Shown: piece after piece, positions 1 through 64,000 of the stretch
Layout: the number at the start of each line of letters is the position of its first letter
Position numbering within the stretch: position 1 is the first letter of the stretch
Source of the DNA: an uncultured Spirochaetaceae bacterium
GTDB lineage: Bacteria; Spirochaetota; Spirochaetia; Sphaerochaetales; Sphaerochaetaceae
DNA length: 64,000 bases
Assembly (NCBI GenBank): GCA_944389015.1
Contig: CALXKS010000005.1
Location: 1-64,000 of the forward strand
Direction: 5' to 3'
Program-made: the position numbers and the translations under genes
The notes under the pieces: model-generated
Told to the model about the DNA's origin: nothing
Databases searched by the model: none
The model's input: only the letters and a program-made list of their open reading frames with translations

Positions 1-175
1 CCGTCATGCGGTACAGGCCTTCAATCCCTTTCTCGTCATACAGCTTCATCCATTTCCTTAGGCTCTCTTTCGTAATGCCATTCGCTTCACAGAAATCCGT
101 GATGCTGATGCTGGGATTATCTCTGAATCTCTTTATCAGGAATTCCTTTTCCAGTGCATTCAACTGCTTTCCCAT
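1..175 (-). CDS. IS-type helix-turn-helix protein, N-terminal part (cut by left edge)
   Basis: The minus strand encodes 58 residues beginning MGKQLNALEKEF and running off the left edge. The pattern of a short helix, 'ITDFCEANGITKESLRKW' and then a K-W-x5-Y/D-x3-G-x-x-G-L tail is that of the first DNA-binding domain of IS3/IS150-like transposases (orfA). The ATG at 175 is preceded by AGGAGAAG about 6 nt upstream, so expression is plausible. Whether this is a full insertion sequence, an orfA fragment or a domesticated DNA-binding protein cannot be told because the rest lies outside the window. A second ORF of similar design lies at 22048-22260. Confidence 0.6.
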   Translation of the reverse strand, partial: MGKQLNALEKEFLIKRFRDNPSISITDFCEANGITKESLRKWMKLYDEKGIEGLYRMT

Positions 176-384
176 TATTCTTCTTCTCCTAAAGTAATTA
201 TCTCAGATTCATGTCAATTTTCTTCCATGTTTCTGTCTACTTTCAGAGTAGCAACACCCCACAACTGGGGCCTGATCATCTCCCAGCTGATGATATGTTT
301 TCCTGACAGGATTTCAGACGAGGATTTTGCCTGATCTGAATCATTGAATTGACTGACAAGGAAAGGCCCTGCCAGCAGCATTTG

Positions 385-633
385 TTGACAGTGCCTTTGT
401 TCGATTCTAGACTTCTGATAGCTGGTAAAAGGTGGCAGTCTGCTACCTCAGCTGCAGATTATTTTCCTTCTTTTGACTAGCTAAGAGGGAATGTCCACAA
501 AATGAATTACACTCCCCATCCCTATCGATGGCGAACGGCTATCATATTGCACATGAAGTCAGAAAATGGCAGCCACAGTGTCAACATATGCTGTGGCTTA
601 TCTGATTTGCTCAGATTGCAAATCTGCTTTTTT
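385..633 (+). ncRNA. candidate small RNA with its promoter and terminator
   Basis: On the plus strand TTGACA (385-390), a 17-nt spacer and TAGACT (408-413) form a plausible promoter. About 215 nt later CAGATT-gca-AATCTG (612-626) is followed by CTTTTTT, a short intrinsic terminator. Between them lie a hairpin GGTGGCA-gtc-TGCTACC (431-447) and an 8-bp stem (571-578/591-598). No good ORF with a ribosome site is present. The start (about 420) and the function are inference. The terminator stem is only 6 bp and AT-rich, so confidence is low. Confidence 0.25.
566..598 (-). terminator. candidate terminator downstream of SGNH gene
   Basis: AGCCACAG (571-578) and CTGTGGCT (591-598) form a perfect 8-bp stem with a 12-nt loop. 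Read on the minus strand it lies about 60 nt after the SGNH stop codon and is followed by GCCATTTTCT. The T-run is short, so termination may be partial. Confidence 0.4.
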
Positions 634-656
634 CCATCAGATGAATCATCAGTAAT

Positions 657-1277
657 TCAAGCAAGAATATCCCTGACAATACCGCATAGTGCTTCTGCGA
701 ATGCCCTATGGCTCTCCTTTGTCATATGCAGGCAATCGCTTCCTGCATGGGCAACTGCAGCGGCATCGAAGAAATATGAGCCTGTGATTTCCGCTGTACG
801 GCGGAACCACTTAGGGAATTCAAGGCTCTTCTGATGCGAAGAATAGTCATAGGACTCAAAACCACTTGAATCTATTCCCTCCCCTATACGTATCGGAGAG
901 ATAAGAAGAATCCCAGGCTGTGGCATATCCTCGCTTCGTATCTTCTCAATGATCACCTCAGCACCATGAGCAATGCTCTTCACAGAAGCATTGTAGACCT
1001 GCTTGGTATCATTGGTTCCAAGCATGATTATTACCAGATCCAACGGCTTATGGGTCTGCAATATATTCGATATATCCCTGAGTCCATTCTTCCCAGGCCT
1101 GAATGGATCATCAAAGACCGTAGTCCTGCCACCAAGTCCCTCTTCTATCACATGGTACTCAGGGCCAAGGAGCTTCCCGAGGATGATGGTCCATCTATCA
1201 TCATAATCATACCTTCCATCATACTCAGTAGCAGAGCCATGCGTATTCGAATCACCGAAACAGAGTATATGCTTCAT
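657..1277 (-). CDS. SGNH/GDSL-type hydrolase (esterase)
   Basis: The 206-residue protein carries the SGNH blocks: GDS with nucleophile Ser10, the block II glycine in GLGG (47-50), GTND with Asn89 and the C-terminal DCLH with Asp181 and His184. This matches the short arylesterase/deacetylase type without a signal peptide, so it should act in the cytoplasm on an ester, acetyl or possibly lactone bond. It is the last gene of the sugar-acid operon but is separated from kdgK by 136 bp containing a weak terminator-like hairpin, so it may be expressed at a lower level. AGAGGT precedes the ATG. A role in removing acetyl groups or opening a lactone of the imported sugar is inference. Confidence 0.85.
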   Translation of the reverse strand: MKHILCFGDSNTHGSATEYDGRYDYDDRWTIILGKLLGPEYHVIEEGLGGRTTVFDDPFRPGKNGLRDISNILQTHKPLDLVIIMLGTNDTKQVYNASVKSIAHGAEVIIEKIRSEDMPQPGILLISPIRIGEGIDSSGFESYDYSSHQKSLEFPKWFRRTAEITGSYFFDAAAVAHAGSDCLHMTKESHRAFAEALCGIVRDILA

Positions 1278-1290
1278 AATCTATACCTCT

Positions 1291-1321
1291 AAGAAAACCT
1301 TGATTCAGTGTAACGCTGAAT
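1291..1321 (-). terminator. weak terminator-like hairpin between kdgK and SGNH gene
   Basis: ATTCAG (1303-1308) pairs with CTGAAT (1316-1321). On the minus strand the hairpin is followed by CAAGGTTTTCTT. It could reduce read-through from kdgK into the esterase gene. Confidence 0.3.
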
Positions 1322-1413
1322 GCTCAGTACGTCGATTCAAAACATATATCACATACCACATGGCTTTGCATTCTGATCATAGCCCAGAGCAGCACATCCC
1401 AGCACTCAGATTG

Positions 1414-2448
1414 CTATCGTTGAACACGCCCGCTTGCATTCCCTCCCATAAGAGACAGAACGTCCTTTTCACCTACAAGATTGAAATCTCCGGGAATCGT
1501 CTGCTTAAGGCAGGAAGCAGCAACCGCGAACTCGATGGCATCAGAAGGAGAGCGGCCTTTGATAAAACTCGAAATCAAGCCACCAGAGAAAGAATCCCCG
1601 CCGCCGATCCTATCCACAAGGTTGATCTCATATCTCTTGCTTGAATAACAGTTTTCTCCATCGTGAATAATCGCCGACCAGCCATTCCTGTCTGCAGAAA
1701 TACTCTCTCTTAATGTAATCGCCTGGTACTTAAGATTGAATTTCTGCACCATTTTCCTTGCAACTATTGAATAGGATCCAGAATCGACATTGCCATGTTC
1801 GAAGTCGGTATTTTCGGCTTTTATTCCAAAGACCGCCTCACAGTCTTCTTCATTCCCGATACCGATATCAACATATTCCATCAGTCCCGACATTATTTCA
1901 TTGGCTTTGGCTTTTGACCACAGTTTGCTTCTGAAGTTGTAGTCAACACTGACTGTCAGATCCATATCCTTTGCCACTTCGAGACCATTGCGGAGAGTCT
2001 TTATAGCATTCTCTCCCTGGGCAGGAGCCGTCCCGCAGAAATGGAACCAGCATTTATCCTTCAGGATTTCCCTCCATTCATCCTTTGAAATTGAAATTTC
2101 AGTGAAAGACGAATCCTGCCGGTCATAAATCACTTTTGAGGGTCTCTGGGAATATCCTGTCTCTGTATACAGAATACCCAATCTCTTCCCGCCCCTCAGG
2201 ATATAATCGGTATTCAATCCATAGCGCCGCAGAAAATTGATACAGGCCTGCCCTATATCATGATCCGGCACCATGCTTACAGCATAAGCAGGTATTCCGA
2301 AGTTGACACAGGACACTCCTACATTTGCCTCTGCGCCTGTGAACATAACCTCATAGTCATCGGCCTGGACAAGTTTCGAATACCATGGAGACTGAAGACG
2401 CAGCATCAGCTCACCGAAACAGACAACACCCTTATTCCCGCTTTTCAT
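1414..2448 (-). CDS. kdgK: 2-keto-3-deoxygluconate kinase (PfkB family)
   Basis: This 344-residue PfkB-fold sugar kinase probably phosphorylates 2-keto-3-deoxygluconate (KDG) to KDPG with ATP. The second PfkB signature reads DRIGGGDSFSGG (279-290), with Asp285 as the expected catalytic base. The N-terminal 'FTGAEANV' is the substrate-binding region usual in KdgK. Its start overlaps the 3' end of the KDPG aldolase gene by 17 bp, and CAGGAG precedes the ATG. Pairing with the aldolase is the main reason to prefer KDG over ribose or fructose. A 2-keto-3-deoxygalactonate kinase would look similar and cannot be excluded. Confidence 0.85.
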   Translation of the reverse strand: MKSGNKGVVCFGELMLRLQSPWYSKLVQADDYEVMFTGAEANVGVSCVNFGIPAYAVSMVPDHDIGQACINFLRRYGLNTDYILRGGKRLGILYTETGYSQRPSKVIYDRQDSSFTEISISKDEWREILKDKCWFHFCGTAPAQGENAIKTLRNGLEVAKDMDLTVSVDYNFRSKLWSKAKANEIMSGLMEYVDIGIGNEEDCEAVFGIKAENTDFEHGNVDSGSYSIVARKMVQKFNLKYQAITLRESISADRNGWSAIIHDGENCYSSKRYEINLVDRIGGGDSFSGGLISSFIKGRSPSDAIEFAVAASCLKQTIPGDFNLVGEKDVLSLMGGNASGRVQR

Positions 2449-3091
2449 CTGAATCTCCTGTCAAAAGCCTATGAAAGCTCTCAGCATTACGCTTTATCTG
2501 GTCCCAACCGCGCTCTGCAATCAGCTTGTCACTTACAATCGCCTTACCTATGCCGACTGCTATAGCTCCAGCTTCAATATATAATGGTGCTGTTGTCGCA
2601 TTGACATTCCCTGTAGGCATCATACGGATTCCGGGGAAAGGGCCTCTCATATCATTATAGAAATCAGGATTGCATATCTTTCCCGGAAAGGTCTTCACTA
2701 CACATGCACCAGCTTTCCATGCATGATATATTTCAGTCGGGGTCATGCATCCGGGCATTACAGGAAGATCCTTTTCCACACAATAATCCACTACGCTTCT
2801 ATCAAAACATGGACTGACTATGAAATCCGCACCGGCTTTCATGCATTCATCCACCTGTGCTTTCTCAAGAATCGTACCAGCTCCGATAAAACAGTTTTCA
2901 TAATCTGCAGCGGCATTCTTCAAAGAAGAGATGCACTCAGCATATCCAGGAGAAGTCGAAGTTATCTCAATTATGGATATTCCTCCTTGATAAAGTGCCT
3001 CCAGAAGATATCTGGGATCAAAAACTGTATTGACACGTACTACAGAGACTATCTTTGTTTTCTCAAGTGTTTTAATCAGATCTTCCTGCAT
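2432..3091 (-). CDS. eda: KDPG/KHG aldolase
   Basis: This 219-residue class I aldolase cleaves 2-keto-3-deoxy-6-phosphogluconate to pyruvate and glyceraldehyde-3-phosphate. With the ATG at 3091 as residue 1, the Schiff-base lysine in VVKTFPG is Lys133, the same number as in E. coli Eda, and the catalytic Glu is Glu42. A GTG 12 nt further upstream overlaps the previous stop codon, but the GAGG next to it is placed as the ribosome site for the ATG. The GAGG-ATG spacing and the residue numbering both favour 3091. It lies between the Gfo/Idh gene and kdgK and completes the KDG branch of the operon. Confidence 0.92.
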   Translation of the reverse strand: MQEDLIKTLEKTKIVSVVRVNTVFDPRYLLEALYQGGISIIEITSTSPGYAECISSLKNAAADYENCFIGAGTILEKAQVDECMKAGADFIVSPCFDRSVVDYCVEKDLPVMPGCMTPTEIYHAWKAGACVVKTFPGKICNPDFYNDMRGPFPGIRMMPTGNVNATTAPLYIEAGAIAVGIGKAIVSDKLIAERGWDQIKRNAESFHRLLTGDSDEKRE

Positions 3092-3099
3092 TCCACACC

Positions 3100-4059
3100 T
3101 CACTCCGAAAGAACAGACTGAGCTATTATTGTCTCAACAACCTTCATAGTCTTGACGACATCGCTGAAAGGTGAGCTTGTAAGCTCTTTCTTCTCCTTGA
3201 TCGAAGCGATGAATTCCCGGCTTTTCTGCTCGAATCCACCGAAGATGTGGAATTCGGGACTTCCCGCAACTTCCTTGCAGTCATACACACGGCCATCATA
3301 ATCACCGTTCTCATAAACGAATGCCTTATTTTCCAGTTCGATATCCGAGTATATGCCAGGCGCATGTACCTCAAGTCTGAAAACTCTCCTTCCACTAGCC
3401 CAGTTGTTGATCAGTATTCCTGTCGAACCATTATCAAAATGAAGCGTGGAGCAGACCCAGTTGATATCAGGAGTGCCGATCCTCTTTACGAAGCTTTCCA
3501 CCCCGACAACCTCTCCCTGGCATATCCATCTGAGGGTATCGACAGAGTGTGAACCATCATCATGTATGTGATCACATGCTGTGAACATAGGATTGAGATC
3601 GTATTTATAGAATTCGCATACAGCATGTGTCACAGTACCATGCGGTCTGATTTCAGACAGCACTTTATTGAGTATCGGACTTGAGCGTCTCTGATGCCCT
3701 ACCTGAGTTATGACATTATTGATCCTTGCGGTCTCTGCCAGCATCTGTGCCTGATGATATGTCAGTCCAAGCGGTTTCTCACAGAAAGTCGGAATTTTGT
3801 TTCTGAGGCAATAGAGAATCATATCATACATCTGATGAGGAGGCCCAATCACATATATCCCGTCGGGAGCTTCAGCATCGATCATCCTGCGGAAGTCATC
3901 ATAAGTCCTTTCAACACCATATTTTTCTGCAGTTGCCTTTCTTTTGTTCTCATCAAGATCGCAGATGGCAGCTATTTTCACATCATCAAAGTCCGCGAGC
4001 GAAGGATAATGGACTTTGTTAGCCATCATTCCTGCCCCTACAAAGCATATATTCACCAT
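3100..4059 (-). CDS. Gfo/Idh/MocA family oxidoreductase
   Basis: This 319-residue NAD(P)-dependent sugar dehydrogenase has the Rossmann motif GAGMMA (8-13) and the family's catalytic EKP (94-96). A DDGSHSVDTLRW segment follows, where family members carry the catalytic His/Asp pair. AAGGAGG precedes the ATG and the gene sits 11 bp after the MDR gene. Members oxidise or reduce hydroxyls of sugars, inositols and sugar acids, and sequence alone does not give the substrate. Paired with an MDR dehydrogenase and upstream of KDPG enzymes, a two-step oxidation/reduction that converts an unusual aldonate into a dehydratase substrate is a reasonable inference. Confidence 0.85.
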   Translation of the reverse strand: MVNICFVGAGMMANKVHYPSLADFDDVKIAAICDLDENKRKATAEKYGVERTYDDFRRMIDAEAPDGIYVIGPPHQMYDMILYCLRNKIPTFCEKPLGLTYHQAQMLAETARINNVITQVGHQRRSSPILNKVLSEIRPHGTVTHAVCEFYKYDLNPMFTACDHIHDDGSHSVDTLRWICQGEVVGVESFVKRIGTPDINWVCSTLHFDNGSTGILINNWASGRRVFRLEVHAPGIYSDIELENKAFVYENGDYDGRVYDCKEVAGSPEFHIFGGFEQKSREFIASIKEKKELTSSPFSDVVKTMKVVETIIAQSVLSE

Positions 4060-4070
4060 AGTAAGCCTCC

Positions 4071-5123
4071 TTAATTTTCCTCAAATACAAGCCCTAGGAT
4101 TTTCTCAGGTTCATTGATAATGGAATCAATGGCCTCTGTAGCCTCCATCAAAGGGACATGGTGGGTTGTGAGCGAAAGGACATCTATTTTCCTGCGCCTG
4201 ATAAGCTCCAGTCCGAGCTTCAGATTATCTTCTGTGGTCCATTCGACAAATACAGGAGGATAATCATTGCCTTTCTCCCATGCAGAATCATGATAGCCAG
4301 GACCGGTTCTTGCCGCGAATCTGATATCCATGTTAGCTGCTATCCATGCACAATCGATTTCAGATCCTCCGACCATTACAACCCGGCCCATTCTGTGGCC
4401 GTCAGGAGTAATCTTCATAGAATCACAGACTGCTTTCCATGTATTCCCGGCCTTTCCAGGGAATGCAAGAACAGCCGTATCAAGCCCTCTGCCATCAGTA
4501 AAAGCCTTTGTTGCTTCAACCGGATCCTCCGTTTTCATATTGATGGCTTTGTCGATACCCCATTTATCTGCGATCTCGATCTGAATAGGATTACGGGCCC
4601 ATCCTATAACAAAGTTCCCACAAACCTGATGGAGCTGTGCTGTGAGCTGACCGACAAGCCCCATTCCAACCACAGCAACCTTCTCTCCCAATGCGGGTTC
4701 CGCTCTGCGTACTGCCTGCATTGCAGTAGCAAGAAGCATAGAGTATGATCCTTCTTCATATGAGATATCATCCGGGAGTGGAACACATAGATTCTGGGGA
4801 ACTACCGCATATTCAGAATGCAAAGCAAATCCATATCCTATGCATGCAACACGTTGTCCTTTCCGGAATCTGGAAACGTTATCGCCAACTGCTTCCACAA
4901 TACCTGCATTCGAATATCCGAACTTACGGGGAGTTCCTATTTCTCCGCCTTCCCTGCGCAATGCGGCCAGATGCTTCCATCCACCCAGCTCCGTACCTGG
5001 GCTTACAAGAGAAGCATATACTCTTACGAGGACCATTCCTTCGGAAACTTCCGGAACATTTTCCTCTACCAACCTGATCCGACCATCTCCGCAGACTGCT
5101 GCAACATGTCTTTTCAAACTCAT
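4071..5123 (-). CDS. medium-chain (zinc-type) dehydrogenase, probably without zinc
   Basis: This 350-residue MDR-superfamily alcohol dehydrogenase has a GroES-like domain followed by a nucleotide-binding fold (GMGLVG, 153-158). The usual catalytic zinc Cys of 'CGTD' is replaced by Ser41-Pro-Gly-Thr-Glu, and the four-Cys structural zinc loop is missing (only isolated Cys at 94 and 113). It therefore resembles the zinc-independent MDRs that are often neighbours of Gfo/Idh enzymes. Its ATG overlaps the dehydratase stop codon by 4 bp, so translation should be coupled. Substrate unknown; an L-idonate/threonine-dehydrogenase-like oxidation of a sugar acid is possible. Confidence 0.8.
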   Translation of the reverse strand: MSLKRHVAAVCGDGRIRLVEENVPEVSEGMVLVRVYASLVSPGTELGGWKHLAALRREGGEIGTPRKFGYSNAGIVEAVGDNVSRFRKGQRVACIGYGFALHSEYAVVPQNLCVPLPDDISYEEGSYSMLLATAMQAVRRAEPALGEKVAVVGMGLVGQLTAQLHQVCGNFVIGWARNPIQIEIADKWGIDKAINMKTEDPVEATKAFTDGRGLDTAVLAFPGKAGNTWKAVCDSMKITPDGHRMGRVVMVGGSEIDCAWIAANMDIRFAARTGPGYHDSAWEKGNDYPPVFVEWTTEDNLKLGLELIRRRKIDVLSLTTHHVPLMEATEAIDSIINEPEKILGLVFEEN

Positions 5124-6820
5124 TTCCTAACCTCCTGCATATCGATATGAGTAAGCGGCAGTCCTGCCCCCTGAGTCGCAGGCAGCGCCATCTTTGCATA
5201 CAGGGAAAGAAGCCCATCGGGATTTCTTGGATAAGGATTCTTCCAGGCTGCCTTTCTCCTGGCTATCTCCTCTTCAGGGACCAGAAGCTCAACTTTTCTT
5301 CCAGGAAGATCAATGGAAATCAGATCCCCATCTTCAACAATCGCAAGTGTTCCGCCTTCAGCAGCTTCCGGAGTAACCTGGCAAATAAACGGTCCCTTTG
5401 CAAAACCTGATATCTTGCCATCTGTTATGACCGCGCATTTCTCATGAAGGTTAAGAGAAACGAGATAGCCCATAACCTTGAATACATCCGTTAAACCAGG
5501 ACCGCCTTTAGGTCCTTCATAACGAAGAACAATGATATCATTCGGCTTGATCTCATGGCGTTTCAAAGCCGCCAGGCAATCTTCCATCCCATTGAAGCAT
5601 TTAGCAGGTCCTGTGACATTGAACATGGATTTAGCAACGACCGTTGGGCGCACAACAGCTGAATCAGCCAGATTGCCATGCAGTATGAAGAGCCCCTCTT
5701 TGAATACAGGGTTGCCCGGCTCCCTGATAACCTCCGGTAGGGTTATTCTAGCAGCTTCTATATTCTCTCCTACTGTCTTTCCATTAACCGTTATCGCATC
5801 TTTGTGGATGCTTCCGGCAAATCTCTTCATTACAGCCTGGATACCTCCAGCCTCTCCCAGATCCTCCAGATGATATGGGCCACTTGGCTTTATAGGAGTA
5901 ATACACGGAGTTTCCAGTCCGATCTTCTCGATTAAATGGAGATTGACTGTATCAAGCATATGAAGCTCATTCGCCAAAGCAAGGATATGGACTATCGCAT
6001 TTGTTCCACCGCCGATTGCGTGCATAACCCTTATCGCATTCTCAAAAGCTTCCTGCGTAAGGATGTCGCTAGGCTTTACATCCTCATCGACAAGCTCAAC
6101 AATCCGTCTGCCTGCGCGTTTTGCCAATCTCAGCAATTCAGCTGTTCCTGCACATATCGTTGAATTCCCAGGAAGGGACAATCCGATTGCCTCGGTAATG
6201 CACTGCATCGTGTTCGCAGTTCCAAGAAGAGCACAGGCTCCCGGACCAGGACAGAGATGCTCTGTCATTTCCTGGACTTTCTCCATATCCACATGTTCAG
6301 GATCTGTCTCACACTGCCACGAAGAAGGATCAAGATCGCTCATATCCACATTTCTGCACTCGAATCTGCCGCTGTGCATCGGACCGCCAAGAACGATAAT
6401 CGTCGGGATATTGATTCTTGCAGCAGCAAGCAGATGTGCAGGGACGTTTTTATCACAGCTGGATATCAGAATCAATCCGTCAAAGGCATGAAGAGCGGCA
6501 CATGTCTCTACATCCATAGCCATGATATCCCTCGAAGGTGTGTCATAGCGATGACCGTTCTCTCCCAAAGCAATCGGACAGCCCCCATAGCCACCGAATT
6601 CAATTGGAATACCACCAGCCTGCAATATTCCAGCACGAACAGCTTCTGTCACCTGTTTCAGGTGAACATGCCCTGCAGCCGTCTCGCTCCATGTATTCTG
6701 AATGCCGATCCGGAAACGATGAATATCCTCATCATCATATCCGATGGCCTTTGAAAGCGCTCTCATTCTTGCCATCTCTGGCTTGTGAAGAATATGCGTA
6801 TAGTGTTCCTTACGCCCCAT
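5120..6820 (-). CDS. IlvD/Edd family dehydratase, probably for a sugar acid
   Basis: This 566-residue iron-sulfur dehydratase removes water from a 2,3-dihydroxy acid to give a 2-keto-3-deoxy acid. Two family cysteine sites are present, Cys122 in SSCDK and Cys190/Cys196 in CPGPGACALLG. The first cluster Cys of the [2Fe-2S] enzymes (in 'PCH/PCN') is Gly50 here (AAGHVHL). Co-transcription with kdgK and eda argues for a gluconate-, galactonate- or xylonate-like substrate rather than branched-chain amino acid synthesis. AAAGGAGGG precedes the ATG. True dihydroxy-acid dehydratase remains an alternative, but no ilv gene is nearby. Confidence 0.85.
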   Translation of the reverse strand: MGRKEHYTHILHKPEMARMRALSKAIGYDDEDIHRFRIGIQNTWSETAAGHVHLKQVTEAVRAGILQAGGIPIEFGGYGGCPIALGENGHRYDTPSRDIMAMDVETCAALHAFDGLILISSCDKNVPAHLLAAARINIPTIIVLGGPMHSGRFECRNVDMSDLDPSSWQCETDPEHVDMEKVQEMTEHLCPGPGACALLGTANTMQCITEAIGLSLPGNSTICAGTAELLRLAKRAGRRIVELVDEDVKPSDILTQEAFENAIRVMHAIGGGTNAIVHILALANELHMLDTVNLHLIEKIGLETPCITPIKPSGPYHLEDLGEAGGIQAVMKRFAGSIHKDAITVNGKTVGENIEAARITLPEVIREPGNPVFKEGLFILHGNLADSAVVRPTVVAKSMFNVTGPAKCFNGMEDCLAALKRHEIKPNDIIVLRYEGPKGGPGLTDVFKVMGYLVSLNLHEKCAVITDGKISGFAKGPFICQVTPEAAEGGTLAIVEDGDLISIDLPGRKVELLVPEEEIARRKAAWKNPYPRNPDGLLSLYAKMALPATQGAGLPLTHIDMQEVRK

Positions 6821-6845
6821 ACTGCCCTCCTTTTGATTTTGCTGT

Positions 6846-7673
6846 TTATCCTTTCAATCCGCTCATTGCCACAGCTCTTACTATTCCCCTCTGGAAGATA
6901 GCGAACATTATCACCATAGGAACAACACTTAGAACCGCAGCAGCTGTTATCAGATGGTATTCAACGAAATACATGTTGGTGAAACTCTGAAGGCCAACCG
7001 TGACAACTTTCATGTCAACTCTGTTTGTTATGACCAGCGGCCAGAAGAACTCATTCCAGCTCCACATGAATTTTATGATCGCCTGCGTTGCTATGAATGT
7101 TTTCACCTGCGGCATGACAATCTTATAAAAAGTGTGGAACTCCGAGCTGCCATCGATTCTCGCGGCCTCTATAAGCTCAATTGGCACAACGTCCATTCCC
7201 TGGCGCATGAGGAATACGCCGAATGAACTGACAAGAAGAGGAAGAACAAGCCCGGTATAGGTGTCCGCCAGATGGAATTTCACCGCCCACTGGAAAAGCG
7301 GAACAACCACAGCCTGAAATGGCACAATAAGAAAACAGAGAATAAGGAAGAAGAAAAATTCCTTGAACCTGAAATCAAACTTAGAGAATCCATATCCAGC
7401 CATTGTTGTTATCAATATTGAGAACAAGCAGCTGAACGACGATATCAGCATACTGTTCGCAATAAACCTCATAAAAGGCTGACGATTGAATACTTCTTCA
7501 TAATTCGAAAGATTCTTGAATGAATCGGGGAAGAATGAAATCGGCAGACGCTGGATTTCCGCAGGGGTCTTGAATGATGTAAGTACCATCCACAGAAAAG
7601 GGAACAGCATAAAGCAGATTATGATCAATGCCAGGACATATATCAGGATTTTCGTTGTAATCTTCATCTTCAT
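6846..7673 (-). CDS. carbohydrate ABC transporter permease, MalG type
   Basis: This 275-residue inner-membrane permease has about six membrane segments and the ATPase-docking EAA loop 'EAARIDGSSEFHTFYKIVMP' in the second half. It belongs to the CUT1 (MalG/UgpE) group that imports mono- and oligosaccharides. GAGGAGG precedes the start, and the gene follows the MalF-type permease by 11 bp. The dehydratase gene begins 25 bp downstream, tying transport to catabolism. No ATP-binding subunit is encoded in the operon, so a shared MsmX/UgpC-like ATPase elsewhere is expected. Confidence 0.92.
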   Translation of the reverse strand: MKMKITTKILIYVLALIIICFMLFPFLWMVLTSFKTPAEIQRLPISFFPDSFKNLSNYEEVFNRQPFMRFIANSMLISSFSCLFSILITTMAGYGFSKFDFRFKEFFFFLILCFLIVPFQAVVVPLFQWAVKFHLADTYTGLVLPLLVSSFGVFLMRQGMDVVPIELIEAARIDGSSEFHTFYKIVMPQVKTFIATQAIIKFMWSWNEFFWPLVITNRVDMKVVTVGLQSFTNMYFVEYHLITAAAVLSVVPMVIMFAIFQRGIVRAVAMSGLKG

Positions 7674-7684
7674 ATTCTGCCTCC

Positions 7685-8569
7685 TCAGTACTCAACCTTC
7701 TTCCTCATGAAAACCCATTGGAATATGCTGATGATCATCAGGAGAACGAATAGCAATATAGCTATCGTAGACGCTTCGTTGTAATCAAACCATTTGAATG
7801 CTGTCTCATACAGATGGAGAACGATTACCCGGCTTGAATTCGCAGGGCCGCCGCCTGTTGTTATGAATACCTGATCAAAAGCCTTGACTGCGAATATTAT
7901 CTCCGATATGCAGACCAGCACTATCTGAGAGTTCAGCAATGGCAATGTGATCTTAAAGAAGGATTTTACCGGGGATGCGCCATCAATCAAGGCAGCTTCA
8001 TAGTAATGAGTCGGTATTGACTGGAGACCAGCAAGCAGTATCGTCGCAGAGAAACCAACTCTTATCCATATCGTGATTATCGCAACAGATGGGATTACCT
8101 GAGTCGGAGACGAGAAGAAAGGCTGTTTCTTCATTCCGAACTTTACCAATAACTCATTGAGAATTCCATATACTGGATCAAATATCCACTGGAATATCAA
8201 AGAGGCAGCGACAAGTGACATCATCATCGGCAGCAAGCTTGCAATCTGCAGGGTATTCCTGACGAGGATGCTTGGAGACTTATCAAGCAATACAGCGACA
8301 AGCAATGCCAGAACTATCGTTATCGGTACCGATATCAATGTCAGATAAGCGGTATTTATCAGGCTTTTCCAGAATAAGGAATCAGTCAGGACTTCTTTGT
8401 AATTCTCCAATCCGACAAATGAGCTTACCCCTCTGTGCTCAGTGAAAAAGGAGAGGAGGAATGTCTGTATGAATGGATACGTATATACAACCAGAAAATA
8501 CAAAACAGCAGGGAATACAAACAGGAATCCAATCAATCCTTTCCTGCTGTTATATGTCCGCTTTCTCAT
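7685..8569 (-). CDS. carbohydrate ABC transporter permease, MalF/UgpA type
   Basis: This 294-residue inner-membrane protein has six predicted membrane segments and the EAA loop 'EAALIDGASPVKSFFKITLP'. It pairs with the MalG-type permease to form the CUT1 translocation channel. It is preceded by a 76-bp gap containing a strong 12-bp hairpin that separates it from the binding-protein gene. Substrate specificity cannot be read from the sequence; the downstream enzymes suggest a sugar, sugar acid or short uronate oligomer. Confidence 0.92.
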   Translation of the reverse strand: MRKRTYNSRKGLIGFLFVFPAVLYFLVVYTYPFIQTFLLSFFTEHRGVSSFVGLENYKEVLTDSLFWKSLINTAYLTLISVPITIVLALLVAVLLDKSPSILVRNTLQIASLLPMMMSLVAASLIFQWIFDPVYGILNELLVKFGMKKQPFFSSPTQVIPSVAIITIWIRVGFSATILLAGLQSIPTHYYEAALIDGASPVKSFFKITLPLLNSQIVLVCISEIIFAVKAFDQVFITTGGGPANSSRVIVLHLYETAFKWFDYNEASTIAILLFVLLMIISIFQWVFMRKKVEY

Positions 8570-8597
8570 AACCCATGACCTCCTCTCATTCTGCTTC

Positions 8598-8629
8598 TCT
8601 GCAGGTGATGAAATACAATCACCTGCAGA
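8598..8629 (-). promoter_or_regulatory. 12-bp intercistronic hairpin between binding protein and permease
   Basis: TCTGCAGGTGAT (8598-8609) and ATCACCTGCAGA (8618-8629) form a perfect 12-bp stem with an 8-nt loop. No T-run follows on either strand, so it is unlikely to terminate. Its place right after the binding-protein stop codon is where mRNA-stabilising hairpins such as that behind malE sit, raising binding protein over permease. Confidence 0.6.
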
Positions 8630-8645
8630 AATTCAGCAAATAGGC

Positions 8646-9947
8646 TTAATTGCCAAGAATCTTATCCATTTCGACAGCAGCTTTATCCAGAGCTGACTGC
8701 GGCTCATCGTAACCATACATGACATTCTGAACGGCCGTTCCAAACACGCTTGCCAGCTCATTCATTTCCGGAATGTAGTAGTCATAAGCCGGACCAGGTC
8801 CTCTGGAGACAACTTCCTGTACAGAATCGAAATCCTTTCTGTTTTCAACATATTCGCTGTCATACGAAGCTTCCATAACAGGAAGAAGGCCCTGTCTCTC
8901 ATTCTGCTCAAGATCATTCTCCGGTGTCATTAGGAACTCAAGGAATCTCCATGCAAGCTCTTTGTTAGGACTTCCGTTGTAAACAAGATTGCACCACGGG
9001 AAAAGATTTCCGCCACCGATAGCTTCCTTCTGAGCAGGAGCCGGATAAATCATATAGTTGATATCAGGAGCACTCTCATCAAGCCAGCCGGACACCCATG
9101 ACTCTCTGAGCATCATAGCAGCTCTGCCCTGAGAGAATGCTGTCTCTGGAACGCCGATCTCAAGGCTTGTGACCTTCTCATCCAAGCACTTCTTGATCCA
9201 TGTCAGACCTGCTACGGATTCAGGACTGTTCACAACACCGGAAGCCTTGCGGGTCTCCGGATCGAACATTCTTCCGCCAAATGCATGGAGAATAGTAAGG
9301 TTCTTATCAGCAACACCCTGGCCTTCTCCAGAATATCTGAGTGCAAATCCGGCAACTGTTACGTTTCCATTCTCATCATACTTTGTAAGTTTCTTCGCAT
9401 ACTCAAGAAGCTCATCAAATGTTTCAGGAGGATCATTAGGATCAAGTCCTGCTTCTTCGAACATATCAACGTTGATATAAAGCTGCTGGAAATTACCTGC
9501 TTCTACAGGATATCCATATCTTACGCCATTATACATTCCGATAGGCTTGAGGTATGATACCAGTTCCTGATCAAGATACTCAGCAAATTCCTCCGGCATA
9601 GGATCGGCATAATCATACTGACCAGCCCAGACATGAGCCATTCCTTTATAGAAATCACAAGGAATAGTACCGGCATTGAAACTGCTCAGGAACTTGGCCT
9701 CATATCCAGAATAAGGAATTGTAATGACCTCAACTCCACTGCACTCATCGGGATACAGTTTTGCGAATTCCTCTCCTTTTTCCGCAAAATAGTTATTGAA
9801 CTCTGTCATCTGTTCCCACTCTGTCATGTAAATGAGTTTCACAGGTCCTTTCTCTTCAGCCGACTCAGCTTTGCCGCTGGCGAAAATCGGAACGGCTAAT
9901 AAAGCAACAAACAAGAACAATGAAAACTTCTTCAATTGACTCCTCAT
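8646..9947 (-). CDS. extracellular solute-binding protein, family 1 (sugar ABC importer)
   Basis: This 433-residue binding protein has a signal peptide (residues 1 to about 23, ending PIFA) and a mature start of SGKAESAEEK. It belongs to the MalE/UgpB fold family and delivers the sugar to the two CUT1 permeases downstream. There is no lipobox Cys; instead it has the A-[SG]-G-[KS]-x-E-S sequence shared with three other binding proteins in this window. AAGGAG lies 8 nt before the ATG. It is the first gene of the operon and has a promoter at 9971-9999. Confidence 0.93.
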   Translation of the reverse strand: MRSQLKKFSLFLFVALLAVPIFASGKAESAEEKGPVKLIYMTEWEQMTEFNNYFAEKGEEFAKLYPDECSGVEVITIPYSGYEAKFLSSFNAGTIPCDFYKGMAHVWAGQYDYADPMPEEFAEYLDQELVSYLKPIGMYNGVRYGYPVEAGNFQQLYINVDMFEEAGLDPNDPPETFDELLEYAKKLTKYDENGNVTVAGFALRYSGEGQGVADKNLTILHAFGGRMFDPETRKASGVVNSPESVAGLTWIKKCLDEKVTSLEIGVPETAFSQGRAAMMLRESWVSGWLDESAPDINYMIYPAPAQKEAIGGGNLFPWCNLVYNGSPNKELAWRFLEFLMTPENDLEQNERQGLLPVMEASYDSEYVENRKDFDSVQEVVSRGPGPAYDYYIPEMNELASVFGTAVQNVMYGYDEPQSALDKAAVEMDKILGN

Positions 9948-9970
9948 TCTTTTTTCTCCTTTTGACCATG

Positions 9971-9999
9971 GTTATCTGTCCGAAAAAACTGATTGTCAA
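9971..9999 (-). promoter_or_regulatory. promoter of the sugar-acid ABC/catabolic operon
   Basis: On the minus strand TTGACA (9999-9994), a 17-bp spacer and GATAAC (9976-9971) lie just upstream of the ribosome site of the binding-protein gene. The -35 is a perfect match and the -10 has four of six consensus bases. Confidence 0.5.
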
Positions 10000-10043
10000 T
10001 TTAATATCAAGAAAACAGAATTTTATTATTTTATTACAAATTT

Positions 10044-10075
10044 TTGATATCAATATTTTATTATACCGTCAATAT
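10044..10075. promoter_or_regulatory. candidate operator in the divergent intergenic region
   Basis: TTGATATCAA (10044-10053) is a perfect 10-bp palindrome. TCAATAT occurs at 10050-10056 and again at 10069-10075, a 19-bp period close to the spacing of AraC-family half-sites. It lies between the divergent operons and could bind the AraC regulator encoded at 11798-12994. Inference only; the region is very AT-rich. Confidence 0.25.
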
Positions 10076-10110
10076 CCTATCCTTTTATAAACATCGAGAA
10101 GGAGTTCTGT

Positions 10111-11808
10111 ATGGATATTTTAAACTGTGATGTTCTTGTTATCGGTGCAGGAGTAGCAGGAACAGTGTCCACGATTTCCGCAATGAATGAAGGTGCAAAA
10201 GTCATCCAGGTAATCAAAGGCAGAATCGGGAAATCAGGAGCAAGTGCTTTTACAGTAACAGAAGCCTCAGGTTTTGGAGTAGCAGATGGATATAGGGATC
10301 CTTCAGATAATCCTGATGTCCACTACAACGATATAATGGCAGCGGGACACGGCATGTGCATCCCCGAAGTTGTAAGAACACTTGTTGATAATGCTCCTGG
10401 GATAATATCAGAACTTGAGAGCTATGGGGTGGAATTTGAGAAAGAGAATGGGAAATACCTCGTTTCCCAGGGATGTTTCGGATCTCTCCCAAGAAACTAC
10501 AACTTAACAGGGCATGGGACGAAGATCATAAATTCACTTCATGCTTCATATAATGAGAATGTAAAGGTCATTGAGAACTGCATGATCATCGACCTCATCA
10601 CAGATAATGGGATATGCTCTGGCGCATTGGGAGTAACATCCGATGGAAACTATATTCTATTCAATGCATTCTCAGTGATCCTTGCGTCTGGCGGTGCTGG
10701 ACAGGTTTTCAAGCACAGTCTGAACCCTGCGGAAATGACAGGCGATACGTATGCGCTTGGTTACAGGGCTGGAGCAAAGATAATGAACATGGAATTCATG
10801 CAGGTCGGCAATGGGATAATATGGCCCGGTCTTTCGATTCTGAATTCCTGGATCTGGTCTCTGGATCCTGAGCTGGTCGACGTGAACGGGAATTCCGTAC
10901 TTGATGGAATCCTTCCTGAGGGGATTTCCGCTCATGACGTAATGAAAGCCAAATCCGTTCACTATCCTTTCAGCTCTGAAAGCATATCCAGATATATTGA
11001 AATCGGAATGCAGAAAGCGATCACATCAGGTAAAGGCGGACCGCATGGAGGAGTTTTCCTGGATGCGAGAAATGTACTGAGGAACGGCAGGCAGAATTCT
11101 GATCTGCAGTTGTTCTGGGACATGTGGAGACTTTCCAGCCAGTGGTATCTTTCCAAGGGAATAGATCTGGAAAAAGATATTGCGGAAATAAATGGACTAG
11201 CGCATGCGATAAACGGCGGCCTTGTGATAAATCCCAAGGCAGAGACCTCAATTGAAGGTCTATATGCTGTTGGAGAGGCATCAAGCGGACCGCATGGAGC
11301 AGACAGGCTCGGAGGAAATATGCTCCTCACCTGCACTGTATTCGGAAAGATCGCTGGAAAGGAAGCTGCCAATGCAGCCCGGAAAGCGCATCACAGTACC
11401 AAATCGGCCCAAACAATTGCTTCAGATTTCATTTCATCACAGGATTCAATCTATAAAGATCCTGTAAATGATTGTCTGGCGATCAGAGAGAAAGTCAGGA
11501 CTGCTATGTCCTCCAACATGTTTGTAATCCGATCAGAGGAGAAATGCAGAATCTGCAGGAATGAGCTACTGGATTCAATTGCTCTTCTGGAAAATGCCGA
11601 TTACAGCAAAGCAAAAAATGCCTATCAGAAGTATGAACTCAGGAATATGATATTAGTAGCGCTCATGATAACGGAGGCAGCAGCAAGACGGAAGGAAAGC
11701 AGAGGAAGTCATTATAGAGAGGACTATCAGAAAGAGGATTCTTCATATGATTTGCCTTTTTCTTTTACAAAAGAAGATGGACAGATAGAGGGGGCAGATG
11801 TTCTTTGA
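10111..11808 (+). CDS. FAD-dependent oxidoreductase, fumarate reductase/SdhA-like flavoprotein
   Basis: This 565-residue flavoprotein has the FAD-binding GAGVAG (12-17), a central 'GGLVINPKAETSIEGLYAVG' segment, the FAD-adenine loop HGADRLGGNML and the C-terminal ESRGSHYREDY with the arginine used in proton shuttling by this family. It resembles the flavoprotein subunits of fumarate reductase and aspartate oxidase, but no iron-sulfur or membrane partner is adjacent, so it is probably a soluble single-subunit enzyme. AAGGAG precedes the ATG. It is divergent from the sugar-acid operon and overlaps the AraC gene by 11 bp. A redox step on the same sugar acid or on an unsaturated acid is possible. 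Confidence 0.8.
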   Translation: MDILNCDVLVIGAGVAGTVSTISAMNEGAKVIQVIKGRIGKSGASAFTVTEASGFGVADGYRDPSDNPDVHYNDIMAAGHGMCIPEVVRTLVDNAPGIISELESYGVEFEKENGKYLVSQGCFGSLPRNYNLTGHGTKIINSLHASYNENVKVIENCMIIDLITDNGICSGALGVTSDGNYILFNAFSVILASGGAGQVFKHSLNPAEMTGDTYALGYRAGAKIMNMEFMQVGNGIIWPGLSILNSWIWSLDPELVDVNGNSVLDGILPEGISAHDVMKAKSVHYPFSSESISRYIEIGMQKAITSGKGGPHGGVFLDARNVLRNGRQNSDLQLFWDMWRLSSQWYLSKGIDLEKDIAEINGLAHAINGGLVINPKAETSIEGLYAVGEASSGPHGADRLGGNMLLTCTVFGKIAGKEAANAARKAHHSTKSAQTIASDFISSQDSIYKDPVNDCLAIREKVRTAMSSNMFVIRSEEKCRICRNELLDSIALLENADYSKAKNAYQKYELRNMILVALMITEAAARRKESRGSHYREDYQKEDSSYDLPFSFTKEDGQIEGADVL

Positions 11809-12994
11809 ATATATAAGGGCAAACAAACTCGAATGCAGCAGGTGCCTGAATTGCGCGCTTCACACAAGCGCGCAGTATCATATCTACTATTTCGCGAAGG
11901 GAACAGGGGAATTCTTTTTCATGGGGAACTATGAAGATATAACCGCAAACCGTCTGTTCTATATCATCCCAGGAACTCCATACAGCATAAAATGCTTTGA
12001 ACCCGATGTGAAATGCTTCCATGTTGCCTTCCAGATCAATGCGAATGGCCCTGATTTCATCTGGAAATATCCGCTATTCACAGTCCCTGCGGTAGAAAAA
12101 AGAAAAGACCTTGAGAATATTTTCATCAGGCTTTCTGTTGCAAGCCTCGTTGAGAATACAGCACTTGCGGAGCGGATAATCGAAAGATTATTCGAATGCA
12201 TTGATTATTCAACCCAGAGCTATTCCATCGATCTGGCTACAAGGAACTTCGGAAGGGAGCTGAAGAACATACCAAAGCATACCCATATAGATGAATACCA
12301 GATAGATTTCTTCAAATCAGGATCCGGTCTGATTCTCATAAATGACAAATGGATATCCTATGCTGATGGATCATTGTGCTTCATCCCTCCCAGCATACCC
12401 CATGAGATAATATTCAACAAAGACTGCAATATCGATAATTACAGCATCAAATGCAAAGTGCTGAAACATAAGAACATAAAGATACCTGCAAGCGGTTTCG
12501 CATTGCAGCTCAATACCCAATATGCATCAATGATACAGAAAATCATGATGAATATCGCAGGGGAATTCATTATGGGAGAAACAATAGATGATGGCCTGCT
12601 GGATCAGCTTTTCTCAATAATATCAATGGTCAATAACGATACAGACAATCAGGAGAAGAGCAGCATAGTTGATTCAGCGGTTGACTATATCAAGACGAAA
12701 TACGGCGATAAGGATCTCCGGCTTATCAATATCTCTGATGCTCTCGATGTCTCTCCAGAGCATCTTAGCCGCGTATTCCACTCACAGACAGGCATTACTT
12801 TATCAACCTATATTACAAAATGCAGACTCAACCATGGGCTTCTTATGCTGAAAAACAGCGATCTGCCTATAAAGGAAATCGCAGATAAATGCGGATTCAG
12901 CAATGTAAGCTACTTTGCTTCTCAGATCAAGAAATTCTATAAAATGACTCCCAAGGAAATCAGGAATTCAAGCCAGAGAACTGTCAACCGATGA
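11798..12994 (+). CDS. AraC-family transcriptional regulator with a doubled sensor region
   Basis: This 398-residue regulator has two helix-turn-helix motifs in its last 100 residues ('LINISDALDVSPEHLSRVFH' and 'IKEIADKCGFSNVSYFASQ'). The long N-terminal part shows two cupin-like stretches, near residues 30-75 and 165-225, each with a 'P-x-x-P-H/Y' turn, whereas most AraC proteins have one. Cys13, Cys16 and Cys19 form a tight C-x2-C-x2-C group at the N-terminus. It is coupled to the flavoprotein gene by an 11-bp overlap and probably controls the divergent sugar-acid operon. Its 3' end overlaps the convergent MFS gene by 27 bp. Confidence 0.88.
   Translation: MFFEYIRANKLECSRCLNCALHTSAQYHIYYFAKGTGEFFFMGNYEDITANRLFYIIPGTPYSIKCFEPDVKCFHVAFQINANGPDFIWKYPLFTVPAVEKRKDLENIFIRLSVASLVENTALAERIIERLFECIDYSTQSYSIDLATRNFGRELKNIPKHTHIDEYQIDFFKSGSGLILINDKWISYADGSLCFIPPSIPHEIIFNKDCNIDNYSIKCKVLKHKNIKIPASGFALQLNTQYASMIQKIMMNIAGEFIMGETIDDGLLDQLFSIISMVNNDTDNQEKSSIVDSAVDYIKTKYGDKDLRLINISDALDVSPEHLSRVFHSQTGITLSTYITKCRLNHGLLMLKNSDLPIKEIADKCGFSNVSYFASQIKKFYKMTPKEIRNSSQRTVNR
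11853..11873. repeat. perfect GC-rich hairpin inside the AraC gene
   Basis: GCGCGCTT (11853-11860) and AAGCGCGC (11866-11873) form a perfect 8-bp stem with a 5-nt loop. It starts 45 nt after the flavoprotein stop codon and 55 nt into the AraC reading frame. No T-run follows. It may mark an RNA processing or attenuation point. Confidence 0.5.
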
Positions 12995-14179
12995 TCTGAC
13001 TGGCTTTCTTCCATGCTTCAGGTAGAGAATGCAGATCAGCATCAGGACGGGGAAAACAACAGCCGCAAGAATCCCAGCCTTGAGGTTGTCGCTGAAATGG
13101 CTTGCTACGAACCCTACAAGAGAAGGTCCTGCAGAGCATCCTAAATCACCGGCAAGGGCAAGGAAAACAAACATCGCAGTATTTCCTCCTGGTATCGCGG
13201 CAACGGATTTGCTGAATGTTGCTGGCCATAGAATTCCAACAGATAAACCAGTCAAAGCACAGCCGATCAATCCAACAAAAGGACTCGGGACGATGGAAAT
13301 GCATAAGTATGATGCAATGCATAGAATACAGCTGGATTTCATGAAATGATCAAGATCCATTCTATCCCCGAACTTTCCATAACAGGCCCTTGCGCATCCC
13401 ATAAGGAAAGCAAAGGACATAGGACCTGCAAGATCCCCGATGGTTTTATCCACCCCCAGTTCCTGCTCAGCGAACGTCGAAGCCCATTGGCTTACAGAAT
13501 GCTCGCATGCTCCTGCACAAAGCATCATGAACATGAAGACCCAGAATATCCTCATTGAGAACAGTTCCCTGACCGTCAGACCATCTGCTCCCTTTTCATG
13601 CAAGGAATATATAGGGACTTTGGTAAAGAGAAGCATATTTGCTACAGGTAGAACAGCCCATATAAATGCGAGGATCCTCCAGTTATTGATTCCAAGAACT
13701 GAGAAGAAGACTGTGGACAGCAATACCACGATCATCTGGCCCCAGCAATAAAAGGAATGAAGCAGGCTCATTGCCTTCTCCTTATTATCTGTTGGGCAAG
13801 CCTCTATTATCGGACTGAGGAGGACTTCCAGCAGGCCACCTCCCGAAGCGTATATTATCACGGATATCAGAAGGCCTATGAATGGATCAGGCAGGATATA
13901 TGGGAGCATGGCGATCGATACCAATCCCAGAGCAGACAGCATGTGTCCTATCACAACAGAGGCGCGATAGCCTATCTTATCTATGAATCCTGCAGACAGG
14001 AAATCAACAAAGAGCTGCACCAGGAAATTCAGGGTGATCAGCACGGTTATATCCGAGAAAGGAATAGTGAAATCCTTATGGAACGTAAGGAAAAGGAGAG
14101 GAACGAAATTGATCGGAATGGCCTGAACGATATAGGCCGTGAAACATGCACGCATTGTGCTTTTATAACTCAGCTGCAT
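12968..14179 (-). CDS. MFS transporter
   Basis: This 403-residue major facilitator has about twelve membrane helices. Its N-terminus (MQLSYKSTMRACFTAYIVQA) resembles anaerobe MFS proteins that open with a short polar stretch and then A-x-x-x-Y-I-x-Q-A-I. It may import or export a sugar, sugar acid or peptide; the substrate is unknown. No clear ribosome site precedes the ATG; a second ATG at 14155 is possible but would cut the expected N-terminus. It lies 86 bp behind the ROK regulator in the same direction, so it may be the last gene of that operon. It converges with the AraC gene. Confidence 0.85.
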   Translation of the reverse strand: MQLSYKSTMRACFTAYIVQAIPINFVPLLFLTFHKDFTIPFSDITVLITLNFLVQLFVDFLSAGFIDKIGYRASVVIGHMLSALGLVSIAMLPYILPDPFIGLLISVIIYASGGGLLEVLLSPIIEACPTDNKEKAMSLLHSFYCWGQMIVVLLSTVFFSVLGINNWRILAFIWAVLPVANMLLFTKVPIYSLHEKGADGLTVRELFSMRIFWVFMFMMLCAGACEHSVSQWASTFAEQELGVDKTIGDLAGPMSFAFLMGCARACYGKFGDRMDLDHFMKSSCILCIASYLCISIVPSPFVGLIGCALTGLSVGILWPATFSKSVAAIPGGNTAMFVFLALAGDLGCSAGPSLVGFVASHFSDNLKAGILAAVVFPVLMLICILYLKHGRKPVRSSVDSSLA

Positions 14180-14265
14180 AGGATTGAAAACTTACTGGCA
14201 TCTCAAAAGCAATAGCACTATACAAAGGAAATATCAGGTTAACCATAAATGACAAGCATATGCTA

Positions 14266-15474
14266 TCAGAAAGAGCTTATGCAAAGTCTTTCATACAGCA
14301 TCTCGGACAGTCCTACGTTTATTGTCTTCTCACTCTGGGCATCATAATCGATAGAGATATCCCTCTTCCCATACAAGTGGCACTTTTTGTTGATCACGGA
14401 AAGAATGTATTCATTTATAAAGTGATCCAACTGGGAAATCTCCCCGCCTATGACAACCTTTTCCGTATCGAATATATTTATGAGAATAGCGCAAAGCTCA
14501 CCGATAAGACGGCCCACATTCTCCCCTATCTTAACCGCTTTCTGATTACCGGCTTCCAAAGCAGCTACGAAATCGCCCCACGCCTTCAGTTTGTCGCATA
14601 GGGAAGGTTTATTATCCATGAAATCGGAAATGATAGCCGGAATGGAGATATCATTCTCAATACAGCCATAGGAATCGCTTATCGGGCAGTATTTATCTTT
14701 ATCGCCTATCGGAATGAATGCAACTTCTCCTCCATAGCCATGCGCTCCCCGCAGAAGCATTCCCTGGCATATTATTCCTACACCAAGGCCCTCTGAGATA
14801 TGTATATATATCAGATCAAGGCAGTTGGATATGCGCCTCCGCATTCCGATTGCGCAGAGATTTGATTCGTTATCAACATAGCTCGGCAATGAGAACTCCC
14901 GTTCGACGATGAGCTTAATCGGAGAACCTTCATACATCCGGGCAGCGCAGTTCACCAGCTTTTCCGATGAGATATCGAATATACCGGAGACTGCCACCCC
15001 GACTCCGATAAGCTTATACCCGGCACAGAATTTGCCGAAATCAGAATCAAACCTCAGCTTAGCTTCATGGATCACTGCTTCAGGAGAGGATAGATCCTTC
15101 ACATCATACTTCTTATAGCAGATGACCTCGTTCCTCAGATTCAGCAATCCGATTCCAAGAACAGCCTGCATCTGCACATTGATGCAGACTGTTCTGTACT
15201 TGTTATAGTTGAGACAGAGGGCATAAGGACTCCTGCCAACAGCGATCTCAGACTTCTTATCTGCCTGAAGCAACCCGGCTTCAAGCATTTCATTGCAGAG
15301 ATTGGACACTGTTGCGAAGCTCAAGCGCGTACTGTCAGAAATTTCCTTCTTTGTCATCCCGACATCTGCAAACCTGAGAAGGTCAGCGATTATCCTCTTA
15401 TTATTTTCCTTGATTCCAATCACATCCACAGGAATACCCGCCCCTTGATACAACATATTATAACTGCAATTCAA
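14266..15474 (-). CDS. ROK-family transcriptional regulator (NagC/XylR-like)
   Basis: This protein of about 402 residues has an N-terminal winged helix ('MTKKEISDSTRLSFATVSNL') followed by a sugar-kinase-like ROK domain with 'EGLGVGIICQGMLLRGAHGYGGEVAFIPIG'-type sugar and phosphate loops (split here over two motifs). The usual zinc motif C-x-C-G-x2-G-C is reduced to CPISDSYGCIE, and the zinc His of 'GEIGH' is Phe. The TTG at 15474 directly follows the binding-protein stop codon; an ATG at 15456 or a GTG at 15429 behind AAGGGG is an equally good start. It probably represses the M24/ABC operon of which it is part, with the imported sugar as inducer. Confidence 0.85.
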   Translation of the reverse strand: MNCSYNMLYQGAGIPVDVIGIKENNKRIIADLLRFADVGMTKKEISDSTRLSFATVSNLCNEMLEAGLLQADKKSEIAVGRSPYALCLNYNKYRTVCINVQMQAVLGIGLLNLRNEVICYKKYDVKDLSSPEAVIHEAKLRFDSDFGKFCAGYKLIGVGVAVSGIFDISSEKLVNCAARMYEGSPIKLIVEREFSLPSYVDNESNLCAIGMRRRISNCLDLIYIHISEGLGVGIICQGMLLRGAHGYGGEVAFIPIGDKDKYCPISDSYGCIENDISIPAIISDFMDNKPSLCDKLKAWGDFVAALEAGNQKAVKIGENVGRLIGELCAILINIFDTEKVVIGGEISQLDHFINEYILSVINKKCHLYGKRDISIDYDAQSEKTINVGLSEMLYERLCISSF

Positions 15475-16503
15475 TCATACTGCAGGAGGATTCTGATACT
15501 TTGCAAGCACTGCAGGATCAGAAAGAGTCTCTCCGGTTATTACAGAGCAGCCTCCGTAGATAATCGGTGGAACATGGCCAAATGGAGGGTTGGCTGACGG
15601 AACTGATGTCGGATGAGCTGCCTGATATGCAAGCATCATGGACTCAAATCCAATGAGGTATGGATCGTCAACAACTGATCCCTCGATATCGCCAGAGAGA
15701 AGGAGCTCTATGACAGCAGAGCTGTAATCACTTCCTACAATGACAATCTTATCAAGAATACCAAGTGTTCTTGCAGCGGCTGCAGCACCTGGGGCACCAT
15801 ATCCATGAGTACTGAAGATTCCCTTGATATTCGGATTTGCCTGGAACAGAGCAGCACATACGGTTTCAGACTTTGCGACATCTCCCTCATCGTTGAGCTC
15901 TGAAACGACCTTGACATCAGGAGCATTCTCGCTGATCCAATCCTTGAAGCCCGCAGCTCTCTCTTCCTGAGCGATATTGCCAGGAACGATTACAACAGCA
16001 ACCTCACCGGATCCTCCGATCTGCTCGACCATGAACTGGGCAGCTGCAGCTCCGAAATCATAGTTGTTTGTTCCTACATAGCTAAGTCTTCCACTCTCTG
16101 GAGCATCGCTGTCGAATCCAATGACTGCGATATTCTGTGAAAGAGCCTTTCCTATTGATGAATTGAGAGTCGTCTCATCTGCGGAAGCAACAAGAATACC
16201 CTTCGGCTGCTTTACGATAACCTGCTCAAGGGTTCTGGCCTCAAGGGATGCATCCCATTCTGCTGGTCCCTGGAGCTCTGTCTGCACATGATCACCAAGA
16301 ATAGCAGCCGCATCCCTCATTCCAGCATAGCACCAGTTGAAGTATTCAGCGCCCTTCGTGAAGACGACCATTGAATAAAGCTCATTTTCCTTTACAGCAG
16401 ATGTCCCATCAGATGAAGCTGCTGACTCCCCGGATCCACCGGCGAATACAGGTGTTGCAATAGCTAGGAATACTGCGAAAATGACACACATCTTTTTAAT
16501 CAT
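15475..16503 (-). CDS. sugar ABC transporter substrate-binding protein, RbsB type
   Basis: This 342-residue periplasmic binding protein of the type 1 (ribose/galactose) fold has a signal peptide MIKKMCVIFAVFLAIATPVFA and a mature start of GGSGESAASS. The motif 'VASADETTLNSSIGKALSQN' followed by 'VIGFDSDAPESGRLSYVGTN' is typical of CUT2 binding proteins. The ATG at 16503 is chosen over an upstream one at 16536 because AAAGGAGGAG lies 6 nt before it and the signal peptide then starts correctly. It is the last transport gene of the operon. There is no lipobox Cys. Confidence 0.92.
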   Translation of the reverse strand: MIKKMCVIFAVFLAIATPVFAGGSGESAASSDGTSAVKENELYSMVVFTKGAEYFNWCYAGMRDAAAILGDHVQTELQGPAEWDASLEARTLEQVIVKQPKGILVASADETTLNSSIGKALSQNIAVIGFDSDAPESGRLSYVGTNNYDFGAAAAQFMVEQIGGSGEVAVVIVPGNIAQEERAAGFKDWISENAPDVKVVSELNDEGDVAKSETVCAALFQANPNIKGIFSTHGYGAPGAAAAARTLGILDKIVIVGSDYSSAVIELLLSGDIEGSVVDDPYLIGFESMMLAYQAAHPTSVPSANPPFGHVPPIIYGGCSVITGETLSDPAVLAKYQNPPAV

Positions 16504-16532
16504 ATTTTCTCCTCCTTTTCTTGGAAAATATG

Positions 16533-17510
16533 TCATTGGACTTTTTCTTTCAGATATCTGAAGAATTCGCTGAGAAGCACTGCGGCAATGAGGAATACAC
16601 CAGTCATGACATCCTGGTAGTATGTCGACAATCCGCTCATGATGAAGGCATCGTAGATCACTGCCATGAAAAGGGTTCCAAGCATTGTTCCAACGATCGA
16701 TCCTTTGCCGCCATGGGTAAGGCTTGTACCTCCGATAGCAACAGTGGTGATAACCCTCATGTCAGCATTGGTGCCATATGAATAGCTCGCGCTGCTGTAT
16801 GTTATTGCTGTCAGTATTCCAGCGATTGCAGCAAGTGCGGCAGAGATCATATAGACCATCATATAGACACGTTCTGTCTTGATACCGCTTAATTTCGCGG
16901 CTTCAGGGTTTCCTCCGACAAAATATACCTTTATGAAGTTCCTGTTGAATTTCGTCATGATGATGAAGAATGCAGCAAGAACAATATAGACCACCCAGCT
17001 TAATGGCATCCCAAGGACAGTCATAGTCGCCATTGCCTTGAAGCTATCAGGGAAACCTGACATAGCTGACCCGCCTGTGATCGTAAGGTTCACACCTTTG
17101 AGAATCGCCGCAATCGCCATCGTAACAACCATCGGATGGAGGCTCAGCGTCTTACGAAGGAAATTCGTGACAAAGCCAATAAGGGAACATCCCAGGACAA
17201 CAAGAACCGCAGCTGGCATGAAAGGCATTCCACTGCCCATCAGCAACGCAAGCAATATCGAAGAGAATGGCAGGATACCCGTAACAGTGAGATCAATACC
17301 TCCTGAAAGGATGACCAGAGTCATTCCAAGTGCCATTATTGCTTCCATGATGAATGTGTTGACCATGACTGCGAAGTTTGCAGCCGAGAGGAAATACGGT
17401 GCTCTCGAGCTCATTACAGCCACGATTATTATCATTATCAGGAAAAGCGTTGCATAGTTCAGGTTCACACGGCCTATGAAAGCAGCAACTGTTTTATTCT
17501 TGATTTTCAT
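16533..17510 (-). CDS. sugar ABC transporter permease, RbsC type (second)
   Basis: This 325-residue CUT2 permease has eight to ten hydrophobic segments and the family stretches 'ILSGGIDLTVTGILPFSS' and 'AIGGTSLTHGGKGSIVGT'. It overlaps the ATPase gene by 4 bp (ATGA), so translation is coupled. Together with the other RbsC-like protein encoded upstream it would form a heterodimeric channel, as in the LsrCD and rhamnose importers, rather than a homodimer as in RbsC. Confidence 0.92.
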   Translation of the reverse strand: MKIKNKTVAAFIGRVNLNYATLFLIMIIIVAVMSSRAPYFLSAANFAVMVNTFIMEAIMALGMTLVILSGGIDLTVTGILPFSSILLALLMGSGMPFMPAAVLVVLGCSLIGFVTNFLRKTLSLHPMVVTMAIAAILKGVNLTITGGSAMSGFPDSFKAMATMTVLGMPLSWVVYIVLAAFFIIMTKFNRNFIKVYFVGGNPEAAKLSGIKTERVYMMVYMISAALAAIAGILTAITYSSASYSYGTNADMRVITTVAIGGTSLTHGGKGSIVGTMLGTLFMAVIYDAFIMSGLSTYYQDVMTGVFLIAAVLLSEFFRYLKEKVQ

Positions 17511-19012
17511 TTCAGCCCTCCATCCATACTGAAAACTGCGTTCATGACCGTTTCCTCTGTCAGTCCTTCTGCTTCGAATTCTGCAGTCTTCCTCCCTTCA
17601 CTCATGACCATCACCCGGTCGGAAACACCAAGGATTTCCGGAAGCTCGGATGAAATCATCATTACTGCCATCCCTGATTCCGCAAGTCTGCGGAGTATGG
17701 AATGGATCATGGATTTCGCACCGACATCGACACCGCGTGTAGGCTCATCGACAATAAGCACAGAGGGCTTTGCTGCCAGCCATTTCGCAAAAAGTATCTT
17801 CTGCTGGTTTCCTCCGGAAAGATTCCGGATCCGGAATCTGCTGCAATCCGAAGGATGAACATCAAGCTCTTTGATATAGTCATCGGTAATCTGGCTTATC
17901 ATTCCCTGATTCAGGAATCCAGCACGGCTGCATACAGACCTGAGACAAGCGGAAACAACGTTCTCACGGACTTCCATATCTACAAATAGTCCTGAGATCT
18001 TCCGGTCCTCCGAGAGGTAGCAGACACCATGGGCAACTGCATCGGAAGGGCTTCTGAAAGATATCTCCTCTCCATTGAGATATACAGTACCTTCATCAAG
18101 TCCATCTGCTCCGAAAACAGAAAGCGCGACCTCTGTTCTTCCAGCTCCTACAAGCCCGAACACACCAAGGATCTCACCTTTCTTCAAGGAGAAATCGATG
18201 TTATTGAACTTGTTCTTGCGGGAAAGTCCTTTGCTGCTCAGAATCACCTGTCCATCCCTGCTTGATGCACGAGGAGGATACAAGCGCCCAAGATCTCTTC
18301 CAACCATCATCCTGATGATTGTCGCTTCGTCCATCTCATCTCTGGTAAGGGTACCTGTTCTCACACCATCGCGCAGTACGGAAACCTTATCGGAGATTCT
18401 TATGATCTCATTGAGCTTATGGCTGATGAAAATTATCGAGACACCCTTCTTCTTAAGATCATCGAGAATCTCGAAAAGCCGATCGGCTTCCTTATCGGAT
18501 AAAGCACTTGTAGGTTCGTCAAGAATCAATATCCTTACTTTCTTGGCAATTACCTTCGCAATCTCCACTATCTGCTGCATACCGACGCTTAGATTTCCCG
18601 CTATCTCCGTAGGATCTATATCAGCACCTACTTCAGCAAGAGCAGCTTTAGCATCGCTGTTCATCTTCTTCCAGTTGATGAATCCGGCTTTATATACAGG
18701 CTCACAGTTGACAAAGACATTCTGAGCAACCGTCATATTGCCGACTATGCTCAGCTCCTGATGCACAATCCCTATTCCATGGGCATAAGCCTCAATAGGA
18801 GAATGCATGACTATGGGTTTCCCATCAAGGATGACCTCTCCGGAATCTGCCCTGTATATTCCTCCTATTATCTTCATCAGGGTCGATTTGCCTGCACCAT
18901 TCTCACCGATGATGGAGTGGATCTCCCCTTTCTCAAACTGCATATTCACATCAGTGAGAACTTTATTCGCACCGAAGGATTTTGTAATATTCTTAAGCTC
19001 AAGGACACTCAT
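17507..19012 (-). CDS. sugar ABC transporter ATP-binding protein, RbsA/MglA type
   Basis: This 501-residue protein has two fused ABC ATPase domains. The first has a full Walker A, GENGAGKSTLMK (about 36-47), and the signature 'LSVGMQQ'. The second has the degenerate GLVGAGRTEVA that is normal for CUT2 ATPases, followed by LSGGNQQKILFAKW and a Walker B 'VLIVDEPTRG'. It powers the importer formed with the two RbsC-like permeases. It overlaps both permease genes by 4 bp. Confidence 0.95.
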   Translation of the reverse strand: MSVLELKNITKSFGANKVLTDVNMQFEKGEIHSIIGENGAGKSTLMKIIGGIYRADSGEVILDGKPIVMHSPIEAYAHGIGIVHQELSIVGNMTVAQNVFVNCEPVYKAGFINWKKMNSDAKAALAEVGADIDPTEIAGNLSVGMQQIVEIAKVIAKKVRILILDEPTSALSDKEADRLFEILDDLKKKGVSIIFISHKLNEIIRISDKVSVLRDGVRTGTLTRDEMDEATIIRMMVGRDLGRLYPPRASSRDGQVILSSKGLSRKNKFNNIDFSLKKGEILGVFGLVGAGRTEVALSVFGADGLDEGTVYLNGEEISFRSPSDAVAHGVCYLSEDRKISGLFVDMEVRENVVSACLRSVCSRAGFLNQGMISQITDDYIKELDVHPSDCSRFRIRNLSGGNQQKILFAKWLAAKPSVLIVDEPTRGVDVGAKSMIHSILRRLAESGMAVMMISSELPEILGVSDRVMVMSEGRKTAEFEAEGLTEETVMNAVFSMDGGLK

Positions 19013-19974
19013 GCGGTCCTCCTTTCACGGATCTTGTTTCTGATCACATCAATCGCGACGGCCACGATAAGCATTATTCCGCTTATCGCTCCGGACCAGT
19101 TAGGAGATCCGTTGAACATAATGAATACATTGTTTACCAGCGCAACAAGAATTACTCCGAGAGCTGTTCCCAGGAAGCTTCCCTCGCCTCCTGCCATATT
19201 GGCGCCACCTATCACCGCTGCTGATATCGCCTTCATCTCAAACGAGAGGCCATAGCTGGCATGGCCCATTCCGAGGCTGCCTGTCATCAGGACTGCTGCT
19301 ATTCCCGCCATCAATCCGCTTATGCCATAGCCGATGATCTTCACGAGATCCGACGATATTCCAGAGAGGAATGCAGCTCTTCCATTGGCTCCGACATAGT
19401 ACATGCTCTTCAAAGGGCGGAAATTCACCGACAGGATTGCAAGAGCTACCATTATCAGAACGGAGATGAGTATCTTATTTGGAATAAAGAGAAAAGATCC
19501 TCTGGCTATATTCAGATATGCTTCTGGCAGATTCGCGACAAAATATCCGCTTGTCAGTACATAGCACATTCCCCTGCATATACTCATTGAGCCAAGCGTT
19601 GCTACAAAAGGAGCAACATGCACTTTCGCAATAAGAAGACCATTGAAACAGCCTATAGCCAGACCGAATGCCAAAGCCGCCAGAACGGCAACTCCTGTAG
19701 GAATTCCGCTCTGGGCCATTAATGTTGCGATTATCCCCGAAAGAGCAAGGACCGCACCGACGGAAAGATCAACACCTCCGAGGATAATTACGAAAGTCAT
19801 TCCGCAAGCTAAAAGCAGATCATATGAAAGATTTGAGAATATGGCCTCAATATTGCTTCTGGCATAGAAGAGCTCACCTTTTGCAAAACACATGAATACA
19901 TAAATCAGTGCAATTGTGATGATCAGGGTAAGCTCTCTGTTTCCTATCTTCAATTTGAATCTGCTCAACTTCAT
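19009..19974 (-). CDS. sugar ABC transporter permease, RbsC type (first)
   Basis: This 321-residue CUT2 permease contains 'VIILGGVDLSVGAVLALSG' and 'AVIGGANMAGGEGSFLGT', the conserved cytoplasmic and coupling regions of RbsC proteins. It starts one base after the M24-protein stop codon and overlaps the ATPase gene by 4 bp. The order peptidase-like/permease/ATPase/permease/binding protein/ROK indicates one tightly packed transcription unit. Confidence 0.92.
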   Translation of the reverse strand: MKLSRFKLKIGNRELTLIITIALIYVFMCFAKGELFYARSNIEAIFSNLSYDLLLACGMTFVIILGGVDLSVGAVLALSGIIATLMAQSGIPTGVAVLAALAFGLAIGCFNGLLIAKVHVAPFVATLGSMSICRGMCYVLTSGYFVANLPEAYLNIARGSFLFIPNKILISVLIMVALAILSVNFRPLKSMYYVGANGRAAFLSGISSDLVKIIGYGISGLMAGIAAVLMTGSLGMGHASYGLSFEMKAISAAVIGGANMAGGEGSFLGTALGVILVALVNNVFIMFNGSPNWSGAISGIMLIVAVAIDVIRNKIRERRTA

Positions 19975-19975
19975 C

Positions 19976-21253
19976 TTAAATTCCCTTTCCTACAAGATCC
20001 TGGACATCCACTGGGAGATCAGTGCATGCAACTACTGTATTACCCTTCTTCAGGAAGGCATTCTCAACACAGCCGCCAGCAATCTGCTCGTCAGGATATC
20101 CATAGCAGCCAAGATCAAGCATTATCCCAACATTCTTCCCGTACTTCTCCTCTTTGGTCGGAGTGATGACCATAGGCTCAAGACACTCTGTAAGTCCGGT
20201 GCCATGGCATGTGCTGTAGAAGTGATAAAGTTTCATATTTCTTCCGTTGATATCAACAGAAGCAAAGTAGTTTCTTGCAGCGAGATCTATGAGATTCGAT
20301 GGAAGATCATTCTCGCATACCTCATACAATGCTTTCTCTGCACGTCTGAATGCTTCATTCATGCAATCAAAGTACTCTTTCTGAAGCTGCGTTCTCTCTC
20401 CCATGACAAAGGCTCTGCGGCATACACCCTTATAACCTTCGAAGCTGGGACTGATTCCGACCTGGACAATTTCGCCCTCCTTGATGACCTTGTTCGTTGC
20501 AGGTCCGATAACAGTCTTGCAGCGCCATCCGGAGTTGACGATCGTCTCGAAACCGAATCCGACAGCACCTAAGGCCTTTGCCGTGAAATCACCGACTGCA
20601 GCTACTTCAGTCTCCCTGAGTCCCGGCCTTGCTACAGCAAGCATTGCACGTACTGCGGCACATGCTATGGTGTCAGCCATCTGCATGCACTTGAATTCAT
20701 TCTCGCTCTTCTCATATCTGAGATCCTCAAGGATCGAAGCGCTGTCAACAACCTCCGCCCCGAAGTTGCTCCTGAGGAAATCATAGAACTTCGCAGGAAC
20801 GAGATCGTATGCGGAGATAACGCCGATCTTCTTTACATCATGCCCGACATAATCAGCAATGATCTGAAGCAGGTTACCGCGCTCAACGCCTTCATAGTAC
20901 TCATCAGGGATGCTGAATTCATTTACAAAGCATGTAGGAAGATCAAGACCGACCTCTGATGCAAGAATACCGGATTCAGGACCAGCAAGGATCATCGGGC
21001 GCTTTCCCGGTGTTATCACACCACTTGCACGCTCAATATTCGGATTGTATCCAGTAAGATATATGCCATCGCCTGGCATTTCCCTATACCAGAAGAAGAA
21101 AGCCATATCGAGCCCTTCCTTCTCCATTCTGGCCCAGACCTTCTTATACCTTTCATCATATTCTGAGAGAGGAATCTGGAAACCCTTGTCGATCTTTTTC
21201 TCATAGGATGAGATGATATTCTCCATCTTTTCAAAATCAGCGACTGACAGCAT
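19976..21253 (-). CDS. M24-fold protein, creatinase-like (metal-site residues missing)
   Basis: This 425-residue protein has an N-terminal creatinase/prolidase domain (about 30-180) and a C-terminal pita-bread domain. M24 aminopeptidases bind two metals through D, D, H, E, E. Here the first two sites read VQVG (Gly266) and YKGVCRR (Lys275-Gly276). His350 in CHGTG and Glu397 in GCVEN remain, and the first Glu site reads MLDL. Loss of both Asp is typical of creatinase, a metal-free C-N hydrolase, or of inactive members. AAGGAG precedes the ATG. As first gene of a CUT2 sugar ABC operon it may act on an amide, guanidino or amino-sugar-like substrate. Function not assigned. Confidence 0.75.
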   Translation of the reverse strand: MLSVADFEKMENIISSYEKKIDKGFQIPLSEYDERYKKVWARMEKEGLDMAFFFWYREMPGDGIYLTGYNPNIERASGVITPGKRPMILAGPESGILASEVGLDLPTCFVNEFSIPDEYYEGVERGNLLQIIADYVGHDVKKIGVISAYDLVPAKFYDFLRSNFGAEVVDSASILEDLRYEKSENEFKCMQMADTIACAAVRAMLAVARPGLRETEVAAVGDFTAKALGAVGFGFETIVNSGWRCKTVIGPATNKVIKEGEIVQVGISPSFEGYKGVCRRAFVMGERTQLQKEYFDCMNEAFRRAEKALYEVCENDLPSNLIDLAARNYFASVDINGRNMKLYHFYSTCHGTGLTECLEPMVITPTKEEKYGKNVGIMLDLGCYGYPDEQIAGGCVENAFLKKGNTVVACTDLPVDVQDLVGKGI

Positions 21254-21277
21254 TATTATTTTCTCCTTGATTTAATA

Positions 21278-21298
21278 ATAAGTATTTTTATAAGTATT
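21278..21298. promoter_or_regulatory. tandem ATAAGTATT repeat, candidate operator
   Basis: ATAAGTATT occurs at 21278-21286 and 21290-21298, a 12-bp period, between the -10 box and the ribosome site of the M24/ABC operon. Binding there would block transcription, so the ROK protein of the operon is a candidate ligand. Confidence 0.3.
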
Positions 21299-21326
21299 AT
21301 AATAATTCAAAAAATAACGCTGTCAA
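21296..21326 (-). promoter_or_regulatory. promoter of the M24/sugar ABC operon
   Basis: On the minus strand TTGACA (21326-21321) and TATAAT (21301-21296) are both perfect consensus hexamers. The spacer is 19 bp, longer than the optimal 17, which suggests a weak or activator-dependent promoter. Confidence 0.55.
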
Positions 21327-21497
21327 CAAAAATCTATCACAGAAAATTGAAGGCCCCACAGCGATGCCATGGAGCCAATGGATATTAATAAGAGATTTGA
21401 GGATTGAGATCTCTTTCTCCCTTGTTCATCTGGAGGGATCATTCCCTCTCCGTTCAGGTTTCATCAAAGGACAAATGCATGAAACCCGTATTCTCTT

Positions 21498-21941
21498 CTA
21501 TTTCTCTGCAAGCAAAGCAGTGAAGTCTACTGGTACCCCGGAGACATCTCCCCCGCACTGCAGAGTGAGCAGGTTCATCACAAGATTCATAGAGATGGTC
21601 ATTTCATACTCAGGTATGACTATGCTGTACATATCTCCAGTAGGATACTGGTTGATCATATAGCCGATATCATGATCATCGAGATAGCCGAAAATCTTCA
21701 CATCCTCAGCAGGAGCAAGTCCCAGACCATTATCCTTTATTGTTGCATATATCTCATTGTCATCGAACTGTATCACACCATCCATGGCCGTTGTCTGCCC
21801 GTTATATATGAACGACACACATTCGAATGCACGTCCCGATAGCCACGATGGCACCTTTGTGCTTATCCCTGTATCCGCAGGACATCCTGCAAACAACAGG
21901 ACCGCAATGGCTATGCATATGGCTATAGCTATCTTTCTCAT
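21498..21941 (-). CDS. small lipoprotein of unknown function
   Basis: This 147-residue exported lipoprotein starts MRKIAIAICIAIAVLLFAGC; the lipobox LFAGC places the lipidated Cys at residue 20. The mature part looks beta-rich with repeated D-x-G/N turns and has no recognised domain ('GVIQFDDNEIYATIKDNG', 'YLDDHDIGYMINQYPTGD'). The reading frame is open further upstream, but GGGAGGAG lies 6 nt before the ATG at 21941, which fixes the start. It lies downstream of the HTH ORF and the giant lipoprotein gene in the same direction. Confidence 0.75.
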   Translation of the reverse strand: MRKIAIAICIAIAVLLFAGCPADTGISTKVPSWLSGRAFECVSFIYNGQTTAMDGVIQFDDNEIYATIKDNGLGLAPAEDVKIFGYLDDHDIGYMINQYPTGDMYSIVIPEYEMTISMNLVMNLLTLQCGGDVSGVPVDFTALLAEK

Positions 21942-22047
21942 ATTCTTCTCCTCCCCTCTCAGGATGCGCATCAATCGATGACTCATGCCCAGCCTGAGGC
22001 ATTCCGGGCCTCCTTTTTCAAGGCCAGCCCGGACAAATATCTCCATA

Positions 22048-22260
22048 TTACAGGGAAGTCGTCTTCCCCCATTCACGGTACGCCCATGACTCATCACCCT
22101 GTGCATACCGACGCCTGTAATCCCTTACCGTGTATATGTTCAGCCCGGTCTTTGCAGCCGTCTTCTTATACCCGTTTCCTTCCTGAAATAAAGTCAGGCA
22201 TTCCTTTCTCTTATCTAGCGGGACCCAGTGCCTCTGCCGGAGAGAATTTCTTTCTTCCAT
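22048..22260 (-). CDS. short helix-turn-helix ORF, IS3/IS150 orfA-like
   Basis: This 70-residue ORF encodes 'LDKRKECLTLFQEGNGYKKT' followed by 'AAKTGLNIYTVRDYRRRY', the layout of the first HTH domain of IS3/IS150-type transposases. GGAGGG lies 9 nt before the ATG, so it is probably translated. No orfB or continuation is visible downstream, and a lipoprotein gene starts about 100 bp on. It is either a truncated insertion sequence or a stand-alone small DNA-binding protein. The strong hairpin at 22282-22305 lies just upstream. Confidence 0.5.
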   Translation of the reverse strand: MEERNSLRQRHWVPLDKRKECLTLFQEGNGYKKTAAKTGLNIYTVRDYRRRYAQGDESWAYREWGKTTSL

Positions 22261-22281
22261 ACTTCAGTTCCCTCCCGAGTA

Positions 22282-22305
22282 CCTGCACCCCTTACGGGAT
22301 GCAGG
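22282..22305. repeat. hairpin between giant lipoprotein gene and HTH ORF
   Basis: CCTGCA-CCC (22282-22290) pairs with GGG-a-TGCAGG (22296-22305) with one bulge. Neither side has a T-run, so it is not a standard intrinsic terminator. It may be an insertion-sequence end or an mRNA 3'-stabilising hairpin. Confidence 0.4.
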
Positions 22306-22330
22306 AATGAGTATCAATCAGCAATCGGTC

Positions 22331-25300
22331 TTAAGCCTTTATTGTAAGGTTAAGAGTAACGACTTTTTCAGCCTCCGCTCCTGTCGTATCGGTATAGCCG
22401 AATACGAAATTGATCTTTGATGCATGATTAGGAGTAATAGTACCTGTCATAGGCTCAAGCTCCGTTGTCTCAGGATCATATGCATCAAGGCAGTACCCCT
22501 TAAGCTCAAGAACTGTGTCATCACCATGTTCTTTTATGGATTCTGTATCATAGCCGAACTTGGTAAGATCATATTCCTCGAGAAGATACATTTTGCCTTC
22601 TGCAATCTCCGTTGCTGTCTCATCATCATAGACAAGCTTGATAGAACTCTCTTCTGTATAAGAAGTGCCGGAGAATGTGAACTTTGCCTGCTTTATTACT
22701 TTTTCACCTGTTGCATCAACATATTCGATGTTGGCAGTCACAGTATTCTCGCCTTCGACAACAACCTGACCAGTTGTATAGACAAACGTCACTGTAGGCT
22801 CAGCTGGTGTACCTACTGCATCTTCTTCATCGAAATTGAGAGTGTAAGCAGCAAATCCCTCTGTGAAAATATCAGAAGAAAGAGACTTATCTACAAGTGC
22901 TATGAACTCATCGGAAGGCTCAATAGCAGGTGTTGTCACATTCCAGTAAGAAGTTCCAGCGGCAACACTTATTTCTTCACTTGTTTCTTTTACATATGCA
23001 GCACCAGTATCAGCATCAGTCAGTGTCACAGAGACCTTATAGCCAGTCTGCTCTGCTGCTGTGAACTCTGCAGGAAGCTCTGCTACAGGAGCACCATTCT
23101 GGAATACATCATAGTCCTCGATGTCCTTTGCAACATAGCCTTTATCGTTCTTTGTGTTGACTATCCATGTGATCTCATCACCAATCAAGCCAGTTGTCGC
23201 ACTTGGAGTAACCTCGACTGTTGCTACCTTTTCAGGAGCACCAAGCTCAACAGGGAACTCTGCAGAGAATCCATCATATGTTACCTGGAGATAAAGGTCA
23301 GCAAGAACTTCTGTTCCATCATAAGGGGAATCCTTAGCAGTTGCTTCGACAAACTTATCACCGACCATGAAACCATATGCAAGAGTTACATCAGTGAATG
23401 TCTCAGTGATTTCATCATCCTCACCATAGTCATAGGATACTGTGAGTGACTTAATGACATTAGCCACAGCAGGATCAGCAAGAGCTGTTGACAGCATATC
23501 TGCATCATAGTACTGAGCTGCAGGTCCAACATAGGTATCTGCAAATTCAATTGCAAGACCATCTACCTTTGGCTCTCTTTCGTCAACTGCAAGAGCTGCT
23601 GATGCAGCAGTAACACCTCTGTACTCAACTCCAACATAAAGCTTAGTATCTTCTTCTGAAGGAACAACAGTTACCGGAGTCTCAGGAGCTTTGCCAGTTG
23701 AATCTGTTGTGTAATACAGAGTAAGGTCATCAGCATTCTCGAAGAATGTCTTATCAGAGCCAACAGTAATGGAAATCCTGAAATCATTGAAGTCCGGAGC
23801 TGAGAGATCCTCACCTTTGTAGTAGGTCTTATCCTCAACATTCGGATTATCAGCAACAGCAAGAGTTACTGTCGTGAAGTCGGCATCTGCAAGCGCCCTT
23901 GTAGCAGTCTTTCCTGCATACTCAACAGCAAGGAAAACAGTGTTAGCTACTGGAGCAGTTGTGAAATCATAATCCTGAAGAGCAAAGCCATCAGCATCTA
24001 CAAACGCATATGTGAGGCCTTCTGTATCAGCAGGAATTGTCTCGTCTGATTCATCAGAGTAATTAATTACCACATTGAAATCGATATCATCAACAGTAGG
24101 TGCGACTGTTCCATAATCATACTTAGGAATAGAAGCTCCGCTTACGGATATGGTTATTTTGCTGATCTCTTTACCAACAACAAAACTTACGTCAGAAGTT
24201 TCTGCCTTTACACCAAGGTACTCAGCTGTGACACAGTAAATTGCATCAGCTTTTGCTACAGTACCTGCAGCAATTGCATTGCCAGTTTCATCTGCATAGC
24301 CAAGCTCTACTCCATCTTCTGCTGTAAGATTGCGTGCAATCACTCTGGGTTCTCCGTCAACGTTCGCTGTCAGATTGACAGTAACCCAGCTGTCATCGAT
24401 CTCAGGAAGCGCAGCACCTGCAGCAAGCTTGAGAGCTGTCTTGCCAGCTTCTGTCAGATCTGCAGAAAGAGTAAGATCTCCACCTTTAACAACAGTAACT
24501 GCATTAATTTCAGATCCTTCTGTATCAAAAGATGTCTTGGAATGGCCATTGACTGTGACCTTGATTCCAACTTCTGTAGCAGATGCAAGATCCTCAACAG
24601 CAATCTCCTCGCCATACTTGTTGACATATGAAAGCTCTACGCCCTCGAAGCTTACAAGATCCGTTTTCTTAGCGGCAGAGATAGCTCTGGAAGTTGCAGC
24701 ATCTGTGTATCCTTCATAGTAAACCTGTACATCTACATCATCTTCGCCTGGAACAGGAAGCTCTGCATACTCAAGAGCAGGAAGATATGCACCTTCTTTT
24801 ACAGTTACAGAAGCAATGCCTGTGATCTTGTCTGCTGTGAATGCAGGATTCTGGTCTGGAAGACATGAGAATTCATATACAGCCTGTGCATCTCCGCCGA
24901 CATTTGACTTGATAGTCACAGATGCAGGAACTGCGGATGATGTAGGCTCAAGTCCGCCCTCATATGTGATTCCGTATTCGTTACCAGCATCTGTTGCAAC
25001 AAAGTCATACTCTTCCTGAGAAAGGGTCATTGTCTTTTCTGCACCTGTCTTGTCATAGTATGATGCGACAACTGTGAACTGTGACTTGAGTACATTAAGA
25101 CCGGCAAGATCGGTGTTCTTGATCTCAGCAGGTCCTGTGATTGTCAGAGCCTGGATATCATAGATATCGATGCCTGCCTTTGCAAATACAATCTCACCAA
25201 CCTGGTTCTCTCCGATCCTGGCCCTGACTGTATCTCCAAGATCAACCTTACCAGTAGCACTACTTGATTCATCAACAAGAATAATGGTATTGGCAAGCTC

Positions 25301-25504
25301 ATACTGGCTGCCATTCATGTCGATGCCATATACCTTGAAGTTGGTAGGCAGGAAGTTCTGTCCTGTAAGGAAGTCCACCTCCTGTACGATTTTTCCCGAT
25401 TCAAAGTATGCAGGATACTTTGCCTGATATGAACAGCCCACCATAGTGAGAAGGGCTATTGCCACCACGGCAAACGATACAAAGATTGATTTTCGTTCTC
25501 TCAT
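22331..25504 (-). CDS. giant acidic repeat lipoprotein, probably surface-exposed
   Basis: This 1057-residue lipoprotein has a signal peptide ending LLTMVGC. The remainder is acidic and beta-rich, built from about ten Ig-like units of some 90-100 residues. Each opens with 'V..I.V..G..P....' and contains 'V.V.Y.....'. Such arrays occur in bacterial surface adhesins and scaffold proteins; no enzymatic motif is visible. The ATG at 25504 is preceded by AAGGAGAGG. A TTG 6 nt upstream is in frame but poorly placed. The promoter at 25539-25569 contains a G9 tract. A surface antigen subject to on/off switching is an inference from that layout. Confidence 0.75.
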   Translation of the reverse strand: MRERKSIFVSFAVVAIALLTMVGCSYQAKYPAYFESGKIVQEVDFLTGQNFLPTNFKVYGIDMNGSQYELANTIILVDESSSATGKVDLGDTVRARIGENQVGEIVFAKAGIDIYDIQALTITGPAEIKNTDLAGLNVLKSQFTVVASYYDKTGAEKTMTLSQEEYDFVATDAGNEYGITYEGGLEPTSSAVPASVTIKSNVGGDAQAVYEFSCLPDQNPAFTADKITGIASVTVKEGAYLPALEYAELPVPGEDDVDVQVYYEGYTDAATSRAISAAKKTDLVSFEGVELSYVNKYGEEIAVEDLASATEVGIKVTVNGHSKTSFDTEGSEINAVTVVKGGDLTLSADLTEAGKTALKLAAGAALPEIDDSWVTVNLTANVDGEPRVIARNLTAEDGVELGYADETGNAIAAGTVAKADAIYCVTAEYLGVKAETSDVSFVVGKEISKITISVSGASIPKYDYGTVAPTVDDIDFNVVINYSDESDETIPADTEGLTYAFVDADGFALQDYDFTTAPVANTVFLAVEYAGKTATRALADADFTTVTLAVADNPNVEDKTYYKGEDLSAPDFNDFRISITVGSDKTFFENADDLTLYYTTDSTGKAPETPVTVVPSEEDTKLYVGVEYRGVTAASAALAVDEREPKVDGLAIEFADTYVGPAAQYYDADMLSTALADPAVANVIKSLTVSYDYGEDDEITETFTDVTLAYGFMVGDKFVEATAKDSPYDGTEVLADLYLQVTYDGFSAEFPVELGAPEKVATVEVTPSATTGLIGDEITWIVNTKNDKGYVAKDIEDYDVFQNGAPVAELPAEFTAAEQTGYKVSVTLTDADTGAAYVKETSEEISVAAGTSYWNVTTPAIEPSDEFIALVDKSLSSDIFTEGFAAYTLNFDEEDAVGTPAEPTVTFVYTTGQVVVEGENTVTANIEYVDATGEKVIKQAKFTFSGTSYTEESSIKLVYDDETATEIAEGKMYLLEEYDLTKFGYDTESIKEHGDDTVLELKGYCLDAYDPETTELEPMTGTITPNHASKINFVFGYTDTTGAEAEKVVTLNLTIKA

Positions 25505-25538
25505 CGTCAATCCTCTCCTTAGTTTATCTTCTCAATAG

Positions 25539-25569
25539 ACGATACCCCCCCCCGGTACAATTTTGTCAA
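25539..25569 (-). promoter_or_regulatory. promoter with a G9 tract in its spacer
   Basis: On the minus strand TTGACA (25569-25564) is followed by AAATTGTACC, nine G and then TATCGT (25544-25539). The spacer is therefore 19 bp; with seven G it would be the optimal 17. The same -10 sequence TATCGT is used by the nfo promoter at 32568. The start codon lies 35 bp downstream of the -10. Confidence 0.65.
25545..25553. repeat. homopolymer of nine C (nine G on the minus strand)
   Basis: This run is exactly the downstream half of the spacer between -35 and -10 of the giant lipoprotein promoter. Tracts of this length are prone to slipped-strand changes. Confidence 0.95.
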
Positions 25570-25659
25570 GTGTTTTTTAGGGATTGAACGAACTTTTTTG
25601 AAATTATGGCATAAGAATGCCGCTGGCGGATTGCCAGCAGCTGTGTTTGCTTTTGTGTT

Positions 25660-26064
25660 TTATATTGCTGTTGTCGGAGAGAACAGTATCCTTACAGATG
25701 AAGGCCTTGTGCTTACAGCAAGCCCATCCTCCGTGAAGATGTCATTATTGTAGTGAAGGGCAACAGGAACACGGGCAATACCTTCACTCTCTACTTCAGA
25801 GAAGTCCGCAGATGCTGAGATCTCCGCAGGGTCCACAAGATAAATTATGCTATCCGGTCCAGTGATTACGATCTCGATCGTATCAGGGACGAGTGATACT
25901 GCGACAAATCCTTCCGGGAGCGTTACATCAAGAGGAACTGTAACAACCCGGTCATTGACATTGAGCACTTTCACTGCAAGAACAATGAAAAGTGCTATCA
26001 GGAAAGAGAAGATCTTCGCTATCCAGTTGGAAAGAAGGCTTGATATTATCTTACTCTGCTTCAT
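25660..26064 (-). CDS. cdaR: YbbR-domain protein, CdaA regulator
   Basis: This 134-residue protein has one N-terminal membrane segment (about 14-38) and a single extracytoplasmic YbbR-like beta domain ('VTVPLDVTLPEGFVAVSLVPDTIEIVIT', given here as two neighbouring strands, 55-82). CdaR proteins of Firmicutes carry several YbbR domains and modulate the diadenylate cyclase; this is a minimal one-domain form. GGAGG lies 7 nt before the ATG at 26064. The gene overlaps cdaA by 14 bp, so the pair is co-translated. Confidence 0.85.
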   Translation of the reverse strand: MKQSKIISSLLSNWIAKIFSFLIALFIVLAVKVLNVNDRVVTVPLDVTLPEGFVAVSLVPDTIEIVITGPDSIIYLVDPAEISASADFSEVESEGIARVPVALHYNNDIFTEDGLAVSTRPSSVRILFSPTTAI

Positions 26065-26869
26065 TCTGCGCCTCCTTTCCTGCTGTCTCAGGAAGGACAT
26101 CCTTATAGCGGAAGAGCGAAAGCAGCGTTCTCTTTATCGTTGCATTCGAGAGGTTGTAATAGATGTTGGCATTGTACGCCAATGATATCGCACCGGTCTC
26201 CTCTGATACGACAAGGACTATAGCATCAGACTCCTCTGCCAGCCCAAGCGCTGCTCTGTGCCTTGTTCCGAATGTGGCCTTTATCCCCTTCTGCTCTGAG
26301 AGAGGCAGATAGCATGCCGCATATGCGATCCTTCCTCCCATGACAACAGCAGCTCCATCATGAAGCGGCGTATCATGGTCGAATATCGTGAGAAGAAGCG
26401 TTGATGAAAGGTCCGCATTGAGCTTTGTCCCTGAGTCCAGTATCGATTGGATATCCGTATGGCGGGGGAAGACGATCAGAGCACCCCTCTTCTTCTCAAC
26501 CAGGATGTTGCAGGCATTGAGGATGGAATCGATCTGGTCGCTTGTTGTCTGGCCTCCGATTCTGAAGAGCCTCGATTTCCTGGTGAATGATGACGAGAAA
26601 GCCCTTCTGAGCTCAGGATGGTAGAAAACGCACATGAGCATAAGAAATGGAACAAGAAGCGTTCTCATTATGCTGGTGAGCACATCAAGTTCCAGAGCCA
26701 AGCAGAGAAGATAGACTACAAGAAGGCCGAACAGGAAGCCAATGATCTCTGTCGCCTTCGTATCCGAAAGCGCAATATAAACACGGTAGATCGCAAAAGA
26801 AAGAACTGCGATCTCAACAGCCATCCTTATATAATCACCAACACTAAGCTCTGCAAGAATAGAGAACAC
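26051..26869 (-). CDS. cdaA: diadenylate cyclase, membrane-bound
   Basis: This 272-residue enzyme makes c-di-AMP from two ATP. It has three N-terminal membrane helices (about 13-80) and a cytoplasmic DisA_N domain with the essential DGA (171-173) and RHR (203-205). It starts with GTG behind GGAGTGAT and lies 3 bp after the glycerol kinase stop codon, so the two should be co-transcribed. c-di-AMP usually controls potassium uptake, osmotic balance and wall metabolism. A variant with loss of activity is not suggested. Confidence 0.95.
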   Translation of the reverse strand: MFSILAELSVGDYIRMAVEIAVLSFAIYRVYIALSDTKATEIIGFLFGLLVVYLLCLALELDVLTSIMRTLLVPFLMLMCVFYHPELRRAFSSSFTRKSRLFRIGGQTTSDQIDSILNACNILVEKKRGALIVFPRHTDIQSILDSGTKLNADLSSTLLLTIFDHDTPLHDGAAVVMGGRIAYAACYLPLSEQKGIKATFGTRHRAALGLAEESDAIVLVVSEETGAISLAYNANIYYNLSNATIKRTLLSLFRYKDVLPETAGKEAQNEAE

Positions 26870-26872
26870 TCA

Positions 26873-28378
26873 TCACTCCTCATCAGGCTCGATCCAGTCA
26901 AGAGTACGGCTCACGGCCTTCTTCCAGCATCGTAGCTTATTCTGCCTTTCCTTGTCATCCATAAGAGGCAGCCATCTCATCTGTTCTTTCCAGTATGGCC
27001 TGAGGTCTTCCTCATCCTGCCATATGCCTGCGGTGAGTCCTGCTGCATATGCCGCGCCAAGGCATGTAGTCTCATTGATCCTTGGTCTCATCACAGGAAT
27101 ATTCATTATATCTGCCTGGAATGCCATGAGAGGAACGGAATTAGTCATTCCACCATCAGCTTTAAGGTGGGTGATACGGACCCCGCTGTCCTTCTCCATA
27201 GCATCCTTCAGATCATTTGCCTGGAATGCCGCAGCTTCCAGCACTGCCCTGCATATATGGTTTCTAGTAGCATATCCTGTCAGTCCTGCGATTATCCCAC
27301 GGGCATTGCTATGCCAGTACGGTGCGAAAAGCCCGGAGAATGCTGGCACGATATATACACCACCGCAATCAGGGACCTCCTCTGCAAGGCTGTCCAGCTC
27401 CTGAGGAGTGGATACAAGATGGAGATTATCCCTCACCCACTGCACAAGAGATCCGGCGACAGCGACAGACCCTTCCAATGCGTATCTTGGCTTCTCGCCT
27501 TCTCTGCAATACGCAACTGTCGTAAGCATTCCGTGCTCCGAGACACATGGTTCTGTCCCTATATTCGTGAGCATGAAGCATCCTGTGCCATATGTGCACT
27601 TCGATTCCCCGGGTGAGAAACAAGCTTCGCCGAAAAGCGCAGCCTGCTGATCTCCCAGAATCCCTGAAACAGGAATTGCAGCCCCGAAAGGCCCTTCTGG
27701 ATCCGTATAGCCATAGATCCTGCCGATTGATGGCACGATTGCTGGGAGCATTGACCGGGAAATACCTGTCAGGGAAAGCATCTCATCGTCCCATTCCAGC
27801 GAATGGATATCCATAAGCATATACCGTGAGGCATTCGTCGCATCGGTAACAGGTGCCGATCCCGTCAATCTTGAAACAAGATAGCTGTCAATTGTGCCGA
27901 AGACGATATCGCCATTCTCTGCAGCTTTCCTGACCTTAGGGACGTTATCAAGAAGCCATCGGATCTTCGAGGCGGAGAAATACGGAGAATAAAGGAGCCC
28001 TGTCTTCCTCTTCAGCTTCTCCTCGGGGAAGCTTTTCTTAAGCTCATCGATGCATCCGCTTCCTCTGAGATCCTGCCAGACGATACCATGGTACAGAGGT
28101 CTGCCCGTCGCTTTATCAAAAGGAATGATCGTTTCCCGCTGATTCGTTATACCGACAGCAGCAAGATCTTCTCCGGACAGACCAGCCTTCGAAAGAGCGG
28201 TCCTTATCACCTCGGAAGCATTGAGCCAGATCTCCTCTGCATCGTGCTCCACCCAGCCTGGCCTGGGACAGATCTGCTTATGCTCTTTCTGGGCTGAAGA
28301 GACAACAGTCCCCTCGCTGGTGAATATCATGAAACGGGTACTGGTGGTACCCTGATCGATCGCTCCGATATACTTCAT
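26873..28378 (-). CDS. glpK: glycerol kinase
   Basis: This 501-residue FGGY kinase phosphorylates glycerol to glycerol-3-phosphate in the cytoplasm. It has the N-terminal phosphate loop 'IDQGTTSTRFMIF', the FGGY-type 'GDQQAALFGE', the stretch 'KCTYGTGCFMLTNIG' and the C-terminal 'GGMTNSVPLMAFQADI'. Length and motif order match GlpK closely. No glpF or glpD is next to it. No separate ribosome site precedes the ATG; a TATAAT ends 6 nt before it, predicting a leaderless message that continues into cdaA-cdaR. Confidence 0.95.
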   Translation of the reverse strand: MKYIGAIDQGTTSTRFMIFTSEGTVVSSAQKEHKQICPRPGWVEHDAEEIWLNASEVIRTALSKAGLSGEDLAAVGITNQRETIIPFDKATGRPLYHGIVWQDLRGSGCIDELKKSFPEEKLKRKTGLLYSPYFSASKIRWLLDNVPKVRKAAENGDIVFGTIDSYLVSRLTGSAPVTDATNASRYMLMDIHSLEWDDEMLSLTGISRSMLPAIVPSIGRIYGYTDPEGPFGAAIPVSGILGDQQAALFGEACFSPGESKCTYGTGCFMLTNIGTEPCVSEHGMLTTVAYCREGEKPRYALEGSVAVAGSLVQWVRDNLHLVSTPQELDSLAEEVPDCGGVYIVPAFSGLFAPYWHSNARGIIAGLTGYATRNHICRAVLEAAAFQANDLKDAMEKDSGVRITHLKADGGMTNSVPLMAFQADIMNIPVMRPRINETTCLGAAYAAGLTAGIWQDEEDLRPYWKEQMRWLPLMDDKERQNKLRCWKKAVSRTLDWIEPDEE

Positions 28379-28384
28379 TCCCTG

Positions 28385-28393
28385 ATTATATCA
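28385..28393 (-). promoter_or_regulatory. extended -10 promoter of glpK (leaderless)
   Basis: On the minus strand TGA-TATAAT (28393-28385) is a perfect extended -10. Exactly 6 nt separate it from the ATG at 28378, so transcription would begin at or one base from the start codon. Confidence 0.6.
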
Positions 28394-28407
28394 CACGATT
28401 GGGATTT

Positions 28408-29637
28408 CTATTCATAGAGAGCATCCGTAAAGAATGTTTTTCTGCCGAAATTCCCTGATTTGAGCGCAAATCCTATATCGCCGCTATACATCCATGAAAC
28501 ACCTGGGGCGATTTCCCTTCCGATCCTGAAAGATGAAAGACCTGAAGCCTTCACAACCGAACCGGAAGTCTCACCGCCGCCGACGATGAAACGGCTATAG
28601 CCCGCTTTCATGAAGAGCTTTGTCAGCACAGCAAACAGCGACTCGGTCAGAGAGGCTATATCAAGGCCAGGATAGCGCTCATCCTGTGCTTTTACCTCAT
28701 CTGGGAGTTTGGTCGAATATATCATGGCCGGATACTCTGATGAGGATGACTCCACTTTCTGAAGGATCTTCTCCGCATAATCATCAAGGCCTTTCAGGCA
28801 TTCATCAACGGATACCGCAATCATAAGCGCCCCAGTCTTCCTGTACTCAGCCACCTGCTCGTTAGATGCAGCAGAGCAGGAACCGGAGAAAAGAATCCTC
28901 CTGCCATTTGAAGAAGGAGCCTCGGCCACAGGGTTTCTTCTGCTGCCGGAGAAGATGCGTGAAAGCATTCCTGCAAGGGCTGAGCCACCGGTGACAAGAC
29001 GGAGATCGGAGAATGATTCCGCAATCATAAGCACATCGTCATCATCAACAGCATCGACTATCGCGCAGCCTGATATCTCCCGGAAGATGTCCCTGGCCTT
29101 GCCCGATCTCAATGCATTCTGATCTATCAGGCTCACAGGGAACACTGACTGTCTCCTCAGGATCTCCGGAAGATAGCTGTCCTTCATGGGATTCAATGGA
29201 TGATAGCGCATCGGGGACTCTCCAAGAGGAACCCCATTCACATATAGAATGCCATCCTTGACAGTACGTCCATTGACAGGAAGAGATGGAACAGCGATAG
29301 TCGAGCCTACTCCGAGCTCATCCATCAGTGCCTTCATCACAGGACCGATGTTCCCTCTGTCTGTTGAATCGAACGTAGAGCAGTACTTGAAATAGAACAT
29401 ACTGCATCCGGCATCTGCCAGAGCCTTCGCAGCTTCTGCAGCCTGCCTGGACGCTTCTTCGGGGGCAATGGACCGTATCTGCATAGCAATAACAGCAGCA
29501 TCGCCAGCGGGTACAGCCTTCAGCTCATCAGCAGAAGGAATCCCATTGAAAAGCATTGTCTCCATTCCATTGTTGCGGATAAACCCCGCAGCATCCAGAC
29601 CACCTGTGAAATCATCAGCAATAACACCAAGCTTCAT
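28408..29637 (-). CDS. four-carbon acid sugar kinase (OtnK/DUF1537 family)
   Basis: This 409-residue kinase has the N-terminal 'IADDFTGGLDAAGFI' and the C-terminal 'FIVGGGETSGSVVKAS', the paired signatures of the OtnK family. Members phosphorylate 3-oxo-tetronates or related four-carbon acids. The usual partners (OtnC aldolase/decarboxylase, OtnI isomerase) are not in the window, so the exact substrate is open. AAAGGGAAA precedes the ATG at 29637; an in-frame TTG 6 nt earlier is unlikely. It is 23 bp behind the M16 peptidase gene. Confidence 0.85.
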   Translation of the reverse strand: MKLGVIADDFTGGLDAAGFIRNNGMETMLFNGIPSADELKAVPAGDAAVIAMQIRSIAPEEASRQAAEAAKALADAGCSMFYFKYCSTFDSTDRGNIGPVMKALMDELGVGSTIAVPSLPVNGRTVKDGILYVNGVPLGESPMRYHPLNPMKDSYLPEILRRQSVFPVSLIDQNALRSGKARDIFREISGCAIVDAVDDDDVLMIAESFSDLRLVTGGSALAGMLSRIFSGSRRNPVAEAPSSNGRRILFSGSCSAASNEQVAEYRKTGALMIAVSVDECLKGLDDYAEKILQKVESSSSEYPAMIYSTKLPDEVKAQDERYPGLDIASLTESLFAVLTKLFMKAGYSRFIVGGGETSGSVVKASGLSSFRIGREIAPGVSWMYSGDIGFALKSGNFGRKTFFTDALYE

Positions 29638-29660
29638 TATCAATTTCCCTTTTCAGACTC

Positions 29661-32516
29661 TCACGATGGAAGGCTTCTTGATTCAAAGCCCATAGAGGAT
29701 GCAGAAAGAGACTCCCGCGATGTGACAACCGCAATCCGGCAGTCATTCACAGCCTCTGAGAACCGTTTCGCAGCCTTCTTTATATCATCAGCAGTCAGGG
29801 CAAGTATGCTATTGAGCATCTTTTCCCTCTCATCATCATCTATTCTATAGATTATCCTGCGGATATCAACAAGGGACTTTACGGCAGGAGCCATCGGCTT
29901 GACCCCTTTTGATAGCTCTCCTATGACCGCATCTGAAAGACTTTCCTCCGAGATATCAGCAAAGAGCGGAGAGGAAAGAAAATCAGAGACAGTTCCATCA
30001 AGTCTTGGATCACGATACGAATAGAATGACCATATTCTTTCTATGTAATCCAGATAAGCTCCGACTCCATATGCACCGCCCTGCTCACGCACAAGCTTCC
30101 ATAACGATGTGGAAGAGAGCATTGAGAGATATATCTTGTCGCTGGCAGCTCTCTCGGACATCATAGCCTCTCCCCTTCCTGATATACCGATGAAGGAGAC
30201 GTCGGTCGGGGCTGTATATGCGCTGAAGGCAGGAGAGTCGGGAACGATATGGCAGAAGCTCTTCTTGCCCTTTCCTTCCGGAATCAAGGAAGAGAATCCG
30301 ATGGCAGCCTTCCAGGCCGCTTCCATATCCTTATCCTCTGCCGTGATGTGTATCATCATACGGGCTCTGGCAATCGCTTTCACTGCTGCTGCATTTATCC
30401 GGGACTCAAGCACCCCGGGATCTGAGGAGAGCATATCCCGGACTGTATACCAGCATGTAAGCCCTGCAAGCCTCTCCCCTATGTATAGAGATGGGGAAAG
30501 AGCGGATGCAGCTGCGCTCATTGCATATGTATGGCCGCTGGATATTGAACTTGACTGGAAATCGGTGGAGATATCCGTAAGAGCTGCTTTTATCCTTTCA
30601 TGGGTAATGCCATAGGAAATGAAAAGCTTCCTGAAAAGCTCAAGTCCTTCCCCCTCAAGACCAGGAAGTGATTTCAGACGCGCTGTGAGGAATACCTTCT
30701 CATTTCCTTCTGTATCCGATCCAGATTCAAGGTAGAAAGCATATCCTCCTGACACGAACCTCAGTTCTGTCTGGAACTCAGGATAATCCATTCCCTCTAT
30801 TCCACACATCGAGAGAAGCCTAGCGAATATATTCAGGGCATCGAGCTCCTCATATGAGAAATCCGATACATCGAAAAGGATATCGGTATAGACAATCCCT
30901 CCCGTCATCATCGGCATCAGATAGATTCCATCGCGCACGGAATGCTCTATACGGTTTATACGATGCGGCAGATCATCGACGGAAAGGCGTGGAATGGACA
31001 GGATTGACTCTGGAGAATCTGCTGTATTCTGGAATGCGATGAAATCCTCTTCCGCTTCTTTGCTGTATTCCCCTTTCCTCCTTTCAAGCTCTTCTGAGAG
31101 CGATTCCCTGATGCTGTCGGAATACGATGGATCCTTCTTTATGACCGCAAGAAGCCTGTGATTGTTATTGATCAGGTTCTCCTCGATCCAGTCCTCGAAG
31201 AATCTGGGATTCTCCTCCCACTTTCTCCGTATTTCACCGATAATTCCTGAAGCTGATAGCATCTCTGCCGGATCCGTGCCGAATGCCAGCGCTTTCTCAG
31301 CCTGGAAGAACAGCCTCATTCCCATCGGCATTCCCGCAGGAATCTCCCGCGTGGAGAATTCCATACGCCTTATAGCGGCCTCGATAGCCTTCCTGTCAAA
31401 ACCCGAGGAAGCTATCGAGCGCAGCGTATCCATGATGAATTCTTCGATTCTATCGGCATTCCTGTCATCAGCTCCGGAGAACCCTGCAGAGAACGTAAGC
31501 TCCCTGTAGCTGGAGCTCATACCGCTCTCCGTTGACAGGTCCGTTCCCAGATCCGATTCGGATATTGCCTTGTATAGAGGACATCCTGGCGATCCCAGAA
31601 GTATATCGACTATCAATGAAAGCAATGTGCTGTTTCCAGGTACAGCATTATCCCCAAGCAGCCACGAGACCATCACTGTAGATCCGGAATCCCCATTCTC
31701 TGCGCCGGAACGGGCAAAGTGCTTTCTGGGTTCTTTCCATCGCACGGTCATTCCGCAGCGCGGGATTCTCTCCCCGCCCTCCATGTGGCAGAGGTAGCAG
31801 CTGTCGAGCATGGCAAGCTTTTCATCAAGAGAAAGATCGCCATATAGGAAAAGCATCATATTCCCAGGAACATAGAACTTCCTGTAAGCCTCGAGATACT
31901 CCTCATAGGTCAGCGATGCGATTTCCCTGCAGTCCCCTCCGGATTCATACTTGTATGGAGACTCTCCGAAAAGCGGCTTGATCGCCTCTGATGATACCAC
32001 AGATTCATGCTCCGACATCACTCCAAGCATCTCAGAGAAGACAACGCCTTCGAAATGGAGGCCTCCTTCAGAAGACAGTCTTATTCCCTCCTGCATGAAA
32101 GTCTCACGCCTCAGAAGCGGATCGAATACAGCATCGGTATAGACGGAGAATATATTGTCGAAGTCCTTCATCACAGTCGATGCTGCAGGATAGTATGTCC
32201 TATCAACGCCGGTGAGCGCATTGAGGAATGTATTCGGGCTGTTCCTGACAAGCAGCATGAATGGATCCTTGACAGGATACTTCCTGCTCCCGGCAAGCAC
32301 TGTATGCTCGATTATATGGCTTATGCCCTTTCCCGATGATGGCGGGGTATACACGGAGTATGAGAAGAATCTCTCTTTATCATCATTGAGGACAGCATAG
32401 ACCACAAAGCCTGTTCTGCCGTGCTCAAGGAGGATTCCTTCAGCCTTGTAATCCTCAATGCAGTCAATACGCTTCACGGTAAAGCCGTGCAATACATCAC
32501 CTGTCTTCAGTTCCAT
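29661..32516 (-). CDS. M16C metallopeptidase, PreP-like
   Basis: This 951-residue zinc peptidase has the inverted zinc motif H-x-x-E-H (HIIEH) near the N-terminus and a downstream 'FEGVVFSEMLG' segment carrying the third ligand region. The two-halves architecture is that of presequence protease, a single-chain M16C enzyme enclosing short peptides. No signal peptide is visible, so it acts in the cytoplasm. The frame is open to 32600, but the start at 32516 is preferred: the domain begins there and a promoter (TTGTCA-17-TACTGT) ends 6 nt upstream, giving a leaderless message. The upstream extension would overlap nfo on the other strand. Confidence 0.88.
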   Translation of the reverse strand: MELKTGDVLHGFTVKRIDCIEDYKAEGILLEHGRTGFVVYAVLNDDKERFFSYSVYTPPSSGKGISHIIEHTVLAGSRKYPVKDPFMLLVRNSPNTFLNALTGVDRTYYPAASTVMKDFDNIFSVYTDAVFDPLLRRETFMQEGIRLSSEGGLHFEGVVFSEMLGVMSEHESVVSSEAIKPLFGESPYKYESGGDCREIASLTYEEYLEAYRKFYVPGNMMLFLYGDLSLDEKLAMLDSCYLCHMEGGERIPRCGMTVRWKEPRKHFARSGAENGDSGSTVMVSWLLGDNAVPGNSTLLSLIVDILLGSPGCPLYKAISESDLGTDLSTESGMSSSYRELTFSAGFSGADDRNADRIEEFIMDTLRSIASSGFDRKAIEAAIRRMEFSTREIPAGMPMGMRLFFQAEKALAFGTDPAEMLSASGIIGEIRRKWEENPRFFEDWIEENLINNNHRLLAVIKKDPSYSDSIRESLSEELERRKGEYSKEAEEDFIAFQNTADSPESILSIPRLSVDDLPHRINRIEHSVRDGIYLMPMMTGGIVYTDILFDVSDFSYEELDALNIFARLLSMCGIEGMDYPEFQTELRFVSGGYAFYLESGSDTEGNEKVFLTARLKSLPGLEGEGLELFRKLFISYGITHERIKAALTDISTDFQSSSISSGHTYAMSAAASALSPSLYIGERLAGLTCWYTVRDMLSSDPGVLESRINAAAVKAIARARMMIHITAEDKDMEAAWKAAIGFSSLIPEGKGKKSFCHIVPDSPAFSAYTAPTDVSFIGISGRGEAMMSERAASDKIYLSMLSSTSLWKLVREQGGAYGVGAYLDYIERIWSFYSYRDPRLDGTVSDFLSSPLFADISEESLSDAVIGELSKGVKPMAPAVKSLVDIRRIIYRIDDDEREKMLNSILALTADDIKKAAKRFSEAVNDCRIAVVTSRESLSASSMGFESRSLPS

Positions 32517-32522
32517 ACTGCA

Positions 32523-32573
32523 ACAGTACATTGCCTTCAGCCCTTTGACAAGAATATAACTCCGGCATATCGT
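32523..32573. promoter_or_regulatory. bidirectional promoter with one shared -35 element
   Basis: On the plus strand TTGACA (32545-32550), a 17-bp spacer and TATCGT (32568-32573) stand 6 nt before the nfo ATG (32580). On the minus strand TTGTCA (32551-32546), 17 bp and TACTGT (32528-32523) stand 6 nt before the M16 peptidase ATG (32516). The heptamer TTGACAA serves as -35 in both directions, so RNA polymerase can use only one direction at a time. Confidence 0.65.
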
Positions 32574-32579
32574 TTCCAT

Positions 32580-33407
32580 ATGCTTTTCGTCGGACCACAT
32601 GTATCAATTGCAAAGGATATAAGCCTTGCACCCGTCAGAGCCCATGAGCTTGGTGCTACAGGATTCGCTCTTTTCACGAAGAACCAGAGAGTATGGAGTG
32701 CTCCCCCAATCAGCGAGGAGAGCATCATATCCTTCAGGAAGAACATGGAAGAATGCGGCTTTACCGCAAAGGCGGTCCTTCCCCATGCGGGCTATCTTAT
32801 CAATCCGGCAAGCCCCGATAAGGATCTCTGGGAGAAGTCCCTTTCCCTCTTCCTTGACGAGGCAGCAAGGACTCTGGCATTGGGCCTTGATACGATAAAC
32901 ATCCATCCGGGGGCATACAAGGAAGGTCTTGGCACTGATGGTATCAGAAGGTCTGCTATGATGATGGATGAAGTTCTGGGGCAGATGCCAGGGCTCAGGA
33001 TCGCAATTGAGAACACAGCAGGTGCGGGAACAATCCTGGGATCATCATTCGAAGAGCTCGACGAGCTGCTGTCAGCGGCCAATGAGAAGGACAGGATAGG
33101 CTTCACTCTTGACACTGCACATCTTTTCGGAAGCGGCTACGATGTCGCCTCCGATCCTGACAGCATCCTGGACTCTTTCTTCTCCAGATTCGGGAAGGAT
33201 AAGCTATATGGCATGCACCTCAATGACTCAAAAGTCCCTCTTGCATCCCATAAAGACAGACATGAAAGCATCGGGAAAGGACTTATCGGCAAAGAGGCCT
33301 TCCTTGCAATCGTGAAACGCCAGGAAGTACAGGATATACCTCTTGTGCTTGAAACGATAGATGAGACGCTGTGGAAGGATGAGATAAAGATGCTTCTCAG
33401 TGCCTGA
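32580..33407 (+). CDS. nfo: endonuclease IV (AP endonuclease)
   Basis: This 275-residue zinc AP endonuclease cuts DNA 5' of abasic sites in base-excision repair. With the ATG at 32580 as residue 1, the zinc ligands fall at His69 (LPHAGYLIN) and His109 (NIHPGAY), the same numbers as in E. coli Nfo. Glu144 (IAIENT), Asp178 and His181 (LDTAH), His213 (GMHLND) and Asp226/His228 (KDRH) follow. The frame is open upstream, but this numbering and the promoter layout fix the start. It lies divergent from the M16 peptidase. Confidence 0.95.
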   Translation: MLFVGPHVSIAKDISLAPVRAHELGATGFALFTKNQRVWSAPPISEESIISFRKNMEECGFTAKAVLPHAGYLINPASPDKDLWEKSLSLFLDEAARTLALGLDTINIHPGAYKEGLGTDGIRRSAMMMDEVLGQMPGLRIAIENTAGAGTILGSSFEELDELLSAANEKDRIGFTLDTAHLFGSGYDVASDPDSILDSFFSRFGKDKLYGMHLNDSKVPLASHKDRHESIGKGLIGKEAFLAIVKRQEVQDIPLVLETIDETLWKDEIKMLLSA

Positions 33408-33426
33408 TATGCGTATATAGACCCTA

Positions 33427-34776
33427 TCAGATCCGCGACAGGATCATGCCGATGGCAATTGACGCACTGCGCCAGAGGGCATTGGCCTTTGCCTCATCAA
33501 GCGTGACCCCCATTCCGACAGCAGATGATGCCTGATCATATGCCTCCGATGGTCTTGATCTGTCAACAAGCAGTGCTCTGGCATCGGAACGGACGGACCA
33601 TCCCCTTGATGTTTCCGCTATATCTGTAATACCGATACGGAGCAGCAGGAAATGGCTTCTCTCCGGATAACGTGCCAGCATATTTATATAAACGCCCTCG
33701 TCATCATCACCACTGGCTTTTGCCACCAGATACCCTGCCCCGATGTCATCAACAACATCCTGTATGATGGTATAGGCATCGCCACCTTCCACGATATTCC
33801 CGTTCTCATCGTAGAACGTGACCCCTATCACGGTATCGTCGGCATCGTATGCGGAATATCCTTCCATCCTGTACGCAATGCTTCTTTCGCTTAAAAGACG
33901 ATAAAAACCATCAAGGAATCCTTCAGGTGCATTGAGCTCTATAGCGCGCATCGCATCAGAAGGAAGAGATACGGAGAAGATCACCTCCGAATCCCTGATT
34001 GTATACGGATCCGTTACATAGAAAGCAAACCGGCCCCTGCTATCTGTCAGGCAGGTAACCGAAGCACGTTCACGGTTTCCATCTGCATCGAACCTCTCGT
34101 ATGATGCATCGATCTTCCCAGAGACAATGTATGGATGGAATATCCCTTTGCTGCGCTTTGCCGTGACTACCCCATCGCCGTTTGCTTCCAGCTCGATATT
34201 CCCAAGGTATTCCATCGCCATGGCCAGTATTGAACTGCTATTGAGCGATTCATCCTCAACGGGACCTTCAAGAGAGACCGCAAGGGCTCTCAGCGTACTG
34301 TCCAGGGCTTCAGTGTCCTCATTTGCGCGGTATCTTTCCCCCGCGCTGTCAAGATAGCCTCTTATCCTGTCTTCCCGCTCAAGCATCTGCACATAATCCT
34401 CGCTCATCAGGGAATTATAGGAAGACTCCGGTGTGACAACTGCGACATAGTACTCGAATCCTCCACCGGACGGGGTGGAATATTCAGAATTGATATACGT
34501 TCCCAGTTCTGCTATCCCATCGGTGCTGACGATCTCCCTCAGATAGTATTGGGAGAGATCATAGCCTGCACCGGCACTCATCGATGACAGTGCATCATCA
34601 AGCGCCGCAGTACGAGCTTCTGGGATGTTCTCTCCATATCCATGGCCGATGAACACAAGAGAGCCGAATATCACAGGAGGCCGGCGGATCCACTCAGGAC
34701 CAACATCATCCTGTCCTGTAATGCAGGATGAAAGGATAAGAACCATGCACAATAGAAGCGGGAAAAGTCTTTTCAG
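33427..34776 (-). CDS. LPP20-like lipoprotein, probably starting at CTG
   Basis: This 449-residue lipoprotein has the N-terminal pattern P-x-W-I ... F-I-G-x-G-x-G ... A-R-x-x-A-L-D-D-A seen in LPP20/LpoB-like envelope lipoproteins. The rest is unassigned and contains a carboxypeptidase-like beta segment. The only in-frame ATG falls inside the signal peptide (MVLILSSC). A CTG at 34776 lies 6 nt after GGAGG, overlaps the previous stop codon as CTGA and gives KRLFPLLLCMVLILSSC, a complete lipoprotein signal peptide. It is the last gene of the pepT/barrel-protein/lipoprotein operon. Confidence 0.75.
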   Translation of the reverse strand: MKRLFPLLLCMVLILSSCITGQDDVGPEWIRRPPVIFGSLVFIGHGYGENIPEARTAALDDALSSMSAGAGYDLSQYYLREIVSTDGIAELGTYINSEYSTPSGGGFEYYVAVVTPESSYNSLMSEDYVQMLEREDRIRGYLDSAGERYRANEDTEALDSTLRALAVSLEGPVEDESLNSSSILAMAMEYLGNIELEANGDGVVTAKRSKGIFHPYIVSGKIDASYERFDADGNRERASVTCLTDSRGRFAFYVTDPYTIRDSEVIFSVSLPSDAMRAIELNAPEGFLDGFYRLLSERSIAYRMEGYSAYDADDTVIGVTFYDENGNIVEGGDAYTIIQDVVDDIGAGYLVAKASGDDDEGVYINMLARYPERSHFLLLRIGITDIAETSRGWSVRSDARALLVDRSRPSEAYDQASSAVGMGVTLDEAKANALWRSASIAIGMILSRI

Positions 34777-35732
34777 AAGTCACCTCCCATTCCGATCATA
34801 AGCATATGCGATCCCTGCAGATTCTCATATCCTATCCTCCAGAAGAATGATGAGGCAGCCCTATGCTCATAGAAGATGGAGAAGCGTCCTTTCCAGTCAA
34901 AGCCTGAGGGGCCATATCCAAGAAGAATCGAGGCATCGGCCCCGATGCGGCCCTCCTCAATCAGCGTGAAGCTGACAGATGGGAATATCCTGTGGATATC
35001 CAGGAACGCCTCCATTCCAAGGCCTCCGTACCAATACATACCTCCATTATCATACCTGAAAAGAAATGAGATAAGAGGAACGAATGGATAGATGAGATCT
35101 GTTCTTCCGAATGAGAGCGATCCTGTCAGATCGATCCGGGGGAAAGCGAATCCCATAGCAGTCGACCCGAACATTGTCCACTCCCCTTCGCTCTCAAGGG
35201 ATATGCCGGGAAAAGGATCTTCAAGATACACCGGGGATAGGACATATGCACCTGGATAGCTGTCAGAGACCTCGAATACTCCGCGCATGCGCCCATCTGA
35301 GTCGATAGCGCTGAATCTTGTCCCTTTCCTGAAATATCCATCAGAAAGGAATGAATAGGATCCACGATGTATGTAATCAAGCCTAAGTCCTGGCGAGAGA
35401 AGGGATTCTTCATAGAAAAGAAGGGAAAGAATCTCATCCTCTATTGCATCGGAGAGCTCATCAGTATCATGGCCCACAGCATTGATCACAGTGCTGACAT
35501 CGCCATATTCAACCGTGAAAGAGGCATAGAGCATATCCGGGAAGTATCCATCATCTTCGCTGTATGATGATACCATGATATCCAGATTCCCACGGCCCCG
35601 CGTACTTGCATCGACAGATCTGCCTATTGCCGCAAGAGCATAATCAGGGAATGAATCATCGGGCGTCACTGTGCTTGCATAGAGAGCAGAAACGGAAACA
35701 ATGATCAGGAAAACGGCGATAAGCTTCCTCAT
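34773..35732 (-). CDS. exported protein, probable outer-membrane beta-barrel
   Basis: This 319-residue protein has a signal peptide (MRKLIAVFLIIVSVSALYAS). The C-terminal half alternates aromatic and small residues in short strands ('FWRIGYENLQGSHMLMIGMG') and ends in Phe, as outer-membrane barrels do. The N-terminal half may be a periplasmic domain. It overlaps pepT by 4 bp and the following lipoprotein gene by 4 bp, so the three are co-translated. No family was recognised. Confidence 0.65.
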   Translation of the reverse strand: MRKLIAVFLIIVSVSALYASTVTPDDSFPDYALAAIGRSVDASTRGRGNLDIMVSSYSEDDGYFPDMLYASFTVEYGDVSTVINAVGHDTDELSDAIEDEILSLLFYEESLLSPGLRLDYIHRGSYSFLSDGYFRKGTRFSAIDSDGRMRGVFEVSDSYPGAYVLSPVYLEDPFPGISLESEGEWTMFGSTAMGFAFPRIDLTGSLSFGRTDLIYPFVPLISFLFRYDNGGMYWYGGLGMEAFLDIHRIFPSVSFTLIEEGRIGADASILLGYGPSGFDWKGRFSIFYEHRAASSFFWRIGYENLQGSHMLMIGMGGDF

Positions 35733-36937
35733 TCATCCCCCCTTGCAATAGCCAGGACAAGCTCCAGGCTCTTCTCCATGGACTCCAGAGCCACCCACTC
35801 GGAAAGGGAGTGCAGATTGTGTCCGCCTGTGAAGATATCAGGAGAGGCTATCCCATGAGATGCAAGATGCGCTCCATCGGTACCTCCACGTACCATCTGC
35901 TCCTTTATCCCAAGTCCTATCGAGCTGGCGGCATTCCTGAGTCTCTTCATCGCATATGGATGGGAAGCTACGGTGTCCCTGAAATTACAGTAGCTCTCCT
36001 CGATCATGCACTCCACCTCGGTTCCATAGATCATTGCAGCGCTTTCTGATATGTTTCTGAGCACTTCCTCCCTATGTCTAAGCCCGCTTTTCTCGAAATC
36101 GCGGAGTATAAGAGAGAGCTCTGCCATTTCCGCAGTCCCTGATATGCTCATGGCAGCATAGAACCCTTCCTCGCCGCTTGTGGCTTCAGGGCTCTCGGTA
36201 CGAGGCAGGGCCTGTGCGATGAATGCAGCAGTCTGCAATGCATTCCTCATAACACCTCTTGCCTCGCCTGGATGCACAGCATGTCCCTGTATCTTTATCG
36301 TAGCTGCAGACGCATTGAAGCATCCTATATCTATGACGCCCTCCTCTGTGCCATCGACTGTATAGCATACCGAGGCCTTCATCAAATCATAAGGGAAGAC
36401 ATCGAGACTGTGCCCTGTCTCTTCATCAGGGGTGAAATAGACTTCTATATCAGGATGCGGTATGGACTTATCGGAAGAAAGGATGGAGAGCATCTCCATG
36501 ATTATAGCCACACCTGCTTTGTCATCGCTTCCCAGAAGCGTATTGCCGCTGGATGTGATAACTGTCCCGCCTCTATAGCGCAGAAGATCCGGATTGTCAT
36601 CGGTTTTTATCACAACACCGTCAAGAACAATATCCTTGCCATCGTAAGGAGAATGGACAATGGGAACAACACCATTCCCGGGAACATCATCAGCTGTATC
36701 CACATGAGCCATGAATGCAATAGCCTCACCATCGATATTCCCCGCAAGGCAGCCCTGAAGAACCTCCTCAGGGCCGTAGTGGACTGTGCATCCGATATCC
36801 TCAAGCTCTGTGCGCAGCATCTGCATCAGAACCTTCTGCCCAGGTGTTGATGGACGGATAGATCCCGCCATCCGGCTATCGCTCATCGTATCGATACTGA
36901 CATATCTCAGGAATCTTCCAAGAAGAGTGCTTTCCAT
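35729..36937 (-). CDS. pepT: peptidase T (tripeptidase)
   Basis: This 402-residue M20B zinc aminopeptidase removes the N-terminal residue of tripeptides in the cytoplasm. The metal-site motifs appear in order: AHVDTAD, LLGSDDKAG, FTPDEETG, VDGTEEG and a final TGGHNLHS. The frame is open to 37024, but the family N-terminus (LLGRFLRYVSIDTMSD) fits the ATG at 36937. No ribosome site precedes it; instead TGG-CATAAT ends 6 nt upstream, so a leaderless message is likely. It heads the operon with the barrel protein and the LPP20-like lipoprotein. Confidence 0.92.
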   Translation of the reverse strand: MESTLLGRFLRYVSIDTMSDSRMAGSIRPSTPGQKVLMQMLRTELEDIGCTVHYGPEEVLQGCLAGNIDGEAIAFMAHVDTADDVPGNGVVPIVHSPYDGKDIVLDGVVIKTDDNPDLLRYRGGTVITSSGNTLLGSDDKAGVAIIMEMLSILSSDKSIPHPDIEVYFTPDEETGHSLDVFPYDLMKASVCYTVDGTEEGVIDIGCFNASAATIKIQGHAVHPGEARGVMRNALQTAAFIAQALPRTESPEATSGEEGFYAAMSISGTAEMAELSLILRDFEKSGLRHREEVLRNISESAAMIYGTEVECMIEESYCNFRDTVASHPYAMKRLRNAASSIGLGIKEQMVRGGTDGAHLASHGIASPDIFTGGHNLHSLSEWVALESMEKSLELVLAIARGDE

Positions 36938-36943
36938 GCTGAC

Positions 36944-36952
36944 ATTATGCCA
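36944..36952 (-). promoter_or_regulatory. extended -10 promoter of pepT (leaderless)
   Basis: TGG-CATAAT on the minus strand ends 6 nt before the ATG at 36937. No good -35 is visible, as often with extended -10 promoters. It overlaps the 3'-flank of the upstream lipoprotein gene. Confidence 0.45.
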
Positions 36953-36980
36953 CACAGGGGATCCTTTGAACATCGGATCA

Positions 36981-37823
36981 TCAGATAGTGAAATCGTATT
37001 TCTCCAGCATCGGCTTGACATCATTCACCACATTGAACAGCGTGAACACCGCAAGGATGATTCCTGTCAGGACAGGAGATCGGTTAAGCGAGGTTCCTAT
37101 GCTTATCATCGACGCCGCAAGAAGCCATGAGGCTGTAGGCTCTGTCGTGACATCTTCAAGCCATTCCTCGAATGTCGCTGTAAGATCTCCCGTGCGATAA
37201 TACTCTGCAATAGCCATAATCGATGTTGTCAGCACTCCTGCAGCAATCGCGACAGCAGAGGCAGCTGCTATCTTGCCCCAGAATATCATATTGGGCACAA
37301 AAGCGTAGACAATGGCTGCTGTAAGAAGGACAGCGCTCTTAATGACCAGTTTCTTGAGATCATCATAGAATGCCTCCTGCTGCTCTGGCGACATGAATCT
37401 CGCAGTCCCTCTTGCCACAGCATATAAGCGCGTCTCAGCATCCTCAACCTGCTTTCTGATCTTATCGAGCTCTGCTTGAGGGGCAAGCCCCTCTGCCGCC
37501 GCGAAGACATCATCCGCTGTATTGAATGAAGAAGTCTCCAGGCAGAACTCAAGATATTCTTCCCCGTTCTCCTCTTCCATTGCCCGGGTCGCCACATGAT
37601 AGCCATCGGCAGATGCCAGCTCCTGCATTTCCGGAAGATCAGCATCGATGTACTCCCTTACAATCGAAAGATTCTCATCGATTACCCGTCCCGCAGCAGA
37701 TGTCAATGCCGAAGCATCGATGCCACCGAGCCCTGTGCGCGGTAGTGCGCAGGAAACCGCGAGTGTCGCAGCGATGAGGACCAGCGCAACAGCTTTGTCC
37801 AGATAGATTCTTGCTACTTTCAT
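36981..37823 (-). CDS. lipoprotein with membrane segments, unknown function
   Basis: This 280-residue protein has a signal peptide ending LAVSC. An acidic, helical stretch follows (about 35-155), then hydrophobic segments near 160-205 and 235-262 that could be membrane helices or amphipathic pairs. AGGAGG lies 6 nt before the ATG. It follows the barrel protein at 37839 by 15 bp and is probably co-transcribed. No family was recognised. Confidence 0.65.
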   Translation of the reverse strand: MKVARIYLDKAVALVLIAATLAVSCALPRTGLGGIDASALTSAAGRVIDENLSIVREYIDADLPEMQELASADGYHVATRAMEEENGEEYLEFCLETSSFNTADDVFAAAEGLAPQAELDKIRKQVEDAETRLYAVARGTARFMSPEQQEAFYDDLKKLVIKSAVLLTAAIVYAFVPNMIFWGKIAAASAVAIAAGVLTTSIMAIAEYYRTGDLTATFEEWLEDVTTEPTASWLLAASMISIGTSLNRSPVLTGIILAVFTLFNVVNDVKPMLEKYDFTI

Positions 37824-37838
37824 ATATTTCCTCCTGAA

Positions 37839-38345
37839 TCAGATAGTGAATCCTGCAATCAGCGAAACACGGAAACGCGAATACTGCGGTACAGCCTCCC
37901 GGAGCTCGGCAAGCCTTGATTCCTCAGAAGAGAAGACATCGGTGAATGAAATCCGCGGCTCAAGATAGAAGTAAGGGAATTCTATAGTCCACCCGATCAT
38001 GGCTTCTGAGAAGAAAAGGAGATTGTCATCGGGAGCTTCAATTCCCCAGAATACACCCAGGCGGAGAAGAGATACTCCTGCATAGAATCCGAATCCATCG
38101 AATGGATAAACGGAGACCGCCAGTCCTGCCTCAAGGAAATCAAGATCATAATCATATGAATGCGAATATCTTATAGGCAGTGTCACACGGATATGCCTGA
38201 AGCGGTACGATGCCTCAGCATCAAGCCGCAGGGCTGGGTAGAATGAGGAATCAATGCATCTCAGATCAACCCCTGCCTGCCATGCTGCAGCGGAAGCGGA
38301 GAGTGCGAAATTGACCATGCATAACATCACCATGAACCTTCTCAT
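37839..38345 (-). CDS. small exported beta-barrel-like protein
   Basis: This 168-residue protein has a signal peptide (to about residue 20, SASA) and a run of about eight aromatic-rich strands ('YRFRHIRVTLPIRYSHSY', 'FGFYAGVSLLRLGVFWGI', 'RFRVSLIAGFTI'), the pattern of an eight-stranded OmpA/OmpW-size barrel. No strong ribosome site precedes the first ATG; ATGs at 38333 or 38327 behind AGAAGG are possible and would shorten the signal peptide. Function unknown. Confidence 0.6.
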   Translation of the reverse strand: MRRFMVMLCMVNFALSASAAAWQAGVDLRCIDSSFYPALRLDAEASYRFRHIRVTLPIRYSHSYDYDLDFLEAGLAVSVYPFDGFGFYAGVSLLRLGVFWGIEAPDDNLLFFSEAMIGWTIEFPYFYLEPRISFTDVFSSEESRLAELREAVPQYSRFRVSLIAGFTI

Positions 38346-38406
38346 GGTTCAAGGATGGCGGAATGAATGCAGATGGATAAGAGGCAGGAACGGCCAGATT
38401 ATCTAC

Positions 38407-38889
38407 TCAGCTGTCCCAATTCAATGCGCTTCTCAGCTCAGCTTCCCGGGTCTGGACAGATCCTGATACGAACTTCACAGGCTCCTCCTGGCCGGATAGC
38501 GTAAGGGATAAGCCTTTATGAAAACCATCGACCTTTCCCAGATTGTACTCATTGATTTCCCTGGAGGAGCATGACCAGCTCACCTTTACCCCACCCCCCG
38601 CGCTTCTTCTTGTGTAGAAGATAACATCGGATGATGTGATTGTGAGAGCCCCTGGCATCAGAGTGGTGCTATCGGGGGTGATCATCGAGGCCTTCACATA
38701 CATGAAGCTCTCATTCCCCCTTTGCTTCCTTATCATTTTCTCCGTAACGACGGAGGATATGAGATAGTAAACAGCTACAAGAGGGAGCTCAAGCAGAATC
38801 AGCGGCCATATGACCATGCCACGGAATGATGCGAAATAAACAAATACTGCAAACACCGCAAGAATGGAAAAAAGCACAGCTCGCTTCAC
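38407..38889 (-). CDS. two-helix membrane protein with a PH/GRAM-like domain
   Basis: This protein of 160 residues has two N-terminal membrane helices (about 3-20 and 25-45), then a cytoplasmic beta domain with 'MPGALTITSSDVIFYTRRS', which resembles the start of GRAM/PH-like bacterial domains. The GTG at 38889 behind AGAGGTG is preferred to a GTG three codons upstream that overlaps that same site. The stop lies 61 bp before the barrel gene, same strand. Function unknown. Confidence 0.55.
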   Translation of the reverse strand: MKRAVLFSILAVFAVFVYFASFRGMVIWPLILLELPLVAVYYLISSVVTEKMIRKQRGNESFMYVKASMITPDSTTLMPGALTITSSDVIFYTRRSAGGGVKVSWSCSSREINEYNLGKVDGFHKGLSLTLSGQEEPVKFVSGSVQTREAELRSALNWDS

Positions 38890-38961
38890 GTAAAGCACCT
38901 CTGGAAGTGGAATTCTGGGGAAATCTTATCATTTTCTGAAAAATTTCTCCACTGCGAGCGA

Positions 38962-38984
38962 CAGAAACCACTATCTAGCGCGTA
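38962..38984 (+). promoter_or_regulatory. 23-bp shared upstream motif, copy A
   Basis: CAGAAA-ccA-CTA-t-CTAGCGCGTA lies 22-44 nt before the start codon of the 681-residue lipoprotein. A second copy with 19 of 23 identical bases lies at 48710-48732 upstream of the Rpn nuclease gene. The position fits a promoter or operator. Confidence 0.4.
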
Positions 38985-39005
38985 TAGAAATCAAGGAGGC
39001 AATGA

Positions 39006-41051
39006 ATGATAAGATTGCTGACAACATTTTTCGTGGCTATCACACTGGTGGTATTCCCATCATGCGAAGAGCCTAAGACACACGGGACAATGAGAATCAA
39101 CCTGGAACAGGGAACAAGATCCATAGTCCCTTCCGGCTACCCTTTGGAGGTAGAAGAATACAGAATCATAGGCCAAGGTCCGCAGGGAGCAGACTTCGAG
39201 GTACGTACAGAACGGACCTCAATCACGGTAGAAGGCCTTGTTTCTGGCGAATGGCTGCTTGAAGCAGAGGGCATGAATGCTCATGGGGATGTGCTTGTCA
39301 CAGGCAGCACTGTATTCGCATTCTCCGCATCGAATCCAAGCACAACAATCACGCTCGATGAACTGGTAGGCACAGGATCGCTGAGCCTGACGCTGTCATG
39401 GGACCCTTCATTGATAGTGGGAAGCGCCGAGGTAGAGCTGTCAATCAGACCGCAATTCGGGCCTGATACGGAGACTATGCTGACGCTTTCGTCGATCAAT
39501 ACGAATGCAGGAACCGCAACATACACCGGTGATGATTATGAAGCTGGATCCTATGTGCTCTCTGCGAAGCTTTTTGACAGCGGGATACTTGTCGCAGGAT
39601 GCGCAGAGGCTGTACGGATTGCAGGAAATCAGGAATCAGAGGGAGAAATCGTATTCGATCTGAATAAAAACCCTACTGAACCCGGAACTCTTGAGATTGT
39701 AAATACCACAGGAGTTCCGGTCACATTCACGATCTCCGGGATTGAGGATACAGTTGAAGCAGATACAGAGATATCGGTGAGTCTTACATCCACAGCAGAC
39801 AGCGTTGAGAATTACCAGGTATCATGGTATCTCAACGGCGAGAAGCTCGGAGAAGGTCCATCCCTGTCATTCTCGCCATCGCTGGGGGTACACCGCCTTG
39901 ATGCAGTTGCGGCATCCTCGCTCATCGGATCTACAAGCAGCGCTGCAGTTAACTTCGAAGCTGTGACATCTGTTGCGGAAGGAGTACCGAACCAAGGTGG
40001 AATAGTCCGTGATGGTACGGGAGGAATCAATCTTGGAAGCGATGCGATTGTCCAGTTCATGCCAAATGGCAACCTCATGATATTCTCCAATGAAGATGAG
40101 ACCGTACAGGTCGGAAGGATTATCAGAAACAGCATCACTATCGAGCATGAAACGAGCTATTCAAGCCTTGGGATTACCGGTACTGTATCAACATTCGCAA
40201 TCGGAGAGTACAGCTCAAGCATCTACAAAGTACTTGTGGGAGTCAATGATCCTTTCTCAGTGAAGCTCTACAACTACAGTCCGTCGAACCATAGCATGAC
40301 AAATACCGTGGAAGCAGATGCATCGCACATGCACATTGATCATGTGAAGGAGAAGGATGTTCCGCCTGCCTATTGCGATTACGCGGCCATGGCCCTGAAG
40401 ATGGATGATTCCGCGATCATATCCATAATGGACAGAGACAGGAAGTATATGAACTATGTCTTCTTCAGGATTGATGAAACAGATCCAGAGGAGTTTGTCA
40501 GGACGAACAGGTCAATACTTGGGCTCGATGCGCTGGGTATCATCCCATACCTTGCAACATCATCCGCAGATGGCTATGCATTCGCTTGTCCTGACTTCTA
40601 TACGATCATCGTCAAGTACATGGAGAACAAACAAGGCGCATATGAGGCTTACATCGACATGGATGCCGATCCTTATGTTGAAACACCGACTGGGCTGGCA
40701 TATATCTCTGACTCGACAATGCTCGTCCAGACAAGCGAGTACCTGACGCTGATTGAAGAGGAGGATGTCGACAACTGGGTACGGAAATCAAGCGAGGAGA
40801 TGGATAGTCCTAATACATCAGGCCTTACTTCATCGGCAGATTACAAGTATGCATACTACATCGATCATACCAGCGAGGAGATAGTGACACTTGCAATCAC
40901 CGATTCCGGCCAGAGCTACAACGAGATTGCCCGTACTCCGCTTCTGCTTGAGGATGCGGATACAATCACTATATCACCAAGTGGAATAAACATGGTTCTC
41001 ATTGATGAGAGCAACCCTGAGTCCCTTGCGATAATGCGCATCAAACGCTGA
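39006..41051 (+). CDS. 681-residue lipoprotein with Ig-like and repeat domains
   Basis: The signal peptide ends VVFPSC with lipidated Cys at residue 20. Residues of about 25-330 form several Ig-like beta domains. The C-terminal half contains short D/S-rich repeats ('ISIMDRDRKYMNYVFFRIDE', 'YAYYIDHTSEEIVTLAIT') that resemble beta-propeller blades. Such proteins are usually anchored on the outer surface and bind polymers or partners. AAGGAGG lies 6 nt before the ATG. It is monocistronic, followed by a strong bidirectional terminator. No enzyme motif was recognised. Confidence 0.75.
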   Translation: MIRLLTTFFVAITLVVFPSCEEPKTHGTMRINLEQGTRSIVPSGYPLEVEEYRIIGQGPQGADFEVRTERTSITVEGLVSGEWLLEAEGMNAHGDVLVTGSTVFAFSASNPSTTITLDELVGTGSLSLTLSWDPSLIVGSAEVELSIRPQFGPDTETMLTLSSINTNAGTATYTGDDYEAGSYVLSAKLFDSGILVAGCAEAVRIAGNQESEGEIVFDLNKNPTEPGTLEIVNTTGVPVTFTISGIEDTVEADTEISVSLTSTADSVENYQVSWYLNGEKLGEGPSLSFSPSLGVHRLDAVAASSLIGSTSSAAVNFEAVTSVAEGVPNQGGIVRDGTGGINLGSDAIVQFMPNGNLMIFSNEDETVQVGRIIRNSITIEHETSYSSLGITGTVSTFAIGEYSSSIYKVLVGVNDPFSVKLYNYSPSNHSMTNTVEADASHMHIDHVKEKDVPPAYCDYAAMALKMDDSAIISIMDRDRKYMNYVFFRIDETDPEEFVRTNRSILGLDALGIIPYLATSSADGYAFACPDFYTIIVKYMENKQGAYEAYIDMDADPYVETPTGLAYISDSTMLVQTSEYLTLIEEEDVDNWVRKSSEEMDSPNTSGLTSSADYKYAYYIDHTSEEIVTLAITDSGQSYNEIARTPLLLEDADTITISPSGINMVLIDESNPESLAIMRIKR

Positions 41052-41054
41052 TAT

Positions 41055-41091
41055 GAAAAAAGCCATCGGGGGATCTCTCCTTCCGATGGCT
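41055..41091. terminator. bidirectional intrinsic terminator
   Basis: AGCCATCGG (41061-41069) and CCGATGGCT (41083-41091) form a 9-bp stem. On the minus strand it is followed by TTTTTT and terminates the hydrogenase operon. On the plus strand it ends the lipoprotein message. Confidence 0.85.
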
Positions 41092-41110
41092 ATTCTCCGG
41101 ATTCAGGAAA

Positions 41111-42856
41111 TCACTGCTTGTAGACAGGTACTTCCTTATACTCGGTATGAAGAAGGTGATGGGCCTTCTCCGAGAGAGGCTGTCCGAGGAAGTCGGAATA
41201 GAGCTTCTGGATAGAAGGATTCTGGTGTGAGCATCTCTTCACGGATTTCTCATCATCCGTATAAAGACCTTCCGTCCTCTCTTCGCGGACCTCATCGTCT
41301 GTTCCATATGGCTGGCCACCGCCTGCGATACAGCCACCGCGGCAAGCCATGATCTCAATGAAATCAAGATTGCTCTCGCGTCCTGCAGCCTTATCCTCCT
41401 TGATCTTATCAAGAAGAGCCTTTGCAGAACCCATGCCATGGACTATGGCAACGCGGATCTTCTTTCCGTCTACATCCACCTCTCCGCGCTTGACGTTATC
41501 AAGGCCGCGGACAAGCTTGATCTCAGGATCGGCAAGCTCCTTGCCTGTCAGCCCGAAGTATGCGGTTCTTATTGCAGCTTCCATTACACCGCCAGTAACA
41601 CCGAAGATCGTTCCTGCTCCAGTGTACTCTCCGATCGGATCATCGGCTTCAGTCTCAGGAAGGTTAGAGAAATCAAGGCCACGCGATGCGATGAGCCTTG
41701 CAATCTCGCGTGTAGTGAGAACGAGGTCGACATCACGCTCTCCAGATGAAGATGCATGCTCTCCATCGCGGGTGATCTCAGTCTTCTTTGCGGTACATGG
41801 CATGATTGCGACAGAATAGATGTTCTTCTTATCGATGCCGCTCTTCTCACTCCAGTACGTCTTTGTGATAGCACCCTGCATCATCATCGGGCTCTTTGCC
41901 GAAGAGAGGTTGTCAAGAAGCTCAGGATAGTACTTCTCCGCATAGTCAACCCAGCCTGGGCAGCAGGAAGTGATCCGAGGCATCACACCGCCATTCTTGA
42001 TTCTGTCAAGAAGCTCATATCCCTCTTCCATGATCGTAAGATCTGCGCCGAAGTTCGTGTCGAACACATAATCGATGCCGATGCGGCGGAGCGCTGTATA
42101 GAGCTTCTTTGTTGAGATCTCGCCTGGCTTGAGTCCGAACTCCTCACCGATAGCGACCCTGACAGCAGGGGCGATCTGGACTGCGACAGTCTTCTCTGGA
42201 TCGGCAATCGCCTTCATCAGCTCCGTCGTATGATCCTGCTCATAGATTGCTCCCACAGGGCAATGCGTGATGCACTGTCCGCACTTGATGCATGGGCTGT
42301 CATTGAGAGGAAGATGGGCTGCAGGACTCATAGTGGTCTTATCACCACGTCCGATGAACTCAAGAGCATACACGCCCTGAAGTCCCTGACAGACCTGTAC
42401 ACAGCGGCCGCACTTGATGCACTTCTCCGGATCGAGGACGATAGCTCCTGTTGAGCGGTCCTTGATATCCTCCGCAAGACGGATCTCAAACGGCTGCTCT
42501 CTGACACCATATTCGATAGCAAGCTTCTGGAGCTCACACTTGTTATTCTTCGTGCAGAGCAGACATGAGGACGGATGAGTGCTCATCGTGAGCTCAAGGA
42601 TCGTCCTTCTGACCTCATAGAGATCATGATCATGGGTAATGATCTTCATTCCCTCGGCAGCAGGCGTTGAGCATGCACGGATGATCTTCTTCGATCCTTC
42701 CTGCTTACAGACGCACAGTCCGCACGAACCGAACGGCTTAAGATCCGGATGATAGCAGAGCGTCGGAATCTTTATGCCGGCTTTTCTGGCAGCCTCAAGG
42801 ACGGTTGTTCCCTCTGCTACCTCTACCTCTATTCCCTGTACAGTAAGATGAATCAT
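41111..42856 (-). CDS. hydA: [FeFe] hydrogenase catalytic subunit of a bifurcating HydABC complex
   Basis: This 581-residue subunit evolves H2. From the ATG at 42856 it has a [2Fe-2S] domain (Cys34, 45, 48, 62), a His-Cys3 cluster (His94, Cys98, 101, 107) and two [4Fe-4S] clusters (146-156 and 189-199). The H-cluster motifs TSCCPGW (296-302), MPCTAKK (352-358) and ACRGGCIAGGGQP (504-516) are complete, so the enzyme should be active. The order with hydB and nuoE/hydC is that of electron-bifurcating group A3 hydrogenases, which use NADH and reduced ferredoxin together. AGGAGGAG precedes the ATG; the frame is open further upstream but overlaps hydB. Confidence 0.95.
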   Translation of the reverse strand: MIHLTVQGIEVEVAEGTTVLEAARKAGIKIPTLCYHPDLKPFGSCGLCVCKQEGSKKIIRACSTPAAEGMKIITHDHDLYEVRRTILELTMSTHPSSCLLCTKNNKCELQKLAIEYGVREQPFEIRLAEDIKDRSTGAIVLDPEKCIKCGRCVQVCQGLQGVYALEFIGRGDKTTMSPAAHLPLNDSPCIKCGQCITHCPVGAIYEQDHTTELMKAIADPEKTVAVQIAPAVRVAIGEEFGLKPGEISTKKLYTALRRIGIDYVFDTNFGADLTIMEEGYELLDRIKNGGVMPRITSCCPGWVDYAEKYYPELLDNLSSAKSPMMMQGAITKTYWSEKSGIDKKNIYSVAIMPCTAKKTEITRDGEHASSSGERDVDLVLTTREIARLIASRGLDFSNLPETEADDPIGEYTGAGTIFGVTGGVMEAAIRTAYFGLTGKELADPEIKLVRGLDNVKRGEVDVDGKKIRVAIVHGMGSAKALLDKIKEDKAAGRESNLDFIEIMACRGGCIAGGGQPYGTDDEVREERTEGLYTDDEKSVKRCSHQNPSIQKLYSDFLGQPLSEKAHHLLHTEYKEVPVYKQ

Positions 42857-42866
42857 CGCTCTCCTC

Positions 42867-44654
42867 CTAGTGAATCTCGATTGCGCCGAACTTGCATGTA
42901 TCCTTGCAGACGCCGCACTTGATACAGACATTGCCATTGATCTTATGAGGCTTCTTTACCTCACCAGAGATAGCTCCGACTGGACACTTTCTCGAACATG
43001 CCGTACATCCGATGCACTTTGAGGTGTTGATCTCATAGCTTATAAGCTTCTTGCACTTTCCTGACGGACACTTCTTATCCTGGATATGGGCCTCATATTC
43101 CTTCGGGAAGTATCTGAGAGATGAAAGGACAGGGTTCGGAGCTGTCTGGCCAAGAGCACAGAGCGATCCGATCTGCATAGCCTTTGCAATCTGCTGGATC
43201 TGCTTGATATCGCTCTCCTCGCCTTTGCCCTGCGTGATCTTCTCAAGGATATTGCAGAGACTCTTTCCGCCGATACGGCATGGAGCGCACTTTCCACAGG
43301 ATTCATCAACGGTGAAGTTGAGATAGAACTTTGCAACGTCGACGATGCAGTCATCCTCATCCATTACGATCATACCGCCCGACCCCATCATGGAACCGAT
43401 CTTCTGGAGCCCGCCGAAATCAATAGGAGTATCGAGGTTCTCCTCGGTGATGACGCCACCGGAAGGACCACCTGTCTGAACAGCCTTGAACTTCTTTCCA
43501 TGGGCGATACCGCCGCCGATATCATATACGATCTCACGGAGCGTTGTTCCCATCGGAACCTCTACGAGACCGGAATTGCAGATCTTTCCTGTCAGGGCGA
43601 ATACCTTTGTTCCATGGCTGTCCTCCGTTCCGATGGATGCGAACCATGCACCGCCATTGACGATGATCTGAGGAATGTTGGCCCATGTCTCAACATTGTT
43701 GATGACAGTCGGCTTGCCCCAGAGTCCCTTGTTCGCAGGGAATGGCGGTCTCGGCTGAGGCATGCCTCTGTGGCCTTCAATTGACTGCAGAAGAGCTGTC
43801 TCCTCACCGCAGACGAATGCACCTGCGCCGAGCCTGATCTCGATATCATAGTCGAAGCCTGATCCAAGGATGTCCTTGCCAAGAAGGCCATATTCCCTTG
43901 CCTGCTTCATCGCGACCTCAAGACGATGGATAGCCAGAGGATACTCTGCACGGATGTAGATGAATCCGCGCTGTGCGCCGATAGTGCGTCCGCAGATCGT
44001 CATAGCCTCAAGGACTGCATGCGGATCGCCTTCGAGCGTTGAACGATCCATGTATGCACCAGGATCGCCTTCATCTGCGTTGCAGACTACGAACTTCGTA
44101 TCGCCTTCGGCAACCTTCGTGAAGTTCCACTTCATCCATGTCGGGAAGCCTGCGCCGCCACGGCCTCTGAGACCTGCGGTCTTGAGCTCATTGATGACAT
44201 CATCCGGAGTCATCTCGAAAAGAACCTTCTCGAGAGCCTTATAACCGCCAGCAGCGATATACTCATCGATATTCTCAGGATCTATCGATCCGCAGTTGCG
44301 GAGAACGATTCTCTGCTGCTTCTGATAGAACTTGATATCCTCGACTTCCTCATATGCCTTTCTCGGAGCCTTGTTGTAAAGAAGCCTTGTAACCTCGCGG
44401 CCCTTGACCACATGCTCTGCGATAAGCTCCTTTGCATCCTCAGGCTTGACCTGCACATAGAAGGAATCCTCTGGAAGGATCTTCACAATAGGACCCTGCT
44501 CGCAGAAGCCGAAGCATCCTGTCTTGATGACCTGCACCTGATCTGCAACGCCCTGGTTCTGCGCTTCATCGATGAGCGCGTGATAAATCTGATCGGAGCG
44601 TGAGGATTCGCATCCTGTGCCTCCGCAGACAAGAATATAGTTCTTGAATCCCAT
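42867..44654 (-). CDS. hydB: NADH-binding flavoprotein subunit HydB (NuoF-like)
   Basis: This 595-residue subunit has an N-terminal thioredoxin-like [2Fe-2S] domain, the FMN site 'GLRGRGGAGFPTWMKW', the NADH site 'GAGAFVCGEETALL', an SLBB domain, the ESCGKCAPCRIG cluster and two C-terminal [4Fe-4S] clusters (CIGCTACSRKCP and CIKCGVCKDTC). It takes electrons from NADH and passes them to HydA. The ATG at 44654 follows GAGGAG; an open extension of 13 codons lacks one. It is 4 bp behind the small thioredoxin-fold gene. Confidence 0.95.
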   Translation of the reverse strand: MGFKNYILVCGGTGCESSRSDQIYHALIDEAQNQGVADQVQVIKTGCFGFCEQGPIVKILPEDSFYVQVKPEDAKELIAEHVVKGREVTRLLYNKAPRKAYEEVEDIKFYQKQQRIVLRNCGSIDPENIDEYIAAGGYKALEKVLFEMTPDDVINELKTAGLRGRGGAGFPTWMKWNFTKVAEGDTKFVVCNADEGDPGAYMDRSTLEGDPHAVLEAMTICGRTIGAQRGFIYIRAEYPLAIHRLEVAMKQAREYGLLGKDILGSGFDYDIEIRLGAGAFVCGEETALLQSIEGHRGMPQPRPPFPANKGLWGKPTVINNVETWANIPQIIVNGGAWFASIGTEDSHGTKVFALTGKICNSGLVEVPMGTTLREIVYDIGGGIAHGKKFKAVQTGGPSGGVITEENLDTPIDFGGLQKIGSMMGSGGMIVMDEDDCIVDVAKFYLNFTVDESCGKCAPCRIGGKSLCNILEKITQGKGEESDIKQIQQIAKAMQIGSLCALGQTAPNPVLSSLRYFPKEYEAHIQDKKCPSGKCKKLISYEINTSKCIGCTACSRKCPVGAISGEVKKPHKINGNVCIKCGVCKDTCKFGAIEIH

Positions 44655-44658
44655 AGCA

Positions 44659-45030
44659 CTACTCCTCATTGCCGACGACGAGATCGTCAACAACCTTTCC
44701 GCCCTCGAGATGCTCCGTCACGATACGGACAGCATCATCCTTGCTGACATTTCCATATACAGTCAGTCCCTCACCTGGCTTGAAAACTTCAACAACAGGC
44801 TCCGGGCGGCCTTCAATAGCACCTGACTGTGTGATGATGACATTATCAAGTCCTCTCTTCTCAATCTCATCAGCGATTGTGTTGAGGACAAGCTTGGCAC
44901 CCTTCTCTATTCCAGATGTGCCCATCGCGACAACAACATGGACGGTACGCCCGTGGATATCGCGCTTCTTCAGATTCTTCTCCTCGCGCTCCCTTATTGC
45001 GTGAAGATCGGAAAGCGAAAGCTTAGCCAT
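44659..45030 (-). CDS. thioredoxin-fold ferredoxin-like protein lacking all cysteines
   Basis: This 123-residue protein lies between the ATPase-like gene and hydB, where hydrogenase operons often encode a (2Fe-2S) thioredoxin-fold ferredoxin. Relatives read 'MGTCGIAAGA ... QTGC.G.C..EP'; here the same places read MGTSGIEKGA and ITQSGAIEGRPEP. The protein has no Cys at all, so it cannot hold the cluster by Cys and is more likely a structural or regulatory subunit. AAGGAGAG precedes the ATG. Confidence 0.8.
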   Translation of the reverse strand: MAKLSLSDLHAIREREEKNLKKRDIHGRTVHVVVAMGTSGIEKGAKLVLNTIADEIEKRGLDNVIITQSGAIEGRPEPVVEVFKPGEGLTVYGNVSKDDAVRIVTEHLEGGKVVDDLVVGNEE

Positions 45031-45045
45031 AAATCTCTCCTTCTT

Positions 45046-45519
45046 TCAACCATGCCTTCCAAGATAGGCCCTGAAAGCCCTTATCCCCGAGGCATCGGAG
45101 GGAAATGCATTTTCCCTTCTCAGATCCTCCGTAGAGAATGTCCTATCCACTCCGGATGACCGTATACATACCCGCACATCGGATTCCCTGAGGAATACCG
45201 GCAGCAGAAACCCGAAAAGATCGGAGAGGCTGCCATCATCCTCTGCTATGAACCTCAGCCGGGTCAATCCTTTTCCTCGCGTTAAGCTGCAGCGTCCGCA
45301 GGATGTCTTCTCTATAATCGAAAGACCGCGTCCGCGCCCTTTACCCTTGGTTGTTGAACCCTCAGCAAATGGACTTCCTTCCAGCGTCCACTCACCATCG
45401 TCAAGGATCTCTATCTTCCAGACCCCGTTCTCCTCTTCAGCCAAGGCCGTTATCGAGCCGGCCCCTGCCTCAGTGCTGTTCTCGACAGCTTCCAGGATGA
45501 GGTCTGCCACGCTGTGCAT
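45046..45519 (-). CDS. HATPase-domain protein (anti-sigma/histidine-kinase-like)
   Basis: This 157-residue protein has a GHKL ATPase domain with the N box LILEAVENSTEAG, the G1 box ILDDGEW and the G2 box GKGRGRGLSI. No phosphoacceptor His domain is present. Such genes are regular members of HydABC operons in clostridia and spirochaetes, but their role is not well established; sensing or assembly is likely. The ATG overlaps the nuoE-type stop codon by one base. Confidence 0.8.
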   Translation of the reverse strand: MHSVADLILEAVENSTEAGAGSITALAEEENGVWKIEILDDGEWTLEGSPFAEGSTTKGKGRGRGLSIIEKTSCGRCSLTRGKGLTRLRFIAEDDGSLSDLFGFLLPVFLRESDVRVCIRSSGVDRTFSTEDLRRENAFPSDASGIRAFRAYLGRHG

Positions 45520-45983
45520 CAGGCGAATTTATCGAGAATGCCTGAAATCTGGTTCTTTGAAACCTTTCCGAATACCTCTCCGGAGATTGTCATTACCGGA
45601 GCCAGTCCACAGCATCCAACACAGCGCACAGCCTCAAGGGAGAACTTTCCGTCATCCGTAAGTCCGCCAACACCAAGTCCAAGCTCTTTTCCAAGCTCAT
45701 CGATGATGATGTCTCCACCCTTAAGATAGCATGCTGTACCAAGGCAAACCTGGATATTGTATTTGCCAGGCTTGTTCAGCTTGAAGAAGTGGTAGAAAGT
45801 AAGAACGCCCCAGATTGTGGCAAGAGGAATTCCGAGCTGCCTGGATACCTCATCAGCTGCTTCTCTCGATACGTATCCGAACTCTTCCTGGACACGATGG
45901 AGAATCATGATGAGATTGCCTGGCTTGTCTTTCCACTCAGCCAGATACGCATTCAGCTCATCTGAGAATATGTTCTGAGCCAT
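45519..45983 (-). CDS. hydC: NuoE-like [2Fe-2S] subunit HydC
   Basis: This 154-residue thioredoxin-fold [2Fe-2S] protein has the ligand pattern CLGTAC and CVGCCG. It is the small electron-transfer subunit of the bifurcating hydrogenase. AAAGGAGGG lies 4 nt before the ATG at 45983. The frame is open to 46112 but this stretch is the promoter region. It is the first gene of the operon hydC/HATPase/Trx-fold/hydB/hydA. Confidence 0.92.
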   Translation of the reverse strand: MAQNIFSDELNAYLAEWKDKPGNLIMILHRVQEEFGYVSREAADEVSRQLGIPLATIWGVLTFYHFFKLNKPGKYNIQVCLGTACYLKGGDIIIDELGKELGLGVGGLTDDGKFSLEAVRCVGCCGLAPVMTISGEVFGKVSKNQISGILDKFA

Positions 45984-46008
45984 AAGCCCTCCTTTGTCAT
46001 TCGTTAAG

Positions 46009-46037
46009 ATTTTACTGAATTGAGTTATAGTTTGCAA
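46009..46037 (-). promoter_or_regulatory. promoter of the hydrogenase operon
   Basis: On the minus strand TTGCAA (46037-46032), a 17-bp spacer and TAAAAT (46014-46009) stand 26 nt before the hydC start. The -10 has five of six consensus bases. Confidence 0.5.
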
Positions 46038-46079
46038 TAAAACACTGCGTTTTTTGCAAAATGTAATGCTTAAAGCATT
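46031..46079. promoter_or_regulatory. inverted repeats between hydC and rex, candidate Rex operator
   Basis: TTTGCAA (46031-46037) and TTGCAAA (46054-46060) form an inverted repeat that covers the hyd -35. AATGCTTAAAGCATT (46065-46079) is a perfect 15-bp palindrome that touches the rex -35. Neither is the classical Rex box (TTGTGAAn4TTCACAA), so Rex binding is inference from position. Confidence 0.4.
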
Positions 46080-46106
46080 GATGTCATTCATATTTATAGC
46101 TACACT
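46078..46106 (+). promoter_or_regulatory. candidate rex promoter
   Basis: TTGATG (46078-46083), a 17-bp spacer and TACACT (46101-46106). Each hexamer has four of six consensus bases. The start codon is 46 nt beyond the -10. Confidence 0.35.
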
Positions 46107-46151
46107 TTCCAAGAAAAAATTACATTTATCACATTATTTCGAGGCAAAGCA

Positions 46152-46793
46152 ATGAACAGCGATATGCTAATCAGGATAACAAGGTATTACAGAGCTCTTA
46201 ATCGTCTCAGGGCCATCGGATTAGAGAAAGTATTCGCACACAACCTCTCAGATGCAGCTGGCGTATCAGCAGCTGTCGTGCGCAAGGATTTCTCCCTGCT
46301 TTCCATCCATGGCCAGAAAAGAGGAGGATACGAGATCGTCGATCTGATCGAGAAGCTCAGTGCAATACTCGGCAAAGGGGATCCTCAGAATGTGATCGTC
46401 GTAGGCTGTGGGAGAATCGGGAAAGCCCTCATGCATTACTCTGGATTCGAGCCAGATGGGATACGTGTTGTCGCAGGCTTCGACACGGATCCCGTCGTCT
46501 ATTCAGATGTATCCCATCCCGTTCCTGTCTATCCTCTGTCGAGGCTTGAGGAGGTGATTGAAGCATTGGGAGTCCGCGTCGCAATAATCACCGTTCCGGA
46601 GTCCTCCGCCGCAGATACAGCAGAGAAGCTGATCGATGCAGGCATAAAGGGAATACTTAACTTCTCCCCGATAACACTGAAAGCGAAACCCGCATCTGAA
46701 GGCGGATCGCAGTGCGTAATACACAATATAAACATAGCACTTGAGCTTGAGCAGATATTCTACCAGCTTCAGTTCCCTGACACGATGAAATAA
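46152..46793 (+). CDS. rex: redox-sensing transcriptional repressor Rex
   Basis: This 213-residue repressor has the N-terminal winged helix 'SAAVVRKDFSLLSIHGQKRG' and the NAD(H)-binding Rossmann motif GCGRIGKAL. It follows the canonical Rex layout with a C-terminal swapped helix. Rex leaves DNA when the NADH/NAD+ ratio rises. It is transcribed divergently from the hydrogenase operon, its most obvious target. GAGG precedes the ATG. Confidence 0.95.
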   Translation: MNSDMLIRITRYYRALNRLRAIGLEKVFAHNLSDAAGVSAAVVRKDFSLLSIHGQKRGGYEIVDLIEKLSAILGKGDPQNVIVVGCGRIGKALMHYSGFEPDGIRVVAGFDTDPVVYSDVSHPVPVYPLSRLEEVIEALGVRVAIITVPESSAADTAEKLIDAGIKGILNFSPITLKAKPASEGGSQCVIHNINIALELEQIFYQLQFPDTMK

Positions 46794-47537
46794 TCAGGCT
46801 TTCTGCCGTATCCATGAAAACAGGTACTGCTGTGACAATGCCTCATATGGATGGAAATAGGATGGATCCTTATCGGGATAATAGTCATGCATCACTTTTT
46901 TCATCCATACATCAAGCGGGAATCCTTCCCTTCTCTGATATGAGAATATAAGAATGCAGGAAGCAACCTTCGGACCGATTCCCTTGATCGTCTGAAGAGC
47001 ATCCATAGCATCATCGAACGTCATGGAGTCAATTGTATCAAGCAGGGAGGCTTTCCTTACAGCATCCACTATAAATGGCGCACGGAATCCCACGCCCAGA
47101 GCCCGCAGGGAGTCCTCATCGGCCCCAGAGAGCTCCTCAGGCAATGGGAATGAGTATCTTCCAGGCTCAACTTCATGTCCATAGTGCTCTGAAAGCCTTC
47201 TATAGAGACCAGTTATGCGCTTTATATTGTTGTTCTGTGAAAGTATGAAGGAAATGGTCGTCAGGAAGTGATCCTGATGCAGCAGTCTTATAAGACCCGA
47301 TGATTCCACAGCCTCATGGAGTATCGGATCTTTGGCTGCGATTTCCTCCCTGGCTTTCTCATAATCATATCCAAGATCGAAATAGTCATACAGGAATGGA
47401 TCCGATGCCGCATCATCAAGTGTCCTTATCCTGACAACACGCTCATCCAGCACAGCCCAGAAGCTTCCATCCTCATCTTCCGTCCAGCTGAATGACTGCC
47501 CGCCAAGGAGCGTCTCTCTGAGATTCTCTTCAACCAT
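46794..47537 (-). CDS. ogg: 8-oxoguanine DNA glycosylase/AP lyase, OGG1-type
   Basis: This 247-residue HhH-GPD glycosylase removes 8-oxoguanine. It has the motif FILSQNNNIKRI of OGG1/AlkA relatives, the HhH motif 'IKGIGPKVASCILIFS' with the catalytic Lys, and the catalytic Asp in FPLDVWM. No Cys4 iron-sulfur cluster is present, as expected. The frame is open to 47573, but the ATG at 47537 fits: a promoter TTGCCA-17-GATAAT ends 7 nt upstream and no ribosome site exists. The stop codon abuts the end of rex (convergent). Confidence 0.9.
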   Translation of the reverse strand: MVEENLRETLLGGQSFSWTEDEDGSFWAVLDERVVRIRTLDDAASDPFLYDYFDLGYDYEKAREEIAAKDPILHEAVESSGLIRLLHQDHFLTTISFILSQNNNIKRITGLYRRLSEHYGHEVEPGRYSFPLPEELSGADEDSLRALGVGFRAPFIVDAVRKASLLDTIDSMTFDDAMDALQTIKGIGPKVASCILIFSYQRREGFPLDVWMKKVMHDYYPDKDPSYFHPYEALSQQYLFSWIRQKA

Positions 47538-47544
47538 GGCTCTG

Positions 47545-47573
47545 ATTATCACGATAGAAGGGAATGATGGCAA
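47545..47573 (-). promoter_or_regulatory. promoter of ogg (leaderless)
   Basis: On the minus strand TTGCCA (47573-47568), a 17-bp spacer and GATAAT (47550-47545), each five of six consensus bases. Seven nt separate the -10 from the ATG at 47537. Confidence 0.65.
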
Positions 47574-47622
47574 TAGACCAGCCGGAAGGAGAGCTGCTTC
47601 GCATCAAGCTGCCAGGATTCTG

Positions 47623-48582
47623 TCAGAATGTCCGGAGATTCATCATAACTGCAAAATGGTCCGAATATCCCCTTCCGGTGGAAGCATCATAAGCAAGCGG
47701 ACGGCCAAGGATATCCATGGACTCAAAGGGTCTGATCACAGAAGCCCCTCTGTACTCCAGTCCTAAGCCATCAAGAGCTCTCTCATCGATGATGATATTA
47801 TCAAGGAAATACCACTGCCCCTGATAGCAATATGTTCCCATTGCATCCATCATCTCTTCGCTATCCATAAACGGAGAATAATAGACTTCCTCTGACGCAA
47901 GCCCCGGATCTCCAGTGATCTTCAGAGGAACCGCGCTTATATCCGCAGCAGGATAGATTGACATCCCCTCTTCCGGATAACGCGGGTCTGCATTGAAATC
48001 CCCTGCAGCTATAACGATACTCTCACAGGCATCGGACATGAGAGAGCGCAGATGCTCGAACTGATGCAACCGTATCTTCTCACTGCCATCCTCAAGTCTG
48101 CTCCGGGCATGAATACCGAATACACGGATGGAACCAGAGGAAGCATTGAACGATAGATCGAGAATAGCCCGTTCACCATCCGTACTATGCAGAGCGCTTG
48201 ATGCAGGCTCAATCCGAGAGATGAATCCAACGGACAAGGGCGATCCTTCCGCAGAGGCCAGACCGTAGAAAGAGTAGCCCTTCTTCCTGAGCCCCGCATC
48301 CAGAAGATCATGCAGGACTGCCGGGCTCTCAACCTCTGACAGTATCAGAATATCCGCATCGATATTCCTTGCTATGAATACAGCAGTACTGCGGATTCTT
48401 TCCAGATATCGCTCATGCGTATATCCATCACTCCTTCTGAAACCTTCATACTCCCAGCCATCATCAGTGCCATCAAAGAAAAGGTACATGTTATAAGCTC
48501 CGATTGTGACAGAATCACGGCGCACTTCCGGAGAACATGAAAAAATGAAAGAAAGGCAGACGCAGATAAATAGCAGCTTCAT
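47623..48582 (-). CDS. endonuclease/exonuclease/phosphatase-family lipoprotein
   Basis: This 319-residue lipoprotein has a lipobox LSFIFSC (Cys15 after the ATG at 48582). The EEP fold motifs follow: 'IGAYNMYLFFDG', the catalytic Glu in ILSEVES, the metal/nucleophile pair in AAGDFNADP and the terminal SDH. Members hydrolyse phosphodiesters of DNA, RNA, lipids or inositol phosphates. As an exported lipoprotein it may act as an extracellular nuclease or sphingomyelinase-like enzyme. GGAGCG lies 10 nt before the ATG. Confidence 0.8.
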   Translation of the reverse strand: MKLLFICVCLSFIFSCSPEVRRDSVTIGAYNMYLFFDGTDDGWEYEGFRRSDGYTHERYLERIRSTAVFIARNIDADILILSEVESPAVLHDLLDAGLRKKGYSFYGLASAEGSPLSVGFISRIEPASSALHSTDGERAILDLSFNASSGSIRVFGIHARSRLEDGSEKIRLHQFEHLRSLMSDACESIVIAAGDFNADPRYPEEGMSIYPAADISAVPLKITGDPGLASEEVYYSPFMDSEEMMDAMGTYCYQGQWYFLDNIIIDERALDGLGLEYRGASVIRPFESMDILGRPLAYDASTGRGYSDHFAVMMNLRTF

Positions 48583-48709
48583 AGAATAATAACGCTCCAA
48601 ATACCTTTCTCTGACAGCCAAAGCGCTGAAATTCCTGAATTACTCTCTGCTATTCGCCGTTTTTCCTTATTTCTTGTAAAAAGTATCAGAATTTTCAACG
48701 GAAAGCTGT

Positions 48710-48732
48710 CAGAAAAGCCTACCTAGCGCGTA
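48710..48732 (+). promoter_or_regulatory. 23-bp shared upstream motif, copy B
   Basis: CAGAAA-agc-CTA-c-CTAGCGCGTA matches copy A (38962-38984) at 19 of 23 positions. It lies about 50 nt before the Rpn nuclease start codon. Confidence 0.4.
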
Positions 48733-48782
48733 AAAGATATAGGAGCTATTGAAAAGCATATATGCTCCTAAGGGAGGCCTAT

Positions 48783-49703
48783 ATGGCAATACTGAGCATG
48801 AAGGAGAAGCTTGAGATACTCAGGGATGCTACCTTGGAGGACGATGTCTTCTTCTCCAGCTGCCTCGAGGGAAGCAATGAGTGCGCATCGCTCATGCTCC
48901 GCATAATACTCGGCAGGGATGACCTCGTGGTCACGGAGGTCAGGACGCAGAAGTGGCTGCAGGGCATCCTTGAGCATTCGGTCAGGCTGGATGTCCATGC
49001 CGTGGATGGGGATGGGAATCTGTACAATATAGAGATCCAGAAGGATGACAGGGGAGCTGAGAGGAAACGTGCAAGATACTACAGCGCGATGATCGACAGC
49101 AGGGCCTTGGGGAAGGGAGAGGACTACTGCTCTCTTCCTGAGTCCTATGTGATCTTCATAACAAGGGGAGATGCCATAGGGGAAGGGAATGCGCTGAACA
49201 TGATTGAGCGCATAGTCAAAGGAACGGGGAAGGATTTCTGTGATGGATCGCATATAGTGTATGTGAGCTCGTCCCTTGCAGATGAGCGGACGGAGCTTGG
49301 GCATCTCATGCATGACCTGAGGTGTTCCGATCCTGACAAGATGCACTATAATGAGCTCAGGGACATGGTTTCATACTACAAGAACGAGATGGAGGGGATA
49401 GAGAGCATGAGCGGGAAATTCGATGAGATAATGCAGAGAGCGTTGAAGAGAGAAACAGAGAAGGTACGGGAGGAGAGCCTGAAGGAAGGACGGATGGAAG
49501 GTGAGATGCTTGGTCTTCAGAAAGGTGAGGCCAATGGACTTCAGAGGGGTCGGTCAGAAGGCCGTCTTGAAGGTCGGCAGGAGGGAAGACAGGAAGTCGT
49601 CAGAAGCATGGTGAGAGATGGATCCATTCCCCTTTCCAAGATTGCAGAGTTCTCTGGACTCACGCTTGGTGAGGTTGAGAGTATAAGGAATAGCTTGCGT
49701 TAA
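48783..49703 (+). CDS. Rpn/PD-(D/E)XK family nuclease (transposase-like)
   Basis: This 306-residue protein belongs to the Rpn family (PF12784-like), nucleases first described as transposases. The PD-(D/E)XK core shows Asp70 (VRLDVHAVD) and Glu84-x-Gln86 (YNIEIQK). The C-terminal 100 residues carry the typical G-rich segment 'GRSEGRLEGRQEGRQEV' followed by a small helical domain. AGGGAGG lies 5 nt before the ATG at 48783; an in-frame ATG at 48762 has no ribosome site. A 12-bp palindrome AGCATATATGCT (48755-48766) lies just before it. Members are usually multicopy; only one is in the window. Confidence 0.85.
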   Translation: MAILSMKEKLEILRDATLEDDVFFSSCLEGSNECASLMLRIILGRDDLVVTEVRTQKWLQGILEHSVRLDVHAVDGDGNLYNIEIQKDDRGAERKRARYYSAMIDSRALGKGEDYCSLPESYVIFITRGDAIGEGNALNMIERIVKGTGKDFCDGSHIVYVSSSLADERTELGHLMHDLRCSDPDKMHYNELRDMVSYYKNEMEGIESMSGKFDEIMQRALKRETEKVREESLKEGRMEGEMLGLQKGEANGLQRGRSEGRLEGRQEGRQEVVRSMVRDGSIPLSKIAEFSGLTLGEVESIRNSLR

Positions 49704-49741
49704 TGAGAAATTAGGTATTCCAATGTTTTACAATGATGCGA

Positions 49742-49775
49742 ACAGGTCCTCCTCCTGACGATGGGAGGAACCTGT
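49742..49775. terminator. hairpin between convergent Rpn and nucleoside-permease genes
   Basis: ACAGGT-CCTCC pairs with GGAGG-a-ACCTGT with one bulge. Neither side has a T-run, so termination in both directions is possible but not proven. Confidence 0.45.
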
Positions 49776-49790
49776 CCATATCAATCATTA

Positions 49791-50807
49791 TCAGAGAGTG
49801 CCATCAAGGATTGCATCAACGACAACAGATCCTACCTTGAAGTTATTCTCCATTGCTGTTGCGAAGATATCAGCAGCTTCGATGGAATCCTCATCGGAAA
49901 GCGAATCTGACGACCTTGCAGGATCCCACAGGCTTTCTGGAGTTACTCCATTCATGAATACAACCATGTTCACGCTATCGCGGATGATGATGTATCTATC
50001 AAGAAGACCAAAACGGTCAAGGACGACAGCAAGGGCTACATCCTCCATCTCAGAAAGAGCAAATGGATCTGGAGCGCCATAGACTTCGCACATGGCTCTG
50101 GCATTCTGCTGATCGTACTCGCCCTTCCAGTAGTTATCGGCGGTAACTGTTGTTCCCCTGAGGACCTTAGGATCCCTTACGGCCCAGTCTGCGTTATCGA
50201 AAGTATATGCCATGAAAGCTCTTGTCTTATCTGTTGTCTCAAGCTCAACATCCTTTACAAGAGCATAAATGCTATCCATAAGATCCTGATCAAGAAGCTT
50301 ATATGAAGAGCTATCATAGCTTGCATCATGGAACCACGTCGGAGCATCGGGATTTTCCATCTCCCTTGGATCGGCATGATGTCCGAGATCATAATCGATT
50401 GCAGCTGTGATCACAAAGACATCTCCCATTACGGAATACTCAGTTGCTGAACCGGCACAGCCTGTGCTGATGAAATAGCAGTCAGAGAAATCAAAGCGCG
50501 GATCAAGAAGGATCGAATTAAGGCTCATGGCAGTATTTATCTTGCCCATTCCTGTAACATAAAGAGCAACACCATCCTTTACATAAAGACTCGAACCAGG
50601 TGTTCCACCCTTTATATCATAAGCATCTCCGCCTTCAAGATATGCCTCATAATAGTACTGGGCTTCTCCTGGGAAATCGCCAGACATCTCGCCGTTCTCG
50701 AACTTCGGCAGGATAAGGACATTGATAGGAATGGCCTCTGCATCAGCAGCTGCAGCTGATGAGATCACGGTAAAAGCAATAAGCAGAAATACAAGAAGCT
50801 TTCTCAT
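49791..50807 (-). CDS. purine nucleoside permease family protein (exported)
   Basis: This 338-residue protein has a signal peptide (MRKLLVFLLIAFTVISSAAA) and belongs to the NUP family (PF06516), a nucleoside-phosphorylase-like fold. The motif 'YVTGMGKINTAMSLNSILLD' and 'ISTGCAGSA' form the nucleoside-binding side. Despite the name it has no membrane helices; in spirochaetes it is best taken as a periplasmic nucleoside-binding or phosphorylase-like protein. CAGGAGG lies 5 nt before the ATG at 50807. It lies 42 bp behind the MATE gene. Confidence 0.8.
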   Translation of the reverse strand: MRKLLVFLLIAFTVISSAAAADAEAIPINVLILPKFENGEMSGDFPGEAQYYYEAYLEGGDAYDIKGGTPGSSLYVKDGVALYVTGMGKINTAMSLNSILLDPRFDFSDCYFISTGCAGSATEYSVMGDVFVITAAIDYDLGHHADPREMENPDAPTWFHDASYDSSSYKLLDQDLMDSIYALVKDVELETTDKTRAFMAYTFDNADWAVRDPKVLRGTTVTADNYWKGEYDQQNARAMCEVYGAPDPFALSEMEDVALAVVLDRFGLLDRYIIIRDSVNMVVFMNGVTPESLWDPARSSDSLSDEDSIEAADIFATAMENNFKVGSVVVDAILDGTL

Positions 50808-50849
50808 ATATCCTCCTGAGAAAGTCTTATACATATAATGGATAGGATG

Positions 50850-52247
50850 TCAATCCAGATGCCCAGCAGCATCCATCCTGCGGATTATATCCTTCTCCCT
50901 GATCCTGAGCTTATAGCGCCTATAGAACACGGCAAAACATCCCATATGGGCAAGGAATGTTATTGCCCATGACACAGGATAGGAAACATAGAGGACAAAC
51001 AGCGATCTGTCTATCTGGAATATGGTGAAGATCCAGACAACACGCAGAACACAGGCTCCAAGCAGGGAAACCACTGTCGGTGTGATCGAATAGCCCATGC
51101 CTCGTATCGAACCGCAGGCAACATCCATCATTCCGCAGATGAAATACGTTATGCTGATTATACTGAGTCTTATAAGACCATAACGCACGACCTCAGGATC
51201 CGAGGAATAGATATGCAGAAGCTCTGTACCGAAGATCATAGCCCCTATTCCAAGTATCAGACCTACTGCGGCTACGATTCCAAGACAGCATATGAGAACC
51301 CTGACGATTCTTTCAGCCTTCCCTGCGCCTACATTCTGGCTCGTGAAATTTATCGATGCCTGATACAGAGAGTTCATCGCTGTATAGATGAATCCTTCTA
51401 TATTCTGCGCAGCAGCGTTTCCTGCCATGGTAATCGAACCAAATGAGTTCACAGAGGACTGTATAAGCACGTTTGATATCGAGAAGACTGCACCTGAGAC
51501 ACCGGCGGGAAGACCTATCCTGATTATCTGTTTCAGCTTATCCTTTGATATCCTCAGCCTTGACAGCGTCAGCTTATAGGCAGAATCGGTATGGATCAGA
51601 CAGCGTATTACGAGCAATGCGGAGATATACTGTGAGATGATTGTCGCAAGTGCTACACCGGCTACTCCCATGCCGAATGCAATAACAAAGAAGAGATTCA
51701 AGATGACATTGATGATGCCGGCTGCGGTAAGGAATGCAAGAGGCCTCTTTGTATCCCCTACGGCACGCAGTATCCCAGAGCCGAAGTTGTATAGCATCAA
51801 AGCAGGCATGCCGCAGAAGACTATGCGCATATAGAGCTCGGCCAGAGGCAGAACATCATCTGGAGTTCCCATGAGAAGAAGCAAAGGACCGGCAAGCGCA
51901 ATACCGATTACGACAAGAATACCGCCAGAGACAATGGCGAGAAGTATCGATGTGTGTACTAGGTCATCGATATTCTCCCGGTCTTTTGCTCCATAATACA
52001 TTGCCATAAGCACGCTGCTGCCTGTCGAAAGCCCGATGAATATATTTATGATCAGGTTATTGAGGCTTCCTGTTGATCCGACAGCTGCCATTGCATGGCT
52101 TCCTGTGAATTGTCCAACTACGATGATATCAGCAGCATTGAAGAGAAGCTGGAGTATTCCGGACAGCATCAATGGGATTGAAAAACGAAGAATCTTGCCG
52201 AACAAAGGCCCATTGACCATGTCGATTTCATAAGATGCTTTCTTCAT
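50850..52247 (-). CDS. MATE family efflux transporter
   Basis: This 465-residue inner-membrane protein has twelve predicted helices in two halves. 'MVNGPLFGKILRFSIPLMLS' is the conserved MATE N-terminus, and the second half repeats the pattern near 'IRIGLPAGVSGAVFSISN'. It exports drugs or metabolites with H+ or Na+. AAGGAT lies 5 nt before the ATG at 52247; the longer frame to 52331 would overlap the divergent gene and is less likely. Confidence 0.93.
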   Translation of the reverse strand: MKKASYEIDMVNGPLFGKILRFSIPLMLSGILQLLFNAADIIVVGQFTGSHAMAAVGSTGSLNNLIINIFIGLSTGSSVLMAMYYGAKDRENIDDLVHTSILLAIVSGGILVVIGIALAGPLLLLMGTPDDVLPLAELYMRIVFCGMPALMLYNFGSGILRAVGDTKRPLAFLTAAGIINVILNLFFVIAFGMGVAGVALATIISQYISALLVIRCLIHTDSAYKLTLSRLRISKDKLKQIIRIGLPAGVSGAVFSISNVLIQSSVNSFGSITMAGNAAAQNIEGFIYTAMNSLYQASINFTSQNVGAGKAERIVRVLICCLGIVAAVGLILGIGAMIFGTELLHIYSSDPEVVRYGLIRLSIISITYFICGMMDVACGSIRGMGYSITPTVVSLLGACVLRVVWIFTIFQIDRSLFVLYVSYPVSWAITFLAHMGCFAVFYRRYKLRIREKDIIRRMDAAGHLD

Positions 52248-52330
52248 GGGTATCCTTCTTTGGACTAAAGCTATCATGCTTTCATCCTGTCCGCAAGCAT
52301 CTATTTTTTCAGGCATAGACCTTATTGCCA

Positions 52331-52339
52331 TGGTACCAT
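52331..52339 (+). promoter_or_regulatory. extended -10 promoter of the AlkZ-related gene (leaderless)
   Basis: TGG-TACCAT (52331-52339) ends 6 nt before the ATG at 52346. No ribosome site precedes the ATG. Confidence 0.4.
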
Positions 52340-52345
52340 ATCAGT

Positions 52346-53011
52346 ATGATCAGAACCAAAGAAGATCTTTGCAATGCTGTTGTCAGATTCGGGTTTCTTC
52401 CATTCTTCCGCTCTGTGATATATGGGTTATCGCTGGAGGATATGGCAGATAGCTCCATCTGGTTCCCTCCAGATGGAATGGGAGCCTGGGACTGGAAGGA
52501 AGATATCATAAAAGCAACGGGAGGCGCTTATGGGAGCTTCTTCTCAGGCTGCCCCGGATTCGTATCCCGTGATATGATATTCCCCCTTCTCTCCTACCGG
52601 CGCAACGGCTATGACTTCGAAGGATTCTCAAATGATGGGCATGCCAAGAAGAATGAACGCAGGATCTATGGGATTCTCGAGGAAACAGGAGAGGAGAACT
52701 CCACCTTCCTGAAAGCCAAGAGCGGCATGTCGGAGTCGTCTTTCAGTGAAGCAATGAAGGGACTGCAGATGAATGGTTTCGTCATAGTATCGGGGTTCGA
52801 TTACAGGATCGCAAAGGATGGCAGGAAGTATGGCTGGGGCATTACAAGATACGCTCTGCCGGAAGCTGTATTCGGCGATAATACTGAATCAATGATAGAC
52901 AGCTACTCCCCCGAAAGCGCATTCTCAGCAATGAAAGAACATCTGGAAAAGCTCTTCCCGGAGGAGCCTGAACATCGTATCGATATCTTCCTTGGAGGAA
53001 GAAGGACCTAG
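52346..53011 (+). CDS. AlkZ-related protein
   Basis: This 221-residue protein has the conserved start '[19 protein letters not shown]' and a middle segment '[16 protein letters not shown]', which match the AlkZ-related family of winged-helix proteins. AlkZ itself is a DNA glycosylase acting on interstrand cross-links. This shorter form contains two winged-helix units (about 110-200) but is not proven to be a glycosylase. It is divergent from the MATE gene and overlaps argF convergently by 4 bp. Confidence 0.8.
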
Positions 53012-54015
53012 GCAAGAGTTTCTGAGAGCGTTGCGACCATCACAGCCTTGATTGTATGCATTCTGTTCTCAGCCTCATCGAAGACAACAGAGGATGCGCT
53101 TCTGAATACTTCATCGGTCACTTCCATCTCCGAGATCCCGAACTTCTCCTTAACCATCTTAGCCGTTGTCGTATTGAGATCGTGGAAAGAAGGCAGACAA
53201 TGCTCGAATATCGTATTGCAGCCGGTGGACTTCAGGAGATCCATAGTCACCTGATATGGCTTGAGAAGAGCTATCCTCTCCGCCATCTTATCTTCTTCGC
53301 CCATTGAGCACCATATATCTGTATAGATTATATCAGCGCCCTTCACTGCTTCGTACGGATCCTCCGTAATCAATATCTCCGAGCCATTCTCCCCAGCCCA
53401 TGCCTTGCACTGGGCCACAAGAGAAGCAGAAGGATCGAGAGACGCAGGAGTAGCAACAGCATAATCCATACCTACCTTCGATGCCCCTATCATAAGCGCG
53501 TTTGCAACATTGTTGCGTCCATCACCGACATAGGCAAGCTTCATCTGGTCGGGCTTCTTGCCGGTATGCTCTATGGCTGTCAGGAAATCCGCAAGGACCT
53601 GGGTAGGATGATCATCATCTGTAAGCCCATTCCAGACAGGAACACCTGAATACAGAGCAAGATCCTCCACTATCTTCTGCTCAAAGCCCCGGTATTCAAT
53701 CCCATCATAGAGCCTGCCAAGAACTTTTGCAGTATCTTCCAGAGACTCCTTCTTTCCCATCTGGGAATTCGTAAGATATGTCACATTGGCACCTTCATCA
53801 TAAGCGGCGACCTCAAAAGAACAGCGGGTCCTTGTCGAAGTCTTATCGAAAAGAAGGACAATGTTCTTCCCATCAAGCAGCTTCCCGTCAACTGCACTGC
53901 TATGCTTTTTCCCCTTCTTCTTGGCCTTAAGCTCGGCAGCAAGATCGATAAGATACAGTATCTCATCCTTTGTATAGTCTTTGAGCGTAAGAAAGCTTCT
54001 ACCCTTGAGTGTCAT
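53008..54015 (-). CDS. argF: ornithine carbamoyltransferase
   Basis: This 335-residue enzyme converts ornithine and carbamoyl phosphate to citrulline, or the reverse in arginine fermentation. It has the carbamoyl-phosphate motif STRTR, HPTQ and the ornithine site [15 protein letters not shown] lies 7-9 nt before the ATG at 54015; an in-frame TTG 6 nt further upstream is less likely. Two ARG boxes, one inside the promoter spacer, indicate ArgR control. No arcA, arcC or argG is adjacent. Confidence 0.95.
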
Positions 54016-54037
54016 ATCCAATCTCCTTTATGCAGCT

Positions 54038-54066
54038 ATAATAAATATTTATGCATAAACTGTCAA
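54038..54066 (-). promoter_or_regulatory. argF promoter with an ARG box in the spacer
   Basis: On the minus strand TTGACA (54066-54061), a 17-bp spacer and TATTAT (54043-54038). The sequence TGCATAAATATTTA (54055-54042) matches the ArgR box TGAATWWWWATTCA at 12 of 14 positions, and lies in the spacer, where bound ArgR would exclude RNA polymerase. Confidence 0.7.
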
Positions 54067-54081
54067 TATTTATAAAATTAT

Positions 54082-54095
54082 TGTATATTTATTCA
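54082..54095. promoter_or_regulatory. second ARG box upstream of argF
   Basis: TGTATATTTATTCA matches the ArgR box at 13 of 14 positions. It overlaps the rmuC stop codon region, about 40 bp upstream of the first box, and could help ArgR bind cooperatively. Confidence 0.6.
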
Positions 54096-55432
54096 AGCAA
54101 ATCTGGAATATTGGCCTTTTCCAGTGATTCTGATCCTGCAATATCATCAGGGAGCTCAATCCTTTCAAGCTTACCGGTTATCATTGAGTTGCGCTTTACA
54201 GCATCATTTATCCTGTCAGATGCACGATCAATTGCATTCTGGGTCTTCTCAAGATCCTCTCCGAAGCGGAAGAACTGCGTCTTGAGATCCTTGAAAAGCT
54301 GCCAGATTCTCTTGGTGTTCTTCTCTACCTGAAGTGTCTTGAATCCTATCTGCAGAGAATTGATGAGGGCTGCGAAGTTTGTCGGGCCAGTGAGAAGCAC
54401 CCTGTAATCATCCTGCAACGTCTCAGCAAACCCATCCATTCTCAGAAGCTCCGCATAGAGGCTTTCCGTGGGGACAAAGAGAATAGCGAAGTCCGTCGTC
54501 TTCGGTGGAACGATATACTTATCCCTGATATCCCTTGCTTCTGAGAGAACCCTTGTCCTCAGATTCTTCAGAGCTTCCCGTATCATATCCTCATTTCCCT
54601 CTGATACAGCTTCTGAATAGCGCACAAAATCCTCTTTCGGGAATTTTGAATCAATCGGGAGATAAACTTCACCATCGCTATCCTTTCCGGGAAGCTTTAT
54701 GGCAAACTCGACTACAGCTCCGCCTTTTCTAGGAGAGTAGTTCCTGACATACTGCTGAGGCGTCATAAGATCCTGCAGTATGTTCTCTGCCTGTATCTCA
54801 CCCCATGTTCCACGCACTTTGACATTGGAGAACATCCTGTTCAGCGATGAGATGTCACCTGCAAGCTTATCCATCTCTCCGATGCTCTTATACAGAGCTT
54901 CAAGATTGCGCGTCACCTGCTCGAACGACTTTGATATCCTCTCCTCCAGCGTATTCTGAAGCTTCTCATCGACAGTCAGCCTCATCTTCTCCAGCTGCTC
55001 AGAGTTCTCTGTACGTATCTTCTCCATCCCCTTTCCGACTTCCTCGGTAAGCGATGATGTCTCCTTGAGAACTATCTCCATCGTCTTCATATTCTCTTTT
55101 CTGATCTCTGAGAGAATCGTGGATATGGAATCCGTACCTTCCTTCTGCCTTCTGTCGAGCTTCTCATTCAGCTCCCTGTTCTCTCTGAAGAAAAGAGACA
55201 TCTGCTCTCTCTGCGATGTATTTATCTCTTTGATAGCACTCTCAAGCGACTGGATACGCTGCTCGATTGAGAACCTGAAAGCATCAAATGAAGAAGCAGA
55301 TCTGTCCTGCATTTCCTGAGACATTCTCTGGATATCCTTCCTGCTGTTCCCTCTTGCAAGAACAGCTGCAAGGATAACAGCATTCACTGCTGATAGAATA
55401 ACGGATACAAGAACCAACGTTTCGATAGCCAT
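54089..55432 (-). CDS. rmuC: DNA recombination protein RmuC
   Basis: This 447-residue protein limits recombination at inverted repeats. One N-terminal membrane segment (about 5-27) is followed by a long coiled coil (about 30-190) and the PD-(D/E)XK-like RmuC domain with 'VRGTWGEIQAENILQDLM' and 'LPIDSKFPKEDFVRY'. The ATG at 55432 is preferred: TATTAT ends 6 nt before it and the membrane segment then starts correctly. The frame is open to 55612 but overlaps the divergent EamA gene. Confidence 0.92.
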   Translation of the reverse strand: MAIETLVLVSVILSAVNAVILAAVLARGNSRKDIQRMSQEMQDRSASSFDAFRFSIEQRIQSLESAIKEINTSQREQMSLFFRENRELNEKLDRRQKEGTDSISTILSEIRKENMKTMEIVLKETSSLTEEVGKGMEKIRTENSEQLEKMRLTVDEKLQNTLEERISKSFEQVTRNLEALYKSIGEMDKLAGDISSLNRMFSNVKVRGTWGEIQAENILQDLMTPQQYVRNYSPRKGGAVVEFAIKLPGKDSDGEVYLPIDSKFPKEDFVRYSEAVSEGNEDMIREALKNLRTRVLSEARDIRDKYIVPPKTTDFAILFVPTESLYAELLRMDGFAETLQDDYRVLLTGPTNFAALINSLQIGFKTLQVEKNTKRIWQLFKDLKTQFFRFGEDLEKTQNAIDRASDRINDAVKRNSMITGKLERIELPDDIAGSESLEKANIPDLLE

Positions 55433-55438
55433 AAATGA

Positions 55439-55444
55439 ATAATA
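55439..55444 (-). promoter_or_regulatory. -10 box of rmuC (leaderless)
   Basis: TATTAT on the minus strand ends 6 nt before the ATG at 55432. The -35 (TGGGAA, 17 bp away) is poor, so this assignment rests on the spacing shared with seven other genes. Confidence 0.35.
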
Positions 55445-55575
55445 GCCCAGAAATGGATTCATTCCCATAGAACAGAACCATAATGAGTGCTGAATATCAT
55501 ACAGGTATGATAGGAAGCGGATGATAATGAATCCAGGATAATGTATCCTGAATAGCGGATAGGAGCGGGATAATA

Positions 55576-56421
55576 GTGCTTTTCCTTGTATCGGCATTCC
55601 TCTGCAGTGCAATGGTTTCCATTGTCCTGAAGATAGGAGGAAGATGGGAATATGATGAATACGGAATGTTCGCAGTCAACTATGCAGCCTGTCTTGTGCC
55701 TTTTTCAATCTCACAGATTGGAAGAAGCCTTCCCCTGTTCGATGCTGATTTCATGAACTGCGTTGCCTTTGCGGCAATCAATGGCTTTCTGTATCTTATG
55801 GGAATGGTGCTGAACCGGATGAATGTCAGAAGAAACGGAGCTATTCTCCAGTCGGCATTTGCCAGGCTTGGAGTCATGGTGCCGATATGCCTCTCGATAG
55901 TGCTTTTCGGAGAAAGGCCAATGCCACGGCAGATAATAGGAATTGCCATAGTGCTTGCGGCATTCTGTATTATGAATATCCCAGAGAAGAGCTGTGGTGA
56001 TAAGATAAAGCCTGAGTTCGGCCTTCTTCTGCTCGGGCTTCTCTTCGGAGGCATAGCAGACAGCTTCCTGAAAGTATTCCAGGAGTACGGACAGCCAAGC
56101 CTTGAGAACTGGTTCATGGGAATAACATTCCTCACAGCTTCATTGATATGCCTTGCTATCACGGCGCTGAGAAAAGGGAGAATCGGGAAAACAGAGATCA
56201 TCCTCGGGCTCTCGCTTGGAATACCTAACTATCTTTCATCTCTCCTTCTGCTCAGATCGCTCTCATCAGTCAGCGCATATATCGCTTATCCTACATACAG
56301 CGTCGGGGCAATCCTTGCTGTCATTGCTGTAAGCGCTATAGCATTCAGAGAGAGAATCACGAAATGGAGCAGGATTGGCGTTCTGATGATAATCCCTGCG
56401 GTTCTTCTCCTGAATCTCTGA
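55576..56421 (+). CDS. EamA/DMT family transporter
   Basis: This 281-residue inner-membrane protein has about ten hydrophobic segments in two EamA halves; the second half ends with 'FRERITKWSRIGVLMIIPAV', typical of the drug/metabolite transporter superfamily. It may export or import metabolites; substrate unknown. It starts with GTG 10 nt after AGGAG. It is divergent from rmuC and convergent with metQ. Confidence 0.85.
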   Translation: MLFLVSAFLCSAMVSIVLKIGGRWEYDEYGMFAVNYAACLVPFSISQIGRSLPLFDADFMNCVAFAAINGFLYLMGMVLNRMNVRRNGAILQSAFARLGVMVPICLSIVLFGERPMPRQIIGIAIVLAAFCIMNIPEKSCGDKIKPEFGLLLLGLLFGGIADSFLKVFQEYGQPSLENWFMGITFLTASLICLAITALRKGRIGKTEIILGLSLGIPNYLSSLLLLRSLSSVSAYIAYPTYSVGAILAVIAVSAIAFRERITKWSRIGVLMIIPAVLLLNL

Positions 56422-56445
56422 CTCATAAGCCTCGGCTCAGCAAGC

Positions 56446-56476
56446 AAAAAGCTGCCAAGGAAAGCTCCCTGACAGC
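56446..56476 (-). terminator. terminator downstream of metQ
   Basis: GCTGTCA and TGGCAGC (minus strand; plus 56470-56476 and 56451-56457) form a 7-bp stem with one G-T pair, followed by TTTTT. It ends the metQ message about 30 nt after the stop codon. Confidence 0.7.
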
Positions 56477-56502
56477 CAAAATCAATCACATAAGGATTAT
56501 TC

Positions 56503-57306
56503 TCAGTCTACGAGGACAACCTCACCATTCGGGTAGCGCTCTGCAACATACTCTCTTACCTTATCTCCCTTGAGAGCCGAGACAAGAGCCTGTACCTTCG
56601 GATCATCCTGATTGCCATCATTTACAGCAATGACATTCACATACGGGCTGTCCGCATTCTCGATGAAGAGTCCATCGCGTGTCGCGATAAGACCTGCAGG
56701 AATCGCATAGTTGCCATTGATTACAGCTGCATCAACATCTGCGAGGACACGTGGAAGCGATGCGGCCTCAATCTCAGAGAATGAATAGTTATGCGGATTC
56801 TCTGCGATATCAGCAGGAACAGCTTCAAGACCGGCATCAGCCTTGAGGGTGATGAGACCTGCGCTCTGGAGGAGAAGAAGAGCTCTTCCCTCATTCGTAG
56901 GATCATTCGGGATTGCAATCCTTGCGCCATCAGGAATTGCTTCAAGCGCATCATACTTCTGGCTGTATACGGCAAGTGGCTCGATATGGATACCACCGGC
57001 ATTGACGAGCTTATAGCCGCGCTCAGCATTCGCACTCTCCATGTAAGGAAGGTGCTGGAAGTAGTTCGCATCGATATCGCCTGAAGCAAGAGCTTCGTTC
57101 GGAGTCACATAATCGGTGAACTCGACAATCTGAAGATCGATTCCCTGAGCGGCAAGATCATCCTTCACAAGCGAAAGAAGAACACCATGAGGATCAGGGG
57201 TTGCACCCACTTTGAGCACATTCGAATCTGCGGATTCCTTTGAACCGGAAGCGAAAACGGATGCTGCGAGAATAAACACAGCAAGAACAGCAAGAGTCTT
57301 TTTCAT
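56503..57306 (-). CDS. metQ: methionine ABC transporter substrate-binding protein (NlpA family)
   Basis: This 267-residue binding protein has a signal peptide MKKTLAVLAVFILAASVFA and a mature start of SGSKESADSN without the Cys usual in MetQ. The body has the NlpA signature 'VGATPDPHGVLLSLVKDDLA' and 'DANYFQHLPYMESAN'. It delivers D- and L-methionine to MetNI encoded upstream. TTTGGAG precedes the ATG. It is separated from metI by a terminator, a promoter and a Met-rich leader ORF, so its expression can be set apart. Confidence 0.93.
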   Translation of the reverse strand: MKKTLAVLAVFILAASVFASGSKESADSNVLKVGATPDPHGVLLSLVKDDLAAQGIDLQIVEFTDYVTPNEALASGDIDANYFQHLPYMESANAERGYKLVNAGGIHIEPLAVYSQKYDALEAIPDGARIAIPNDPTNEGRALLLLQSAGLITLKADAGLEAVPADIAENPHNYSFSEIEAASLPRVLADVDAAVINGNYAIPAGLIATRDGLFIENADSPYVNVIAVNDGNQDDPKVQALVSALKGDKVREYVAERYPNGEVVLVD

Positions 57307-57393
57307 GAATTTATCTCCAAAATTTGTTTTTATTTTCCTGACGATATCCCTAAGGACCTGATACTCTGATAGAAATGCGGTGGAATAAAAGTA

Positions 57394-57456
57394 TTATGCC
57401 CTCACGGGCATCATGGAGAACATGCGCATGGATGTAATGGAAGATGTCTTTGCCAT
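57394..57456 (-). CDS. Met-rich leader peptide (20 codons) upstream of metQ
   Basis: The ORF starts at an ATG 8 nt after AAGGAG and reads M-A-K-T-S-S-I-T-S-M-R-M-F-S-M-M-P-V-R-A. Five of 20 residues are Met, including MRM and MM near the end. The last codons lie inside the hairpin at 57396-57411. Position behind its own promoter and 87 nt before the metQ ATG fits a ribosome-mediated attenuator responding to methionyl-tRNA supply. No other function is evident. A chance short ORF remains possible. Confidence 0.5.
   Translation of the reverse strand: MAKTSSITSMRMFSMMPVRA
57396..57411 (-). promoter_or_regulatory. hairpin overlapping the Met-Met codons of the metQ leader
   Basis: ATGCCC-GTGA-GGGCAT is a 6-bp stem closed by a GNRA-type tetraloop. 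On the minus strand it is followed by AATACTTTTATT, a weak U-rich tract. A ribosome stalled on the Met codons would prevent folding. Confidence 0.45.
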
Positions 57457-57486
57457 ATCGTGCTCTCCTTTTTCTTTGATGCCTTG

Positions 57487-57515
57487 ATTATGCATAAAGG
57501 TGCAAGAATATGCAA
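57487..57515 (-). promoter_or_regulatory. promoter of the metQ leader transcript
   Basis: On the minus strand TTGCAT (57515-57510), a 17-bp spacer and CATAAT (57492-57487). Transcription would start near 57480, 24 nt before the leader ATG. Confidence 0.55.
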
Positions 57516-57547
57516 TGAATTTTCCATGCCTAAGTTGAAATTTTTAT

Positions 57548-57581
57548 AAAAAAACAGGGGGTCTGGAATATAACTCCCTGT
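57548..57581 (-). terminator. terminator downstream of metI
   Basis: ACAGGG (minus; plus 57576-57581) pairs with CCCTGT (plus 57554-57559) and is followed by seven T on the minus strand. It ends the metNI message before the separate metQ promoter. Confidence 0.75.
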
Positions 57582-57630
57582 CATATAACAAATTGCTATC
57601 TCGATTTTTTTTAATTCCCTATTCAGTCAA

Positions 57631-58317
57631 TCATCTCTTAGCAATAAGATGCGCGCTGATTTTATCACCAATGAACTGAATCACCTCAACCATCACGATA
57701 ATCACGATGACAGCAAAAACCATATATGATGGGCTGAATCGCTGGTATCCATAGCGTATTGCAAGGTCTCCAAGACCACCTCCACCGATAGCACCTGCCA
57801 TAGCTGAATAGCCGATGAGGTTGATGATTGTCAAGGTAACTCCTGACACGAGGGAAGGCAGAGCCTCAGGGATCAGAACCTTGAGTATTATCTGCCAGTT
57901 CGTAGAACCCATAGCACGTGCGGCCTGCACGACTCCTGGGTCCACTTCCTTGAGAGAGGACTCTATGATTCTGGCCACAAAAGGAGCTGCCGCTATTGAG
58001 AGCGGTATCACTGTAGCCATCGTTCCAATACTCGTTCCTATAATCAACCTCGAGAGCGGCATCAGCACGATCATGAGTATTATGAACGGGAATGAACGCA
58101 GTATATTCACAATACGTGAAAGAACATTGTAGAAGACAGGGTGCGGTATGATTCCTCCCTGCTCCTCCGAACTTGTTATATGGAGCAGTATCCCGACAGG
58201 GAGTCCAAGGATCATGGAGAATATCGTGGATAGGAATACCATGACCAGTGTCTGCCATGTAGCCTGGGCAACCAATGTGAACATCGTAGACTGGAAGAAA
58301 GATGCGATAGTTTCCAT
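57631..58317 (-). CDS. metI: methionine ABC transporter permease
   Basis: This 228-residue inner-membrane protein has about five helices and the EAA-type loop 'VQAARAMGSTNWQIILKVLIPEA' (split here as AARAMGS and WQIILKVLIPEA). It is the MetI channel subunit. The ATG at 58317 overlaps the metN stop codon; GAGGAGG lies 8 nt upstream, and a GTG three bases earlier is an equal alternative. Together with MetN and MetQ it imports methionine. Confidence 0.93.
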   Translation of the reverse strand: METIASFFQSTMFTLVAQATWQTLVMVFLSTIFSMILGLPVGILLHITSSEEQGGIIPHPVFYNVLSRIVNILRSFPFIILMIVLMPLSRLIIGTSIGTMATVIPLSIAAAPFVARIIESSLKEVDPGVVQAARAMGSTNWQIILKVLIPEALPSLVSGVTLTIINLIGYSAMAGAIGGGGLGDLAIRYGYQRFSPSYMVFAVIVIIVMVEVIQFIGDKISAHLIAKR

Positions 58318-59309
58318 CACTCAGCCTCCTCTACAAGCACTCCCATCCCAGAAAGAAGCTTAACAGCTTCCGCTGCGATTGAAGCATCCGGCCCGATATC
58401 AGTGATCATAACACCCAGCTCCTCTCCATTTACAGTCTGCACCCCTGCTGCCCTGATATTGAATACAGCCCCTGTCCTTGCGGAAACAGTGGAGATTATA
58501 GGCTCATCAGTTGCCCCACCCCGGAACCGGAGAGTGAAGTGACCGCCATCATTTGACCAGCGGACAATTGACTCGTGGACATTCGTAAGGGATGAAAGGA
58601 AGTCCTTTGTGACATCGCTTTTAGGGGAAGCGAAGATATCCGAGACCGGCCCCTCCTCCACTATGTGGCCTGAATCAAGAACCGCAACACGGTCACAGGC
58701 ATCACGGACAACCTCCATCTGATGCGTGATCATCACAACAGTGAGATTCATCTTCTTCTGGATTTCCTTTATAAGGGAAAGAATTGCCCGTGTAGTCTGC
58801 GGATCGAGTGCGCTTGTAGCCTCATCGCAGAAAAGGATCTCAGGCTTTACAGCAAGCGCTCTGGCTATAGCGACTCTCTGCTTCTGCCCTCCTGAAAGGG
58901 TCGATATAGGAGCATTGCCCCTGCCCTCAAGCCCTACAAGAGCAAGCAGCTCTGCTGTACGCTTCTTTATATATGCCTTATCCATATGGCAGATCTCCAT
59001 CGGATAGGCGATATTATCCTCTGCATTCCTGGAAGAGAAGAGGTTGAAATTCTGGAAGATCATTCCGATCTTCCTTCTCTCCTGTATCAGCTCTTCCTTT
59101 GAGAGATTATCAACACGTCTGTCATCATAGTAGACCTCTCCCTGATCAGGCTTCTCAAGCATCGAAACAAGCCTGACGAGCGTAGACTTGCCTGCGCCTG
59201 AGCGTCCTATGATGCCATAGACAGTGTTGGATGGTATATCAAGGGAAACATCATCGACAGCATGAAGCGATGCATAGTTCCTCTTAAGATTCCTCAGTCT
59301 TATCTGCAT
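58317..59309 (-). CDS. metN: methionine ABC transporter ATP-binding protein
   Basis: This 330-residue ATPase has Walker A GRSGAGKST, the ABC signature LSGGQKQRVAIARAL and Walker B ILFCDEATSALD. A C-terminal NIL domain (about 255-330) binds methionine and causes trans-inhibition in MetN. It is the first gene of metN-metI. Its promoter lies at 59328-59356. Confidence 0.95.
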   Translation of the reverse strand: MQIRLRNLKRNYASLHAVDDVSLDIPSNTVYGIIGRSGAGKSTLVRLVSMLEKPDQGEVYYDDRRVDNLSKEELIQERRKIGMIFQNFNLFSSRNAEDNIAYPMEICHMDKAYIKKRTAELLALVGLEGRGNAPISTLSGGQKQRVAIARALAVKPEILFCDEATSALDPQTTRAILSLIKEIQKKMNLTVVMITHQMEVVRDACDRVAVLDSGHIVEEGPVSDIFASPKSDVTKDFLSSLTNVHESIVRWSNDGGHFTLRFRGGATDEPIISTVSARTGAVFNIRAAGVQTVNGEELGVMITDIGPDASIAAEAVKLLSGMGVLVEEAE

Positions 59310-59327
59310 AAAATACTCCGGAGATTA

Positions 59328-59356
59328 TTTATATCAGATATCTGTATTTAAACCAA
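59328..59356 (-). promoter_or_regulatory. metN promoter with a palindrome in the spacer
   Basis: On the minus strand TTGGTT (59356-59351), 17 bp and TATAAA (59333-59328). CAGATATCTG (59335-59344), a perfect 10-bp palindrome, lies in the spacer and is a candidate operator. Confidence 0.45.
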
Positions 59357-59391
59357 CAGCTTATATACTCCACAATCTGCCATGACAGTCA

Positions 59392-59426
59392 AAAAAAGAA
59401 GCTGTACAGGAGTCAGCCCGTACAGC
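59392..59426 (-). terminator. terminator downstream of kduI
   Basis: GCTGTAC (59401-59407) and GTACAGC (59420-59426) form a 7-bp stem. On the minus strand it is followed by TTC and seven T, a standard intrinsic terminator. Confidence 0.8.
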
Positions 59427-59451
59427 CTCCATAATGCATAACAGAATATGC

Positions 59452-60297
59452 TTATCTGAGATCCTTGTCTGTCTTCAGTACATCCTGATCATCATAAGCT
59501 CTGTTCTCTCCAGCCATTGCCCAGATGAACGTATAGTTAGAGGTTCCACAGCCGGAATGGATGGACCATGATGGATTGATCACAGCCTCTTCGTTGTGCA
59601 TTACGATATGTCTTGTCTCCGAAGGCTCTCCCATGAAATGGAATACGACATTGTCATCTGGGATTTCGAAGTAGAAGTAAACCTCCATTCTTCTCTCATG
59701 GGTGTGAGCTGGCATTGTATTCCATACAGAACCTGGTTCAAGGTGGGTAAGACCCATTGAAAGCTGACAGGTATCAAGAACATCCGGATGGATGTACTGA
59801 TTGATTGTCCTCTCATTCGAGGTCGCCTGTGATCCGAGATGCTTATGGATTGCATCCTTCAGAGGAATAAGCTTCACAGGATATGGACGATGCGCAGGTG
59901 TTGTGCACATATAGAACTTTGCAGGATCAGAAGGATCATCAGATGCGAACTTCACATCCTTCGTTCCCATAGGGATATAGATGCCATCGAAATGATCCAT
60001 TGCATAATCTGTTCCATCTGCGATGATCTTTCCCTTTCCACCGATGTTTATAGCACCGAGCTCCCTTCTCTCAAGAAGGTAATCAACACCGAAATTCTTC
60101 CAGCAGTCAATGTTCTTATCAATGGAGATTGTCTCCTTGATAGGCATTGCTCCCATGGTTACGATTCTGTCGACGTGGGAGTATACAGCAGTGACATCAT
60201 CTGGAAGGAAGATATCTGTAATGAGGAACTCATTCCTGAGTTCATCTGTATTCATTCTCTTGAAAGGCTCTTTGCCTGTTGAATAGCGAATATCCAT
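59452..60297 (-). CDS. kduI: 5-keto-4-deoxyuronate isomerase
   Basis: This 281-residue cupin isomerase converts 5-keto-4-deoxyuronate, the product of unsaturated uronides, to 3-deoxy-D-glycero-2,5-hexodiulosonate. The zinc site PAHTHERRMEVYFYF carries two His and a Glu, and PSWSIHSG gives the last His. The usual partner KduD is not in the window. Its product pathway leads to KDG, the substrate of the kinase and aldolase at 1414-3091. AGGAG lies 9 nt before the ATG. Confidence 0.95.
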   Translation of the reverse strand: MDIRYSTGKEPFKRMNTDELRNEFLITDIFLPDDVTAVYSHVDRIVTMGAMPIKETISIDKNIDCWKNFGVDYLLERRELGAINIGGKGKIIADGTDYAMDHFDGIYIPMGTKDVKFASDDPSDPAKFYMCTTPAHRPYPVKLIPLKDAIHKHLGSQATSNERTINQYIHPDVLDTCQLSMGLTHLEPGSVWNTMPAHTHERRMEVYFYFEIPDDNVVFHFMGEPSETRHIVMHNEEAVINPSWSIHSGCGTSNYTFIWAMAGENRAYDDQDVLKTDKDLR

Positions 60298-60351
60298 GAT
60301 TCGTGCTCCTATTGTCTATAATATAACAGCAAAACGGTTTTTTGTGACCAC

Positions 60352-61305
60352 CTACTCCAGCTTCTCTGCAAGGGTATAGATATCAAAGAGGCGATTCATG
60401 GCCTTCTCAAGATCAACACCGGGGACTGGGGCTCCATTAAGATAGAGGGATGGCTCAATGGCAACAGAGATCATTCCGGGGATATCCATCGAGGGATCGC
60501 TTCCAGCTTCAATGAAGAATGCTGCTGCATCAAGGACATCCAGCATGTTCTTCTCTCTGAGTACACCGGTTATCTCATCCAGCTGCATTGCATCAAGATC
60601 CTCTCCGATAAGGAGATCACCATACTCATCACCGCCAAACATCAGGAGAAGCATGATCGCATTGCTTCTGGCTTCATCGATATCGATTCCTATGATATCA
60701 AAATATGAAAGGACGGCATCCTCATTGAGATCTATCCTTATCTCAAGAACATTGCTCTGATAAGCACTGCTATCTGAAATCACGATATCCCCTGTATCTA
60801 TGAAAAGGGAAGCAAGAGGATCAGAAAGAAGCGATGCGGTAAAGCACATTGTACCATCAAGCGATGTGCTCGATGTCCTTGATCCGAACTTATAGATCGC
60901 AGATGCATCATCAAATGATATATATGCCCTGAGGAGGCCGTCCTCCTCCAGCGCCTTGCTATCAAATGAAGAGGAGACTGTTCCGCTGGCTCCTATGAGA
61001 TCCGCATCCTCAAAACCGGAATAGAGCATAGCAGCCTTGAATGCTTCATTGGCTATTTTGATGATATTATCAGAGAGTATCCCTGAAAGCCTGATCCCTG
61101 AGCGCATGATCTCCTCTGGGATCATAAGAAGCATAGCTTCATCTGACATGGAGAGATCAACACTTCCTCCGGGATTCTCTGCAGCAGTTATGGCAGGAGC
61201 TGCAAGCGATAGTATGACCAGAGGCTCTGCAGGAGGAACCGGGGCCGGGAATACGGGCAGCAAAGCTGCCAATGACAGCATGATAACAGCAGATATCTTT
61301 TTCAT
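60352..61305 (-). CDS. exported protein of unknown function
   Basis: This 317-residue protein has a signal peptide (MKKISAVIMLSLAALLPVFPA) and a proline-rich start of the mature part. The rest alternates helices and short strands with many acidic residues and no recognised domain; 'DLNEDAVLSYFDIIGIDIDE' is an example. The ATG at 61305 is chosen because it starts the signal peptide; TGC-TATCAT ends 6 nt before it, predicting a leaderless message, while AAGG sits too close to serve as a ribosome site. It precedes kduI by about 50 bp. Confidence 0.65.
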   Translation of the reverse strand: MKKISAVIMLSLAALLPVFPAPVPPAEPLVILSLAAPAITAAENPGGSVDLSMSDEAMLLMIPEEIMRSGIRLSGILSDNIIKIANEAFKAAMLYSGFEDADLIGASGTVSSSFDSKALEEDGLLRAYISFDDASAIYKFGSRTSSTSLDGTMCFTASLLSDPLASLFIDTGDIVISDSSAYQSNVLEIRIDLNEDAVLSYFDIIGIDIDEARSNAIMLLLMFGGDEYGDLLIGEDLDAMQLDEITGVLREKNMLDVLDAAAFFIEAGSDPSMDIPGMISVAIEPSLYLNGAPVPGVDLEKAMNRLFDIYTLAEKLE

Positions 61306-61311
61306 ACCTTG

Positions 61312-61320
61312 ATGATAGCA
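61312..61320 (-). promoter_or_regulatory. extended -10 promoter of the exported-protein gene (leaderless)
   Basis: TGC-TATCAT (61320-61312 on the minus strand) ends 6 nt before the ATG at 61305. No good -35 is visible. Confidence 0.4.
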
Positions 61321-61329
61321 CACAAAAAT

Positions 61330-61758
61330 TCACTGCAGGAGAGAATCAAGGAGTTCCGTACAGCCTCTGAGGATATCATCATATGCACTATGGAAGTCAT
61401 CGGTATACCAGGGATCATCGACATCCCTGTCAAGAAGCATCCTGAACTTGGTGCTATCCCCGAAACGGCGCTTCAACGCAGCAAGGTTCGATCTATCCAG
61501 AGCTATTATCAGATCATAATCAGCGAATTCTCTATCGGTAATCCGTTTCGCTCCTCTTCTGGCAAATGGAATACCATGCCTTCTGAGCTCGGATTTAGCT
61601 GGCGGGTAGATATCATTGCCAGCCTCCTCACTGCTGACTCCGGAAGAAGAGATGACGAACCGATCCGATACTCCCCTATCCTCGCATAGCTTCCTGAATA
61701 CAGCTTCGGCCATAGGGGATCTGCATATATTTCCATGACAGACAAACAGGATATTCAT
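61330..61758 (-). CDS. low-molecular-weight protein-tyrosine phosphatase
   Basis: This 142-residue cysteine phosphatase has the P-loop VCHGNICRSPMAEA (C-x5-R-S) at residues 6-19 and the general acid in DVDDPWYTDDF (Asp-Pro). It removes phosphate from protein tyrosines; the family also includes arginine phosphatases. AGGATG precedes the ATG. No cognate tyrosine kinase is in the window. Confidence 0.93.
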   Translation of the reverse strand: MNILFVCHGNICRSPMAEAVFRKLCEDRGVSDRFVISSSGVSSEEAGNDIYPPAKSELRRHGIPFARRGAKRITDREFADYDLIIALDRSNLAALKRRFGDSTKFRMLLDRDVDDPWYTDDFHSAYDDILRGCTELLDSLLQ

Positions 61759-61821
61759 AACATCCTGTCTTTATCAGATATCCTCTCTTTCTGTCCAGCA
61801 CTGATCCATGGAAACAGAAGA

Positions 61822-61840
61822 GGCTGCCCAGAAGGCAGCC
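61822..61840 (-). terminator. hairpin downstream of the TRAP binding protein
   Basis: GGCTGCC-cagaa-GGCAGCC (61822-61840) is a perfect 7-bp stem. On the minus strand TCTTCTGTTTCC follows, so termination is plausible though the T-run is broken. Confidence 0.5.
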
Positions 61841-61862
61841 CCTGCAATGATTGCAGTACCGA

Positions 61863-62852
61863 TCACTCAGCCTGAAGCATGTCGATGAATGTCGAACCAT
61901 AATCCTTCTCGAAGAGATCATAGGATGCTGACATCTTCTCTCTGAAAGCATCGCTGTCGACCTCAGCTGTAAGCTCAAGGTTGCCGCTGGAAACCATCTC
62001 ATCAAGAAGCTGCTGCTCTTCAGCATCGTTGATGCTGTAGACTTCCTGCTGTGCATCCTTTGCTGCGCGGAGGATTATATCCTTCTGTGCGTCATCAAGC
62101 TGTGCCCAGCGCAGTCCTGACATCGAGAGAAGCATCGGTGTATATACGTGGTTTGTCATCGAGATATACTTCTGGACTTCATAGAATCTGTTTGCATAGA
62201 TCTCGCTGATCGGGTTCTCCTGTCCATCTACAACACCCTGCTGGAGTGATGAGTAGAGCTCGGATACGTCCATTGGAACAGGGATAGCACCAGCTGCATC
62301 CCATGCTGCTACCTGATATGTAGCAGGGAGACAGCGAAGCTTGATTCCCTTCAGATCAGCAGGAGAGGAAACAGGGCGTGTGTTGTTTGTGAGCTGCCTG
62401 AATCCGATTTCCCAGAAAGCGAGTCCCTGGATGCCTTTTGTGGCAAGCTGGTCGATGATATACTGGCCCGGCTCACCGTTTACTGCAGAGCGTGCTGCAT
62501 CCTTGCTCTCGAACATGAAAGGAAGCTCGAAAGCCTGGATCTCAGGGACGAGACCTGAGTAGTAGCTGTCACCGCAGATACCTACATCAACAGTACCCTG
62601 GATCATTCCGGATACAACCGCTGTGGAGTTTCCAAGAGTCGTATCATAGAACACTCTGACTGTGATTGCCCCGTCTGAATACTCATTTACGAGCTCAGCA
62701 AACTTCGCAAGACCGCGGCCTGCTGCGCTTGATGCGCTCATACCGCCTGTGCTGGCGCTGAGGGTAAGACCCTTCGACTCTGAACTACCACCTGCGTAGA
62801 CTGTGCCGAATGCGCAGATGAGAACAAGAAGAATAACCAATAACTTCTTCAT
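61863..62852 (-). CDS. TRAP transporter substrate-binding protein, DctP type
   Basis: This 329-residue binding protein has a signal peptide MKKLLVILLVLICAFGTVYA and a mature start of GGSSESKGLT. The body has the DctP signature 'KLRCLPATYQVAAWDAAGAI' with the conserved Arg that binds the carboxylate, and QENPISEIY. It captures an organic acid or uronate for the DctM permease encoded upstream. AAGGAG lies 8 nt before the ATG. A uronate substrate is suggested only by kduI nearby. Confidence 0.93.
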   Translation of the reverse strand: MKKLLVILLVLICAFGTVYAGGSSESKGLTLSASTGGMSASSAAGRGLAKFAELVNEYSDGAITVRVFYDTTLGNSTAVVSGMIQGTVDVGICGDSYYSGLVPEIQAFELPFMFESKDAARSAVNGEPGQYIIDQLATKGIQGLAFWEIGFRQLTNNTRPVSSPADLKGIKLRCLPATYQVAAWDAAGAIPVPMDVSELYSSLQQGVVDGQENPISEIYANRFYEVQKYISMTNHVYTPMLLSMSGLRWAQLDDAQKDIILRAAKDAQQEVYSINDAEEQQLLDEMVSSGNLELTAEVDSDAFREKMSASYDLFEKDYGSTFIDMLQAE

Positions 62853-62877
62853 ATCTAAACTCCTTAAGTTTTTATTA

Positions 62878-64000
62878 TCAGCCCGCTATATTCCCTGCAT
62901 TTGGAAGGAATGTGACAATACCTGGGACGAATATCATTATAACAACACATACAACCATCGCAATAACGAATGGCCATATCTTCTTAGCAACTGCCATTAC
63001 CGGGCGCTCTCCGATTCCTGCGGCAACGAAGAGTGTCATTCCCACAGGAGGAGTGATGAGTCCGATACAGAATGTGATGACCATGAGCGTTCCGAAGTGG
63101 ATCGGATCAAGGCCAAGAGAGATTGCGACCGGCGTAAGGATCGGTGCGAAGATGAGAACTGCAGGAACTGGATCGAGGAAGCATCCGACAACAAGAAGAA
63201 CAAGCATAGAGAGCAGCAGGAAGAGCGATGGCGTATCGCTGAACGAAGCACATGCCTGGGCAATTGCCTGCGGCAGTCCTGCATAAGCGAGAATCCAGCT
63301 GAAGATCTGTGTTGTCGCAACGATTCCGAGGATCTGTCCGATAAGCTTGATCGAGTTATAGAGACTCTTGATCAGAGCCTGGACTGTCAGCTCACGGTAT
63401 ACGAAGAATCCGATGATGATTGCATAGAGACAGCTGACAGCAGATGCTTCTGTCGGAGTGAAGAGACCGGAATAGATGCCGCCAAGGATGATCATCGGAG
63501 TAAGAAGTGCCCAGATAGATGTCTTGAATGTCTTCCAGACATTGCTGAGACTGAACTTGCTTGTTCCCTTGTAACCGCGCTTCTTGGAGATCCAGAGTGT
63601 TACGATTGCGAATGCAAGAGCAATCATAAGACCAGGGATAACACCAGCAAGAAGCATATCGCCGACACTGTTTGCTGTACAGCAGCTGAAGAGAACCATC
63701 AGGATCGATGGAGGGATGATAGGACCAAGAGAACCGCCTGCTGCCTGAAGCGCACATGCGAAATCCTTATCGTATCCGTTATCGACCATAGCAGGGATCA
63801 TCATGCCTCCGATAGCAGCAACACATGCAGCACCGGAACCGGTCATCGCAGCGAAGAATGCGGATGCAACGACGACAGCAAGTCCGAATCCACCGGGAAA
63901 GTGTCCTACAAGAGAGTTAGCGAATGCAACGATTCTCTTTGAGATACCTCCGTTCTCCATAAGCGCACCAGCGATGATGAAGAAAGGAATAGCCATGAGA
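62878..64000 (-). CDS. TRAP transporter large permease, DctM type (5' end cut by right edge)
   Basis: At least 372 residues of the large inner-membrane permease are present, from 'MAIPFFIIAGALMENGGISK', which is normally about 50-60 residues inside DctM, to the C-terminus. Around ten hydrophobic segments include 'GLITPPVGMTLFVAAGI', the hallmark end of DctM. The Met at 63996 is therefore internal and the true start lies beyond 64000. The small DctQ subunit, if separate, would lie further right. Confidence 0.93.
   Translation of the reverse strand, partial: LMAIPFFIIAGALMENGGISKRIVAFANSLVGHFPGGFGLAVVVASAFFAAMTGSGAACVAAIGGMMIPAMVDNGYDKDFACALQAAGGSLGPIIPPSILMVLFSCCTANSVGDMLLAGVIPGLMIALAFAIVTLWISKKRGYKGTSKFSLSNVWKTFKTSIWALLTPMIILGGIYSGLFTPTEASAVSCLYAIIIGFFVYRELTVQALIKSLYNSIKLIGQILGIVATTQIFSWILAYAGLPQAIAQACASFSDTPSLFLLLSMLVLLVVGCFLDPVPAVLIFAPILTPVAISLGLDPIHFGTLMVITFCIGLITPPVGMTLFVAAGIGERPVMAVAKKIWPFVIAMVVCVVIMIFVPGIVTFLPNAGNIAG

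Follow-up and report, generated by a model that had tools for sequence, protein, structure and literature searches.

The closest described systems come from Treponema pallidum and Neisseria meningitidis. In T. pallidum, tp0126, which encodes an OmpW homolog, has a poly-G tract between its -35 and -10 elements with an optimum of 17 nt, while in the tprE/G/J promoters tracts of eight Gs or fewer are permissive (PMC7864442). The porA gene of N. meningitidis carries poly-G in the -35/-10 spacer, and its expression is graded with 9-11 Gs (PMC3639595). Among spirochaetes, poly-G promoter switching has so far meant T. pallidum, an organism that is difficult to culture and to manipulate; here we describe what appears to be the same logic acting genome-wide in diverse uncultured spirochaetes. 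Our search of the open literature found no report of the combination of poly-G tract, lipoprotein and helix-turn-helix (HTH) gene in a spirochaete.

The window (the whole stretch analysed, 64,000 nucleotides) comes from an uncultured spirochaete whose habitat, judging from similar metagenome-assembled genomes (MAGs), is probably the gut. All features discussed in it lie on the minus strand, and a direct read bears out exactly the promoter that had been proposed: a -35 hexamer TTGACA (25569-25564; 6/6 positions, a hexamer that almost every paralog promoter shares) and a -10 hexamer TATCGT (25544-25539), which fits the genus consensus TAnnnT, are separated by a 19-nt spacer with nine Gs at its end. 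The spacer consists of a fixed half of 10 nt, AAATTGTACC (25563-25554), followed by the G9 tract GGGGGGGGG (25553-25545), the proposed slipping element; 10 nt is also the modal length of the fixed half in the genus, where the tract is often bordered by ACC. A Shine-Dalgarno sequence common to the paralogs, AAGGAGAGG (25520-25512), precedes the lipoprotein ORF of 1057 aa (25504..22331, with the ATG at 25504 and the stop codon at 22333-22331). The upstream neighbours are YbbR and DAC/DisA genes (Pfam), ended by a terminator-like hairpin of 9 pairs with a loop of 5 (25619..25641); since this hairpin closes the disA-ybbR genes, the lipoprotein gene is probably its own transcription unit with its own promoter. 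Downstream follow an HTH_23 gene of 70 aa (MEERNSLRQRHWVPLDKRKECLTLF..., 22260-22048), which is conserved behind many poly-G lipoproteins, a small lipoprotein of 147 aa (P0002, 21498..21941) that is likely the last gene of the unit, and a second terminator-like hairpin, GGCTCC...GGGGCC (21352..21376), also seen behind some other HTH copies.

The locus resembles tp0126 in that a spirochaete surface protein is preceded by poly-G between the two promoter boxes, with the tract length setting their spacing; however, tp0126 is a single locus encoding an outer-membrane barrel, whereas the present system involves about ten paralogous lipoproteins in each genome, along with the downstream HTH gene. With tprE/G/J and tprL it shares poly-G in the promoters of a paralogous surface family. 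The analogy to tpr genes and porA made in the original prediction stands in kind; both tp0126 and porA have their tract between -35 and -10, while that of tprL spans part of the -10. No homology to Tpr or OmpW was found: the window lipoprotein is without any Pfam match, and is recognised as a lipoprotein by its lipobox. porA, for its part, is a single porin gene of an unrelated organism, and the accessible part of the source describes no downstream regulator gene for it (PMC3639595). What the locus has in common with porA and tp0126 is a tract between the boxes, a length that differs between near-identical promoters (of paralogs and of species) and a product of surface type, here judged from the lipobox (Cys24, and 54/56 lipoproteins among the promoter-type tracts). 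From sequence comparison, the assignment to the same kind of promoter-spacer contingency system, here in a multigene form with a companion HTH gene, appears well supported.

The 1057-aa protein belongs to a 10-copy paralogous family in the source genome, as found by a protein search of the whole genome. It had been described as an Ig-repeat lipoprotein; the lipoprotein half of this description is secured by the lipobox at Cys24, while the Ig half is weak, as the protein has no Pfam, NCBIfam or PDB-profile match, its self-repeats are weak, and Big_3 was detected in one of 15 family members (4e-6). The repeats are degenerate Ig-like ones at most. A single-sequence AlphaFold model of the protein has a pLDDT of 34 and is unusable. 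Adhesin-type folds (Pectate_lyase_5, GLUG, Big_3, LRR_5) occur among the tract lipoproteins, and we expect the poly-G lipoproteins to be exposed at the surface.

The original prediction left out that this is one locus among about ten, and that a conserved HTH gene lies behind it. All ten paralogs of the source genome (10/10) have a poly-G promoter at equal distance; eight of these tracts are pure G8-G11, one is GGGGGAGGG (C74) and one is G6 (C21). Most genus-mates have similar numbers, about ten poly-G lipoprotein promoters each. A search with the pattern TTGAC-N9-13-G7-TA gave 212 matches in 36 of 48 genus genomes, while the reversed control pattern gave 0; it is therefore the position of the tract, and not its count, that lies beyond chance. 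In an unbiased pattern-search survey of every run of at least eight Gs in seven genus genomes (n=115), TA directly follows the run in 97 cases, and a -35 element matching at least 5/6 of TTGACA lies 5-14 nt before it in 72. Of these 72 runs, 56 are followed at 27-43 nt by a start codon, and the lipobox marks all but two of the ORFs (54/56) as lipoproteins; the element following the run has its T in 64/72, its A in 66/72 and its last T in 65/72, the three key positions of TAnnnT. The number of G runs in the window was dropped as evidence, because shuffled windows hold as many G7 matches (three overlapping matches, against a shuffle mean of 4.29). That G7+ matches are no more frequent than in shuffles is what one would expect if an ordinary gene had come by its G run through chance; such an accident is refuted by the 10/10 paralogs, the 212 matches against 0 in the control and the 54/115 tracts in the same place, and we regard it as next to impossible.

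The same architecture recurs in a sister genus and also in a different family of the same class, often before lipoproteins, and is absent from most of the other spirochaete families sampled. No poly-G promoter was found in the viral contigs searched.

Near-identical promoters differ solely in the number of Gs, from 8 to 12, in comparisons between paralogs or species with one consensus length per MAG contig; over all tracts with near-identical flanks the lengths span 6 to 12. With flanks 100% identical, G9 stands against G10 in both G014 and G018. Among pairs whose flanks match fully or nearly so, G018 also has G9 against G11, C8 and C2 of the source genome have G10 and G11, and C48 and C6 of G013 have G9 and G10; G022 has G8, G11 and G12, all with one geometry. 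Variable tracts are also seen upstream of a conserved PapD_N-like exported gene, in five of seven genomes (8, 9, 10, 10 and 11 Gs; L349, L263, L296, L321, L334); these lie ~65-77 nt before the start, and no clear TTGACA is present at promoter distance.

Several tracts fall within or beside genes of other kinds. In a type ISP restriction-modification (RM) enzyme (G010:C27:17292, L277) the coding sequence changes frame at a G10 and the gene is apparently off, while a relative (G006:C1:38252, L250) has a C9 at the same site with the frame open (on), the tract being on the opposite strand compared to G010. The frames of a ParB_N/N6_N4 DNA methylase (G019:C18:71139, L329) are split at a G9, and the methylation it encodes is likely phase-variable; a further G9 lies inside an HsdS gene, and tracts adjoin genes for family 2 glycosyltransferases. 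RM, methylase, HsdS and glycosyltransferase genes are classes known for slipped-strand switching, and the presence of such contingency-type genes at the remaining tracts supports the slippage reading of the promoter tracts.

We thus suggest, with a probability of roughly 0.85, that the G9 tract serves as a contingency element in a sigma-70-type promoter, one of a genome-wide set, in which slippage alters the spacing and hence the transcription of a surface lipoprotein. Replication slippage would add or remove Gs, the number of Gs would set the -35/-10 spacing, and lipoprotein transcription would go up or down with it; with about ten loci switching independently, each cell would present a different random combination of lipoproteins. 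The predicted phase variation gains strong support from comparison: all ten paralogs carry the promoter, it recurs across the genus, G counts differ between identical flanks, and contingency-type genes occur at other tracts; slippage inside one clone and an effect of the spacing on transcription are what we would expect from these patterns.

Which length would correspond to the ON state is less clear-cut, as the evidence points in two directions. Among the 72 promoter tracts the total spacer is 19 nt in 31, 18 in 12, 20 in 9 and 21 in 6, with 22, 17 and 16 nt in 4 each; the modal G length in the genus is 9 and the modal spacer 19 nt. Ordinary TTGACA...TAnnnT pairs that lack a G run are commonest at a spacing of 17 nt (10, vs 1 to 9 at other spacings), although these are small numbers from ~0.53 Mb of genus sequence. 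Together with the tp0126 optimum of 17, this peak favours G7 as the ON state and G9 as a low one, as had been predicted for this tract, and we lean towards an optimum of 17 nt (G7) from which most loci would be one or two slips away. On the other hand, four tracts, each from a different species (C74 of the source genome, G006, G010 and G039), are broken by an A or T, and all have a spacer of exactly 19 nt, for which the probability would be 0.43^4 = 0.03 were interruption random; these interrupted tracts, taken with the mode at 19, mean that 19 nt (G9) may be the working length. The interrupted tracts (L072 at ~7157 on the minus strand, L490, L498 and L469) contain one A or T each and are probably locked. 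In other clades (genus g5, and G289) the spacers are mostly 15-16 nt, on the opposite side of 17. No compensation between the fixed half and the G count was seen among the 72 promoter tracts (rho -0.16, p 0.19).

At DNA level, unrelated lipoprotein genes share a stretch of ~200 bp that follows their stop codons and is about 70-87% identical; this stretch is the HTH_23 gene, of about 57-80 aa. All three copies tested match HTH_23 in Pfam (24.8-27.5 bits, gathering cut-off 24.6), and a model of the protein has four helices with a pLDDT of 74. The median dN/dS of ~0.18 indicates purifying selection, and the ORF therefore represents a real protein. In the source genome the gene stands behind the poly-G lipoprotein wherever the contig continues, except at C6, and the three further HTH copies at contig ends equal in number the lipoproteins cut at contig ends (three). 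Elsewhere in the genus it follows 4/4 poly-G lipoproteins in G014, 6/10 in G018, 5/8 in G019 and 4/4 in G027; it is scarce in G010 (2/8, thus missing behind 6/8) and in G006 (2/9, missing behind 7/9). Working backwards from the HTH genes in other genomes, we found that 15 of the 16 copies that could be evaluated directly follow a lipoprotein, and that a G tract is present in 12 of the 13 visible promoters, including one G6 and two interrupted tracts. Across 48 genomes the number of HTH copies correlates with the number of poly-G promoters (rho 0.81, p 2e-12); the gene was found in 0/12 genomes without poly-G promoters and in 26/26 with three or more. With four borderline matches in a 392-genome phylum sample outside the genus, it appears essentially confined to the genus. 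A common unit has a poly-G promoter, a variable lipoprotein gene and the gene for the small HTH protein, and a terminator often closes it. A comparable small HTH ORF (MGKQKFSIEF...) follows immediately on a poly-G promoter in a distant family (G127:C10, L360).

The promoters of loci with and without the HTH gene differ in their flanks: the ACC edge is present in 21/30 HTH-positive promoters vs 7/21 HTH-negative ones (p 0.012), and a fixed half of 9-11 nt in 29/30 vs 15/21 (p 0.015). This bias fits the notion of the G run as a fixed element of the promoter, a regulator-binding or structural site, perhaps for the HTH protein, with a length that is either of little importance or kept near 9; the modal length of 9, the modal spacer of 19 and the four interrupted tracts that keep 19 nt would agree with it. 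A fixed element is hard to reconcile with lengths from 6 to 12 despite near-identical flanks, with spacers that are mostly 15-16 in a second genus of the family and in a different family, and with tracts inside RM gene reading frames, while the flank bias could equally reflect common descent of the cassettes. We consider it improbable.

A second explanation is that tract and promoter are mainly a recombination joint, with cassettes being swapped via their promoter/leader and HTH ends and the variation in G length arising as a by-product. Mosaic loci of this type do occur: in G018, the sequences at C6:93687 and C16:692 agree fully just before the tract (homology over at least 399 bp) and are 28% alike behind it, while in the source genome C2:13140 and C6:2855 (G000) are 98% alike downstream and 36% upstream, and the identity of the HTH 3' ends (70-87% in DNA) behind different lipoproteins points the same way. 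Homologous exchange, however, needs no homopolymer, tracts also occur before single genes and in coding frames, and some of the junctions could be assembly joins over the shared 25-nt promoter core; we therefore see this as an unlikely account of the tracts, if a somewhat better one than a fixed element. A contingency promoter remains our preferred reading.

As to the role of the HTH protein, PHROG gave weak HTH matches to terminase small subunit and transposase families, and NCBIfam, PDB-profile, Foldseek and plasmid tblastn searches returned nothing specific. It shares HTH_23 (Pfam) and the weak PHROG transposase/terminase matches with IS3 OrfA-like domains, but unlike these it is free-standing, essentially confined to the genus and tied to poly-G lipoproteins; no transposase catalytic ORF was recognised by eye among the next ORFs. 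It is presumably co-transcribed with the lipoprotein, and it may serve as a feedback regulator of poly-G promoters. We speculate, while holding it to be rather doubtful, that the genus has its own surface-variation cassette in which every randomly switched lipoprotein gene brings along a small HTH regulator, and that HTH protein from an ON locus acts back on the shared poly-G promoters by cross-repression or activation; random slippage would then lead to coordinated or near-exclusive expression of a single lipoprotein or a few. The sober alternative is a domesticated transposase-type domain that merely travels with the cassettes. The locus raises a new, testable question, namely whether a co-encoded DNA-binding protein links otherwise independent random switches. 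The dozens of natural length variants, together with the contrast between HTH-positive and HTH-negative loci, provide material for probing the effect of tract length.

MAG contigs often end ~50-150 nt from poly-G promoters (e.g. L300, L301, L337), probably because promoter and leader are repeated, and surface-gene repertoires are therefore under-assembled; a MAG consensus also hides surface variation at poly-G tracts. Mirror-image poly-C promoters are rare, occurring in 10/48 genus genomes. The source genome has two of them (G000:C21:13587 and G000:C30:43594), with TTGACA or TTGACT, C10 and a -10-like box, followed by lipoproteins. In the same genome a TTGACA-N7-G9-TATGCT promoter (G000:C10:23585, spacer 16) stands before a PGDH_C/NAD-binding dehydrogenase, which is no surface protein. 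Short, bacteriocin-like peptides with a double-glycine leader stand behind poly-G promoters in other spirochaete families (G284:C12, G277:C69), and a single-contig genome from another family (G354:C1) has very long promoter tracts of G11-G16 with TATAAT-like -10 boxes.
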